Of a DNA stretch of 45,553 bases, positions 1-45,553 are shown in pieces. This DNA comes from Eubacterium sp. (lineage in GTDB: Bacteria > Bacillota > Clostridia > Oscillospirales > Ruminococcaceae), in assembly GCA_031271685.1 (NCBI GenBank), contig JAISVH010000053.1:1-45553 (forward strand), in the 5' to 3' direction. Within the stretch, counting starts at the first letter, position 1. Each line of letters opens with the position of its first letter. The position numbers and the translations under genes are program-made. The notes below the pieces were generated by a model. It was not told the DNA's origin. It saw only the letters and a program-made list of their open reading frames with translations, and searched no databases.

Positions 1-551
1 AAAATATTACTCCAGATTGTCTTGGAGTAAAAACTATAAAACGCACGGTTGCAACCGCCCATTTTTCATCTATGCCGGATTTTAAAGAGCTTTCAATGAG
101 GGAAGTATATGTTTTAGAAACTGGAGTTTTGGCGCAAACGGGAGTTGAAAGCGCGCTGCAGCTAAAGTATCTTTGCGATGGAATAAAGCCCGGCGCAGTT
201 ATAGCTGTGGACAGTCTCGCCTGCATGGAAACGGAAAAGCTTGGAAAAACTGTGCAGGTTACCGATTCCGGAATTTCTCCGGGAAGCGGGGTAAAAAATA
301 TGAGAAACGAAATTTCGCGGAAAACATTAGGAGTTCCCGTTATTGCGGTCGGCGTTCCGACCGTAGCCGATACGGTAAGCGTTTTAGATGGAAGACTTAA
401 AGATTTCGGAGAATTCTATGACACGGTCATAGTGCCTCGAGACATAGACATTTTAATAAATCGCTTTGCGGAAATTATCGCCGACGCGTTAAACAGAGTT
501 TTAAACCCCTCATTATCTAAAGAAGAATTAGAAAGGCTTACACTTTTCTAA
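1..551 (+). CDS. gpr: GPR germination endopeptidase, 3' part
   Basis: Spore protease that degrades small acid-soluble DNA-binding proteins at the start of germination. The gene is cut by the window edge. The frame is open from base 3 and reads NITPDCLGVKT, the family's TPDxLGP-like segment, well before the first ATG at 72, so 72 is not the true start. Other family landmarks are IAVDSLA, TDSGISPGSG and GVPVIAVGVPT. The N-terminal propeptide is outside the window. A piece of repeat family B begins at the stop codon. In other spore formers gpr is made in the forespore under sigma G; no promoter is visible here. The family call is secure; its own upstream operon cannot be judged. Confidence 0.93.
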   Translation, partial: NITPDCLGVKTIKRTVATAHFSSMPDFKELSMREVYVLETGVLAQTGVESALQLKYLCDGIKPGAVIAVDSLACMETEKLGKTVQVTDSGISPGSGVKNMRNEISRKTLGVPVIAVGVPTVADTVSVLDGRLKDFGEFYDTVIVPRDIDILINRFAEIIADALNRVLNPSLSKEELERLTLF

Positions 552-566
552 AAGTCAAGCTGCTAT
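549..566. repeat. Family B repeat fragment at the gpr stop
   Basis: The bases AAGTCAAGCTGCTATA match the right end of the family B copy at 13919-14050 and overlap the gpr stop codon. Only this terminal piece remains. The rest of the gap to the kinase promoter shows nothing else. Confidence 0.6.
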
Positions 567-644
567 ATGCTTAGTTGAATGTTTTAAAAACTTAAAAAAT
601 TTATGCTGTAGTTTGTGACAATACGCCATTTGCCGTTACCGCAC

Positions 645-673
645 TTGACATATCAGTTAAACCCTTATATAAT
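645..673 (+). promoter_or_regulatory. Sigma-A-type promoter of the hybrid kinase
   Basis: TTGACA (645-650) and TATAAT (668-673) are separated by exactly 17 bases, a consensus vegetative promoter. It lies 59 bases upstream of the kinase start at 732. Confidence 0.85.
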
Positions 674-731
674 AAAAGAGGGTAGTTTATGTGACATGTG
701 TTAACAAAAATCGAGGGAGGTGCGTTCGGTT

Positions 732-3700
732 ATGTTTTCCGGTAATGACGGGGATAATATTAAGGAGCACGGGCAGTGGGACGCTATGTTCAAGGCGTTG
801 CACAAAGCGCTTGAGATATTTACTTCTTATGATGGGTTGGATAAAAATACGTTTAACGATATAATATCAGACGGAATATGGCCGATAGCCGATGCTGTCC
901 GGATAGATCGCGTCGGTATTTTCCGAGCTTACGGCGAAGGGATTAACACATATCTTAGCCAGACGTATCGTTGGGAAAGAGCCATGGGCGGCACGGTTCA
1001 CACAGATGAACGGGCAGCAACGAACAATTTGACGACAGAGCATTGGATTTCGGTTTTATTGACTGATAACTGCATTACCGCGTCTATCAGTGAGATAAGC
1101 GAAGAAGATGCAAAGTCGCCGCTTTTATTTGGGATGAAATCAATTGTGTTAGCGCCGGTTTTTATCCATGAAAAGCTTTGGGGAGCGGTTATTTTTGAAG
1201 ATCTTGCTGATGAGCGGCATTTCGGCGAAAATTTTTTTTATTTTTTTCATTCGGCCGCGCGCCTTTGCGTGAGCCATATAATAAGAACAGAAAAAACATT
1301 TGAAGCTTTCAATGCATTTGAATCGTATAAGGGGGAGACCGAAAGAACGCTTAGCATTTTAAAAAATATACTTAATGGGTTGGATAATTTTATTGCCGTT
1401 ACCGTTCCTGAAACGGGTGAGATTCTTTTTTTAAACGACAAAATAAGGGAAACTTTTGGAGTAGAAGGCAGTGGTGTGGGTCAGTTTTGCTATAAACTAA
1501 TCAAAGGCATGGATAAAAGGTGTGATTTTTGCCCTTATTTTCAGCTTGAAAAAGAACCGGAAAAGGTTATTGTTTGGGAGCAGCGGGAGCTTGAAAATAG
1601 AATCCACCGCAAAACAGCTTTACTTATCGATTGGCCGGGCAGAAAAAAAGCGCATCTCGAATATGGCGTGGATATAACCGAAAGCGTACAGCAGCAGGAA
1701 ATGCTAGGGAAAATATTCGACGCTATGGACAACTATATATACGTTAGCGACATGGAAAGTGATGAAATTTTGTTTATAAATCAAAAAATGAAGTCGGATT
1801 TTGGTTTTGATGAAAGCTGTGAAGGAGATAAGTGTTGGAGACGTATCCAGCTTGGCAAAAAAAAGAGATGCAGTTGGTGCAAAAAACCAGAGCTTTTGAA
1901 AAACCCCGGAAAACCGGTAATCTGGGAATATGACAACCCTGTTTCAGGCAAGAGTTTATATGTTATAGACCGAGTGATCGGTTGGCCCGGAGGTCGAAAG
2001 GTGCACATGCAGCAAAGCATGGATGTAACCGAAACAAAACGAGCTCAAAAAAACCTTTTGCATCGTGAAAAAATACTTAACACCCTTAATAAGGCCGCGG
2101 TCGTTTTACTGTCGCGGAGTGAAGAGGAGTTTGATGGCGCGATGACTGACGGAATAGGGCTTATTGCCGGAATGATAAGATTTGACAGAATGTCTATATT
2201 TCACAATTTTGAAAAATCTGACGGTTTGCACGCTTCTCAGGTTTATCGTTGGGAGAGAAAATCAGGGGTAGTCACTGGCGCTTTAGAAGCTTTTGCAGAC
2301 ATTTCGTATGCTGAGCTATTTCCTCGTTGGGAAAAGATTTTAGCATTAGGAGAATGCATACATGGTCCTGTGCGTTTGATGCCAGAAGCCGATACGCTTA
2401 AAAAATTTGGCTGTATGACAGTATATGTTATTCCCATCTTTACAGATAATAGATTTTGGGGATTTATACTTTTTGAAAATCTTAAAAATGATAAACTTTT
2501 TACCGAGCAGGAGACTGACATGCTGCGTTCCGCAAGCTTTATGGCGGCTAACGTGGTGATCCGAAATGAAGAATCCGCAAAAATACGTGAAGCTGTCGAA
2601 CGCACAAAGCTTATGTTAGACGCAACTCCAATGAGCTGCGTTTTGTGGGATAGAAATCACAAAGTAATAGACTGTAATGAGGCAGCGGTAAAACTTTTTG
2701 GATTTAAAACAAAAAAAGACCGAATTGAAGGGTTTATAAAATGTTATCCAAAATATTTGCCCGATGGTCGTCGTTCGGACGAGGTGGCAAGGAAATGGAG
2801 GGATAAGGCGTTTGAAGAAGGATATTGCGTGTTCGAGTGGATGCACCAGAAACTGGACAGAACCCCTCTTCCGGCAGAGGTAACGCTTGTGCGCGTAAAA
2901 TATGGAGATGATTTTGTCTTAGCTGGATATACCCGTGATTTGCGTGAGCAAAAGCTGATGATGCAAGAGATTGAAAAGCAGAATAATCTTTTATACGCAG
3001 TAAACCGTATGTCTGCTATTCTGCTTCACTCTGATTCGGATTCTTTTAAGAGTGATTTGCTCAGCTCAATGGGTATTATGGCTGAGGCGGCTGACGCTGA
3101 TCGAATGTATATTTGGAAAAATAGTTGGTGTGACGGAAAATTATGCTGCTCACAGGTTTATGAGTGGTCGGGTAGGGCGGAACCGCAACATGACAAAGGT
3201 TTTTCTGAAGAAATTCCTTATGATGATATCGCGCCTGGATGGGAAGAACAACTCGCAATAGGCCAGTGCATCAACGGCATTGTGCGTCAAATGGAAGGAA
3301 AGCAAAAGGCTGTGTTGGAGTCGCAGGATATACTGTCTATATTACTGGTTCCAATATTTTTTAAGGATGAGTTCTGGGGATTTGTTGGTATTGACGACTG
3401 TCACAGCGAGCGGGTATTTTTGAGGAGCGAGGAAAACATACTGCGCTCGGCAAGCAAGTTGATTTCTGAAGCTTTGATTCGAAACAGCATGGAAGATGAT
3501 TTGCGTGCGGTTGCCGTTCAGCTTAAGGAGGCACTGACCCAAGCTCAAGGCGCCAACCGCGCGAAAAGCGAATTTTTGTCGCGTATGAGTCATGAAATGA
3601 GAACTCCGATGAACGCTATCATCGGCATGACATCGATAGGAAAAAACTCTTCGGAGCCTGAAAAAAAGGATTACGCGCTTGATAAGATATATGAGGCGTC

Positions 3701-4697
3701 AGCTCATTTGCTAGTTATAATTAACGACGTGTTGGATATATCAAAAATAGAGGCGAATAAGTTAGAATTGTCTTATAGCGCTTTCGCTTTTATGAATATG
3801 ATAAAAAAGGCTGTTTCGTTTGTGCAGTTTAGGGTAGTTGAAAAAAATCAGCAGTTTTATGAGGAAATAGGAGATGGTGTGCCCGATTATGTGATTGGGG
3901 ATGAGCAGCGTCTTACACAGGTAGTTATTAACTTGCTTTCAAACGCAGTAAAATTTACGCCTGAAAATGGAGAGATCCGTCTTAGAGTAGATTTGACCGA
4001 AGAAAACGATCAAGTATGTGAGCTTCGCGTTGAGGTGGCCGACAGCGGAATAGGAATATCGCCCGAGTATCAAGAAAAGATTTTCTTCGAGTTTGAGCAG
4101 GCAGAGGGAGGGATAAGCCGCAAATTTGGAGGCACCGGTTTAGGACTGCCTATTTCAAAGCGTATTATCGATCAGATGGGAGGAAATCTGTGGGTCGAAT
4201 CTGAAGCCGGAAAAGGTTCGCGGTTTATTTTTACTGTAAAGTTAAGCCGCGCTGATGATAATGCGGGTTCTACGCCTTTAGCGAGTCCTAAAAACGACAG
4301 TGACTGTGGTATTGATAATGCGTTTTCAGGCAAAAGACTGCTGATAGTTGAGGACATGGAAATCAATCGCGAAATTTTGATGGCAATGCTTTCTGACACA
4401 GGGATCGTTATAGATACGGCCACCAACGGGCGTGAAGCGCTTGACATCCTAACAAAATCACCCGATGTTTATAATTTGGTTTTTATGGATATTCAGATGC
4501 CTGAGATGGACGGCCTTGAGGCCACAAAATATATACGATCTTTTCCTGAAGCGAAAAAACTGCCTATTATCGCGATGACTGCAAATGTTTATCGAGAAGA
4601 TATCGAAAACTGCCTTGCCGCAGGTATGGATGGTCATATAGGCAAACCTATTGATGTGGCGTCTGTGTTTAAAATACTAAGAAAATATTTAAGATAG
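732..4697 (+). CDS. Hybrid sensor histidine kinase/response regulator with three GAF and three PAS-like domains
   Basis: A 1321-residue multi-domain signalling kinase with no visible membrane segment, so probably cytoplasmic. Order of domains: GAF (about 10-200), two PAS-like domains (about 215-440), GAF (about 445-620), PAS (about 625-745), GAF (about 750-920), a short helical linker, HisKA (SHEMRTP, phosphorylated His about 954), HATPase (N box near 1071, then DSGIGI and GTGLGL), and a C-terminal receiver (FMDIQMPEMDG, Asp about 1253). The GAF domains resemble each other (each has DR...YxWER/S), suggesting internal duplication. Both early PAS domains carry C-x(10-11)-C-x2-C. GAGGGAGG at 713-720 favours ATG 732 over GTG 720, which overlaps that site. 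Its ligand and phosphorelay partner are not evident from the neighbours. Confidence 0.93.
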   Translation: MFSGNDGDNIKEHGQWDAMFKALHKALEIFTSYDGLDKNTFNDIISDGIWPIADAVRIDRVGIFRAYGEGINTYLSQTYRWERAMGGTVHTDERAATNNLTTEHWISVLLTDNCITASISEISEEDAKSPLLFGMKSIVLAPVFIHEKLWGAVIFEDLADERHFGENFFYFFHSAARLCVSHIIRTEKTFEAFNAFESYKGETERTLSILKNILNGLDNFIAVTVPETGEILFLNDKIRETFGVEGSGVGQFCYKLIKGMDKRCDFCPYFQLEKEPEKVIVWEQRELENRIHRKTALLIDWPGRKKAHLEYGVDITESVQQQEMLGKIFDAMDNYIYVSDMESDEILFINQKMKSDFGFDESCEGDKCWRRIQLGKKKRCSWCKKPELLKNPGKPVIWEYDNPVSGKSLYVIDRVIGWPGGRKVHMQQSMDVTETKRAQKNLLHREKILNTLNKAAVVLLSRSEEEFDGAMTDGIGLIAGMIRFDRMSIFHNFEKSDGLHASQVYRWERKSGVVTGALEAFADISYAELFPRWEKILALGECIHGPVRLMPEADTLKKFGCMTVYVIPIFTDNRFWGFILFENLKNDKLFTEQETDMLRSASFMAANVVIRNEESAKIREAVERTKLMLDATPMSCVLWDRNHKVIDCNEAAVKLFGFKTKKDRIEGFIKCYPKYLPDGRRSDEVARKWRDKAFEEGYCVFEWMHQKLDRTPLPAEVTLVRVKYGDDFVLAGYTRDLREQKLMMQEIEKQNNLLYAVNRMSAILLHSDSDSFKSDLLSSMGIMAEAADADRMYIWKNSWCDGKLCCSQVYEWSGRAEPQHDKGFSEEIPYDDIAPGWEEQLAIGQCINGIVRQMEGKQKAVLESQDILSILLVPIFFKDEFWGFVGIDDCHSERVFLRSEENILRSASKLISEALIRNSMEDDLRAVAVQLKEALTQAQGANRAKSEFLSRMSHEMRTPMNAIIGMTSIGKNSSEPEKKDYALDKIYEASAHLLVIINDVLDISKIEANKLELSYSAFAFMNMIKKAVSFVQFRVVEKNQQFYEEIGDGVPDYVIGDEQRLTQVVINLLSNAVKFTPENGEIRLRVDLTEENDQVCELRVEVADSGIGISPEYQEKIFFEFEQAEGGISRKFGGTGLGLPISKRIIDQMGGNLWVESEAGKGSRFIFTVKLSRADDNAGSTPLASPKNDSDCGIDNAFSGKRLLIVEDMEINREILMAMLSDTGIVIDTATNGREALDILTKSPDVYNLVFMDIQMPEMDGLEATKYIRSFPEAKKLPIIAMTANVYREDIENCLAAGMDGHIGKPIDVASVFKILRKYLR

Positions 4698-4717
4698 AGT
4701 AATATGGCGAATTAAGT

Positions 4718-4754
4718 CCACACCGCGCCAGGCGCGGTGTGGCGGCTTTTAGCC
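4718..4754 (+). terminator. Terminator after the kinase
   Basis: A perfect 12-bp GC-rich stem (4718-4729 with 4731-4742, CCACACCGCGCC) is followed by CGGCTTTT and a second small hairpin. It lies 20 bases after the kinase stop codon. Confidence 0.65.
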
Positions 4755-4823
4755 GTTGAGTGCTGACAGTGATTTTAATTTTGACAAGCTTTTGCTATGT
4801 CGCAGTATAAAGGGGATTTAAAA

Positions 4824-5411
4824 ATGAGTTTTGGAGAAATTGTTCTGCTTGCAGTGGGTCTTTCTATGGACGCGTTTGCAGTGTCGGCATGTATTGGGCT
4901 GACATTGTCTAAGGCTACAATAAAAAAATCGCTTACCGCAGGGCTTTATTTCGGCGTTTTTCAGGCAGGCATGCCTCTTATTGGGTATTTTGTGGCTAGA
5001 TTGTTTGCCGATAAAATAATTGCTTTTGACCATTGGATAGCTTTTGGTCTTTTAGTATTTCTCGGCGTTAAAATGATAGTTGAAAGCTTTAAAAATGAAG
5101 GATTTTCTGAAGAAAAAGCTTCTTTAAAACCTTCGCAAATGCTTCCGCTAGCCGTTGCAACAAGCATTGACGCTTTGGCGGTAGGTGTGTCTTTAGCTTT
5201 TGCTGGAGCGAGCATTGCTCCGGCAGTTTCTATAATAGGAATAACCACGCTGATAATATCAATGATTGGGGTGAAAATAGGAAACGCGTTCGGCACTAAA
5301 TTTAAAGCTCAGGCTGAGATTGCGGGAGGCGTGATATTGATATTGATCGGTGTAAAAATATTGATTGACTCGTATATTCAATTTTTTATGGCTCAAACAT
5401 CTGCGGCGTGA
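4824..5411 (+). CDS. mntP: Manganese efflux pump MntP
   Basis: A 195-residue integral membrane protein exporting Mn2+ (former YebN/DUF204 family). It has six hydrophobic segments in two related halves. Each half carries the family acidic motif: GLSMDAFAVS near residue 12 and ATSIDALAVG near residue 110. Length matches the family (about 185-200). ATG 4824 is chosen because AAAGGGG lies just upstream and the protein then starts MSFGEIVLLAVGLSMDAF as usual; ATG 4797 lacks a ribosome site. No yybP-ykoY manganese riboswitch is recognisable in the 126 bases between the kinase and this gene, so its control is unclear. Confidence 0.93.
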   Translation: MSFGEIVLLAVGLSMDAFAVSACIGLTLSKATIKKSLTAGLYFGVFQAGMPLIGYFVARLFADKIIAFDHWIAFGLLVFLGVKMIVESFKNEGFSEEKASLKPSQMLPLAVATSIDALAVGVSLAFAGASIAPAVSIIGITTLIISMIGVKIGNAFGTKFKAQAEIAGGVILILIGVKILIDSYIQFFMAQTSAA

Positions 5412-5432
5412 AAATCACTCGCTGACGACGTA

Positions 5433-5516
5433 TATAATCAGTCAATTTTAAAAAACTTTAGGGTTTTTAAACAGCGGGCAAAGCCCGCTAGCAACCTTTA
5501 GGTTCGCGACTGACTA
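5433..5516 (-). repeat. Family D miniature element, copy 1
   Basis: About 84 bp bounded by imperfect inverted ends (ATAATCAGTC and GACTGACTA). It is the reverse-complement relative of the copies at 28568-28652 and 38317-38400. Internal palindromes are GCGGGCAAAGCCCGC and AAAAACTTTAGGGTTTTT. It may also end transcription of mntP. Confidence 0.7.
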
Positions 5517-5522
5517 GGGAGC

Positions 5523-5586
5523 AAGGGAACACCGCACAACTCACGCTTAACGGCTTTGCACGCCAGAGCGGTGCGGTATTGCCTTT
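5523..5586 (-). repeat. Family C miniature element, copy 1, overlapping pyrB
   Basis: Short copy with inverted ends: AAGGGAACACCGCAC on the left and GTGCGGTATTGCCTT on the right. Read from the pyrB side it begins AAGGCAATACCGCAC, like the copies at 25333 and 29702. The pyrB reading frame runs 12 codons into it and stops at a TAA inside it. Confidence 0.75.
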
Positions 5587-6674
5587 ACTTTTTCCTCGCA
5601 ATACTCACAAATAAAATCGCCGCTTTCTTTTTTAAAGCTTTTTGGAAGATATACTTCGGTTCTTGTAATGCATTTCATATTCCTGCACTCTAAACCTGAA
5701 TTGTGTTCGCCGGTTAAAAGAGGAATATTATCGGGGTTAAGCTGATAATTTATCGTTTGCAGGATAAGCGCCATCCTTATATACATGCCATAGTTTGCCT
5801 GCTTAAAGTAAAGCGCGCGCGGGTCGCTGTCTACCTCTATATCTATCTCGTTAATACGCGGCAAGGGGTGTAGAACTATCATTTTTTCAGGGGCTTTTTT
5901 CATTTTTTTAACGTTTAAAATAAATTTATCAGCTTGGTTTTTGTATTCATGTTGGCTCTCAAAACGTTCGCGCTGAATTCTTGTCATGTACAGCACGTCG
6001 AGATCATAGTTTAAAAATGCCTCGTCAAGTGACGAAATTTCTATATAATCAGCACATTTATCTTCAAGTAGTTTTACAATATATTCCGGGATCCGTAGCG
6101 AATCGGTTGAGATAAGCACAAAACGGTTGTTTTTATAACAGCTTAGAGCCTTAATAAGAGAATGGACTGTGCGTCCATGCTTTAAGTCGCCGCAAACCCC
6201 CACAGACAGCCCCGAAAGCTTTCCTTTTTCTTCCTTAAGGGTCATAAGGTCGGTGAGCGTTTGGGTGGGGTGAAGATGTCCGCCGTCTCCGGCGTTGATT
6301 ATTGGGCAGTCGGCATTTATTGCGGCCGCAAGAGCTGCGCCTTCGAGATTGTGACGAATAACGGCGATGTCGCAGTATCCGCTTATAACTTTTGCAGTGT
6401 CTTTAAGGTTTTCGCCTTTTGCGACACTTGAGTTGACGGATGGGTTCACGAAACCTATAGTGCCGCCGCCAAGCCGCAGCATCGCGCTTTGAAAGCTCAT
6501 TTGAGTTCGTGTGCTGGGCTCGTAAAACATTGTGCCCATTATCTTGCCTCCGCAGGAATTTTCATAGATGCGAGGATTTCTCATAATCTCCCCGGCAAGT
6601 CTAAGCATGTCGTTCCATTGATTCGTTGAATATCGGTTTAAATCTATCAGATGGTTGTAACTGACTTGACCCAT
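5547..6674 (-). CDS. pyrB: Aspartate carbamoyltransferase with fused PyrI-type zinc domain
   Basis: Catalyses carbamoyl phosphate plus aspartate to carbamoyl aspartate in pyrimidine synthesis. The catalytic part (about residues 1-315) shows FYEPSTRTQMSF, HPTQTLTDLMT, KHGRTVHSL and HPLPRINEID. Residues 329-362 add a zinc-ribbon-like tail with Cys at about 330, 335, 356 and 359 (C-x4-C-x20-C-x2-C), close to the zinc domain of the E. coli regulatory chain PyrI. The PyrI allosteric domain is absent. The last 12 residues (KAIPHRSGVQSR) are encoded by a family C repeat. GAAAGG precedes ATG 6674. Last gene of the minus-strand run, 52 bases after mreB. Enzyme identity is certain; the zinc role is inferred. 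Confidence 0.93.
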   Translation of the reverse strand: MGQVSYNHLIDLNRYSTNQWNDMLRLAGEIMRNPRIYENSCGGKIMGTMFYEPSTRTQMSFQSAMLRLGGGTIGFVNPSVNSSVAKGENLKDTAKVISGYCDIAVIRHNLEGAALAAAINADCPIINAGDGGHLHPTQTLTDLMTLKEEKGKLSGLSVGVCGDLKHGRTVHSLIKALSCYKNNRFVLISTDSLRIPEYIVKLLEDKCADYIEISSLDEAFLNYDLDVLYMTRIQRERFESQHEYKNQADKFILNVKKMKKAPEKMIVLHPLPRINEIDIEVDSDPRALYFKQANYGMYIRMALILQTINYQLNPDNIPLLTGEHNSGLECRNMKCITRTEVYLPKSFKKESGDFICEYCEEKVKAIPHRSGVQSR

Positions 6675-6726
6675 TTAACAGCCTTTCTTATATAATTTTT
6701 ATTGGTGATATGCTATTCGCCGAATA

Positions 6727-7743
6727 TTACCTATATCTGTATAGTGATATTTCACGAAAGCCGTCTAAAAGCTCATCGGAGAATTTAAACGCTTTTTCTA
6801 TTCCTCTTGCCACACTTTCGATAGCATTTTCGGCAACATAACACGGAGCGCCGACTTTGGCGGAAATAAGCTTGTCTAGTCCGCCGAGCAAGCCTCCTCC
6901 TCCGGTAAGTATGATTCCATTTGACAAAATGTCTCCGGACAGCTCGGGAGGAGTGCGCTCGAATATCTCTTTTATTTTTCCAATTACTTCGTTTATTGGA
7001 TCTTCAAGCGCTTCTTTAAGTTCAAAATCGGTTATCGTTATTTTTTCCGGCAGACCTTTAAGCAAATGGCGGCCTTTTACTTCTATGGTTCTTCCGATAG
7101 GCTTAAAAACGTCGGCAAGCTTGATTTTAGCGTTTTCGGCTGTTTTTTCGCCTATCAGCACTTTATGTTTATATTGGATATACTTTATGATAGCCGCGTC
7201 AAGCCTATTACCGGCCATTTTTATAGAAGTTGATTCGACTATGCCGTTAAAAGAAATTACCGCAATGTCGGCGGTTCCGCCGCCGATATCAACCACCATA
7301 GTACCGTTAGGTTTTGAAATATCCACACCTGCGCCAATAAGCGCGGCAATAGGCTCCTCAATAAGGCAGACCTTTCTTGCCCCGGCAGAAATTGCCGCCT
7401 CTACCAACGCTCGGCTTTCTATATCGGTGACAAGACTAGGAACGCAAACGATTACGCGCGGCTTGACTAACGCGTTATGGTTAACCTTTTTGATAAATTC
7501 TTTTATCATTACTCCAACCATGGTATTATCTGAAATAACTCCGTCTTTAAGCGGTCTTATCGCCACAATATATTCGGGCGTCCGTCCGAGCATTTGATAG
7601 GCTTCGTCGCCGATTGCGACTACAAGTCCTTTTTTCCGATCATAAGCTACCACGCTAGGCTCGTTTATAACAATACCTTTTCCGCTAAGGGTTATGATAG
7701 AGTTTGCCGTGCCCAAATCGATTCCTATATCCAACGAGGCCAT
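6727..7743 (-). CDS. mreB: MreB/Mbl-family bacterial actin
   Basis: Rod-shape cytoskeletal ATPase that forms membrane-bound filaments guiding wall elongation. About 338 residues, as usual for the family. Actin-fold signatures: phosphate 1 GIDLGTANS near residue 6, phosphate 2 VVDIGGGTADIAVIS near 150, and GIILTGGGGLLGGLDKL near 280. ATG 7743 fits the AGGTG ribosome site; the GTG three codons upstream lies inside that site. No mreC/mreD partners follow, which suggests an additional Mbl- or MreBH-type paralogue rather than the mreBCD operon copy. It sits between cca and pyrB on the same strand with gaps of 36 and 52 bases. Which paralogue it is cannot be settled from sequence alone. Confidence 0.88.
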   Translation of the reverse strand: MASLDIGIDLGTANSIITLSGKGIVINEPSVVAYDRKKGLVVAIGDEAYQMLGRTPEYIVAIRPLKDGVISDNTMVGVMIKEFIKKVNHNALVKPRVIVCVPSLVTDIESRALVEAAISAGARKVCLIEEPIAALIGAGVDISKPNGTMVVDIGGGTADIAVISFNGIVESTSIKMAGNRLDAAIIKYIQYKHKVLIGEKTAENAKIKLADVFKPIGRTIEVKGRHLLKGLPEKITITDFELKEALEDPINEVIGKIKEIFERTPPELSGDILSNGIILTGGGGLLGGLDKLISAKVGAPCYVAENAIESVARGIEKAFKFSDELLDGFREISLYRYR

Positions 7744-7779
7744 TGTGCTCACCTCACTAAAAATTTATTATTTTTAATT

Positions 7780-9111
7780 CTACCACATATTTCTATTTTT
7801 ATCAATAAAATTTTTTAAAATGTCTTTATTGTTCGGCAAATTATTTTCTATCACCTCATAAAGCAACCTGTTTTTTATTTTGCCTACTGTTTTCCCCTCG
7901 AAGCCCAAAGAGATAATGTCATGTCCGTTTACCGCTAAATTTTTAAGCGTATAGCATTCGCCCGAATCGGATATTTCTTTTGCGATATTCAATATTTTCT
8001 CATAATATGCGACTCGCTCTTTAACGAAATCAGCTTTTGCAGAATCGTCCGCTTTATGGATCTCACAAAGCATCTTAAGTCGATTATATCCAAATTTTAA
8101 CATCATTCTTTGAACTGACTTTTTTGTCAGTTGTTTTTTTGCTGACAAATAATCATGGAATTTAATTAAAAATAGCGTGGTATTTGTTGTCTTGCTATCA
8201 TAGCGAAGCCTTTTAAAAACGCGTTTAGCGATTATAAAGCTTTGCTCTGCATGCCCTTTGAAATGACGAGTATCATTTTTTTCCTGAAAAGAAAAGGGCT
8301 TTCCGATATCATGAAAAAACATAGTAAGTCTTAACGCTTTTTCGGGTTTTACGGCGTCTATAGATTTGCATATGTGTTCTAGTATATCATATTTATGATA
8401 TTTTGACTTTTGCAAAAATCCGCGGCAAGCTGTGATTTCGGGAATAAACACACTGATTATTTCGTTATATTCTAAAATGACTTGCCCCGCAAATTTACCG
8501 CAAACTGTTTTGGAAAATTCTTCTGATATTCGTTCCGGTGCTATCTTGTTCAATAAGTTTTTATAAAAAAACAAAGCGTTACGGCTTTTATCATCAATTG
8601 TAAGGCCATATTCTGAAGCGAATCGAAGCGCGCGCAAAATCCTTAAAGGATCCTCTTTGAAACGGCTTTCAGGCTTGCCGACTGCCCTTAGAATTTTATT
8701 TTTTAGATCTGTTAATCCCCCGAAATAGTCAATAACTTCGCCGTCAAGAGACATCGCCATAGCGTTCATGGTAAAATCGCGACGAGAAAGGTCGCTTTTA
8801 AGATCTTTAGTGAACATAACACTTTTTGGATGACGAAAATCTGTGTATTCACCGTCAGTCCGCATAGTGGTTATCTCAAATTTTTGATCGTTTAAAATAA
8901 TTGCTATAGTTCCGTGCTTTTTACCAACGGTATAAAGAGGGTAATCTTTGAATATAGTCATTATTTGGTCGGGGAGGGCGTCGGTGGTTAGGTCGAAATC
9001 AAGCGGAGTTATTCCTGTTAAAATGTTTCTGACCGCTCCGCCGACAATATATGCTTTAAAATCAGTATTATTTAATTTTTTTATTATTTCTTTTACTTCT
9101 TGTAAAATCAT
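7780..9111 (-). CDS. cca: CCA tRNA nucleotidyltransferase with HD domain
   Basis: Adds or repairs the 3' CCA of tRNAs. The N-terminal polymerase-beta fold has YIVGGAVRN, the catalytic DFDLTT near residue 40, and RRDFTMNAMA near 110; the RNA-binding part has EDPLRILRALRFASEYG. A C-terminal HD phosphohydrolase-like domain has FFHDIGKP near 265. About 443 residues, typical of class II enzymes with an HD domain. Its ATG overlaps the TGA of the upstream deaminase gene (ATGA), so translation is probably coupled. No strong ribosome site of its own is seen. Both tRNA genes in this window already encode CCA, so its role may be mostly repair, though tRNAs elsewhere are unknown. Confidence 0.93.
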   Translation of the reverse strand: MILQEVKEIIKKLNNTDFKAYIVGGAVRNILTGITPLDFDLTTDALPDQIMTIFKDYPLYTVGKKHGTIAIILNDQKFEITTMRTDGEYTDFRHPKSVMFTKDLKSDLSRRDFTMNAMAMSLDGEVIDYFGGLTDLKNKILRAVGKPESRFKEDPLRILRALRFASEYGLTIDDKSRNALFFYKNLLNKIAPERISEEFSKTVCGKFAGQVILEYNEIISVFIPEITACRGFLQKSKYHKYDILEHICKSIDAVKPEKALRLTMFFHDIGKPFSFQEKNDTRHFKGHAEQSFIIAKRVFKRLRYDSKTTNTTLFLIKFHDYLSAKKQLTKKSVQRMMLKFGYNRLKMLCEIHKADDSAKADFVKERVAYYEKILNIAKEISDSGECYTLKNLAVNGHDIISLGFEGKTVGKIKNRLLYEVIENNLPNNKDILKNFIDKNRNMW

Positions 9112-10379
9112 TTTAAATTTTTTATCAGGCTATTAACCTTTTCATATAGTTTTTCAGGATCTTCTCCGACAAAAAACTCACCGTTATGATAAAGTTTTTT
9201 GCCGGCTATCATTGTGAGCATAACATTACTGTCGGTTCCGCTGTAAACTAGGTTATTTATAGTGTTATTAACCGGTTGCATATTGGGCTTGTTGAGATCT
9301 ATCATTATTAAATCAGCCTGTTTGCCCGGGGCGAGGCAGTCGCAATTTGACAAAAGCATTGCGTTAGCCGAACCTCTAACGGCAATTTGCAGTGCAGTTG
9401 GCGCCGGCATAGCTGCGGCGTCTTCAAAAAGGTATTTTTGAAGTGTGCTTAAAAGATAGATCTCACGCCAAAGGGACAGCGCGTTGTTGCTGGATGCGCC
9501 GTCGGTTCCGACAGCTAAATTTACGCCGTTCTGATAAAGTTTTTTTGCAGGACAAATACCGCTTGCCAACTTAAGATTTGAGCAAGGGTTGACGATTGCA
9601 TACACGCCTCGGCTTTTAAAGATTTTGATATCCTCATCGGTTAAGTGTACGCTGTGAAAGCCGCCGCCGCCGTAATTATAAAGACCTATCTCCTCGAAAA
9701 GAGCGGTAGGGGTTTTTCCATAACGTTCTATGCAGCCCGCGACCTCGTTTTTAGTTTCGGAATTATGGGTGTATACTGGAAGTCTTTTGGAATTTGCCAG
9801 CTCAGATATTTCCTTAAGGCTTTTCTTTGGGGTAGTATATTCGGCATGGAACCCTAAGAGGAAGCTCACTAGCGGGTCGAAGCTATTAAGGCTATCATAA
9901 AGATCTGAAAGCTTTGACACATCGTCTCCTGCTACCGCTCCGCAGAACACATAGCGAAAACCGTATTCTTTGGCTGCCCGGGCGCTAGCGAAAGGATGAT
10001 AATACATGTCAAACACCGAAGTGGTGCCGCTTGAGATATATTCTAAAAGGGCGAGTTTTGTGAATTGATAAACATATTCGGGGTCGTTTTCTATTTTATG
10101 TTCCATCGGGAAAATTTTTTCAAACAGCCACTCTTTCAGCGGCAAATCATCGGCATAAGATCGCAAAAATGTCATTGCAGAATGGGTATGGGCGTTTTTT
10201 AGCCCCGGCATCAGAAGGTTACCTTTTGTATCTATCTGCTCGTCAAACTTTGAATTCGGATCGTCACTTCCGGGGCCGATATAGCTTATTTTATCTTTAT
10301 TGGTGTGCAGTTCTCCTTCGATTATCTCAAAATTTTTGTCTAGACAAAGAATTTTAGCGTTGAAAAAACGTGTTTTCAT
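9108..10379 (-). CDS. mtaD: Amidohydrolase, S-adenosylhomocysteine/5'-methylthioadenosine deaminase type
   Basis: A 423-residue metal-dependent deaminase of the TrzA/ATZ family. Metal and catalytic residues are visible: NAHTHS near residue 63, GFHAEYTT near 190, THNSETKNE near 220, a later SVHLT, and the Asp of GTDGASSNN near 305. Family members deaminate SAH, MTA or adenosine to the inosine analogue. The co-directional purine nucleoside phosphorylase two genes upstream could cleave inosine-type products, which supports a purine salvage role. The lipoprotein gene ends 26 bases upstream, and cca overlaps its stop. The exact substrate cannot be read from sequence; dadD or mtaD naming is equally possible. 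Confidence 0.85.
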   Translation of the reverse strand: MKTRFFNAKILCLDKNFEIIEGELHTNKDKISYIGPGSDDPNSKFDEQIDTKGNLLMPGLKNAHTHSAMTFLRSYADDLPLKEWLFEKIFPMEHKIENDPEYVYQFTKLALLEYISSGTTSVFDMYYHPFASARAAKEYGFRYVFCGAVAGDDVSKLSDLYDSLNSFDPLVSFLLGFHAEYTTPKKSLKEISELANSKRLPVYTHNSETKNEVAGCIERYGKTPTALFEEIGLYNYGGGGFHSVHLTDEDIKIFKSRGVYAIVNPCSNLKLASGICPAKKLYQNGVNLAVGTDGASSNNALSLWREIYLLSTLQKYLFEDAAAMPAPTALQIAVRGSANAMLLSNCDCLAPGKQADLIMIDLNKPNMQPVNNTINNLVYSGTDSNVMLTMIAGKKLYHNGEFFVGEDPEKLYEKVNSLIKNLK

Positions 10380-10405
10380 AATATTATACCTTATGTTTTT
10401 ATTTT

Positions 10406-11014
10406 TTAAGTAAAACGTAGTTCTTTTGCAATATTTTGAAGTTGCTCGTCTGATATCTTATCGCTTGCGAATTCCATAGCAATATAAACCAACAGGTCTC
10501 GGTTGTAGGATACAACTCCTTTATTTATTTTTTCCGTCCCGTCGTTTATGCTTGCGCTATAATAAACATCGCAGACCGCAGTTTCCACATTGGATGTTTC
10601 ATTTAAGATGTAATAAGAATCCTTTACGTCGAAGCGATAAGCGTTGCCCAACGCGATTTGATTGTATATTGCCTGCGGATCGGTTTCCGCTCCTTCATAA
10701 ATCTCATAGGTATTATATCCGACTGCACCGGCAAGCTCATTTCCTTCATTAAAAATATCAAGAACCGACCAAACTCCGCTAATAGCTATATAACTATTAA
10801 ACTCGCCTGACGGTTCACGCTCTTTCAGAGTCCAGTTTTCAGGAAGTTCAAAAGATATGCCAAACGGATCTATATCATAAACGGCAGTGTTTGATTCGGT
10901 CAATCCTTTATCGCTTGCCGGGAAAACAATTTTGTGAGTATTAGAGGAGCAGGCCACCAATAATGTCAGGGTGGCGGCTATGGCTAGCGCAAACGGCTTT
11001 TTTTCAATCTTCAT
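10406..11014 (-). CDS. Putative lipoprotein, unknown function
   Basis: A 202-residue exported lipoprotein. The signal peptide MKIEKKPFALAIAATLTLL runs into the lipobox LVAC, with the lipidated Cys near residue 22. The mature part starts with a polar linker followed by FGISFELPENW, a start often seen in small surface beta-sandwich proteins; no catalytic motif is seen. It starts 3 bases after punA ends and precedes the deaminase gene, so it is almost certainly in the same operon. Whether it helps purine uptake is a guess from position. I do not recognise a named family. Confidence 0.75.
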   Translation of the reverse strand: MKIEKKPFALAIAATLTLLVACSSNTHKIVFPASDKGLTESNTAVYDIDPFGISFELPENWTLKEREPSGEFNSYIAISGVWSVLDIFNEGNELAGAVGYNTYEIYEGAETDPQAIYNQIALGNAYRFDVKDSYYILNETSNVETAVCDVYYSASINDGTEKINKGVVSYNRDLLVYIAMEFASDKISDEQLQNIAKELRFT

Positions 11015-11017
11015 ATT

Positions 11018-11848
11018 TTATTTCTCCTTGCAAATATTTACTATCGAATTTTTGATAAGTTCTTTAAATTTTGGCGCGCTTGCGTTCATGCTTTCCATTA
11101 CTTCTTCATGCGCAAGAGGCTTGTCTGAAATGCCGCACCCTAAATTTGAAACACAGCTTATTCCGCATACTTTGAATCCAGCGTGCCTGGCGGCTATAGC
11201 TTCGCATCCGGTACTCATTCCTACTGTGTCTGCTCCCAACAAGCGACACATTTTAACCTCTGCCGGACTTTCATAGTTTGGGCCGGTCAGCTGAATATAA
11301 ACGCCTTCACGCAGTTTTATATAAAGTTTTTCTGCCGTGTTTTTTATTATTTCTCGTAGTTCTTTATCATAGATTTCAGTCATATCGGGGAATCGGGGCC
11401 CGAAATCATTAAAATTTTCACCAATCAACGGACTTGGCACAAAGTTGGTTATTTGATCTCGTATAAGCATAAAATCACCGGGGATAAATTCAATATTGAC
11501 ACTTCCGCTAGCATTTGTTAGAAAAAGAGTTTCTGCTCCCATAAGTCGCATCAGGCGAATTGGCATCACAACATCTTGCATTGTGTAACCTTCGTAGTAG
11601 TGGACCCTACCCTGCATTATGACAATAGGGATATCTTTCAGGCAACCGAAAACGAACCTGCCTTTATGTCCTTCCACTGTAGATATGGGGAATCCGTCGA
11701 CTTCATCATAAGCAAGGGTATGCTTTACTTCAATTTCATCCGCAAGAGCGCCTAAACCTGTTCCTAATACTAGCGCTATTTTTGGGGTAAAATTTATTTT
11801 TTGTTTAAAGCTTTCAAAACATTTTTTTAACTTTTCTTTTGCGCTCAT
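11018..11848 (-). CDS. punA: Purine nucleoside phosphorylase, class I trimeric type
   Basis: Phosphorolyses inosine and guanosine to the base and ribose-1-phosphate. 276 residues, normal for the trimeric class. Motifs: LGTGLGALAD near residue 28 (phosphate loop), GRVHYYEGY near 80, LTNASGSVN near 112, LTGPNYESPAE near 190 and the base-binding VGMSTGCEAIAARH near 210. First gene of the run punA, lipoprotein, deaminase, cca, mreB, pyrB; the gap to the lipoprotein gene is only 3 bases. AGAAAGG precedes ATG 11848. A terminator for the upstream ATPase gene lies between them, so this run probably has its own start of transcription, not identified. Archaeal-type MTA phosphorylase is a less likely alternative. 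Confidence 0.93.
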   Translation of the reverse strand: MSAKEKLKKCFESFKQKINFTPKIALVLGTGLGALADEIEVKHTLAYDEVDGFPISTVEGHKGRFVFGCLKDIPIVIMQGRVHYYEGYTMQDVVMPIRLMRLMGAETLFLTNASGSVNIEFIPGDFMLIRDQITNFVPSPLIGENFNDFGPRFPDMTEIYDKELREIIKNTAEKLYIKLREGVYIQLTGPNYESPAEVKMCRLLGADTVGMSTGCEAIAARHAGFKVCGISCVSNLGCGISDKPLAHEEVMESMNASAPKFKELIKNSIVNICKEK

Positions 11849-11865
11849 AAATAATTCCCTTTCTG

Positions 11866-11905
11866 AAAAAGGGCTGTATCACTTAGGAGTGATACAGCCC
11901 TTTTT
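11866..11905 (-). terminator. Rho-independent terminator of the MsmX-type ATPase gene
   Basis: A 17-bp perfect stem (AAAAAGGGCTGTATCAC with GTGATACAGCCCTTTTT) around a 6-base loop, with T runs on both strands. It lies 25 bases after the ATPase stop and before punA on the minus strand. Confidence 0.92.
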
Positions 11906-11929
11906 AAATTTTAACATAATGTAAAATCG

Positions 11930-13075
11930 TTAAATTGATAAGATCGCGTGTTCGTCTTGAACGTCGAACAAATGAATGTTGTTGGGATCAAACGCAAGCT
12001 TTACGGTATCCTGCGGACGGGCGGTCGAACGGCTTGAAACCCTAACAGTTAAAGGGATATCCTCGCAGGTAAGATAAAGATAAGTTTCGGCTCCCATCAT
12101 TTCGGTGACTTCTACGGTCGCCTCAATAATTCCGGTGACCGCGGCCGAGAGATACATTTCTTCGTCGTGAATGTTTTCGGGACGGATGCCGAGAATTACT
12201 GGTTTATCAACGTATTTTTCAAGAACAGAACTGTCAGATTTCGAGGACGGTATCTCAACATAGAATTTACGTCCCCTTACCGTTCCATTGTCTTCTGAGC
12301 CAAATTCAACAGTGTATCTTCCCTCGAGTTTTATCACTTTTGCGTTTATAAAATTCATTTGAGGAGAACCTATAAAACCGGCGACAAATTTATTTACGGG
12401 ATTCGCGTAAAGGTTAATTGGACTGTCGATTTGCTGTATGTAGCCGTCTTTCATCACAACTATGCGGTCTCCCATGGTCATAGCTTCAATTTGGTCATGG
12501 GTAACATATATAAATGTGGTGCCAAGTTTTTTATGAAGCTTAGCAAGCTCAGTTCTCATTTGTGCGCGCAATTTAGCATCGAGGTTAGAAAGCGGTTCAT
12601 CAAGCAGAAAAACCTGCGGATCGCGAACAATTGCGCGCCCTAAGGCCACGCGTTGTCTTTGTCCTCCGGAAAGAGCTTTTGGCTTTCTGTCAAGCAGATG
12701 CTGAATATCAAGGATTTTTGCGGCTTCTTCAACCAACTTTCTGATTTCTTCTTTTGGAACTTTACGGAGTTTTAGTCCGAACGCCATATTATCAAAAACG
12801 GACATATGAGGATAAAGCGCGTAGTTTTGGAAAACCATCGCTATATCTCGGTCTTTGGGGGCAACATCGTTTACCAAGCGGTCTCCGATGTAAAGCTCAC
12901 CCTCGGATATTTCCTCTAGTCCTGCGATCATGCGCAGGGTGGTGGATTTTCCACAGCCGGAAGGACCGACAAGAATAATAAATTCCTTATCTTTTATATT
13001 CATTGTGAAATCAGAAACAGCCACGACGTTTCCGCTGTAGCGTTTGTAGATGCCCCTAAGAGATAGACTTGCCAT
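11930..13075 (-). CDS. msmX: Carbohydrate ABC transporter ATPase, MsmX/UgpC type, orphan
   Basis: Energises sugar or glycerol-phosphate importers at the membrane. 381 residues: Walker [10 protein letters not shown] near residue 37, Q-loop [13 protein letters not shown], signature [15 protein letters not shown] near 135, Walker [14 protein letters not shown] near 158 and the switch His of [12 protein letters not shown]-terminal OB-type domain (about 245-380) includes [12 protein letters not shown], the regulatory domain of this subfamily. AGGAGG precedes ATG 13075. No permease or binding-protein gene is nearby and a strong terminator follows, so it is a single-gene unit. MsmX of Bacillus serves several importers in trans, and the same is likely here. 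No specific sugar can be assigned. Confidence 0.92.
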
Positions 13076-13466
13076 TATAAATCCTCCTATTTAATAATAC
13101 AATTATATAATATCAAATATTTTTAAAAAAATCAAACATATAAATTACTAAAAATTATTTTGGGCTTTTATATAATTTTACCAGAGCAAACAAAGTATAT
13201 TTTAAAAACAGTTGAATTTATTGGTAGTAATAAACAAAAAAAGTATAATATTTATATTCTTTAAAATTTTTTTGAAAAAAATCGTTAATTATGCTAATTT
13301 CTGAGATTAATTTTTGTACAATCATACTTATCTAAAATAGGAATAATAAAATAAATAATATTTTTTTGTTAAAACATTTTTTATGCAAATTTTTTGACAC
13401 TATTTCATAAGAGGAACAATATAAATCATATAATCTAAGTAAAGTATGGGTGGGAGGTGTTCAATT
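13076..13466. other. AT-rich divergent intergenic region
   Basis: About 390 very AT-rich bases between the ATPase gene and the DUF4830 gene. TTGACA at 13394-13399 and TATAAT at 13429-13434 are 29 bases apart, too far for one promoter; TATAAA at 13420 would give a 20-base spacer. No gene, tRNA or repeat family is seen. Confidence 0.5.
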
Positions 13467-13913
13467 ATGAAAAGGATGTTTATATCAGGTGTCTTGTCAG
13501 GCAAAAAGTTTATCGCATTAGTGCTTTCGGCTATAGTTGTTGTTTTACTTCTTCGCATAGTGGGAGCGGGACTGGTTGGCGACGGGAAAATACGCTCTGA
13601 GAGAGACGTTGTAAAATTTTTAGTAGATAAAGGATGGGAAGTTAACGAAGAACCCACAGAAGTTAAAACAGTTGAAATACCTAAAAATTTTTCAGATGTT
13701 TATGAGAATTATAACAATATTCAAAAAAAAAGCGGGTACGATTTAAGCAGACACAAGGCAAGAACTGCTGTTCGCTATACTTTTGAGGTGACAAACTTCA
13801 CAGATAAAACAGGGGTTTTCGCTAACGTTTTAGTGGTTGACGGCGAAGTCGCCGGCGGAGATATTTGCTCGTATGCAATGGATGGGTTTATGGTTGGTTT
13901 GGACGGAAAATAG
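13467..13913 (+). CDS. DUF4830 protein, membrane-anchored
   Basis: A 148-residue protein with one N-terminal hydrophobic helix (about residues 12-34, ALVLSAIVVVLLLRIVGAGL) that should anchor it with the rest outside. The outer part matches the DUF4830 pattern: FLVDKGWEV near 50, a middle segment YENYNNIQKKSGYDLS and a C-terminal GGDICSYAMDGFMVGLDG. GGGAGGTG at 13452-13459 points to ATG 13467 rather than the ATG at 13446. Function is unknown for the family, which I recall from Clostridia. It is alone, followed 5 bases later by a family B repeat. Family assignment is from memory of its motifs. Confidence 0.8.
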   Translation: MKRMFISGVLSGKKFIALVLSAIVVVLLLRIVGAGLVGDGKIRSERDVVKFLVDKGWEVNEEPTEVKTVEIPKNFSDVYENYNNIQKKSGYDLSRHKARTAVRYTFEVTNFTDKTGVFANVLVVDGEVAGGDICSYAMDGFMVGLDGK

Positions 13914-13918
13914 AATGA

Positions 13919-14050
13919 TATAGAAAATTGCGTTTTTATGGGAATGAATCCCATAAAAACGCTCGCCGCCGATGATATCGAACCGCGCTTCGCGCGATGT
14001 TATAGCCATTTGACTAACTCTAATAGGCAATAAAAAGTCAAGCTGCTATA
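13919..14050 (+). repeat. Family B miniature element, full copy
   Basis: 132 bp running from TATAGAAAATTGCG to AAGTCAAGCTGCTATA. The ends are related inverted repeats beginning TATAG. Internal palindromes are TTTTTATGGGAATG with CATCCCATAAAAA-like pairing and CCGCGCTTCGCGCGA. It begins 5 bases after the DUF4830 stop. The closest full relative is at 24814-24939. Confidence 0.8.
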
Positions 14051-14128
14051 AAATATGGCAAGAGAGCGGATATCCTTTGTACGATATCCGGTTTCTTTTT
14101 TATATTGATAAATAATATTTATTTTATC

Positions 14129-14157
14129 TTGACAATTAAAAATATTTATAGTATAAT
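14129..14157 (+). promoter_or_regulatory. Promoter of tRNA-Ser
   Basis: TTGACA (14129-14134) and TATAAT (14152-14157) with a 17-base spacer, 24 bases before the tRNA. Confidence 0.88.
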
Positions 14158-14181
14158 TATTAACATATTATGGTCTGCCAT

Positions 14182-14271
14182 GGAGAAGTACCCAAGTGGT
14201 GAAGGGGCTCCCCTGCTAAGGGAGTAGGTCTGTTAAAGGGCGCGAGGGTTCAAATCCCTCCTTCTCCGCCA
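14182..14271 (+). tRNA. tRNA-Ser(GCU)
   Basis: 90-nt class II tRNA including encoded CCA. The acceptor stem GGAGAAG pairs with CTTCTCC. The anticodon loop CTGCTAA gives anticodon GCU, which reads AGC and AGU serine codons. The long variable arm and GGTTCAAATCC T-loop are as expected for serine. Confidence 0.96.
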
Positions 14272-14279
14272 TTATTTAT

Positions 14280-14335
14280 AAATGCGAACCCGACCCGTGT
14301 GTTTTTATAGGGGAAGGCGTTCGCGTTTGTCTTTT
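14280..14335 (+). terminator. Terminator of tRNA-Ser
   Basis: Arms AAATGCGAAC and GTTCGCGTTT pair with one G-U, followed by GTCTTTT. The same arm sequences occur after tRNA-Gln at 42912-42965. Confidence 0.8.
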
Positions 14336-14347
14336 GAATACGGTATT

Positions 14348-14442
14348 TATAACTGCGTTCATATCCCCCGACTTTTAGGCGGCGGGTTCCATGTTGACGC
14401 TTGTTAAAACACTGGAAGCGGATATGCCGCAGATGTTTGAAA
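14348..14442 (+). repeat. Family A palindromic repeat
   Basis: Begins TATAACTGCGTTCATATCCC, has a GC hairpin CCGACTTTTAGGCGG, then CGCTTGTTAAAACACTGGAAG and ends GCCGCAGATGTTTGAA. It fills the gap between tRNA-Ser and tmk. Confidence 0.78.
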
Positions 14443-14475
14443 AGGAAAACATTGGTGAAAGGGTATGTTTAAAGA

Positions 14476-15135
14476 ATGGCTGAAAAAACCGGAAAGTTTA
14501 TTGTTTTTGAGGGGTTGGATGGCTGCGGAAAGTCAACACAGCTTGAAAATCTTAGAAAAAGGCTTAGCACTCTTTGCAAGCCTGCCGGCAAAAGAAAAGT
14601 CTTTATTACGCGCGAGCCAAGCGATAGTGTTCCCGGTTTGATATGTCGCGGCATAAGTAAAAAAAATATTGACGTTCAGCATGAGACCGAAACGCTTTTA
14701 TTTGCCGCCGACCGTTACGAGCATATAGTTAGCGAGATATTGCCGCAAGTAAGGGCCGGAAACCATGTTATTTGTGATAGGTTTTATTTGTCAAACTTTG
14801 CTTATCAAAGTTTAGAGACAGATTTTGATACGATATTACAATATAACCTTGCGGCTATAGAACTTATTACTCCGGACATCACCGTTTTTATTGATGTGCA
14901 TCCGGAGGAATGTGAAAGAAGACGGTCTATTGAAAGGGCGGTCGAGGAAAAATATGAAAATGTTGAACGCGCAAAAGTTATACGCGAGCGTTATATTTTG
15001 GCAATAGAGTTTCTTAAGGATCGTAGCAAGGAAGTGTTGTTTATAAATGGGGAGGGAGACCCGGACCAGATATTTGAGGATTTATGGAGCAATGAGTTGA
15101 GCCAACGTGTATTTACGAAGGACGATTATAATTAA
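14476..15135 (+). CDS. tmk: Thymidylate kinase
   Basis: Phosphorylates dTMP to dTDP for DNA synthesis. 219 residues, family size. P-loop FEGLDGCGKSTQ near residue 11, the dTMP-binding TREPS near 47, the DRF motif in CDRFYLSNFAYQ near 102, and a lid-like segment with RRRSIER near 150. ATG 14476 follows GAAAGGG at 14457-14463 with a rather long 12-base spacing; ATG 14465 is in another frame that does not give the kinase. A strong terminator follows, so it is probably a single-gene unit between tRNA-Ser and convergent tsf. No nearby holB or DNA-replication gene, which often accompany tmk. Confidence 0.94.
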   Translation: MAEKTGKFIVFEGLDGCGKSTQLENLRKRLSTLCKPAGKRKVFITREPSDSVPGLICRGISKKNIDVQHETETLLFAADRYEHIVSEILPQVRAGNHVICDRFYLSNFAYQSLETDFDTILQYNLAAIELITPDITVFIDVHPEECERRRSIERAVEEKYENVERAKVIRERYILAIEFLKDRSKEVLFINGEGDPDQIFEDLWSNELSQRVFTKDDYN

Positions 15136-15150
15136 ACGCTTAATAATAAA

Positions 15151-15186
15151 AATACGGCATATTGCAAAAGCTATATGCCGTATTTT
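15151..15186. terminator. Bidirectional terminator between tmk and tsf
   Basis: A 12-bp stem AATACGGCATAT with ATATGCCGTATT and a 10-base loop, flanked by A and T runs on both sides. It lies between convergent tmk and tsf. Confidence 0.88.
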
Positions 15187-15211
15187 ATTGCGGACAAACT
15201 ATGAAAATTTG

Positions 15212-16132
15212 TTAGTTTCCAGCAGCCATTGAAGCGACTTCTTCCGCAAAATTATCTTCTTTTTTTTGGATTCCCTCGCCCTTTTCGTAGCGGACGAACT
15301 CAACGACTTTTATATTTTTACCAATACTTTCAATGTGCTTTTGCACCGTAACATCGGGATTTTTAACAAAGGCCTGCGCCATTAGGCAAATGTCTGAGCT
15401 GAATACCCTCATTCTGCCTTCGACTATTTTTTCCATAACATTTTGCGGTTTAGGTTTTGCCTCGTTTTCTTTCTTAACGATCTCAAGCTGAATTTCGCGT
15501 TCGGAATCCATAACATTTTGCGGTATGTCTTCCATGTTTATATACTGAGGTGCGTTAGCGGTTATTTGTAGCAATAGGTCTTTGGCACACGCCGCCACAA
15601 CCGGATCGGCGTTGTTATCAGACTCGATTTTGATGATCGAACCGATGATGCTTCCGCCTCCGTTGTGGACATAACCGAAGATGTCGCCCTCTAGTCGCTT
15701 GAAACGCCTTATTTGAATATTCTCTCCGATCGTAGCTATTCTGTCAACCAATATATCTTCGATCTTTTCATCGGAACCGGACGCTTTTAGCTGCTTTAAA
15801 GCCTCGACATCGTTAACGTCGTTATCAATAATAGTTTGAGCCACCAGTTCGACAAACTCAATAAATCGGTCAGCCTTAGCCGCAAAGTCGGTTTCGCTGT
15901 TGATTTCTATAACTGCGCCTACTTTTTTATCGGTATCTATTTTGGTATATACCAGACCTTCGGCCGCTATTCTGCCTGATTTTTTGCTTGCCTTTGCGAG
16001 CCCCTTTTCGCGCAGATATTTTACCGCGGCGTCGAAATCGCCATCGGTTTCTTCAAGCGCTCGCTTGCAGTCCATCATTCCGCTGGAGGTCATCTCTTTA
16101 AGCTGTTTAACATCTTGTGCTGATATAGCCAT
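15212..16132 (-). CDS. tsf: Translation elongation factor Ts
   Basis: Nucleotide exchange factor for EF-Tu. About 306 residues. The N-terminal UBA-like segment has VKQLKEMTSSGMMDCKRAL, and the TDFAA motif of EF-Ts is present near residue 80 (SETDFAAKADRF). The core domains follow, ending in a charged tail. AAGGAG lies upstream of ATG 16132. It is the second gene of the rpsB-tsf pair, but the usual short spacer is widened to about 216 bases by a family A/E repeat composite (16181-16284). The bidirectional terminator at 15151 closes the unit. Confidence 0.96.
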   Translation of the reverse strand: MAISAQDVKQLKEMTSSGMMDCKRALEETDGDFDAAVKYLREKGLAKASKKSGRIAAEGLVYTKIDTDKKVGAVIEINSETDFAAKADRFIEFVELVAQTIIDNDVNDVEALKQLKASGSDEKIEDILVDRIATIGENIQIRRFKRLEGDIFGYVHNGGGSIIGSIIKIESDNNADPVVAACAKDLLLQITANAPQYINMEDIPQNVMDSEREIQLEIVKKENEAKPKPQNVMEKIVEGRMRVFSSDICLMAQAFVKNPDVTVQKHIESIGKNIKVVEFVRYEKGEGIQKKEDNFAEEVASMAAGN

Positions 16133-16180
16133 TTTAATAAATCTCTCCTTTTATTATCAAATTTTAGTTGTTTTAAGCGA

Positions 16181-16284
16181 TTTGTTCAAGCATTTGCGGC
16201 GAAATCGCTTCCGATGTCTTATAGTAAATTAACTTGAAAACAAGCAAAATAATTTACGCAAAACCGCATGATATTTTGCAGTAT
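16181..16284 (-). repeat. Composite family A / family E repeat between rpsB and tsf
   Basis: The left part (TTCAAGCATTTGCGGCG, CGCTTCCGATG) is a reverse family A tail. The right part begins TATAGTAAATTAACTTG and ends near GCAGTATA and is family E. The same A-then-E junction recurs at 44968-45050. A nearby palindrome of TTAACTT and AAGTTAA type follows up to 16322. Confidence 0.7.
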
Positions 16285-16348
16285 AGTCTTTTAACTTAAA
16301 ATTTGATAAATTTAAAGTTAAACGATTATAAATCCGCAACATCAATTT

Positions 16349-17131
16349 TTATTCGGGTTGAGCTACCGTAGGTTTTTCGGACTCTTCGGCCTTTGCCGGA
16401 GCCGGTTCCTCAGATTCCGGCGCATTGCCTTCTTTTGATTCTCCGGCAACACCCTGATTTGCCGAAATAATGGCTTCGGCCATTGCGCCGGCAATAAGCT
16501 TTACGGCCCTGATTGCGTCGTCGTTGCCCGGGATTACATAGTCAATTTCATCGGGATCGCAATTGGTATCAACGATCGCGACAATCGGGATGCCTAACTT
16601 TTTGGCTTCGGCTACGGCTATTCTTTCTTTGCGAGGATCGACTATAAACAACGCGCCGGGCACTTTGTTCATGTCTTTTATACCGCCTAAAAACTTTTCG
16701 AGTTTTTCGATTTCGAGGTTTAATTTTATAACTTCTTTTTTTGGAAGCAAATCAAAGGTCCCGTCTTCGCGCATTTTTTGAAGCTGCTCCATGCGCCTTA
16801 TTCTGCGTTGGATCGTTTTAAAGTTGGTGAGCATTCCTCCCAGCCAACGGGCGTTAACGAAGTGAGCGCCGCCGCGAACAGCCTCTTCTTTGATTGAATC
16901 TGAGGCCTGTTTTTTAGTGCCGACAAAAAGTATGTCTCCGCCCTCTTCAGCCACCTTGTGGATAAAGTTATATGCTTCATCGAGTTTTTTCACCGTTTTT
17001 TGCAGGTCGATAATATATATACCGTTTCTCTCGGTGAAGATGTAGGGCGCCATTTTGGGGTTCCAACGCCTTGTTTGGTGACCGAAATGGACACCCGCCT
17101 CTAAAAGTTGTTTCATTGATACTACAGCCAT
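16349..17131 (-). CDS. rpsB: 30S ribosomal protein S2
   Basis: 260-residue small-subunit protein, starting [19 protein letters not shown] as the family does. Other landmarks: [33 protein letters not shown] and [13 protein letters not shown]. The C-terminal 35 residues are a Glu/Pro/Ala-rich tail, common in Firmicutes. AAAGGAGG fixes ATG 17131; the longer frame back to 17188 lies in the leader. Expression is likely driven by the promoter at 17275-17303 and may be autoregulated through the structured leader. First gene of rpsB-tsf. Confidence 0.96.
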
Positions 17132-17139
17132 CGTAGTTC

Positions 17140-17262
17140 CTCCTTTATTTTTTGGTTTAACGGCGTTAACACGCCGCATCCGCCGCACGCGAAATTTGGC
17201 CGCCCAAACCCTGTGGAGGGCACCTCCGGGCTGTTTCGCGGCGTGAGGATTTGCAATTATAG
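17140..17262 (-). promoter_or_regulatory. Structured 5' leader of rpsB
   Basis: The minus-strand leader can fold into nested GC-rich stems: CGCCGCGAAA with TTTCGCG..CGGCG outside, GCCC with GGGC, and an inner GGAGG-TGC-CCTCC hairpin, plus GGCGTGTTAACGCC near the gene. Such leaders often bind the ribosomal protein itself. Exact correspondence to a known S2 leader class was not checked. Confidence 0.6.
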
Positions 17263-17274
17263 AATTGCCATAAT

Positions 17275-17303
17275 ATTATAGCATAAATTTTTAATAAATG
17301 CAA
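17275..17303 (-). promoter_or_regulatory. Promoter of rpsB-tsf
   Basis: On the minus strand TTGCAT (17303-17298), a 17-base spacer and TATAAT (17280-17275), with an extended -10 TGC. It lies about 145 bases upstream of rpsB. Confidence 0.88.
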
Positions 17304-17334
17304 GTATTTTTGTTTAAAATTCATATTTTCGCTA

Positions 17335-17590
17335 TCTTATGTGATAAGCGCAAGCAACTTGCGTCCTTCAGGCGCGTCGTGGTTGTTGTCGGGTGAAATA
17401 GTAAAGTCTAACGCAGATGTGGCAGCCATATGAATCTTGGTTGTGAGCCCCCTTTTGATCATACTATAGACTGCTCGCCGCTCTTTTTCAATGTGCCGGT
17501 CTCATCGGGGTGAACCTTTACTGACGTGCTGTCAATACAAACAAATTCTGTGCGAATATCTATTATATTTTCGTTTTGCAAAGCTGTGAA
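17335..17590 (-). pseudogene. IS5-family (IS427-like) transposase relic
   Basis: Read on the minus strand the frame gives TALQNENIIDIRTEFVCIDS, then TSVKVHPDETGTLKKSGEQS. It then shifts frame near 17460 and continues TTKIHMAATSALDFTISPDN, then NHDAPEGRKLL. This is the catalytic DDE region of the second reading frame of IS427-type elements. The start, end and both terminal repeats are missing, and a stop follows near 17340. It ends about 30 bases from the rpsB -35 box and begins inside the Roco relic, suggesting that the element landed in that gene and both then decayed. Confidence 0.85.
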
Positions 17591-18240
17591 GACAATTTTT
17601 GCATATCTTATGTTGAATATAAAAATATCTGCCGTTCAGTCAGTCCTGATGACTTTTTAAATGACAACAATTTTTATGACTGCTGTAAATTTTTAAGCGG
17701 CATAGGGTGCATATATTGGTATGACCAAAATGATATTTTAAGGGAATATGTTATATTAAAACCCTAACTGGCGGTAGAAGCCGTGTATAAGTTGATTGAC
17801 GACGAAGAGGTCAAAAGCCGTTCGGGATATGTTTTGGCTGAAGATTTTACGCGCTTGTGGACGGACGAGAAATACAAAGATTATATATAAATTTTAAAGG
17901 TAATACTGAAGGGGTGTTAAGTATGAAAAAGTTATACCATGTGTTTGTGAAAAATGTAAAAATCTTAAAAAATACAGATCGATATTTTTTTATCACACAC
18001 TAATTAGATGGCGCAACAAAGATGGTAAAACTTTAGTTCATTGTAACGAATCGGACACGGATTTATTGATTGACGATTTATTGCTCAATGTTGGGCTGTC
18101 AAGAGGGACTGACAGGGAGGGACGATTCGCGGGGCCGGATACATGGGATAAACACTTAGGCAAACAGGTCACGATATTTTTAGCCTCGTCTAAAGAATTA
18201 GCGGTTGAAAGAAATGAGTTTGAAAAAATCAGTCACGCGT
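17591..18240 (+). pseudogene. Roco-type (COR domain) protein relic
   Basis: Fragments of a large Roc-COR GTPase. The first runs FCISYVEYKNICRS through FLSGIGCIYWYDQND to EYVILKP, meets an in-frame TAA at 17765-17767, and continues LAVEAVYKLIDDEEV and LWTDEKYKDYI. In relatives I recall, KPEW precedes AVxAVYK, so the stop replaces part of that motif. A further frame from about 17910 encodes IPCVCEKCKNLKKY (a cysteine motif of Roco C-termini), then TIFLASSKELAVERNEFEKI, and stops at 18238-18240, overlapping the end of birA. The Roc GTPase and N-terminal part are missing. Confidence 0.7.
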
Positions 18241-18946
18241 AGCCATTAATTCCTCGCACCGAAACCTCGCCGGCGTTGACGATAAATATTTCATCGCCGT
18301 CTTTGCAGACGAGATATCCGTTTTCGTCTATCGAAACGGCCATCGCAAGCCTTTCGGAGCCGGATTGGCGTATCAGCCTTATTTCCCGCCCAATATTTAT
18401 GCAATTGCTTATATATTCCCGGCGGTGATCTTTAAAGTCGGAATAAATTATTTTTTCGGCTTCTTTTAAAATTTCAAAAAGCAGCGCTTCACGTTTTTTT
18501 TCTGTGAAGGGTAGGCTTGTGGCATGAGACAGACCGCTGCTATCAAAAAAATTCTTTTTTCCCGAGAGGTTTATTCCAATGCCAGAAATTAAAGCAAAGC
18601 CGTCACCAAAATGACGGCTTTCGCATAAAATACCGCATACTTTTTTATCATTAAGCAGAATATCATTCGGCCATTTTATCGTTAAATAGACATCAAATAA
18701 TCGCCTTATCGCCCGAATCACCGCAATTGCGTTGAGTGCGGCGGACGAAGCGGGGTTTTTAATGTTGTTTACAAGATAGGAAAAAGTGAGCGACGTTTCG
18801 CATGACGACCATGTTTTTCCCATCCGGCCCCTGCCGTTTGTTTGTTTTTTAGCCACAACCGCCGTTTTGTCGGATAGGGAGGAAAGGTTTTCTTTTACAT
18901 ATTTATTGGTGGAATCCAAGCTGTCAAAGTACAGGATTTTAAACAT
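18233..18946 (-). CDS. birA: Biotin--[acetyl-CoA-carboxylase] ligase
   Basis: Attaches biotin to carboxylase carrier domains through biotinyl-AMP. 237 residues with no N-terminal helix-turn-helix, so a monofunctional ligase rather than the BirA repressor. Motifs: DSTNKYVKE near residue 11, NGRGRMGKTWSS near 38 (the GRGRxGR-like biotin loop), TIKWPNDILL near 90 with its catalytic Lys, KVCGILCES and GIGINLS near 125. The start overlaps the end of the upstream phosphodiesterase gene by 8 bases. The 3' end overlaps the decayed Roco frame. Confidence 0.93.
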   Translation of the reverse strand: MFKILYFDSLDSTNKYVKENLSSLSDKTAVVAKKQTNGRGRMGKTWSSCETSLTFSYLVNNIKNPASSAALNAIAVIRAIRRLFDVYLTIKWPNDILLNDKKVCGILCESRHFGDGFALISGIGINLSGKKNFFDSSGLSHATSLPFTEKKREALLFEILKEAEKIIYSDFKDHRREYISNCINIGREIRLIRQSGSERLAMAVSIDENGYLVCKDGDEIFIVNAGEVSVRGINGYA

Positions 18947-19430
18947 TTGATTTATATTCTATTATGTTCATTATTATTTCTCCGCCGTCAGAAATTTTAA
19001 TCACCCCATAGGTGGGCGGATTTTTGCCCCGTGGGCTTTCAAGGCTGCCCGGATTCATAACGTATATGCCATTTATAAGGTCGGTTTTGAATAGGTGGGT
19101 GTGCCCGTAAACGGCAATTTTACAATCGTTATACGCCGCTTTGTCAAGCAACTTTTCAAGACCCGAATTAACGTCAAGCTCATGGCCGTGATTACAGTAT
19201 ATTTTAAATTCGTCGAGATCTATTATTCGTTCATCGTCAAGGGATCCGTAGTCTCTGTTTCCTTTCACCATTAAAAACTTTTTATCGGGATGAGCGCTCG
19301 CTACCTCTAAAAGCTCGAACTGTCCGTCGCCAATATGTAAAAACAAATCAGAATCAAGGTTTTGATTTACAACGGCGTTAAGCGCGTTGTAATTTCTATG
19401 GGTATCCGCGAAAACTGTTATTTTCATCAA
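18939..19430 (-). CDS. YfcE/MJ0936-family metallophosphodiesterase
   Basis: A 163-residue calcineurin-like phosphoesterase. Metal ligands are all visible: FADTHRN near residue 8, HIGDGQ near 32, KGNRDY near 55, CNHGHE near 78 and YGHTH near 108, with NPGSLESPRG after it. Family members hydrolyse phosphodiesters of unclear physiological identity. It overlaps birA by 8 bases and is the first gene of that two-gene unit. ATG 19430 is one codon before another ATG; either could be used. Confidence 0.9.
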   Translation of the reverse strand: MMKITVFADTHRNYNALNAVVNQNLDSDLFLHIGDGQFELLEVASAHPDKKFLMVKGNRDYGSLDDERIIDLDEFKIYCNHGHELDVNSGLEKLLDKAAYNDCKIAVYGHTHLFKTDLINGIYVMNPGSLESPRGKNPPTYGVIKISDGGEIIMNIIEYKSNV

Positions 19431-19563
19431 TTATACCTCATGTTTGCCTTTAAGTTTTATTTTATCATAATATATGATAACAAAAACCTATCGTAATGTC
19501 AATAAAAAATTTTATATAGGTCTATTTTATTTATTTTGGAAATACACTTTAAGGAGGAATTAT

Positions 19564-19788
19564 ATGAATAACATGGACAAAATGCTAGGCCTTCTAAGCC
19601 AAAAGCTTGGCATTAGCAACGAAACGATTAAAGGGGCTATTAATAGCGGAGATGTGAGTAAGTTGCTTTCGGGGATGCAGACTGAAGAAGCAAAAAGACT
19701 GCAAAGGCTGATAAAGGACAAAGAGAGACTTGAAGCGTTGGTCAAATCAAAGGAAGCCATGAATTTAATGAAGCAAATGCGGCGGTAG
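19564..19788 (+). CDS. Small conserved-looking protein, unknown function
   Basis: A 74-residue predicted helical protein starting at ATG 19564 behind a perfect AAGGAGGAA; the open frame before it lacks a ribosome site. The sequence has an amphipathic start (MDKMLGLLSQKLGIS) and a basic, charged end (LQRLIKDKERLEALVKSKEA). No transmembrane segment, signal or cysteine. It leads a co-directional group (next genes at 19911 and 20290) that ends in sipL-spoIVA, so a sporulation link is plausible from position only. Confidence 0.75.
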   Translation: MNNMDKMLGLLSQKLGISNETIKGAINSGDVSKLLSGMQTEEAKRLQRLIKDKERLEALVKSKEAMNLMKQMRR

Positions 19789-19910
19789 CTGCTTTATAGC
19801 GAATCAATTTAAGACACTTATACATTTCAATTTGATTTACTATATGGAAAATTGATATAAATGCAGCGAAGGTCGGTCTACTTTTAAAAAACTTAAGGCC
19901 GGTGATATGA

Positions 19911-20267
19911 ATGCCTGACATAGAAGATTTGGCGCAGATTTTACAGTCAATGCTGTCTTCGGACGGCAATAGCGGCGCGGGCACCGAACCTGAAGATATT
20001 GATGCTAGCGGCGAAGACGTCGGTAATTTAAATGATGGAGGGTTTGGGGATTTTTTTGCCGGATTTGACTTAGACATGTTGATGAAGATGAGCGAAATGC
20101 TAGTGAAATTTAAGCAGTCAGACAAAAATACAGATCTTCTTGTTGCTTTAAAGCCGCACCTGAGACCGGAAAACAGAGATAAGATAGATACGGCAATACG
20201 CCTTGTCCGAATTATGGGTTTGCTCCCATTTATAAAAGACATGGGACTTATGGATAAAATATTCTGA
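19911..20267 (+). CDS. Small acidic protein, unknown function
   Basis: 118 residues. An N-terminal helix (MPDIEDLAQILQSML) is followed by a Gly/Asp/Glu-rich linker. The C-terminal half (MLMKMSEMLVKFKQSDKNTD, then LLVALKPHLRPENRDKID and LPFIKDMGLMDKIF) is helical. I recall similar C-terminal halves in small clostridial proteins of unknown role. The ribosome site AAGGCCGGTG precedes ATG 19911; the ATG four bases earlier opens only a three-codon frame. It ends 22 bases before the next gene. Confidence 0.75.
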   Translation: MPDIEDLAQILQSMLSSDGNSGAGTEPEDIDASGEDVGNLNDGGFGDFFAGFDLDMLMKMSEMLVKFKQSDKNTDLLVALKPHLRPENRDKIDTAIRLVRIMGLLPFIKDMGLMDKIF

Positions 20268-20289
20268 ATATGTTATCGGAGGTTAGCAA

Positions 20290-21135
20290 ATGGAAAAAAC
20301 TATGTGGAATGTAGATAAAGTGTTGCCGGGAGAACTGGAAAAAAAGCAGGATGAGTATGCAAAGCAGGCGCTTGAAATGGCCAGGCGCGCCGGAACGGTG
20401 TCGGGACGTGACAAATTTTTTAAGAAGGATATGTATTCGGCGCAGGAATCGTCAGCAAAACAAGAATCGACGATCAAGCAAGAGCCTAACAAAGAACATA
20501 CTAACAATCAGCATTCTGGCCATGTTTCTGCTGTGCCGCCAAAATCATTTTTAGATAATGCCGACAAAAAGATAGCGGTTACTCCTAAAAAGTCAAGCTT
20601 TGTTGAGAATGTCCTTCCCGCGGAAAATCATGAAAAAAAGCATGAAAGACAAGGGATGCTTAAGAAACTTGTGGAGGAAAAGATCGCTAAAACTGAAAAA
20701 AAGGATGAACAGGCGCGTCTTGAGGCGCTTTATGATATAAAGACCGTAATTGAAAACGAGATAGAGACGCTGCGCCGAGAAAGAGTCAACATGATGAATG
20801 AAAGACGCGCAGAAATTCCGAGAGACGTGAACATTGAGATCGTTGAAAATATACAGCAAAACAATATATTTATTGAAAATGAGACGGATGAATACATAAA
20901 CGCCAAAAAAGGCAGAGCAGAGCAAGAATCTTTTGGATCACGCGCCCAGATAAGCGGAGGCGCAGAAGCTTGTCAGGATGATATGAATAATGCCGGAAGA
21001 CTCGCGGGAGCGCAAAATCCTGCTGCAGATTGCCGTCCTGAAACTTTTAACGAATATATCAGCAGACATAACGCAAGGGCAGACGGCGGCGGGGCATACT
21101 GTGAAAATTCCAAAAAAAACAGGGATTGGACATAG
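20290..21135 (+). CDS. Charged coiled-coil protein, interrupted at an A8 tract
   Basis: 281 residues as read, starting at ATG 20290 with GGAGG upstream. It begins MEKTMWNVDKVLPGELEKKQ. The middle is very rich in Lys/Glu/Gln and is probably coiled coil (about 105-180), followed by a disordered part. The frame ends SKKNRDWT just after a run of eight A at 21112-21119. With one more A the frame continues to 21254 as a hydrophobic tail (see next entry). No known domain. It belongs with the two small genes before it and precedes sipL-spoIVA. Confidence 0.65.
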   Translation: MEKTMWNVDKVLPGELEKKQDEYAKQALEMARRAGTVSGRDKFFKKDMYSAQESSAKQESTIKQEPNKEHTNNQHSGHVSAVPPKSFLDNADKKIAVTPKKSSFVENVLPAENHEKKHERQGMLKKLVEEKIAKTEKKDEQARLEALYDIKTVIENEIETLRRERVNMMNERRAEIPRDVNIEIVENIQQNNIFIENETDEYINAKKGRAEQESFGSRAQISGGAEACQDDMNNAGRLAGAQNPAADCRPETFNEYISRHNARADGGGAYCENSKKNRDWT

Positions 21136-21254
21136 AAAATATCCTTCGGGATGATGATAAAAGGTTGATTGCGACGCTGCTGCTAATCATGCTGAACGAA
21201 AAAGCGGATCATGAATTAATTTTTGCGCTAGCCTATATTTTATTGTTTGAATAA
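21120..21254 (+). other. Out-of-frame C-terminal coding segment of the preceding gene
   Basis: The frame shifted by one base relative to 20290-21135 encodes QGLDIENILRDDDKRL, then IATLLLIMLNEKADHEL and IFALAYILLFE, and stops at 21254. Its acidic DDD followed by two hydrophobic helices is like the C-terminal tails I recall in small clostridial proteins. It has no start codon with a ribosome site, so it is best read as the displaced end of the gene before it. Confidence 0.6.
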
Positions 21255-21294
21255 TTGTATAATTACCTAAAAATATGCAATAATATTAATGCAA

Positions 21295-21361
21295 TATAAC
21301 CGCGTTCATGTCCCCCGCCTCTTAGGCGGTGTCGGAAGCGGCTCAGTCGCAGATATTTGAA
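21295..21361 (+). repeat. Family A palindromic repeat, short copy
   Basis: TATAACCGCGTTCATGTCCC, a CCGCCTCTTAGGCGG hairpin, and the tail GGAAGCGGCTCAGTCGCAGA to TTTGAA. The middle of the longer copies is missing. Confidence 0.78.
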
Positions 21362-21383
21362 TTTTTTCAAAGGAGTGGAAAGC

Positions 21384-21494
21384 ATGTCTAAAAGGGAAAA
21401 AAGGGCACGCGCACAGAACAAAAAGGGAGGCGGGGCACAGAACACGAGACCGGCTCCTAGCCAAACAAACCAAGCCGACCAGAAACAGCAGTAA
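21384..21494 (+). CDS. 36-residue basic protein, unknown function
   Basis: ATG 21384 follows AAAGGAG at the right spacing, and the gene is closed by a clear terminator at 21500, so it looks real in spite of its size. The N-terminal half is strongly basic (MSKREKRARAQNKKGGG) and the C-terminal half is Gln/Asn/Pro-rich. It lies between the small-gene group and sipL. Small basic proteins of this kind could bind nucleic acid or the spore surface; nothing in the sequence decides. Confidence 0.6.
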   Translation: MSKREKRARAQNKKGGGAQNTRPAPSQTNQADQKQQ

Positions 21495-21499
21495 TATCA

Positions 21500-21525
21500 A
21501 AACCCCGGTGTAGCGCCCGGGGTTT
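21500..21525 (+). terminator. Terminator after the 36-residue gene
   Basis: AAACCCCGG pairs with CCGGGGTTT around an 8-base loop, 6 bases after the stop codon. The T run is short (TTTAATTT). Confidence 0.75.
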
Positions 21526-21573
21526 AATTTCGACTTTTCTTAAGTTTCGGCTGTAAAATTTGCTTTATTGCTT

Positions 21574-21603
21574 GTCATAATCTTTAATCGGCTATCATAT
21601 ATT
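21574..21603 (+). promoter_or_regulatory. Probable sigma-E promoter of sipL-spoIVA
   Basis: GTCATAAT, a 14-base spacer and CATATATT resemble the mother-cell sigma-E pattern (-35 near GTCATATT, -10 near CATACAAT). It ends 33 bases before sipL. SpoIVA is sigma-E controlled in Bacillus and Clostridioides, which fits. Confidence 0.6.
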
Positions 21604-21636
21604 GGTGTAGACAAACTTAAAACACGGAGGTAGGCC

Positions 21637-23187
21637 ATGGAATTAAATGTTAGCAAAGAACCCGTTTATTTGTGCGAGGTTTTATATGATGGGCAGACAG
21701 AACAAGGGGTGGAATTTGATTATGTCCTGCCTGATTATTATCCCGACATCTTCAAAATTCTTAAATGTACTCTGACGCACTGTGTTGTTTCCTACAGCGT
21801 TTCGGGATCACAGCTTTTCTGCGATGGCGTGGTGTATATAAAGGTTCTTTACCTGTCGGCGAAAAGCAACAGCATACAGTGTATCGAACAGCGTTATACA
21901 TATTCTAAGACTATCGATTTGCCGAAAAGCGTCGATAACGCCAGTGTAAGCATGAAGCCGAAAACCGATTACTGTAACTGCCGCGCGGTGAGCGGAAGAA
22001 GAATAGACGTTCGCGGAGCGGTAAGCTGCAAGGTAAAGGTTATTGCCAACAAAGAAACTGAGATGATCACCGACGCTAAAGGTTTGGGAGTGGAAACTAA
22101 AAATTCGACCCTTTCTTATTGCGGGAAAAAGCTTTTCACCTCTCATCAGTTTGTGTCACGCGAGGATATCGAGACCGGAGCCGATAAAGAGGGAGTTACA
22201 AGCATAGTTCATCATGATGTTTGCGTTCAGGTGACAGATTATAAGGTCATTGCAAATAAAGTTGTAGTAAAAGGAGAAGCTTTGATTAAAGCTCTTTACA
22301 CCAATTCAAAAGACGGCAATGACGATGCTGTTGAAGTGATGGAGGCGGTAATTCCGATAAACCAAATCGTTGATTTGGATGGCATAACCGATGAATATTT
22401 ATGTTATATAGTTATGAGAGTTATGGACTGCGATTTGGAGGTAAGGCCCGCCGACGTAGGCGATACTCGGATATTTGCCTGTAATTTGACTGTTGAATGT
22501 AATATAGCGGCTCATCTTGAGAAAAAAGTTTCACCATTATCAGACTTGTATTCCACACATTATGAAACAGGTTTTAATGTGTCGACCATTAAAACTGAGA
22601 CAATGCCGAAGATTTTGTCTGAGCAGCTTAATTGGAAAAGCACGGTGGAATGTACGGAAGGTACGCTTGAAGCGATTTATGACACTCGCTGTGAATTGGT
22701 GAATGTAACCTGCCGCCCAAGGGGGGACAGCGAGCTTATCCTTTCCGGTCAGGCAAATATTCAGGTTATTGGGAAACTTAACAGCGGCGCTCCGGTGGTT
22801 ATTGAAAAAACTGAACCTTTTGAAATAACGATAAGGGCAGAGAATTTAAGCGGCGAGCATACTGTTGAGCATCTGCTTCAGATAATTCATATAAATTTCA
22901 GCATTACTACTGATAATCGTGTGGATATCAGGATAAACATGCTACTTAACGCCTGCCTTTATAAAATATGTTCCATTGATGTGGTAAGTGATATTTCTGT
23001 TCATGAGGATAAACCCAAAGTCATCAGCAAAGATTATGCGTTGAAGCTATATTTCGCCGAAAGCGGCGAAGAGGTTTGGGGAATCGCAAAGCGATATAAT
23101 ACAAGTGCATCAGCTATTATGTCAGAAAACGATTTGGACAGCGAAAAGGTTCTATCGCCTATCATGCTGCTGATACCAATTGTCTAA
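21637..23187 (+). CDS. sipL: SipL-like DUF3794/LysM spore protein
   Basis: 516 residues. It contains DUF3794-type beta-rich repeats (one clear unit about 25-120, another about 165-270, and a more divergent one about 330-430). A C-terminal LysM domain follows about 465-515 (YFAESGEEVWGIAKRYNTSA, then IMLLIPIV). This is the layout and length of C. difficile SipL, whose LysM binds SpoIVA and links it to the forespore. No signal peptide, so cytoplasmic in the mother cell. GGAGGTAGGCC precedes ATG 21637. spoIVA starts 11 bases after its stop, so both are co-transcribed, probably from the sigma-E-like promoter upstream. Confidence 0.88.
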   Translation: MELNVSKEPVYLCEVLYDGQTEQGVEFDYVLPDYYPDIFKILKCTLTHCVVSYSVSGSQLFCDGVVYIKVLYLSAKSNSIQCIEQRYTYSKTIDLPKSVDNASVSMKPKTDYCNCRAVSGRRIDVRGAVSCKVKVIANKETEMITDAKGLGVETKNSTLSYCGKKLFTSHQFVSREDIETGADKEGVTSIVHHDVCVQVTDYKVIANKVVVKGEALIKALYTNSKDGNDDAVEVMEAVIPINQIVDLDGITDEYLCYIVMRVMDCDLEVRPADVGDTRIFACNLTVECNIAAHLEKKVSPLSDLYSTHYETGFNVSTIKTETMPKILSEQLNWKSTVECTEGTLEAIYDTRCELVNVTCRPRGDSELILSGQANIQVIGKLNSGAPVVIEKTEPFEITIRAENLSGEHTVEHLLQIIHINFSITTDNRVDIRINMLLNACLYKICSIDVVSDISVHEDKPKVISKDYALKLYFAESGEEVWGIAKRYNTSASAIMSENDLDSEKVLSPIMLLIPIV

Positions 23188-23198
23188 GGGGGAAAATG

Positions 23199-24674
23199 AT
23201 GAATAACTCAATTTATCAGGACATAGCGCAAAGAACCGACGGAAATATTTATATCGGTGTTGTGGGCCCGGTGCGTTCCGGAAAATCAACCTTTATTTCA
23301 AAATTTATGAACTCACTGGTAATTCCGAAAATAGAGAGTGATTATCGGCGTGAGCGAGCAATAGATGAACTGCCTCAGTCGTCCGCCGGTAAAACAATTA
23401 TGACTACAGAACCTAAATTTGTTCCGGAAGAAGCGATAACTATCGAAATGGATGCCGGAGTTAAAATGAATGTGCGGCTTATCGACTGCGTAGGGTATAT
23501 AGTTCCGAGCGCTATCGGATACATTGAAAATGAGATGCCGCGCATGGTCATGACTCCCTGGTTTGACACCGAGGTCCCTTTCAATATGGCGGCAGAGGTG
23601 GGAACGCAAAAGGTTATAAACGAGCATAGTACAATTGGGTTGGTCATAACCACCGACGGAAGTATTTCTGATATTCCTGCTAACGAATATGAGGAGGTTG
23701 AAGAGCGGGTAATAAATGAGCTTAGCGAAATAAATAAGCCATTTTTGATATTGCTTAACTGTAAGTATCCGGAAGGTGATTCAGCGCAACGGTTGGCTAA
23801 AGAAATGTCTCAAAAATATGGAAGAACTGTAATGCCGGTAAACTGTCTTGAGCTTGACGAGGAAAAAATCAAGGAAATAATGACTGAGATGCTGCTCCAG
23901 TTCCCGGTGAAGGAGATAAACATAAAAATCCCAAAATGGCTCACTGCTCTTGGAAAAGGGCATTGGCTCAAAAATGAGATTTTTACGTCGCTTAAAAATT
24001 CAGCCGCAAATGTAAGAAACATCGGCGAAGTGAACAATGTTTCATGCAAGATGTCAGAATCCGCACATGTGCTTAAATGTGACGTTGAGAGTATTGATTT
24101 GGGACGCGGTGCCGGATTTGTCGAAGTTAACCTTAAAAATGAGCTGTTTTACAAGATTTTAGGAGAGACTACCGGTCTTCATCTTGAAGACGAAAGCGAT
24201 CTAATGCCTTGTATGATAGAGCTTGCGATGGTCAAGAAACATTATGAAAAGGTAAGATCTGCCCTTGAAGAGGTTGAGGCGACCGGATATGGGATAGTTA
24301 TGCCGAATACAGACGAACTTACGCTTGAAGAGCCGGAGATTGTAAAACAGGGCGGGAAATACGGCGTCAAGCTGAAGGCTACCGCCCCGTCTATACATAT
24401 GATGGCCGCAAATATCACCACCGAGGTGTCACCTATTGTAGGCTCGGAAAAACAGAGCGAAGAGCTTATACAGTATTTGCTGCATGATTTTGAGGAGGAT
24501 CCGACTAAAATTTGGGATAGCAATATCTTCGGAAAATCGCTGCATTCACTGGTAAATGAAGGGCTGCACAACAAGCTTTATCGCATGCCCGGCGACGCGA
24601 GGCTTAAACTCCAGGAGACAATACAGCGCATTATAAACGACGGCTGCAGCGGACTGATTTGTATTATATTATAA
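23199..24674 (+). CDS. spoIVA: Stage IV sporulation protein A
   Basis: ATPase that polymerises on the forespore surface as the base layer of the coat. 491 residues, matching B. subtilis (492). Walker A GPVRSGKST near residue 23; switch-like LIDCVGYIVPSAIGY near 90; FLILLNCKYP near 182; C-terminal end GLICIIL as in other SpoIVA proteins. Two adjacent ATG codons (23196, 23199) follow AAGGGGG; the second has the better spacing. It follows sipL in one operon. The TAA stop lies in the first bases of a family A repeat (TTATAACCGCG), yet the protein's end is normal. Confidence 0.95.
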   Translation: MNNSIYQDIAQRTDGNIYIGVVGPVRSGKSTFISKFMNSLVIPKIESDYRRERAIDELPQSSAGKTIMTTEPKFVPEEAITIEMDAGVKMNVRLIDCVGYIVPSAIGYIENEMPRMVMTPWFDTEVPFNMAAEVGTQKVINEHSTIGLVITTDGSISDIPANEYEEVEERVINELSEINKPFLILLNCKYPEGDSAQRLAKEMSQKYGRTVMPVNCLELDEEKIKEIMTEMLLQFPVKEINIKIPKWLTALGKGHWLKNEIFTSLKNSAANVRNIGEVNNVSCKMSESAHVLKCDVESIDLGRGAGFVEVNLKNELFYKILGETTGLHLEDESDLMPCMIELAMVKKHYEKVRSALEEVEATGYGIVMPNTDELTLEEPEIVKQGGKYGVKLKATAPSIHMMAANITTEVSPIVGSEKQSEELIQYLLHDFEEDPTKIWDSNIFGKSLHSLVNEGLHNKLYRMPGDARLKLQETIQRIINDGCSGLICIIL

Positions 24675-24804
24675 CCGCGTTGATGTCCCTCGCCTATTAG
24701 GCGGAGGGGGCAATGATGACTAAGTAAGCGGCGGGTGATTGAAAATCACCCGCCGAGCTTGTTAAAACATTGGAAGCGGATTCGCCTCAGATGTTTGAAC
24801 AAAT
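24670..24804 (+). repeat. Family A palindromic repeat, long copy at the spoIVA stop
   Basis: Starts TATAACCGCGTTGATGTCCC, has CGCCTATTAGGCG, then a second hairpin GGCGGGTGATTGAAAATCACC with CGCC, then GCTTGTTAAAACATTGGAAG and ends CAGATGTTTGAA. The TAA of spoIVA is at 24672-24674 inside its first bases. Confidence 0.82.
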
Positions 24805-24813
24805 CTAAATTAT

Positions 24814-24939
24814 TATAGCAAATTGCGTTTTTATGGAAATTAATCCCACAAAAACGCTCGCCGCCGATGGCGGAGCACCGCGCTTTGCACGGTGTTATGG
24901 CAGTTTGACTTATAGCCAATAAAAATTCAAACTGCTATA
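24814..24939 (+). repeat. Family B miniature element, full copy
   Basis: 126 bp from TATAGCAAATTGCG to TTCAAACTGCTATA with inverted TATAGCA ends. Internal hairpin around ACCGCGCTTTGCACGGT. It follows a family A copy after 9 bases. Confidence 0.82.
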
Positions 24940-24952
24940 TCCCTGCACCAAA

Positions 24953-24989
24953 CAGCAGGCAAAAATTCTACATAATATTTTGTCTGCTG
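24953..24989. repeat. Inverted repeat in the spoIVA-comFB gap
   Basis: CAGCAGGCAAAA (24953-24964) pairs with TTTTGTCTGCTG (24978-24989) with one G-U. Together with family A/B/C copies this fills much of the 896-base gap up to comFB. A second palindrome, TAACTTTAAATTT with AAATTTAAAGTTA, lies near 25068-25094. No gene is seen in 24990-25100. Confidence 0.5.
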
Positions 24990-25101
24990 CTTAGGACAGG
25001 GGTAATACATGATTAAAAAGGGTCGAATTTGTTTTCGGCCTTTGAGTTTGTGTAGTGAAAAATATAACTTTAAATTTTGTAAATTTAAAGTTAAAGAACT
25101 A

Positions 25102-25182
25102 AACGTCAGTGACGGGTGATTATCAATCTCCCGTTGACGCTTGTTAAAATATTGGAAGCGGCTTTGCCGCAGATGTTGGAAA
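25102..25182 (+). repeat. Family A repeat, right half only
   Basis: AACGTCAGTGACGGGTGATT, then CGTTGACGCTTGTTAAAATA and GCCGCAGATGTTGGAA. The TATAACCGCG half is absent. Confidence 0.72.
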
Positions 25183-25200
25183 TAATTTATTGCTAAACTA

Positions 25201-25229
25201 TTGACAAATTTTGTGATTAAATGTACAAT
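25201..25229 (+). promoter_or_regulatory. Candidate promoter upstream of comFB
   Basis: TTGACA (25201-25206), 17 bases, TACAAT (25224-25229). The next gene, comFB, starts about 340 bases on, with a family C element between them. Confidence 0.6.
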
Positions 25230-25332
25230 ATATTTAGAACCTGCTTAACGTTCTTTTCATTTGCAATTTTGACGTATTTACCGCAATACGCCGTCATAGG
25301 CGGCGAAAGTTAAGATTGAATTCATTTCAGTC

Positions 25333-25454
25333 TTAAGGCAACACCGCACAACTCGCGCATTAAATATCAACGGATATTCGCGGCAAAATTGCCTAGTTTT
25401 ACGAAAAATCTTACTGCGCGCTTTGCACGCCAGAGCCGTGTGGTATTGTCTTAA
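25333..25454 (+). repeat. Family C miniature element, full copy
   Basis: 122 bp with inverted ends TTAAGGCAACACCGCAC and GTGTGGTATTGTCTTAA (two mismatches). Internal inverted motifs: CGGATATTCGCG, GCGCGCTTTGCACGC. This copy defines the ends of the family. Confidence 0.82.
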
Positions 25455-25570
25455 CTTAATTTTTTATCCCAAGAAAAGCATATTTAAAACTGATGATGCA
25501 AAAAACGCTAGGCAGGCGCTGAGGAAGTGTGGGGGTTATGTCGATTCGGTAAAAGAAAGGTAAGGTTTTT

Positions 25571-25846
25571 ATGGCTTTTATCAATATTATGGAAAAAATG
25601 GTGGATTTAAGAATCGAAGAACATATAAAAAAAGATGATATGTGTAAATGCGAAAACTGTAAAGAGGATATAAAATGTATAGCCTTGAACAAGTTGCCTC
25701 CAAAATATGTTTCGACCAGCAAAGGAGAACTTTTCTCAAAGGTCGATCAGATGATGGACAGACAAAATGTGTTGGACATCGAGGTCGCGGTGATGAATGC
25801 CATAGACTTTGTTAACAAGCGCCCCAGACATGAATCTCGCGATTAG
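25571..25846 (+). CDS. comFB: ComFB-family protein
   Basis: A 91-residue protein of the late-competence ComFB family. It has the family pattern: MEKMVDLRIEEHI, the cysteine motif CKCENCKEDIKCIALN near residue 26, LPPKYVSTSKGELFSK near 45 and VMNAIDFVNKRPRH at the end. ComFB proteins are small, and some have been reported to bind cyclic dinucleotides; their cellular role is unsettled. No comFA or comFC neighbour, so this is not a competence operon. AAGGTAAGG precedes ATG 25571. The flanks are family C repeats on both sides. Confidence 0.88.
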   Translation: MAFINIMEKMVDLRIEEHIKKDDMCKCENCKEDIKCIALNKLPPKYVSTSKGELFSKVDQMMDRQNVLDIEVAVMNAIDFVNKRPRHESRD

Positions 25847-25921
25847 ATCAAATAGCTCTGCCGGGCGATCTATGCCTATGTCTGTCTAAAAATTCTTTTG
25901 AATATCTATGCTAAAGGATAA

Positions 25922-26095
25922 TAAAGGCGATGCCGCACAACTTTGGCGTGCAAAGCACGCAACCGGATTTTTTTAAAACTAGGCACTTTTGCCGCGAATA
26001 TACATTGATATTTAGGGCAATATTAACGAAGTTTGGCGAGGAATACGCAGGTGATTTGTGAGCCAAGCCGTTAAGCGTGGGCTGTACGGTGTCGA
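25922..26095 (+). repeat. Family C miniature element, long copy
   Basis: Begins AAAGGCGATGCCGCACAACT and ends GTGGGCTGTACGGTGTCGAC, with the family's inner segments CGTGCAAAGCACGC, TAGGCACTTTTGCCGCGAA and TTAACGAAGTTTGGCGAG. Longer than the 25333 copy by about 50 bp. Confidence 0.75.
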
Positions 26096-26150
26096 CTAAA
26101 CTAATCTTTTGATTTTAACAGGTTTTCTGTCAGAGTAAAGGATAAGAGTG

Positions 26151-26181
26151 AAAAAATCTATAGGGCGGCCTTAGGTCGCCC
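26151..26181 (-). terminator. Candidate terminator of the LCP gene
   Basis: GGGCGGCC-TTA-GGTCGCCC hairpin (26163-26181). On the minus strand it is followed after about 6 bases by TTTTTT (26156-26151). It would end transcripts of the LCP gene after they cross the repeats. Confidence 0.5.
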
Positions 26182-26210
26182 GTTCTTATCAAAAAAATCA
26201 TATTTTTAAT

Positions 26211-26313
26211 TTCAAACATCTGCGGCGGAGCCGCTTCCAGTGTTTTAACAAGCGTCAGCGGGGGATTGATAATCACCCGCCGCCTAAGAGGAGGGGACAT
26301 CAACGCGGTTATA
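26211..26313 (-). repeat. Family A repeat, reverse long copy
   Basis: TTCAAACATCTGCGGCGGAG, GTTTTAACAAGCGTCAGCGG, CACCCGCCGCCTAAGAGG and ending AACGCGGTTATA. It shares its last TATA with the family B copy that follows. Confidence 0.8.
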
Positions 26314-26372
26314 GCAAATAGCGTTTTTATGGAAATAAATACTATAAAAACGCCAACGCCGATACCGCTATA
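26310..26372 (+). repeat. Family B miniature element, short copy
   Basis: 63 bp from TATAGCAAATAGCG to GATACCGCTATA, with inner GCGTTTTTATGG and CTATAAAAACGC arms. It supplies the TAG stop of the LCP gene (26370-26368). Confidence 0.75.
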
Positions 26373-27252
26373 TATTGAATCGGTCTTTAATAGTCGCTAC
26401 TGATGTATCTGCGATAATATATCGATTGCTGTCGTCATAATTATATAAAGGAACATAATTCTCGGCAATGTTATAGCTGTATTGCGTTGTATAGAGATAA
26501 GCTGATTGATTTTCGGTAAAGTCTTCCATTTTATAATTTGTGTCAGTAGTGTTGACAAGCTTTCGCGCGTATGATTGCAGCTCGGCGGCGGTTTTGTCTC
26601 TGCTATTTTCGTTCATAAAACCTGCGGCTATGGTTGCCAAAACCACAGCGCTACGGTTTTCATCTTGACCGTCTTCGGAAAATGTTATATAATCATATAC
26701 TTCTTGCCCGTTAAAGCTTTGCGTTCCGGATTCGAATATCGTTTGGTCGCCGGATTTAAGGTCATAAGGGACATTGGCGGTGACCTCTCCGACCAGGTCT
26801 ATAAAATCTGTAAGCGCTGTTTTGTCAAACTTAAAATAATAATCACAATTTACCCCAATGGTGTTTTGAATAGCTGTAATAATTCCGGTTGCTCCCGATT
26901 TTGAATAAATTTCAGACAAATCTCCCGAAACTCCTCCGGCTTTTGAATAAAGCCGTTTGTCAATCGGCACTAGAACCAGAGCGTCATCGCGCGGACGATA
27001 GTTCGCCAACAGGTAATAGTCGGGCACTCCTCCTTTGGCTTCTGACATCATAAATATAACGTTGGTATTAAAAGATACCTCCGGACGGTAATCTGCTATT
27101 CCTATGGCTGAGAGGTTGGAACTTTGCGGTTCTGGGAATAGAACGTCTCTCATGCTTAACACGACTAATAATAAGACGATCGATGTCAGAATAAATGTTA
27201 TAAGATAGATATACCAGTTACTGCGTCGTTTAACGGTCTTTTTTTCGGCCAT
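26368..27252 (-). CDS. LytR-CpsA-Psr (LCP) family protein
   Basis: A 294-residue membrane-anchored protein. One helix near residues 14-37 (YIYLITFILTSIVLLLVVL) precedes an extracellular LCP domain. LCP enzymes transfer glycopolymers from lipid carriers to peptidoglycan. Matching segments: ALVLVPIDKRLYSKAGG near 92-108, IIT-AIQNTIGVNCDYYFKFD near 124-144, FIDLVGEVTANVPYDL near 149-164 and YDYITFSEDGQDENRS near 186-201. The usual second Arg-Gln pair is not evident, so it is a divergent member. The TAG stop and final bases are from a family B repeat. AAAGGAAAA precedes ATG 27252. It is divergent from alr. Confidence 0.8.
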   Translation of the reverse strand: MAEKKTVKRRSNWYIYLITFILTSIVLLLVVLSMRDVLFPEPQSSNLSAIGIADYRPEVSFNTNVIFMMSEAKGGVPDYYLLANYRPRDDALVLVPIDKRLYSKAGGVSGDLSEIYSKSGATGIITAIQNTIGVNCDYYFKFDKTALTDFIDLVGEVTANVPYDLKSGDQTIFESGTQSFNGQEVYDYITFSEDGQDENRSAVVLATIAAGFMNENSRDKTAAELQSYARKLVNTTDTNYKMEDFTENQSAYLYTTQYSYNIAENYVPLYNYDDSNRYIIADTSVATIKDRFNI

Positions 27253-27273
27253 TTCTCAATTTTCCTTTCTTGG

Positions 27274-27325
27274 TTCAAATATCTGCGGCATAGCCGCTTC
27301 CAGTGGGGAAATGAACGCGGTTATA
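27274..27325 (-). repeat. Family A repeat, reverse short copy
   Basis: TTCAAATATCTGCGGCATAG, CCGCTTCCAGTGG and GAACGCGGTTATA. It sits 21 bases upstream of the LCP start, in the gap shared with alr, where it could affect either promoter. Confidence 0.75.
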
Positions 27326-27399
27326 TATCGGCAATATTAATTTTATTTAAATTCTATCATATTTTTTTAAAAATTTCAATATATTCAAGGGGCGACTTT

Positions 27400-28554
27400 A
27401 TGAATTTTATAAAAAGGGCGTGGGCGGAGATTGATATTTCTGCCCTTAGAAAAAATATAACCGCCTTAAAAGCCGTTGCCGGCGAAAAAGAAGTTATCGC
27501 TGTGGTAAAGGCGAACGCTTACGGACATGGCGCCGGGATAGTCTGTCCCTCGCTGTGGGAGGAGGGTATACGATATTTTGCCGTTTCAAATATGTATGAG
27601 GCACTGGAGCTGAGAGAAATACTGCCGAATGCGGAGATCATAATATTCGGGTATGTTGACACAGAGCATATTGAGGATAATGATTTTATCTACACGGCGG
27701 GGAGCGTTGAATATGTTGATAAGCTAAGTAAATATGCACAGTCGCGCGGGACAAAATTGCGCGTTCACATAAAGTTGGACACCGGAATGGCACGAGTCGG
27801 GGTAGACGGAGAAAAAGAGCTTGAATCCATTTTACGCTTTTCAGGGCTTGAATTTGAGGCGGTTTATACTCACTTTGCATCTGCGGAAAGCTATTTACCG
27901 GTTGATATGGAATATACCAAAAGACAACAGAAAATGTTGACGCAGACGACAAACTCCGCTATAAATGCCGCGAGCGTGAAAAGTGAATTGTCGTCTTTAT
28001 TAAATCGTAAGATGAAAATACACTCTCAAAACAGCGGTGGAATGCTCTGTCACCGTGAGTTTGAGGGAGATTTTGTGAGGGCGGGCATCTCCATGTATGG
28101 ATATCATCCAAATCCGGCAATTAAAGACGCTCCGGTTCTTTATCCGGTTATGACGCTTAAGTCGTTGGTTTGGCAGGTAAAAGACATACCGAAAGATACT
28201 TATATAAGCTATGGCAGGACTTTTAAAAGCGAAAGAACCATGCGGGTTGCTGTAATACCTATCGGTTACGCTGATGGATACTCAAGGGCTTTATCTAATA
28301 AGGGAGCCGTATCAATAAAATGTAAGTGCGCGCCTGTGTTAGGTCGGGTATGCATGGATCAAATAATCGTTGATATAAGTGAGATCGACGGCGTGCGTAC
28401 TGGCGACGAGGTCATTGTTTATTCTAATTTATATGAGTATACAGATGTTGAAAATATATCCGAAAGCCTTGGCACAATAAGCTATGAGGTGCTTTGCAAC
28501 GTTTCCGCGAGAGTTCAGCGGATGCAAGTGGATAATGGCGTTGATAGTTGTTAG
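27400..28554 (+). CDS. alr: Alanine racemase
   Basis: PLP enzyme interconverting L- and D-alanine for peptidoglycan. 384 residues. The PLP lysine is in VVKANAYGHG (Lys about 37). Other family segments: KLDTGMARVG near 130, SGGMLCHREFEGDFVRAGIS near 215, SYGRTF near 270, VAVIPIGYADGYSRALSN near 285 and VLGRVCMDQIIVD near 315. AAGGGGCGAC precedes ATG 27400. Single gene, divergent from the LCP gene and followed by a family D repeat. No anti-toxin or acpS partner, which sometimes accompanies alr in Firmicutes. Confidence 0.95.
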   Translation: MNFIKRAWAEIDISALRKNITALKAVAGEKEVIAVVKANAYGHGAGIVCPSLWEEGIRYFAVSNMYEALELREILPNAEIIIFGYVDTEHIEDNDFIYTAGSVEYVDKLSKYAQSRGTKLRVHIKLDTGMARVGVDGEKELESILRFSGLEFEAVYTHFASAESYLPVDMEYTKRQQKMLTQTTNSAINAASVKSELSSLLNRKMKIHSQNSGGMLCHREFEGDFVRAGISMYGYHPNPAIKDAPVLYPVMTLKSLVWQVKDIPKDTYISYGRTFKSERTMRVAVIPIGYADGYSRALSNKGAVSIKCKCAPVLGRVCMDQIIVDISEIDGVRTGDEVIVYSNLYEYTDVENISESLGTISYEVLCNVSARVQRMQVDNGVDSC

Positions 28555-28567
28555 CTTACCTTGCTGC

Positions 28568-28652
28568 ATAGTCAGTCGCTCGCCTTAGGTGTGCTAGCAG
28601 GCTTTGCCCGCTGTTTAAAAAAACCTTTATGGTTTTTAAATTGCCTAACTAT
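28568..28652 (+). repeat. Family D miniature element, copy 2
   Basis: ATAGTCAGTCGCTCGCCTTA at the left and TTGCCTAACTAT at the right, with internal GCAGGCTTTGCCCGC and AAAACCTTTATGGTTTTT hairpins. It lies 13 bases after the alr stop. Confidence 0.75.
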
Positions 28653-28700
28653 ATGTTAAATTAAATTTATTGTACACAGTTAAGAACGGAGGGATCTTTT

Positions 28701-29705
28701 ATGCTTGCATATGCAAAACCTGAGCAAAAAAAGAAAGTGAACGTTCAAAGCAAAGGAATTAAAACGACTTCCTCGTCACCTAATTTAACAGGCATAGCTG
28801 ATGGTCTTAAATCGCGATTCGAGACCTTTTCGGGATTTTCGTTCAATGATGTTCGGGTGCATTATAACTCTGGCAGACCGGCTCAGCTGCAGGCATTGGC
28901 ATATACGCAGGGCAACCAAGTGTATATCGCTTCGGGGCAGGAAAAGTATTTGAGCCATGAATTAGGGCATGTCGTGCAGCAGAAACGGCAAGCCATTCAG
29001 CCATTATTGCGCGCTGACAATATCAATATCAATAATGATGAACGACTGGAATCTGAAGCGGACAAAATCAGCTATTTGATTAATCGGGGCGTTTCAGAGG
29101 TTGGCTTGAAGGATAATGGGGATCACAATTTAAGAATCGGACATGCGCCGTATTCTGTTAATGTCGTACAGTGTGCTGAATACTGGCCTGTAAATGAACA
29201 AAATAAGCCGACGGCAAGTTTAGTCGCAATTCCGGTTGTCAAAAACCGATATGCCAAGCGAGGTGTTGGCAACATTGGAGTTGCAGCCTCAAATAACAGA
29301 CTGTACGGAAGCGTGAGAGAGGGTATCGCCGCGATAAAGCCGCTTAACGGATGGAATGATCCCAATGGAGTATGTATTAGGATGCAGACGCTTGGAGATC
29401 AAGACTCAAAAGGAGAGTATCGTTATAACCGCAATGAAGCAGCCGCAACAGATCAAGATATTGAGATTGGAGTCATTACGCCTGTTATTCCTAAGCACAC
29501 CCAAGACAATAATTCAAAATTATCTATAATTACCAGAAACGCAAATGGTACTGACAAAGTGGAAAAAGCGGAACGCAAAATGCAGCACCTTCATTCTGCA
29601 ACAATTCATTTTGGAAATATAGGCTCAAAAATACATCCTGCTCCGACACAGCCGACTTATACACGCACGCCGGGGACGGAACACTTTTTTCTTTGTTTTT
29701 TTTAA
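28701..29705 (+). CDS. Orphan DUF4157 (eCIS core) protein
   Basis: 334 residues. Residues about 35-120 match the DUF4157 domain: GLKSRFETFSGFSFNDVRVH, then YIASGQEKYLSHELGHVVQQ, with the zincin-like motif HELGH (His 86, Glu 87, His 90) and an ESEAD segment later. DUF4157 marks cargo and toxins of extracellular contractile injection systems and other polymorphic toxins. The part after residue 150 is not recognised; it includes NIGVAASNNRLYGSVREGI and MQHLHSATIHFGN. The tail FFLCFF is T-rich sequence abutting a family C element whose first bases give the TAA stop, so the end may be truncated. No signal peptide, no injection-system or immunity gene nearby. GGAGGG precedes the ATG. Confidence 0.8.
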   Translation: MLAYAKPEQKKKVNVQSKGIKTTSSSPNLTGIADGLKSRFETFSGFSFNDVRVHYNSGRPAQLQALAYTQGNQVYIASGQEKYLSHELGHVVQQKRQAIQPLLRADNININNDERLESEADKISYLINRGVSEVGLKDNGDHNLRIGHAPYSVNVVQCAEYWPVNEQNKPTASLVAIPVVKNRYAKRGVGNIGVAASNNRLYGSVREGIAAIKPLNGWNDPNGVCIRMQTLGDQDSKGEYRYNRNEAAATDQDIEIGVITPVIPKHTQDNNSKLSIITRNANGTDKVEKAERKMQHLHSATIHFGNIGSKIHPAPTQPTYTRTPGTEHFFLCFF

Positions 29706-29840
29706 GGCAATACCGCACAGCTTTGGCGTGCAAAGCGCGCAGTAAGATTTTTCGTTAAACTAGGCAATTTTGTCGCGAATATCCGCTGATATTTAAGGCG
29801 AAATTAACGAAGTTTAGCGAGAAATACGTAAGTTTTACTA
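29702..29840 (+). repeat. Family C miniature element at the DUF4157 stop
   Basis: TTAAGGCAATACCGCACAGC at the left, then GCGTGCAAAGCGCGC, ACTAGGCAATTTTGTCGCGA and TTAACGAAGTTTAGCGAG. The matching right inverted end is not clear. Confidence 0.75.
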
Positions 29841-29849
29841 CATGGCCTA

Positions 29850-29878
29850 TTGCGCTTTCAATGATTTTATGTTATAAT
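29850..29878 (+). promoter_or_regulatory. Promoter of the 29915 gene
   Basis: TTGCGC (29850-29855), 17 bases, TATAAT (29873-29878), 36 bases before the TTG start. Confidence 0.7.
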
Positions 29879-29914
29879 ATATTTTAATTAGGATTTTTAA
29901 AGGCGGTGATGTAA

Positions 29915-30787
29915 TTGGCTTTTGAGAATGTAGAGGGAATAAAGGTAATATCGCATCAAGATAACCGTATATTTCTTATAGGCGACTATTTTTCCGTTTA
30001 TGAGGGGGATTCCCGAGTTCCGGTCATATATGAGTGGACCGATGTAAAATCCGTTACGGAAAACAAACATGGATTTATTTTTTTGATGCAAGACGATTCG
30101 CTTTATAAGATAGGTAAAACTTTGATAAACGGCGTATCCAGACAGCTTAAGCTAAGGGCAATAGTTGAAGGTAATATCGCTAAATATCCATATATTGAAC
30201 ATCGTCATCAAAAAAGGGTTCTGCCGGCAAAAACCCATTACACAAGCTGTGATATGCCCTCGCGCGCCTATTCTTCAAAGGGAGTTTATAACGAAAAGGA
30301 GATAAGCTACAGCAATGTTACTTTGCTGAATATTAGGTTGGGCAAGCTGTTTATTGTTGTGGGCATCATTATAACTTTAGCGGCTTTTCTTTTTTGCATA
30401 TTTGTTATTAAGGATGTGGCGTTAAATTTAAAATATTATATTCCGATTTCGGTGTTTTGCGGGGTAATTATCGCGATGTTTATTTATATCGCCTGCGCGA
30501 TAGTGGCAAAATATATCTATTCTTCACTGGCGAAGGTCGATGTTACGTTGGATCAGGAAATAACATTTGTGATAGCCGAGGAAGGTTTTTCGGCCATTGA
30601 AACGGAGCTTCACAGCGGGTTTGATCTTGTTCGATGGGACGAAGTAGCGTATTTTGTAGAGACTAATTACGTGTTTATTATATATAAGAATAAAAGAGCG
30701 GTATTTTGGCTTCCTAAGAGACTTTTTACTAAGGACAGGCAAAAGGAAATCTCTAATTTTATTGCTGCCAGACTAAATCAAAAGTAG
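29915..30787 (+). CDS. Two-helix membrane protein with YcxB-like C-terminal domain
   Basis: 290 residues beginning at a TTG codon behind AAAGGCGGTGATG; no ATG with a site competes. The N-terminal 100 residues hold a small beta-rich region (VISHQDNRIFLIGDYFSVYE). Two membrane helices follow (about 145-165 and 172-195). The last 90 residues resemble YcxB-type domains: FVIAEEGFSAIETEL, LVRWDEVAYFVETNYVFIIY and FWLPKRLF. Such proteins have no known biochemical activity. It is 7 bases before the next gene, so the two form an operon. Moderately confident on the domain, not on function. Confidence 0.7.
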   Translation: MAFENVEGIKVISHQDNRIFLIGDYFSVYEGDSRVPVIYEWTDVKSVTENKHGFIFLMQDDSLYKIGKTLINGVSRQLKLRAIVEGNIAKYPYIEHRHQKRVLPAKTHYTSCDMPSRAYSSKGVYNEKEISYSNVTLLNIRLGKLFIVVGIIITLAAFLFCIFVIKDVALNLKYYIPISVFCGVIIAMFIYIACAIVAKYIYSSLAKVDVTLDQEITFVIAEEGFSAIETELHSGFDLVRWDEVAYFVETNYVFIIYKNKRAVFWLPKRLFTKDRQKEISNFIAARLNQK

Positions 30788-30794
30788 GTGTATA

Positions 30795-32234
30795 ATGAGC
30801 TCTGCGATTAATACCGCCCTTATGACAGTGGGCGAACGTGAGTTTTATCTGGTCGATGTTAAAGATTCTTTGGGGTATATAGGGGTAACTCCCATCACAT
30901 CTAGCGCTGTTGAGAACGATCGCAGTTCGGAACAGGAATTGTTTTTTATTTGCGACGAGCCGATAATAAACGTTATAAAAAATAACAAGACCGATCCTTA
31001 CGCTAATAAAATGCTTTCACAGGTGGGAAGTATACATGCCTGTAGCCCGGCGATACGCAACATGTTGGAAATGGCTTGTGAAAGCTATTTTTCAAATCCC
31101 ACACTGCCGTGCCTTATAAAAGCGGTCCAACCTGTTTTGGAATTGGTTTGTCCGGGACTTTATGTTGTACATGCGGGAAAAATGCTTCAAAGCGATGGCG
31201 CGGGAAATTTTTTTTGGAACGCTTACAGTATGCGACATGAAGTATATGGAACCGGCGATTATAACAGCGTTATCGGTCGTGAAAATAACTATACCCCTTG
31301 TTTTTTGATACCATCCTGCGCTTCCGGCGAATATACTGATTCTATGCTTCGCGCACCGACCGAAAAGATAAAAAGCGGTAAAAAGGTGGGAGGTCTAGTA
31401 ATACAGCTTTCCGGAATGTTTTCGGTGCTTTTAAGCGGACATGCTGCCGCATCGGCGGCACTTTTGCAAAACGCCGAGTTTTCGTGTATAATATTAGAGC
31501 CGATCCGTGACATATTGTATGAGGACACGGAGAGAGCTGAATCGTTGGGGCATCAGCCAAAGCCGATCGCATTATCCTGCCCATTTGTTAAAATACCGCT
31601 TGAAGCCGTTCCTGAAGACATGATGGAAAGCTTTTTGTTAAGGCGTAAGCATAAAAAACCGTTTAATTACGACCTGCTTAAGTCGAAGATACGTTCCGGA
31701 AGAGGTAGCGCGCGTCGCGCTTTGCCTCATGAACTGAGTGAAAAAGCTGAAGCTTTGCCTGATTGCAGCATGATAGAATCCGCAAACGCGCTTCAAAGTC
31801 TTTCGGAAGGACAGATCGACGCGCTTCTTGCTGGTGAAATCGCGTTTGAGGGGCAGACGATTGTTTCGAATAATTATTATAACAGCATTGTTGTTGCGTG
31901 TAATTATTTGCAGTATACCGATTTTGAAAGGTTTATAGATTTTGCGCTAGCAATTATCGGGTCAGGCGATTTGTCCGCGGTTCATAAATATGTGCTTGAA
32001 CGCTTGTCGCGTATAATGAACAGTAAAATATATCGATATCTTAAGTCTATAAGGGAGACTGGCGATAGTTCGTATCAAGAGGTGATGCCGTTTATTCAGA
32101 GTTATATATCGCATTACGACGGAATTGCCGAACGAGTTCAAACAGATTCTAGCCGGTTGAATAAGGAAAAAAACAAAGACAATGCGGAAGGTTTGGCAAA
32201 AATGGAAGCATTTATAAAAAAAGCAAATCGGTAA
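30795..32234 (+). CDS. 479-residue protein, unknown function
   Basis: I do not recognise this protein. It has no signal peptide or membrane helix, so probably cytoplasmic. The first 280 residues form a mixed domain with LFFICDEPIINVI near 50, PGLYVVHAGKMLQ near 117, NFFWNAYSMRHEVYGTGDYN near 136 and CFLIPSCASGEYTD near 165. A basic stretch (KIRSGRGSARRALP near 297) leads to a helical C-terminal half (NSIVVACNYLQYTDFERFID) and a charged tail. GTAGGTG precedes ATG 30795. Its pairing with the YcxB-like membrane protein suggests a shared job at the membrane. Confidence 0.7.
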   Translation: MSSAINTALMTVGEREFYLVDVKDSLGYIGVTPITSSAVENDRSSEQELFFICDEPIINVIKNNKTDPYANKMLSQVGSIHACSPAIRNMLEMACESYFSNPTLPCLIKAVQPVLELVCPGLYVVHAGKMLQSDGAGNFFWNAYSMRHEVYGTGDYNSVIGRENNYTPCFLIPSCASGEYTDSMLRAPTEKIKSGKKVGGLVIQLSGMFSVLLSGHAAASAALLQNAEFSCIILEPIRDILYEDTERAESLGHQPKPIALSCPFVKIPLEAVPEDMMESFLLRRKHKKPFNYDLLKSKIRSGRGSARRALPHELSEKAEALPDCSMIESANALQSLSEGQIDALLAGEIAFEGQTIVSNNYYNSIVVACNYLQYTDFERFIDFALAIIGSGDLSAVHKYVLERLSRIMNSKIYRYLKSIRETGDSSYQEVMPFIQSYISHYDGIAERVQTDSSRLNKEKNKDNAEGLAKMEAFIKKANR

Positions 32235-32298
32235 TTAACAATTTTAAAATACTATGATGAATCGGATTATTTAGATAATTATATAATAAGACCATCAC

Positions 32299-32317
32299 GA
32301 CTCCTTACGAGTCTTTT
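32299..32317 (+). terminator. Weak terminator after the 30795 gene
   Basis: GACTC-CTTAC-GAGTC hairpin followed by TTTT, 65 bases after the stop. The larger flanks GACCATCACGACTCC and GGCGTAAGGTC add some pairing. The rest of the gap up to ackA is family A and B repeats; no gene seen. Confidence 0.45.
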
Positions 32318-32399
32318 GGCGTAAGGTCGGTCGGACAGCTTTTCCTTTTGGGTATATGATTTTATTTATTGAGTTTTTATTGACTATAGGTAAAACGGA

Positions 32400-32492
32400 T
32401 ATAACCGCGTTCATATCCCCGCCTTTTAGGAGGCGGATTCCATGCTGACGATTGTTAAAACACCGGAAGCGAATCCGCCGCAGATGTTTGAA
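32400..32492 (+). repeat. Family A palindromic repeat
   Basis: TATAACCGCGTTCATATCCC, CCGCCTTTTAGGAGGCGG, GACGATTGTTAAAACACCGG and GCCGCAGATGTTTGAA. It joins directly to a reverse family B element. Confidence 0.8.
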
Positions 32493-32588
32493 CACGGCGC
32501 AAAGCGCGATACGCCCGGCACCTAAATTAGGCACCGGACGGTGAGCGTTTTTGTGTGGTTCATTTTCTTAAAAACGCAATTTGCTATA
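32493..32588 (-). repeat. Family B element, reverse copy at the ackA stop
   Basis: Ends AAAAACGCAATTTGCTATA, the reverse of the family's left end. Inner part: GCGCAAAGCGCG and CCGGCACCTAAATTAGGCACC hairpins. On the minus strand its first bases give the TAG stop of ackA. Confidence 0.72.
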
Positions 32589-33780
32589 GTTTAAACAATT
32601 CTTTTGTATCTCGCGCTATTAAAAGTTCTTCATTAGTCGGAACGACCCAAACTTCTACTCTTGAGGACGCAGATGATATCTTTGTTAAAGTTCCCCTTGT
32701 TTTTAAGTTTAGATCGGTATCGATTTCAATCCCGAGATAGCTCATGTCTGAGCACACGTCGCCGCGGACTTCGTTATCGTTTTCTCCGATACCTCCTGTG
32801 AAAATAACTGCGTCAAGCCCATTCATTACAGCCGTGTAGGCTCCGATATATTTTTTAATGCCGTATCTGAGTATTTCTGCCGCAAGCCTGGCGTTTTTAT
32901 TCCCACGTTCGATCGCCGCGCCGATGTCACGGTTGTCTGAAAATCCGCCCACGCCTAAAAGACCGGATTTTTTATTTAGATAATCATCCATTTCTGAAGG
33001 ACCGTATCCCATTTTTTTCATTATAAATGTAACTGCCGACGGGTCAACTGAGCCCGAGCGTGTCCCCATAAGTATCCCATCGAGGGGAGTAAATCCCATA
33101 GAGGTGTCCACTGACTTTCCGCCATCGATCGCTGTTATTGAAGAGCCGTTTCCCAAGTGGCATGAGACGATTTTAAGATCTTCAATATTTTTGCCTAAAT
33201 TTTTGGCTAAGCTCGCCGAAACAAAGCGGTGAGAGGTGCCATGAAAACCGTAACGCCGGACGTGGTATTTTTCATAACATTCATAAGGCATACCGAACAT
33301 ATAGGCTTTTGCCGGCATTGTTTGATGAAAAGCGGTGTCAAAAACCACAGCTTGAGGCACGTTTTCCGGGATGACTTTTTTGCAGGCCCAAAGCGCAAGC
33401 GCGTGAGGATGGTTGTGAACCGGAGCAAGCTCGCGGAGGTCGTCGATTTTTTGAATGACTTCTTCGGTCACTTTGGTGGTTTTGCTGAACACTTCAGCTC
33501 CTTGTACGACCCTGTGACCGACCGCTTTTATCTCGTCCATCGCGCCGATAACCGCTGCCTTTCCTTCAGTAAGAGCCTTGACCACCCGTTCAAATGCCTC
33601 GGTGTGGGTGGGGAAGGAACATTCTTCTTTAAATCCCCTGCCGTCGAACGCGGTGTGCGAAATTATCCCATCTATACCTATTCTTTCGCAGTTGCCTTTA
33701 GCGATCACCTCCTCGTTTTCCATTTCAATGAGCTGATACTTAAGTGAAGAGCTTCCCGCGTTGATTACTAAAATTTTCAT
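32584..33780 (-). CDS. ackA: Acetate kinase
   Basis: Converts acetyl phosphate and ADP to acetate and ATP, the last energy-yielding step of acetate fermentation. 398 residues. Motifs: NAGSSSLKYQL near residue 6, FDTAFHQTMP near 147, RRYGFHGTSHRFVS near 175, SCHLGNGSSITAIDGGKSVD near 205 and the adenosine-site FTGGIGEND near 325. AAGGACC precedes ATG 33780. No pta gene adjacent; it is divergent from tmcAL. The TAG stop is formed by the end of a family B repeat. Confidence 0.96.
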   Translation of the reverse strand: MKILVINAGSSSLKYQLIEMENEEVIAKGNCERIGIDGIISHTAFDGRGFKEECSFPTHTEAFERVVKALTEGKAAVIGAMDEIKAVGHRVVQGAEVFSKTTKVTEEVIQKIDDLRELAPVHNHPHALALWACKKVIPENVPQAVVFDTAFHQTMPAKAYMFGMPYECYEKYHVRRYGFHGTSHRFVSASLAKNLGKNIEDLKIVSCHLGNGSSITAIDGGKSVDTSMGFTPLDGILMGTRSGSVDPSAVTFIMKKMGYGPSEMDDYLNKKSGLLGVGGFSDNRDIGAAIERGNKNARLAAEILRYGIKKYIGAYTAVMNGLDAVIFTGGIGENDNEVRGDVCSDMSYLGIEIDTDLNLKTRGTLTKISSASSRVEVWVVPTNEELLIARDTKELFKL

Positions 33781-33883
33781 TTTATTATGGTCCTTTCTTT
33801 ATATCATTATTGTTTTAATTTTATACTATTTTAGACAAAAAATCAATATAGTTTTTATTTTTTTTAGAAGCAGGAGACTTTTT

Positions 33884-35035
33884 ATGGAGTTAGGAGCAGT
33901 TATCTGTGAGTATAATCCTTTTCATAACGGGCATAAATATCACGTTGACGAAACGAAAAAACGGTATGGCATAACACATATGGTTGCCGTTATGAGCGGC
34001 GGCTTTACGCAGCGCGGAGATGTAGCCGTGTTTGATAAATGGCAAAGATCTGAAGCCGCTATTAAAAATGGCATTGATCTTGTTATTGAACTGCCGGTAT
34101 CCTATTCGCTTGCCTCTGCCGAGCAATTCGCCATGGGAGCCGTGACGCTTCTTAATAAGCTAGGTGGCATAAAATATTTGAGCTTTGGAAGCGAGTGCGG
34201 GAATATAGATTTGTTGTCTGAAACTGCCGGAGCGGTTCATTATGTATCTGAGCAAGAGGAATTTAGGGCTTTGCTCCGCAGGGGAGAAAGCTATCCAAAG
34301 GCGCTGCAGACAGCGGTTTCGCGCTTTTATGAAGACGATGTCGCCAATACGCTTGCATCCCCAAATAATACCTTGGGTATTGAATATCTTAAAGCGATAA
34401 ACGAAACCGGTTCATTTATAAAACCTGTGACCATAAAGAGAAAAGGCATTACACATGACAGCGACACTGGTTCTGAAGGTGTTACAAGTGCTTTAAAACT
34501 CAGGAAGATGATAGCTAGCGGGGAAGATACGACGGAATTTTTGCCGTATTCTTACAGCGGAGACCACGCTTTTATAGATCGTATTGAGACGGCGGTATTA
34601 TCAAAGCTTCGCACACTTACCCCTGATGATCTGATAAAAGTACCTAACGCGCAATCGGGTTTGGAAAACCGTATTTTTAGAGCGGCGCAGCGCGCTAAAA
34701 GTCTTAACGAGTTATTTTTCCTGACAAAAACCAAAGCGTTTACTATGGCGCGCATTAGAAGAGTAATTTTAAATGCGTTTTTAGGTATCAGAAAAATTAA
34801 AGATTTGCCCGCATATATAAGAGTGTTAGGAATGAATAGCCGCGGCAAGGAAATTCTAAGCGCCGTTAATCCTGAACTTCCTGTTGACACAAGCCTTTTC
34901 GCCCTGTCAAAGAATTCTGCTTCCGCGCGCAGGCAAGCAAATCTCGAAAATTTTTGCGGAAATCAATACGCGCTTTGTTTTAAAACACCACTTCCTTGTG
35001 GGTTGGATTTTACACATAAGCCGGTCATACTTTAA
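33884..35035 (+). CDS. tmcAL: tRNA(Met) cytidine acetate ligase TmcAL
   Basis: 383-residue enzyme (former YlbM/DUF795) that activates acetate with ATP to acetylate C34 of elongator tRNA-Met. The nucleotidylyltransferase start is AVICEYNPFHNGHKYHVDET, with the HxGH signature; VAVMSGGFTQRGDVAVFDKW and LVIELPVSYSLASAEQFA follow. ATG 33884 is fixed by CAGGAG; the open frame upstream to 33761 lies in the AT-rich divergent gap. It is divergent from acetate kinase, the enzyme that sets acetate supply. The reductase gene starts 17 bases after it on the same strand. Confidence 0.92.
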   Translation: MELGAVICEYNPFHNGHKYHVDETKKRYGITHMVAVMSGGFTQRGDVAVFDKWQRSEAAIKNGIDLVIELPVSYSLASAEQFAMGAVTLLNKLGGIKYLSFGSECGNIDLLSETAGAVHYVSEQEEFRALLRRGESYPKALQTAVSRFYEDDVANTLASPNNTLGIEYLKAINETGSFIKPVTIKRKGITHDSDTGSEGVTSALKLRKMIASGEDTTEFLPYSYSGDHAFIDRIETAVLSKLRTLTPDDLIKVPNAQSGLENRIFRAAQRAKSLNELFFLTKTKAFTMARIRRVILNAFLGIRKIKDLPAYIRVLGMNSRGKEILSAVNPELPVDTSLFALSKNSASARRQANLENFCGNQYALCFKTPLPCGLDFTHKPVIL

Positions 35036-35052
35036 AAATCGGAGAAATTGAG

Positions 35053-35919
35053 ATGTTAGATTTAATTATACTGGGAGCGGGACCGGCAGGACTTTCGGCT
35101 GCTGTTTATGCATTGCGAGCCAACATAACGCCTAAAATTATCGGACTCAATCGAAGCGCGCTTGAGGATGCGATGGAAATAGAGAATTATTTTGGATTTA
35201 GTAATGTTATAAGAGGCTCTGAACTTTTAAAATTCGGAAAAGAACAGGTTTTGCGTTTGGGAGGAGAAATAACCGCCGAGGAGATAGTCGGGGTTAGCTG
35301 GAACGGGCATTTTACTGTAGTAACAGATAAATATGAATATGAATCTGAAGCGGTAATTTTCACATTGGGTAGCGCTCGTAAAAACGTTGAAATAGATGGG
35401 ATTAAAAGGTTTAAAAATAATGGCGTAAGTTTTTGCGCGGTCTGCGACTCTTTTTTTTATAAAAATAAGACCGTTGGGGTTTTAGGGAGCGGTGAATATG
35501 CGCTGCATGAGGCAAAAACGCTGCTAAATGTTACCAAGAAAATTTTTATAATGACCAATGGGGAAAACCCTATGACTGATTTTTCAGGTATGGAGATAAT
35601 CAAAGAACCGATCGCAGCGCTTTTAGGAGAAGAAAAACTGTCGGGCGCATTGCTCAAAAATGGTAAAAGAATTGATTTTGACGGATTGTTTATTGGATTG
35701 GGCACAGCGTCTTCTGATAATCTTGCATCTTCTTTAGGGATAATAACTGAAAAGGGAAAGATAATGGTTGACAGCAACATGAAAACAAATTTAGCAGGAT
35801 GTTTTGCTGCCGGAGACTGCGTACCCGGGGTAATGCAGGTGTCGGTAGCGGTAGCCGAAGGTTGTAAGGCCGCTCTGTCGGCGGTTGAATTTTTAAAGAT
35901 AAAAGGAAGCGAGAATTAA
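35053..35919 (+). CDS. Thioredoxin-reductase-like flavoprotein, probably ferredoxin-dependent
   Basis: 288 residues, shorter than NADPH-dependent TrxB (about 310-320). FAD site ILGAGPAGLSAAVYALRA near residue 6 and GCFAAGDC near 250; redox pair CAVC at Cys128 and Cys131. The second nucleotide site is degenerate: GSGEYALHEA replaces GGGDSAxEEA, and the HRRxxxRA arginine motif that holds the NADPH phosphate is missing (the segment reads FIMTNGENPM). That loss is typical of the ferredoxin-type reductases (FFTR) described in clostridia, so that electron donor is inferred. Thioredoxin follows after 3 bases in the same operon. GGAGAAATTG precedes the ATG. Confidence 0.85.
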   Translation: MLDLIILGAGPAGLSAAVYALRANITPKIIGLNRSALEDAMEIENYFGFSNVIRGSELLKFGKEQVLRLGGEITAEEIVGVSWNGHFTVVTDKYEYESEAVIFTLGSARKNVEIDGIKRFKNNGVSFCAVCDSFFYKNKTVGVLGSGEYALHEAKTLLNVTKKIFIMTNGENPMTDFSGMEIIKEPIAALLGEEKLSGALLKNGKRIDFDGLFIGLGTASSDNLASSLGIITEKGKIMVDSNMKTNLAGCFAAGDCVPGVMQVSVAVAEGCKAALSAVEFLKIKGSEN

Positions 35920-35922
35920 ATT

Positions 35923-36342
35923 ATGGCTGTTGTGGTATTGAATAAGGATAATTTTGAAAGTGAGGCGTTAAAGTCAAAGAAAAAAGTTTTAATTGATTTT
36001 TGGGCACCATGGTGCGGACCTTGCAGAATTCAAGGGCCGATCGTTGAGGAATTTTCTAAGGAGCATAAAAAATATAAGGTTTGCTCATTAAATGTCGATG
36101 AAAACAATGAATTGGCTGAAGCTTTTGAAATTAGCGGCATACCGACGATCGTTGTTATTGAAAAAGGGGAGATAATCGAAAAGGCGGTCGGTGTTCAGGG
36201 AAAAGAAGCGTTGATTGAAATGATGGAAGCAAAAAAAGCGCAAAAGGATTCGGCGAAGCGAAAAATCAACCGTTTGGGCGGAGAGAAAGAAAAAAATGAA
36301 GCAAATCCGGCACCTGAAATCAGCAGAAATTCTAAAATGTAA
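35923..36342 (+). CDS. trxA: Thioredoxin with charged C-terminal tail
   Basis: 139 residues. The thioredoxin fold covers about 1-103: DFWAPWCGPCR with redox Cys31 and Cys34, VDENNELAEAF near 66 and the cis-Pro loop GIPTIVV near 76. About 35 extra residues rich in Lys, Glu and Asn follow (KKAQKDSAKRKINRLGGEKE), not part of the fold and probably disordered. The gene follows its reductase after 3 bases, a classic pair. The window's next promoter, for rplJ, lies just downstream, so this ends the operon. Confidence 0.93.
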   Translation: MAVVVLNKDNFESEALKSKKKVLIDFWAPWCGPCRIQGPIVEEFSKEHKKYKVCSLNVDENNELAEAFEISGIPTIVVIEKGEIIEKAVGVQGKEALIEMMEAKKAQKDSAKRKINRLGGEKEKNEANPAPEISRNSKM

Positions 36343-36382
36343 ACCTAGGATATTCGTTCTCAAATAAAGTTGAAAAAAGTTC

Positions 36383-36411
36383 TTGACAAATTATAAATAA
36401 CGTGATAAAAT
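36383..36411 (+). promoter_or_regulatory. Promoter of rplJ-rplL
   Basis: TTGACA (36383-36388), 17 bases, TAAAAT (36406-36411), followed at once by the L10 leader. Confidence 0.88.
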
Positions 36412-36414
36412 ATT

Positions 36415-36580
36415 ATTGCTGTTCTAAAGACAGCAGGTCGCGAAAGCGCTAACGGACTTTGATGTTCGCCTGCCGAGGAATGGGGTAAATATTGATTTTA
36501 CGCCTTTTTCTGCCTTTAGCGGGAAAAGGCTTTTTATCTCCGTATTAATGAACAGTGATTATATAACAAAGGAGGGGAAT
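36415..36580 (+). promoter_or_regulatory. Ribosomal protein L10 leader
   Basis: A structured leader containing AAAGACAGCAGGT ... GCCTGCCGAGG, the usual core of L10 leaders in Firmicutes, where the L10-L12 complex binds and represses its own operon. The ribosome site AAAGGAGGGG follows. Confidence 0.85.
36502..36535 (+). terminator. Attenuator hairpin in the L10 leader
   Basis: GCCTTTTTC (36502-36510) pairs with GGAAAAGGC (36522-36530), followed by TTTTT. It would stop transcription before rplJ when the leader adopts its L10-bound fold. Confidence 0.75.
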
Positions 36581-36582
36581 TT

Positions 36583-37098
36583 ATGCCAAGTGAAAAAATT
36601 CTGCAGAGCAAAGAAGCGTTTGTTAACGATTTGGCAGACAAGCTTAAAAAATCCGCCTGCGGCGTTTTGGCCGACTATAAAGGAATAAATGTTGCCGATG
36701 ATACAAAGCTTCGCCGAGAACTGCGCGAAAATGGTGTTGACTATTTTGTCGTTAAAAACACGTTGCTTAAAAGGGCTTTTGAAAAAGTTGGGATAGAAGG
36801 GCTTGACGATCTGCTTGAAGGTGCGACGGCTATCGGTCTTTCAGAAGAAGATATTATAATCGCGCCTAAGATTTTGTTTAAACAGAGCGACGCTTCAGGA
36901 GAAAACTTTAACATTAAGGGCGGATTTATAAACGGAGTTGCGGCTCCTCTGTCAGAACTTGAGGAATACGCTAAGCTTCCGTCTAAAGATGTTTTACTGT
37001 CAAAGCTTTTATTTATGTTGCAGTCTCCTATGCAGAGAATGGCTATCGCTATAAGTGAAATAGCGAAGAAAAACGGCGAAGACGGAGATGTTGCATAG
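36583..37098 (+). CDS. rplJ: 50S ribosomal protein L10
   Basis: 171 residues, the base of the ribosomal stalk that carries the L7/L12 dimers. Family segments: KEAFVNDLADKLKKSACGVL, ADYKGINVADDTKLRREL, VVKNTLLKRAFEKVG and the C-terminal helix KLLFMLQSPMQRMAIAISEI that binds L12. AAAGGAGGGG sets ATG 36583. Followed 50 bases later by rplL. Regulated by the leader just upstream. Confidence 0.96.
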   Translation: MPSEKILQSKEAFVNDLADKLKKSACGVLADYKGINVADDTKLRRELRENGVDYFVVKNTLLKRAFEKVGIEGLDDLLEGATAIGLSEEDIIIAPKILFKQSDASGENFNIKGGFINGVAAPLSELEEYAKLPSKDVLLSKLLFMLQSPMQRMAIAISEIAKKNGEDGDVA

Positions 37099-37148
37099 TC
37101 TCAGCGCTAAAACGTTATTTGTAAATTATATTTATGGAGGAAATAATA

Positions 37149-37520
37149 ATGGCTTCAGAGAAAGTATTGGCAATGGTTGAGGAAGTGAAAGCTTTGACCG
37201 TTTTAGAACTTAATGAGCTTGTGAAAGCCCTGGAAGATGAATTTGGAGTTTCAGCAGCGGCGATGGTTTCAGCAGGACCCGCAGCTGGTCCCGCAGCGGC
37301 GGTCGAAAAGACCGAGTTTGACGTAATACTCGCTAGCTTTGGTGATTCGAAAATGAATGTTATAAAGGCAGTTAAAGATCTTTGTGGTCTTGGTCTTAAA
37401 GAAGCCAAGGAATTTGTTGAGTCCGCTCCTAAGCCCGTTAAAGAAGGCATTTCAAAAGCTGAAGCTGACGAGCTTAAAACAAAATTAGAAGCGGCCGGCG
37501 CAACGATTGAAATTAAATAG
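37149..37520 (+). CDS. rplL: 50S ribosomal protein L7/L12
   Basis: 123-residue stalk protein that recruits translation factors. N-terminal dimer domain ([20 protein letters not shown]), an Ala/Gly-rich hinge ([12 protein letters not shown]), and the C-terminal factor-binding domain ([20 protein letters not shown], then [10 protein letters not shown]). GGAGG at 37136 sets ATG 37149, not the earlier ATG 37134. A terminator follows; rpoB is not next, unlike in many Firmicutes. Confidence 0.97.
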
Positions 37521-37585
37521 TATATTTTTTTAATTTCGCTCGAAGGGTTTGCCGTCACAGCGATTTATAGGCAAATTCTTGCGTG

Positions 37586-37622
37586 GGATGCCGTGAAGCC
37601 GTAGGCTTCATGGCATTCTTTG
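37586..37622 (+). terminator. Terminator of rplJ-rplL
   Basis: GATGCCGTGAAGCC pairs with GGCTTCATGGCATT (one G-U) around a 3-base loop, followed by CTTTGT, 66 bases after rplL. Confidence 0.82.
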
Positions 37623-37646
37623 TCGTGCGGGCACTTTTTGTAATAT

Positions 37647-37740
37647 TTCAAACATCTGTGGCGGAGCCGCTTCCGGTGTTTTATAACCGCTTTTTATGGG
37701 AATGAATCCCATAAAAACGCTCGCCGCCGATGGAGTTGCA
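37647..37740. repeat. Composite family A / family B repeat
   Basis: Reverse family A tail TTCAAACATCTGTGGCGGAG to TTATAACCGC, running into the family B core TTTTTATGGGAATGAATCCC, ACGCTCGCCGCCGATGG. It separates rplL from the DUF1294 gene. Confidence 0.75.
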
Positions 37741-37787
37741 TCGCCCAACAGAAAATTCTATGTTAGGCTCATGGAAGGGTAACGATT

Positions 37788-38183
37788 ATGTTAAGAGCAG
37801 CTATAAAATCCGAACTTATAGCTTCCGCTAACGAGCAATGGGAAAAGATATGGAAAGTAATCGACACTTTGCTTGTTGAGGCGCAGGCTGTTGCCTTCGC
37901 TTTGCCGACGAGCACCTTTGCTCTGTTATATCTCGCCGCCGTCAGTCTGTTCGCGGTAGTTTTAACTTTTTATGACAAACACGCCGCAAAAAAAAACATA
38001 TGGCGGGTAAAAGAACGAACGTTGTTTATTTTTGCGGCTTTGGGCGGCTCGGCGGCTATTCTTTTGACGATGCTTGCTATTCGGCATAAAACCCGTCACG
38101 CTAAGTTTATGGTTGGGATACCTCTGATACTTGCTTTGCAGATTGCTGTAATCGTGTTAGCGTTTGATTCGCGGCTCGCATAA
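37788..38183 (+). CDS. DUF1294 membrane protein
   Basis: 131 residues with three to four hydrophobic helices. The C-terminal 80 residues match DUF1294: DKHAAKKNIWRVKERTLFIF, then LGGSAAILLTMLAIRHKTRH, KFMVGIPLILALQ. The first 45 residues (IASANEQWEKIWKVIDTLL) are an extra amphipathic segment. Family function is unknown. GAAGGG lies before ATG 37788. Isolated single gene between repeats. Confidence 0.85.
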   Translation: MLRAAIKSELIASANEQWEKIWKVIDTLLVEAQAVAFALPTSTFALLYLAAVSLFAVVLTFYDKHAAKKNIWRVKERTLFIFAALGGSAAILLTMLAIRHKTRHAKFMVGIPLILALQIAVIVLAFDSRLA

Positions 38184-38316
38184 TCAGGAACGAAGTTGAA
38201 TCAGAAAAATCAATTGTAATTATTTTAGTTGGTCAGTTTAAAACACTAAATGCGTTTTTAAGACGAGGCATACGTCGCGTGCCGCCGAAGCGTCGAAGGC
38301 GGCCTTGCCTTGTTAC

Positions 38317-38400
38317 ATAGTCAGTCGCGCACCTTAGGGTTGCCAACGGGCAAATCCCTCTGTTTCAAAACCCTTTAGGGTTTTGAAATTGACTGACTAT
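38317..38400 (+). repeat. Family D miniature element, copy 3
   Basis: 84 bp with perfect 10-bp inverted ends, ATAGTCAGTC and GACTGACTAT. Inside: AACGGGCAAATCCCTCTGTT and the hairpin AAAACCCTTTAGGGTTTT. It is the best-preserved copy and ends 27 bases before the rhodanese start. Confidence 0.85.
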
Positions 38401-38427
38401 ACATTGAAATTTATGAAGGGAGGAGTC

Positions 38428-38880
38428 ATGTTTAGAAAAATTATATACGGAAAGCATATAGCGTTTTTGGCAAGCATGCTTATCGCAGCATTGTTTTCGG
38501 GGTGCCACTCCGAACCTGCGCAGAACGGATCAAAACCGAACGAATTCACGCAAATTGCCGAATACCGAAAAATAACGATGGAGCAGGCCAAGGAAATTAT
38601 GGACGGGGAAGAGGAGCACATATTGCTTGATGTCCGTACTGATGGGGAATGGAAAGAAAATCGCATCGAGGGGTCTTTGCTCATACCGGATTATGAAATC
38701 ATTGACCGTGCCGCAGATGAACTGCCTGATAAATCTGCTTTGATACTGATTTATTGCCGCAGCGGACGCAGAAGCGCGGACGCGGCAAACTCTCTTGTGG
38801 ATATGGGATATATGAATGTCTATGACTTCGGCGGAATTATAGACTGGCCTTATGAAACGGTTGGAGGAAGCGAGGCGTAA
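38428..38880 (+). CDS. Rhodanese-domain lipoprotein
   Basis: 150 residues. A signal peptide (MFRKIIYGKHIAFLASMLIA) ends in the lipobox LFSGC, lipidated Cys near residue 28, so the protein is outside the cell on the membrane. The rhodanese domain follows: ITMEQAKEIMDGEEEHILLD, VRTDGEW and the active loop IYCRSGRRSADAA with catalytic Cys near 109. Rhodaneses transfer sulfane sulfur or bind thiol partners. GGGAGGAG directly precedes ATG 38428; the longer frame from 38383 begins in the family D repeat. Single gene. Confidence 0.88.
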   Translation: MFRKIIYGKHIAFLASMLIAALFSGCHSEPAQNGSKPNEFTQIAEYRKITMEQAKEIMDGEEEHILLDVRTDGEWKENRIEGSLLIPDYEIIDRAADELPDKSALILIYCRSGRRSADAANSLVDMGYMNVYDFGGIIDWPYETVGGSEA

Positions 38881-38890
38881 TCATCATAAA

Positions 38891-38972
38891 TTCAAAAACC
38901 TGTTGTGTAGCCGCTTCCAATGCTTTAACAAGCGTCAACATGGAACTCGAGGGGGATATGAACACGGTTATA
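38891..38972 (-). repeat. Family A repeat, reverse copy
   Basis: TTCAAAAACCTGTTGTGTAG, CCGCTTCCAATGCTTTAAC, AAGCGTCAAC and GAACACGGTTATA. Divergent but recognisable. Confidence 0.7.
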
Positions 38973-39108
38973 TATCAAAATACGAAACATGCTACACTGC
39001 AAAACGCTGGGTAACGTAACAGGACGGATTCATCTTTTGTGTTTTTTATTAACATTGTAAATAAAATGTAACTTATATGTTAAATTCAGTTTCTTTAATA
39101 AATAATAA

Positions 39109-39137
39109 TTGACAAATATAGTTGCAAGTACTATAAT
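39109..39137 (+). promoter_or_regulatory. Promoter of the chemoreceptor gene
   Basis: TTGACA (39109-39114), 17 bases, TATAAT (39132-39137). The leader to ATG 39241 is about 100 bases. Confidence 0.88.
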
Positions 39138-39240
39138 TAAATAAAAATTGATTTTATGACAAGACAAAGTTAAATAATAGTTTGTTTTGAGTTTAATTCA
39201 CTATTTAAATCTATAAATTTTTATTTGCGGTGAGGTGTTT

Positions 39241-41208
39241 ATGAAACTAAAAAGTTTAGGGCTAAAAATATCACTTATTGTAGCGATGTTCATTGCGGTT
39301 ATCATCACAACCGTACTTTACATATCCGTTACTAAGGTAAATGCCATGGTTGATAATTTTGCCGTTGAAAACGCAAAAACCGCAAATAATGTTTTTGCTT
39401 CTTCAATGCAATCAAGGTTAAACGACGCTCTTGTTTATGCGGAGCGCGCAGCCGGTTCAAAAGATATTGTGGAAGCGATGACTACCGGCTATGTAGGAAC
39501 ACTTGAAAGCTTGTTGCGCGGAGAATATATGCAGGATTTGGATATAATCTCAATTTGCGACGTGAATGGAAACGTTTTGGTGCGCGGGCACAGCGATCAA
39601 AAGGGAGACAATGTTTTAGACCAAAAAAATATAGCTTCGGCTCTTGCGGGAAAGCCTTTAGCTGTTATTGAAAAAGGCTTGTTGACCGGGCTTGCCGCCA
39701 GAGGAGGAGCGCCGATTTTTGACAGGGGAGGACGAGTTATTGGCGCAGTAAGCTGCGGATATGATTTATCAAAAACTAAATATGTTGATGCTGTGAAAGA
39801 ATCAAACAATTGTGAAGTTACTATCTTCGACGGTGACACAAGATTTAATACAACGCTTATTGATGAAAAGGGTAATCGTGTTGTTGGCACTCCTGCCGGA
39901 GATGAAGTAATAGAACAGGTTTTGAACAAACAGCAGAATTTTTCATTGCGCACGTCTTTATTTGGGAGTAACTACGCGGCTTATTATTCGCCTTTAATTG
40001 TCGATGGGGAAGCTGTAGGAATGTTGTTTGCCGGCGTTAACATTGACAGTATGTTGGAAAGTCAGAGTGAAATGCTGAACAGCGTGATTGTAGCGGCGAT
40101 AGTCGCAGGCGTTTTAAGCGTTATCATAATATTTGTTTTTAGTATGTTTTCGGTGAGCAAACCGCTTAGAAAAATTGGTGTTTTTGCCGATAAGATTCGT
40201 TCCGGGGACATTGGATTATCTTCTGGTTCTTCATCAGTTATTAATATACGTTCCGCAGACGAAGTAGGGGTGCTTGCCCGAACGCTGGAACAATCTTATC
40301 AGCAGCTTCAGGGTTATGTGAGGGAGATAGAGGGGAGAATGAAGGACTTAGCGTCTGGAGATTTTTCGCATGAAAGTACATATCAGTTCCAAGGAGATTT
40401 TATTCTTATCAAGGATTCGATAAATGACATTACCCGAAATTTGGATAGGACAATTAAAGAGGTCAATAATTCGTCGCTGCAGGTGTCGAGCGGGTCAAGA
40501 CAAATAGCAGATGGCGCTCAGGCACTTGCGCAAGGATCCACCGAGCAGGCGGCAACGGTTGAGCAGCTTTCGAGTTCCATTATGATTATCGCCGATAAAA
40601 CTAAAACCAATTCTGAAATGACTGATAAAGCCGCTAAACTTTCGATTTCTATCAAGGAAAAGGCGGAGCGCGGCAATCGGCAGATGAGTGAAATGATGAA
40701 GGCCGTGGAAGAAATAACGGCCGCTAGCAGTCAGATTGAAAAGGTTATCAAGGTAATCGATGATATTGCGTTCCAAACCAATATTTTGGCGCTTAACGCG
40801 GCGGTTGAAGCAGCGCGTGCCGGATCGGCCGGGAAAGGCTTTGCGGTGGTAGCCGAAGAGGTGCGCAACCTTGCTTCAAAAAGCGCTGAAGCAGCAAAAA
40901 ATACCGGCGGACTTATTGCAAACTCGATTGAAAAAGCAAATTTGGGGTTAAATATTGCCATCGAAACTTCTTCTTCACTTAAAGAAATCGTGGAAGGTAT
41001 AAATGAAAGCACGGAGATAGTCAGAAATATAGCGATATTATCCGATGAGCAGGCCGCTGCTGTGGCAGAAGTCAACACCGGAATTAACCAGGTGGCGCAA
41101 GTGGTTCAGCAAAACTCGGCAACCGCTCAGGAAAGCGCCGCAGCAAGCGATGAAATGAGCAGACAAGCCGATGCTTTGGAGGAACTTATTTCCCGTTTTA
41201 AACTCTGA
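39241..41208 (+). CDS. Methyl-accepting chemotaxis protein with Cache sensor
   Basis: 655-residue transmembrane chemoreceptor. First membrane helix about 9-28 ([20 protein letters not shown]), an extracellular Cache-type sensor about 35-275 (Cache_3/Cache_2 fusion-like), a second helix about 280-303, HAMP about 304-365, and a long cytoplasmic coiled coil with the signalling tip [20 protein letters not shown]. It lacks a visible C-terminal receptor-methylation pentapeptide. ATG 39241 follows GGTGAGG; GTG 39235 overlaps that site. No che or flagellar genes nearby, so it is an orphan receptor. The sensed ligand is unknown. The terminator at its end overlaps the spoIIP ribosome site. Confidence 0.95.
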
Positions 41209-41279
41209 GGATATAGGAATGGACTCTTGCGAAATTACTTCGTGTTAATTTTTGCTTAAATATAAAATTATATAATAAT

Positions 41280-41332
41280 AAAACCCCTTATGAACTCATA
41301 TAATTAGGAAATGATGCATGAAAGGGGTTTTT
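41280..41332 (+). terminator. Hairpin between the receptor gene and spoIIP covering the spoIIP ribosome site
   Basis: AAAACCCCTT (41280-41289) pairs exactly with AAGGGGTTTT (41322-41331), followed by TTTGT-like sequence. Inner ATG/CAT pairing extends it. The right arm is the AAAGGGG ribosome site of spoIIP. A possible sigma-E -10, CATATAAT (41297-41304), lies in the loop. Confidence 0.65.
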
Positions 41333-41334
41333 GT

Positions 41335-42528
41335 ATGAGATTTTTTGACAAAAACAGAAAGAAAAATATGATAAATGCGTTTGCCGGGATCACAGCGGTT
41401 TGCATTTCGCCGACTATTTCGGGACTGATAATAAACCATGTCGGTCATGTATCTGATTCTGTGGGAAATGCTATAGTTCAAGTCATGTCACTACCAGTGC
41501 CGGAGCAGGTAGGTCCACTTTTAATAAATCCCGTTTATCCGGATAGGCCGGGTTATGATGATATTAATGATAAACAAATATTGAGAACCAATGAATATGA
41601 TAAAAGCACGGATAATTTAAATACCGGAAGTGAAGGCGAAAATACGAATAAAGGGATTTCGGAAAAACCGGACGGCGTAATGTCATTTAACATGTCGGAA
41701 TTTAAAGACGATATCAGTGTTTATGACGGCATGGACGGTAAGATTATAAAAAACACCTATCTGCCTATTGAAGGAGATAACTATATAAATCTAAAAATGG
41801 GCGGACAAGTTCGCAACACTACCGATTTGCCGAATACATTTGTAAGGGATGTCGTAAATACGCCGCCTGATATTAAGTTGGATAGAGAAAATAATCCAGA
41901 AGTTTTGATCATTCACACACACACTAGTGAGTCATTTCAGCCGCCGGAAAGCCGCTATTATGACGGTCAATATTCTAATCGTTCAATCGACTCGAATAAT
42001 AATGTGGTATCAGTTGGGGCTGAGATCGCCAACGTTTTAAGCGAATACGGAATTTCAGCGATTCATGACGGGACAATACACGATTTTCCCGAATATTCAG
42101 ACTCTTATAATCGAAGCGCCGTTACTGCAAGCGAACTTTTAAGAATGAATCCTTCAATTAAAATAGTATTGGATATACATAGGGACGCAATAAGCGAAGG
42201 CAACGCACCGGTAGCCGCAGTTACCGATATAAACGGCAAGCCGGCAGCTCAGGTTATGATTATTTCCGCAGCCGACGACGGCAATTATGATATTCCAAAC
42301 TATCTTGAAAATTTGAAGTTGGCTGCATATTTGCAGGAGCGTATGGAAAGAGATAATCCAGGAATCACACGACCTGTTCTATTTCAATACTGCCATTATA
42401 ATCAGGATTTATCCACCGGTTCACTGTTGTTTGAAATAGGTTCGCATGGAAATACTATCGATGAGGCGGTGTATACCGGCAGACTGATAGGCGAAAGCAT
42501 AGCGAAAGCTTTGGCAGAGTTGCAGTAA
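41335..42528 (+). CDS. spoIIP: Stage II sporulation protein P
   Basis: 397 residues; peptidoglycan amidase and endopeptidase that drives septal thinning and engulfment together with SpoIID. The N-terminal region has a hydrophobic segment (about 10-35) for export. The catalytic domain is about 185-395: HTHTSESF (His194, His196), a middle DSNNNVVSVGAEIAN and HDFPEYSDSYNRSAV, VLDIHRDA (His282) and LFEIGSHGN (Glu367), corresponding to the zinc ligands and catalytic Glu of the family. AAAGGGG favours ATG 41335 over 41311. No gpr directly upstream here, though gpr-spoIIP adjacency is common; gpr is at the other end of the window. Confidence 0.94.
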   Translation: MRFFDKNRKKNMINAFAGITAVCISPTISGLIINHVGHVSDSVGNAIVQVMSLPVPEQVGPLLINPVYPDRPGYDDINDKQILRTNEYDKSTDNLNTGSEGENTNKGISEKPDGVMSFNMSEFKDDISVYDGMDGKIIKNTYLPIEGDNYINLKMGGQVRNTTDLPNTFVRDVVNTPPDIKLDRENNPEVLIIHTHTSESFQPPESRYYDGQYSNRSIDSNNNVVSVGAEIANVLSEYGISAIHDGTIHDFPEYSDSYNRSAVTASELLRMNPSIKIVLDIHRDAISEGNAPVAAVTDINGKPAAQVMIISAADDGNYDIPNYLENLKLAAYLQERMERDNPGITRPVLFQYCHYNQDLSTGSLLFEIGSHGNTIDEAVYTGRLIGESIAKALAELQ

Positions 42529-42690
42529 TAAGAAGTTTGACTTTTTATTGCCTATGGTTTAACAAGCGTCAGCGGGGGATTGAAAATCACCCGCCACTGA
42601 CGTATAGTAAATTATAGTAAATTAACTTTAAAACAAGTAAAAATAATTTTCGCAAAACCGTATGTTATTTTGCAATAAATCCGCTTGTGC
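42529..42690. repeat. Composite of family B, A and E repeat pieces after spoIIP
   Basis: AAGAAGTTTGACTTTTTATT (family B end) begins right after the spoIIP stop. It is followed by GTTTAACAAGCGTCAGCGGG with its hairpin (family A middle, to about 42606) and TATAGTAAATTAACTTTAAA (family E). No gene is seen between here and the tRNA promoter. Confidence 0.7.
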
Positions 42691-42779
42691 ATATTATAAT
42701 TGATTGTATGGCCGAATAAATGCAAATCCTTGATTTTCTGCGATGAAGCTAAATTTCCGTGCAAAAATAAGTAAAAGGG

Positions 42780-42808
42780 TTGACAGATTTTAGTCACTAT
42801 GGTATAAT
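42780..42808 (+). promoter_or_regulatory. Promoter of tRNA-Gln
   Basis: TTGACA (42780-42785), 17 bases, TATAAT (42803-42808), 22 bases before the tRNA. Confidence 0.9.
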
Positions 42809-42830
42809 AAAAAAGTTAAAATGCAGTTGT

Positions 42831-42905
42831 TGGGGTGTCGCCAAGCGGTAAGGCAGTGGACTCTGACTCCATTATTCGAGGGTTCAAATCCTTCCACCCC
42901 AACCA
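42831..42905 (+). tRNA. tRNA-Gln(CUG)
   Basis: 75 nt including encoded CCA. Acceptor TGGGGTG with CACCCCA; anticodon loop CTCTGAC gives CUG, reading CAG; T-loop GGTTCAAATCC. The U1 start is typical of tRNA-Gln. Confidence 0.94.
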
Positions 42906-42911
42906 AAATAG

Positions 42912-42965
42912 ACAAATGCGAACCCAGAGCCGATATTCGTCGGCGAGGCGTTCGTATTTGTTTTT
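42912..42965 (+). terminator. Terminator of tRNA-Gln
   Basis: ACAAATGCGAAC pairs with GTTCGTATTTGT (one G-U) around an inner GCCGA-TCGGC hairpin, followed by TTTTT. Outer arms are nearly the same as after tRNA-Ser. Confidence 0.88.
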
Positions 42966-43246
42966 CCGTTGCCGATTGATTAAAGCATGTGAGTAAAGAA
43001 TATAAGCGCTATTGTAATTTGACAAGCAAACTTACAAAACGCAAAAACGTAGAAAAACTTATAATAATTAGATCCTTTTAACATAATTGAAAAAGCGAAA
43101 ATAGTTAAAAGTGATAACTTGTCAAACGAAAATAGGCCAAAACCGCCAAACCTCATACGGCGCTCATGTTGCTCTCCAACAGCGCACTGTCCTCCGCTTG
43201 AGTAAAAGCACTTTTAGTTTGTCTCAGTTTTGTATGATTATTCCAT

Positions 43247-43690
43247 TTACACACTTTTTGTTATAGAACCCAGACGCTTAACGCAAACGGCCAAGGTATT
43301 GTCATTTACAAAGATTCCCACTGAATCCCATAAGGCTTCAAGCAATTTACCGCGGGAAAGAATCAGCCTTTATTCTTCGCGAACATTAACAGCAAAAGAT
43401 ATTCCTGAGCGGTTAGGATTAGCTCGTCTTCTCTTTTATAGACCTTTCCTTCGGAAATATGGATTTTTACTTCTCCCAGTGATAATATCGCACCGTTTTG
43501 GGTTTCTCTTTCGTTTTTGCGCAGCACCTCTTCGAAGAACCGACTTTATTCTTGCGGTCAGCTCACGAATGCGGAAAGGCTTTGTGATATAATCGTCCGC
43601 GCCCATTTCTAATCCTTTTACGGTATTACCTTCATCGTCTTTGCCGCAGCGCGCCACTTTCAGCGGCACTGGTATTATACACCCTTTTTC
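43247..43690 (-). pseudogene. OmpR/PhoB-family response regulator relic
   Basis: On the minus strand the end of a receiver domain is readable: [20 protein letters not shown], then [19 protein letters not shown] frame change near 43440 leads to the winged-helix part, LILTAQEYLLLLMFAKNKG, a stop, and in another frame ILSRGKLLEALWDSVGIFVN, then DNTLAVCVKRL, ending at 43247. The first two thirds of the receiver, with the phosphorylated Asp, are missing, as is any partner kinase. Clearly a dead gene with at least two frameshifts. The plus-strand open frame over the same bases is its shadow. Confidence 0.85.
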
Positions 43691-43736
43691 AGTAAACCGC
43701 AACCCCTTATATTTTGTATTTATGATCAATTTGCTA

Positions 43737-43833
43737 TATAACTGCGTTCATGTCCCCTCCTCTTAGGTGGAGGGCTATCTCCCCGCTGACGCTTGTTTAA
43801 ACATTGGAAGCGGCTCCGCCGCAGATGTTTGAA
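43737..43833 (+). repeat. Family A palindromic repeat
   Basis: TATAACTGCGTTCATGTCCC, CTCCTCTTAGGTGGAG, CCCGCTGACGCTTGTTTAAA and GCCGCAGATGTTTGAA. The bases just before (CAATTTGCTATA) match a family B end. Confidence 0.78.
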
Positions 43834-43899
43834 TGTGGTCAGATGTGACCTCACCGGCATACAATAAGTTAATATCAATTTTTGGGGGGAGATTTTTCA

Positions 43900-44967
43900 G
43901 TGATAAGTATTAGTCTGTGCATGATTGTAAGAAACGAGGAAGCTGTGCTAGCGCGTTGCCTTAACAGCATTAAAGAGGCGATTGATGAAATTATTATCTT
44001 AGATACAGGTTCCACCGATAAAACAAAATCCATAGCAAGAAAATTTACCGATAAGATTTATGATTTTAAATGGATCGATGACTTTTCCGCAGCCCGTAAC
44101 GAGGCGTTCTCTAAAGCAACTATGGACTATCAGATGTGGCTGGACGCGGACGATGTATTTCCGCATGAAGAACTCATAAAGCTGATCGCACTCAAGAAAC
44201 ATCTTGATCCATCTGTTGAAATAGTCACAATGAAATACTATACTCATTTTGATGCCCATGGAAATCCTATAAATTCTTCTACACGCGGGCGTCTTTTCCG
44301 TCGCGAAAAGGGGTTCCGCTGGGAAGATCCTATCCATGAATTCATTGCGCTCGGCGGCAACATAGTTTTTTCCGATATTGTCATTCATCACATACAGAGT
44401 GAAAAAGAAGGGCGTGGAGACCGTAATATTACAATATACAGCAATCTTGAAGAAAACGGCGTCGTGATGACCCCGCGTCAGCTTTATTATTTTGCACGAG
44501 AGCTTAGGGATCACCGACAATGGGCAAAGGCCGTATATTATTTTGAAAAATTCCTTAAAACCGAGCAGGGCTGGGCAGAAGACAACATTTCTGCCTGTCA
44601 TGCTCTGGCAGCTATTTACAATATACTGGGAGACAAAAGCAAGGTATTGACCATTCTGACAAAAGCCTTCACTTACGGTTCTCCGCGAGCCGAAATCTGT
44701 ACGGAACTGGGTTATTATTACAAGAATGAGCGGGATATAAAGGCGGCGTACGCATGGTTTAAGGTGGCCGCAAATTTGGGAGAACCTGATACAATAGGTT
44801 TTATCTTAAGCGATTATTGGGGATATATTCCCAATATAGAGTGCTGTGTTTGTGCGGATGAATTGGGTGATATAGAAAGCGCAAAGATGTATAATGAGCG
44901 AGCGGCTATGTATAAGCCAAACGATCCAGCTGTCAAGTATAACCGTAAGTATTTTGACAAAATGTAA
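43900..44967 (+). CDS. Family 2 glycosyltransferase with TPR-like C-terminus
   Basis: 355 residues. GT-A domain about 1-190: ISLCMIVRNEEAVLARCLNS, LDTGSTDKT near 37, FDAARNE-like FSAARNEA near 66, the metal-binding DxD in WLDADD near 85 and GRLFRREKGFRWEDPIHEFI near 135. The C-terminal half has helical TPR-like units (ALAAIYNILGDKSKVLTILT, ELGYYYKNERDIKAAYAWFK). The acceptor is unknown; such proteins glycosylate cell-surface or spore-surface molecules. The start is GTG 43900 behind GGGGGGAG; no ATG is available before residue 8. It is alone, next to coat genes. A family A tail begins at the base after its stop. Confidence 0.9.
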   Translation: MISISLCMIVRNEEAVLARCLNSIKEAIDEIIILDTGSTDKTKSIARKFTDKIYDFKWIDDFSAARNEAFSKATMDYQMWLDADDVFPHEELIKLIALKKHLDPSVEIVTMKYYTHFDAHGNPINSSTRGRLFRREKGFRWEDPIHEFIALGGNIVFSDIVIHHIQSEKEGRGDRNITIYSNLEENGVVMTPRQLYYFARELRDHRQWAKAVYYFEKFLKTEQGWAEDNISACHALAAIYNILGDKSKVLTILTKAFTYGSPRAEICTELGYYYKNERDIKAAYAWFKVAANLGEPDTIGFILSDYWGYIPNIECCVCADELGDIESAKMYNERAAMYKPNDPAVKYNRKYFDKM

Positions 44968-45096
44968 TTTAAATATCTGCGGAGAAGCCGCTTATGGTGT
45001 TTTATAGTAAATTAACTTGAAAACAAGCAAAAATAATTTACGCAATACCGTGTTCATGTCCCCGGCATTCTAAATGGGAGACATTAACGCGGTCAT
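44968..45096. repeat. Composite of family A and family E repeats
   Basis: TTTAAATATCTGCGGAGAAG (reverse A tail) passes into TATAGTAAATTAACTTG (E). It ends in an A-type palindrome, CGTGTTCATGTCCCCGG with GGGAGACATTAACGCGG. The A/E junction is the same as between rpsB and tsf. Confidence 0.7.
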
Positions 45097-45100
45097 TAAG

Positions 45101-45142
45101 ATACGCTGTTGACATTGAATTTATTCAATGTTAACAGCGTAT
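45101..45142. repeat. 20-bp inverted repeat between convergent genes
   Basis: ATACGCTGTTGACATTGAAT (45101-45120) pairs with ATTCAATGTTAACAGCGTAT (45123-45142) with one G-U. It lies between the glycosyltransferase and convergent coat genes and may end both transcripts, but has no T run. A family B end (AAGTCAAACTTCTATA) follows at 45150-45165. Confidence 0.6.
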
Positions 45143-45179
45143 TGTCGATAAGTCAAACTTCTATATTATGGGTTATTTT

Positions 45180-45431
45180 TTATCCTGTTGGCTGGCTGAA
45201 TTTAGATCTAACTTGATTTATTTGTTGTGTTGGAGCTTGCTGCTGTGGGTACCAACCTTTTTGCTCCATTTTTGTAAAGATATCGTTTTGCATTTTGAAG
45301 GAGTCGATAAGGTTGGCTTGAAACTGATTGTGAAGGTTTGGGGTGGAGGACTCTTGTGTCGCATAATGATATACGCCTGTTAGCGTTTTTGCGGTTAGCA
45401 ATATGTCTTCCATATATTCTCTGTCGTTCAT
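45180..45431 (-). CDS. CotF-type spore coat protein
   Basis: 83 residues matching the Coat_F family. It starts MNDREYMEDILLTAKTLTGV; the middle has YATQESSTPNLHNQFQ and the conserved C-terminal QNDIFTKMEQKGWYPQQQAP. These small helical proteins are layered in the spore coat. The codon just before ATG 45431 is an in-frame TAA, preceded by a 7-codon frame from an ATG at 45452; no good ribosome site stands before either ATG, which is odd. The next gene upstream ends about 60 bases away on the same strand, so they may be one operon. Confidence 0.85.
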   Translation of the reverse strand: MNDREYMEDILLTAKTLTGVYHYATQESSTPNLHNQFQANLIDSFKMQNDIFTKMEQKGWYPQQQAPTQQINQVRSKFSQPTG

Positions 45432-45490
45432 TTATATCTGGTATGATATATTCATAGCTAAATCACACCGTTTCCTTTCTAAGATTTGGT

Positions 45491-45553
45491 TTAGCTGAAT
45501 GCCCTATGAGGCATACTGGTAATAGCAACCTGCGGACTTTTTATTTTTATTTG
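45491..45553 (-). CDS. C-terminal end of a gene, probably coat-related
   Basis: An open frame of 20 codons enters from the window's right edge and ends at TAA 45493-45491, reading KSPQVAITSMPHRAFS at the end. It precedes the CotF-type gene on the same strand. Too little is left to name it; a coat protein is suggested by position alone. AGAAAGGAAA lies between the two genes. Confidence 0.4.
   Translation of the reverse strand, partial: QIKIKSPQVAITSMPHRAFS

Follow-up and report, generated by a model that had tools for sequence, protein, structure and literature searches.

Short repeats on stop codons in a Eubacterium sp. genome and the target words that they share with gene ends

The window analysed here is a stretch of 45,553 nucleotides from a Eubacterium sp. 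contig (JAISVH010000053.1), and the Pfam scan covered 19 proteins out of its 38 called genes. Several genes in the window end within or directly beside short repeats (Table 1). As the original prediction had it, the stop of spoIVA lies in the TATAAC that begins a copy of family A, and the TAG stops of two genes are read in TATAGC ends of B-type repeats: that of the LCP-family gene (PF03816, minus strand; TAG 26370-26368) in a short B derivative, and that of ackA (PF00871; TAG 32586-32584) in a B copy. The LCP stop is kept outside the tallies below, its TATAGC end lying beyond the B match. The TAA of the gene first called DUF4157 (eCIS_core, PF13699) lies in the TTAA end of a family C copy, and the gene first called pyrB, a PyrB-PyrI fusion (OTCace and PyrI_C), stops inside a C fragment that adds about 12 codons to it; this fragment is a weak match and was left out of the stop tallies. 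Copies just past stops had also been described, one of them behind gpr, a gene outside the 19 scanned proteins; the distance was measured for the B copy behind the DUF4830 gene. By eye, a piece like a B end comes after the spoIIP stop, and the glycosyltransferase stop at 44967 adjoins a piece resembling the right end of A.

Table 1. Genes and repeat copies in the window
Feature	Position	Strand	Remark
Family C fragment	5529..5585	-	internal TAA 5549-5547 ends PyrB-PyrI fusion gene
Family B, full copy	13919..14050	+	five bases past DUF4830 stop (d = 6)
spoIVA	23196..24674	+	Pfam; stop at usual position, codon 493
Family A, full copy	24670..24799	+	TATAA target 24670-24674 holds spoIVA TAA 24672-24674
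Family A element proper	24675-24799	+	ends TTTGAA; target logic from nested empty site
Family B MITE, full copy	24814..24939	+	TATAGCAAATTG...CAAACTGCTATA
Family A, 3' part	25103..25180	+	
Family C, partial	25356..25453	-	
Family C, full length	25922..26100	+	TAAA/TAAA 4-bp duplication
Family A, short form, next to B derivative	26211..26313	-	
Short B derivative	26310..26372	+	read from sequence; B match 26311-26367
Alanine racemase gene	27400-28554		family E begins right after stop
Family E, partial	28555..28653	-	directly 3' of alanine racemase stop
eCIS_core gene	28701-29705		TAA 29703-29705
Family C, left part	29702..29834	+	TTAA 29702-29705 contains eCIS_core gene's TAA
Family B hosting A insertion	32369..32588	-	position of far B end uncertain
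Family A nested in B	32400..32492	+	A's empty-site evidence (TATAA target, no duplication)
Family E, near-full copy	38226..38401	-	

The repeats were surveyed in the window and 40 further stretches of the genome, with genes called by our own simple caller. In this sample of 775,898 bp (34% of the 2.26-Mb draft, on contigs taken as already known carriers of A or B matches), 323 copies of families A to E make up 4.2% of the sequence. The presence of repeats on stop codons is confirmed as a real observation that reaches past the window. The repeats gave no Rfam match at the gathering score, and nested copies with clean empty sites support the view that they behave as mobile elements. The best explanation, which we consider probable as a whole, is a spread through the genome of non-autonomous mobile repeats of three or more kinds, which differ in their target words.

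The left end of family A begins with TATAA in 72 of the 92 left ends in the sample (the other 20 carry another pentamer), and the right end closes with TTTGAA in 90 of 114. Neither TATAACCGCG nor GATGTTTGAA, the two ends, is an inverted copy of the other, indicating that A has no terminal inverted repeats, and palindromes lie near both ends (hairpins around 18-39 and around 108-119 in a length of 131). The G019 relative also has palindromes near both ends; one G019 element has, by eye, a similar hairpin. The A copy nested in B gives the empty site: its joined flanks align at 32 places, 29 of them gapless, and among 17 distinct sequences the site reads TATAA in 15 and CATAA or TAAAA in two. In this one nested copy, in which the cut position is uncertain by one base, A has thus entered on the 3' side of a TATAA that was already there, and no target bases were duplicated. 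Because the TATAA is the pre-existing target and nothing is duplicated, the stop at an A copy is the host gene's own TAA.

Orthologues were compared at several A stops. All 30 SpoIVA loci of the genus (own included) end at 492 aa, and TTA or CTA followed by TAA closes nine of them. The 11 genes with an A stop include NagB, whose own copy is 1-8 residues shorter than all 8 orthologues found and was possibly truncated at its A insertion. Among 30 U32 peptidase loci, one of which runs off its contig, the A-stop gene ends at 402 and 28 others end at 400-425 with varying tails. The G019 gene with an A stop ends at 293 and the others compared with it at 288-304; we take this gene to be WhiA-like. 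For the tails of NagB, the U32 peptidase and the G019 gene, a native stop is neither proved nor disproved.

Family C is a MITE with inverted repeats and a 4-bp, mostly YTAR, duplication. Identical 4-mers flank 17 of 25 full copies and change in concert (TTAA, CTAG, TTTA, TTAT, TTAG and TAAA among them). Joined flanks of C align in 16 rows at the empty site, 8 of them gapless, and the 16 distinct sequences read CTAA, as in the filled copy, in five, CTTA in five and differ in six. Since C duplicates 4 bp, a stop at a C end is also native. A and C thus use native stops as targets and leave them intact. IS5-type elements target YTAR, and C is like them in its 4-bp YTAR duplication, but no parent with C ends was found: the draft genome has four PF01609 loci, none with C ends.

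We compared the frequency of repeats at stops with that of their target words. In the sample, 11 of 90 A left ends lie over a TAA stop, always in the same register, while of the 1,141 non-coding TATAA strand-sites that are unoccupied 25 are in-frame stops (binomial p = 5e-6, in a test chosen, like the other stop-enrichment tests, only after the pile-up had been seen); against TATAAC sites as background the p value is 0.002. C ends overlap a TAA stop, also in a single register, in 8 of 68 cases, compared to 161 of 4,506 YTAR sites (p = 0.003), and these eight read YTAR in seven and ATAA in one. The original prediction had proposed comparing stop proximity with other TA sites; on the 34% of the genome covered, A and C show an excess at stops, and the positional gradient of B, D and E is uneven.

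The occupancy of TATAA by A falls with distance from the stop. It is 11/36 (31%) in stops, so that A already occupies about one third of the sampled TATAA words that hold an in-frame stop, and 9/32 (28%) at 1-10 bp downstream, followed by 6/40 at 11-30 bp, 6/69 at 31-60 bp and 9/95 at 61-120 bp. Beyond 120 bp (13/223) and where a gene start lies on the left (34/656) it is about 5-6%, and it is 4/72 at stretch edges. Occupancy up to 10 bp differs from that beyond 30 bp (p = 1.4e-6). If the mobiliser of A had a preference for stop codons or for the 3' ends of genes in themselves, for example for single-stranded DNA there, this would account for the surplus of A in stop TATAA relative to TATAA elsewhere (odds ratio 6.0, Fisher p = 3e-5), and a general pull to 3' ends would yield the same gradient. 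However, TATAA at 1-10 bp is filled as often as TATAA in stops (p = 1.0), so stops are not special as such for A, and C, with another target, has a similar though smaller excess; we therefore regard such attraction as very improbable. The gradient fits survival at harmless 3' ends. Copies are most frequent where genes end, and this agrees with the harmlessness of such insertions that the original prediction had held.

Positive selection could instead keep the elements at stops as terminators or stabilisers of mRNA 3' ends. The A consensus folds strongly (z of -4.8 as DNA and -4.2 as RNA), and A is oriented, with left ends facing stops in 55 cases and starts in 35, and right ends reversed (41 vs 72). 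Covariation among 18 copies of this genome is nevertheless almost nil (term -0.08, 1 of 24 pairs), and the excess at stops is common to A and C, which are unrelated in sequence and target, making this explanation unlikely.

Families B and E are MITEs with inverted repeats, TATAG ends and a duplicated TA. The joined flanks of a B copy in D align in 17 rows (14 gapless), those of B in another repeat in 16 rows with 7 gapless and in 7 with 3, and those of E in 17 rows (8 gapless). D is similar to B and E at its left end. Of the sites where TA belongs to a stop codon, 399 are empty and none has a B, D or E end, compared to 11 ends against 583 empty sites in the next class, which comprises 8 ends at 1-10 bp and 3 NTA landings (Fisher p = 0.004, or 0.012 without the NTA class). 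The stop-codon TA is thus not a landing site of these families, since a landing there would read TAT AGC. They can supply a TAG of their own only where the TA closes a sense (NTA) codon, as in three cases: ackA, one D and one E.

The original prediction had all families inserting at TA and ends beginning TATAA or TATAG rebuilding a stop codon whose TA they had entered. Part of this stands: TA is duplicated by B and E, the TAG of ackA was made by its B copy, as were those of the D and E cases by their elements, and ackA stops at its usual position, codon 398, as 19 of 30 loci of the genus do (own included). The TATAA of A, however, pre-exists and is not duplicated, the duplication of C is 4 bp, and the predicted landing has 0 ends against 399 empty sites. 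The proposal is contradicted for A and C and calls for amendment for B, D and E; as a general account it is highly unlikely.

In the explanation that we favour, TAA and TAG stops are part of the target words or arise beside them. Where the TATAA of an A target or the YTAR of a C target holds an in-frame stop, the native stop stays intact on insertion; where a TATAG element enters an NTA codon that immediately precedes the stop, a new one forms from TA and TAG. Transposases acting in trans would move the repeats, and inserts at or just past a stop, being nearly neutral, would survive, whereas inserts within genes or promoters would disappear, so that selection would cause the gradient. On this view many repeats lie exactly on stops because their short target words often contain a stop codon, so that such insertions do little harm. 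The rule suggested is that a target word containing or abutting a stop codon makes gene ends safe landing sites, and that the word (TATAA, YTAR, or TA plus TAG) foretells in which register an element will lie. The approach is applicable to other genomes rich in repeats and separates a stop that an element supplied from one that it spared.

In the 93%-complete genome there was no match to the Y1 transposase (PF01797), to TnpB (PF07282) or to DDE_3, a candidate parent of B, D and E. In this draft, Y1 and TnpB parents for A and a DDE_3 parent for B, D and E thus found no support, nor did a PF01609 parent for C, and no mobilising enzyme was found for any family. Family A may be seen as an orphan family whose mobilising enzyme is missing. 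It is doubtful that A, together with related multi-hairpin elements of the genus, forms a single-strand mobile lineage that an enzyme other than a known Y1 transposase moves and for which TATAA is a built-in safe harbour.

Among the matches listed from the literature that links MITEs, intergenic repeats or IS200/IS605 to stop codons, none described TATAA-targeting repeats at stops. B, D and E share TA at their ends with RUP, Correia and other TA-ended bacterial MITEs, as excerpted from PMC2229807, and B and E also share inverted repeats and a TA target like that of RUP with IS630-Spn1; they differ in their own sequences and in a genome without a DDE_3 match. A is probably IS200/IS605-like, with a single-strand mode of insertion suggested by its anatomy: in the excerpts of PMC7290912 and PMC2817692, these elements also insert 3' of a fixed tetra- or pentanucleotide, with end hairpins and with neither inverted repeats nor duplication, whereas A has no tnpA or tnpB and is alike by anatomy only. 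Comparable cases are already published. PATEs of Haloquadratum walsbyi are palindrome-associated transposable elements related to IS605-type transposons and, in the excerpt of PMC3119063, share with A the absence of terminal inverted repeats and of target duplication, end hairpins, a length that leaves no room for a transposase, a 5' targeting word of 4-5 bp that is constant, and other repeats inserted within or beside them. A differs in its extra internal hairpins, in a target word, TATAA, that can be a stop codon, and in a genome in which no IS200/IS605 enzyme was found. The BOX element of Streptococcus pneumoniae encodes the stop of 36 annotated genes at their 3' end, with no strong evidence of truncation, according to the excerpt of PMC3049150; no target word is named there as the cause, and unrelated elements have reached the same outcome as the repeats described here.

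We surveyed the repeats in 775,898 bp of the source genome, a 2.26-Mb draft (93% complete, 152 contigs) in which the window is contig C144. By SpoIVA, its closest named match is a metagenome assembly of the Oscillospiraceae, at 79% identity. The sample comprised the window and 40 stretches drawn from contigs bearing A or B matches, a choice that favours the presence of repeats and leaves their distance from stop codons unbiased. Genes were called over the full sample with a simple codon-score caller, and ends to which the match did not extend within 3 bp were excluded from the end counts. The nhmmer search found 323 repeat copies, which make up 4.2% of the sequence: 139 of family A, 62 of C, 54 of B, 37 of D, and 31 of E.

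Repeat families and features of the window
Feature	Window position	Length	Ends or remarks
Family A		78-158 bp, median 104 (70 full copies)	TATAACCGCG...GATGTTTGAA
Family B		126 bp	TATAGCAAATTG...CAAACTGCTATA
Family C		about 180 bp	ends GGCAATACCGCAC
Family D			TATAGTAAATTAACTT...
Family E		about 170 bp	TATAGTCAGTCAATTT...AAACTGACCAGCTATA
A copy nested within a B copy	32400-32492		
Short B derivative	26310-26372	roughly 60 bp	one end normal, one altered; adjoins an A copy
Ribosomal protein L10 leader (RF00557)	36406-36545		above gathering score
Single gene fusing the catalytic and the regulatory (PyrI_C) domain of aspartate carbamoyltransferase	5547-6674		
Gene with eCIS_core (formerly DUF4157) domain	28701-29705		ends in C target TTAA

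The insertion targets were read from empty sites, in which the joined flanks of a copy match places without the insertion. The flanks of the nested A copy, joined with one TATAA, match 32 places, 29 of them gapless; because the loci overlap, these are only 17 distinct sequences, which read TATAA in 15, CATAA in one, and TAAAA in one. Therefore, the TATAA target of A pre-existed the insertion and nothing was duplicated, while the cut position is ambiguous by one base, with one A common to both junctions of this copy. The 4-mers flanking C are identical in 17 of the 25 full copies and covary between the sides, and the matched words include CTAG, TTTA, TTAT, TTAG, and TAAA. For one nested C copy, the empty-site matches comprise 16 distinct sequences, of which 8 are gapless, with the word CTAA in 5/16 and CTTA in 5/16. 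Four B copies (14, 7, 3, and 2 rows) and one E copy (8 rows) have empty sites that align without gaps and contain a single TA. The remaining spanning alignments, poor or gapped and including two weak gapless rows for an A copy at locus L045, were given no weight. A further repeat family (ACTCCTGCACCAAACAGCAGGC...GTCGAGTGTTTGG) at L038, L042, L047, L143, and L149 carries B insertions.

The original prediction held that the repeats insert at TA and that TATAA or TATAG ends rebuild a stop codon when they land in its TA. This mechanism has to be corrected for A and C and amended for the other families. In A, the TAA belongs to the target word and is not part of the element; in C, the stop lies within the duplicated 4-mer. 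Both families thus leave the native stop as it was. The A left ends show a single exact register, in which TAA is bases 3-5 of TATAA, at 11 of the 55 stop-facing ends (11/90 of all A left ends). In C, the stop is bases 2-4 of the end word in 8/35 stop-facing ends (8/68 overall), and these words are YTAR in seven cases and ATAA in one. Compared with unoccupied non-coding target words, the odds ratio at stops is 6.0 for A (11/36 vs 81/1,187, p = 3e-5); for C it is 3.6 (8/169 vs 60/4,405, p = 0.003). SpoIVA ends at residue 492 in all 30 genus loci, that of the source genome included, and 9 of the 30 have TTA or CTA followed by TAA. The PyrB-PyrI fusion gene takes about 12 last codons from a C fragment, and thus some insertions alter the protein.

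For B, D, and E, the TA duplication (in B and E) and the ability of TAG to end a gene stand, but landing in the TA of a stop does not. The duplication with TAG creates a stop only if the TA ends a sense codon, and the TAG of TATAG is a gene stop in one case in each family (ackA in the window for B, the other two elsewhere). AckA ends at 398 in 19 of 30 loci (own copy included), at 402 in nine, at 404 in one, and at 397 in one. Among those ending at 398, the own copy reads CTA TAG and six other loci read TTA TAA; ackA is a case of a TAG made by the element, the TA closing a sense codon. A landing in the stop's own TA would read TAT AGC, and none of the 149 B/D/E ends lies there, though 399 such sites are empty. 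The next class holds 11 ends vs 583 empty sites (p = 0.004 for the contrast with 0 vs 399), or 8 vs 526 when NTA landings are left out (p = 0.012). Direct reading of the sequence shows that the stop of the LCP-family gene is provided by the short B derivative next to an A copy; this derivative may be a separate mobile form.

The pattern is real, and the explanation is simple. Within stops, A occupies 31% of TATAA words; at 1-10 bp past the stop the share is 28%, then 15% at 11-30, 9% at 31-60, 9% at 61-120, and 6% beyond, and it is 5% for words with a gene start as left neighbour. Occupancy does not differ between stops and the next ten bases (p = 1.0) and differs between near and far (p = 1.4e-6). 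C occupies 4.7% of its words in stops, 2.8% near them, and 1-2% elsewhere. B/D/E occupancy is also higher toward gene ends (1.9% up to 10 bp, 1.4% at 11-30), uneven beyond 30 bp (0.5%, 1.4%, and 0.7%), and 0.6% at starts. Neutral survival would account for the gathering at gene ends without attraction to stop codons; a bias of insertion toward 3' ends in general may contribute, as may a useful effect of the hairpins.

Family A is without inverted repeats and has hairpins near both ends; its left word is TATAA in 72/92 ends and its right word TTTGAA in 90/114. The consensus folds as single-stranded DNA with z -4.8, and covariation in pairing is almost nil among 18 copies. G019, a related genome of the genus, has 21 distinct copies (loci read, L108-L173) of an A relative built in the same way, most of them reading TATAAC...TTATTGAA. 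This multi-hairpin element (fold z -7.3) has a 32-base stretch in common with A at 97%; its TAA is the stop of a called gene in two copies, and in three others a gene ends on a TAG that lies within the repeat. G019 is a species where empty sites might be found. A matches occur in 8 of 35 genus genomes, its own and G019 included, and the partial relatives in the six further members are mostly of the left hairpin only. At L084 in G019, upstream of a Y1 gene, an IS200/IS605 element hairpin (CCCCTACCTCTAAGGTGGGG) resembles the A left hairpin by eye.

Repeats at stops are already known, since pneumococcal BOX elements provide the stop codon for 36 annotated genes, with no strong evidence that these genes are truncated (PMC3049150). 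No description of TATAA-targeting repeats at stop codons appeared among the literature matches listed. Neither a Y1 transposase nor TnpB has a match in the 93%-complete draft genome, and the kinship of A with IS200/IS605 by descent is for this reason putative. The PATEs of Haloquadratum have the same plan as A (PMC3119063), and IS200/IS605 elements, like A, insert on the 3' side of a fixed tetra- or pentanucleotide and duplicate nothing (PMC7290912). The likeness of A to both is one of plan and target, with descent a candidate only.
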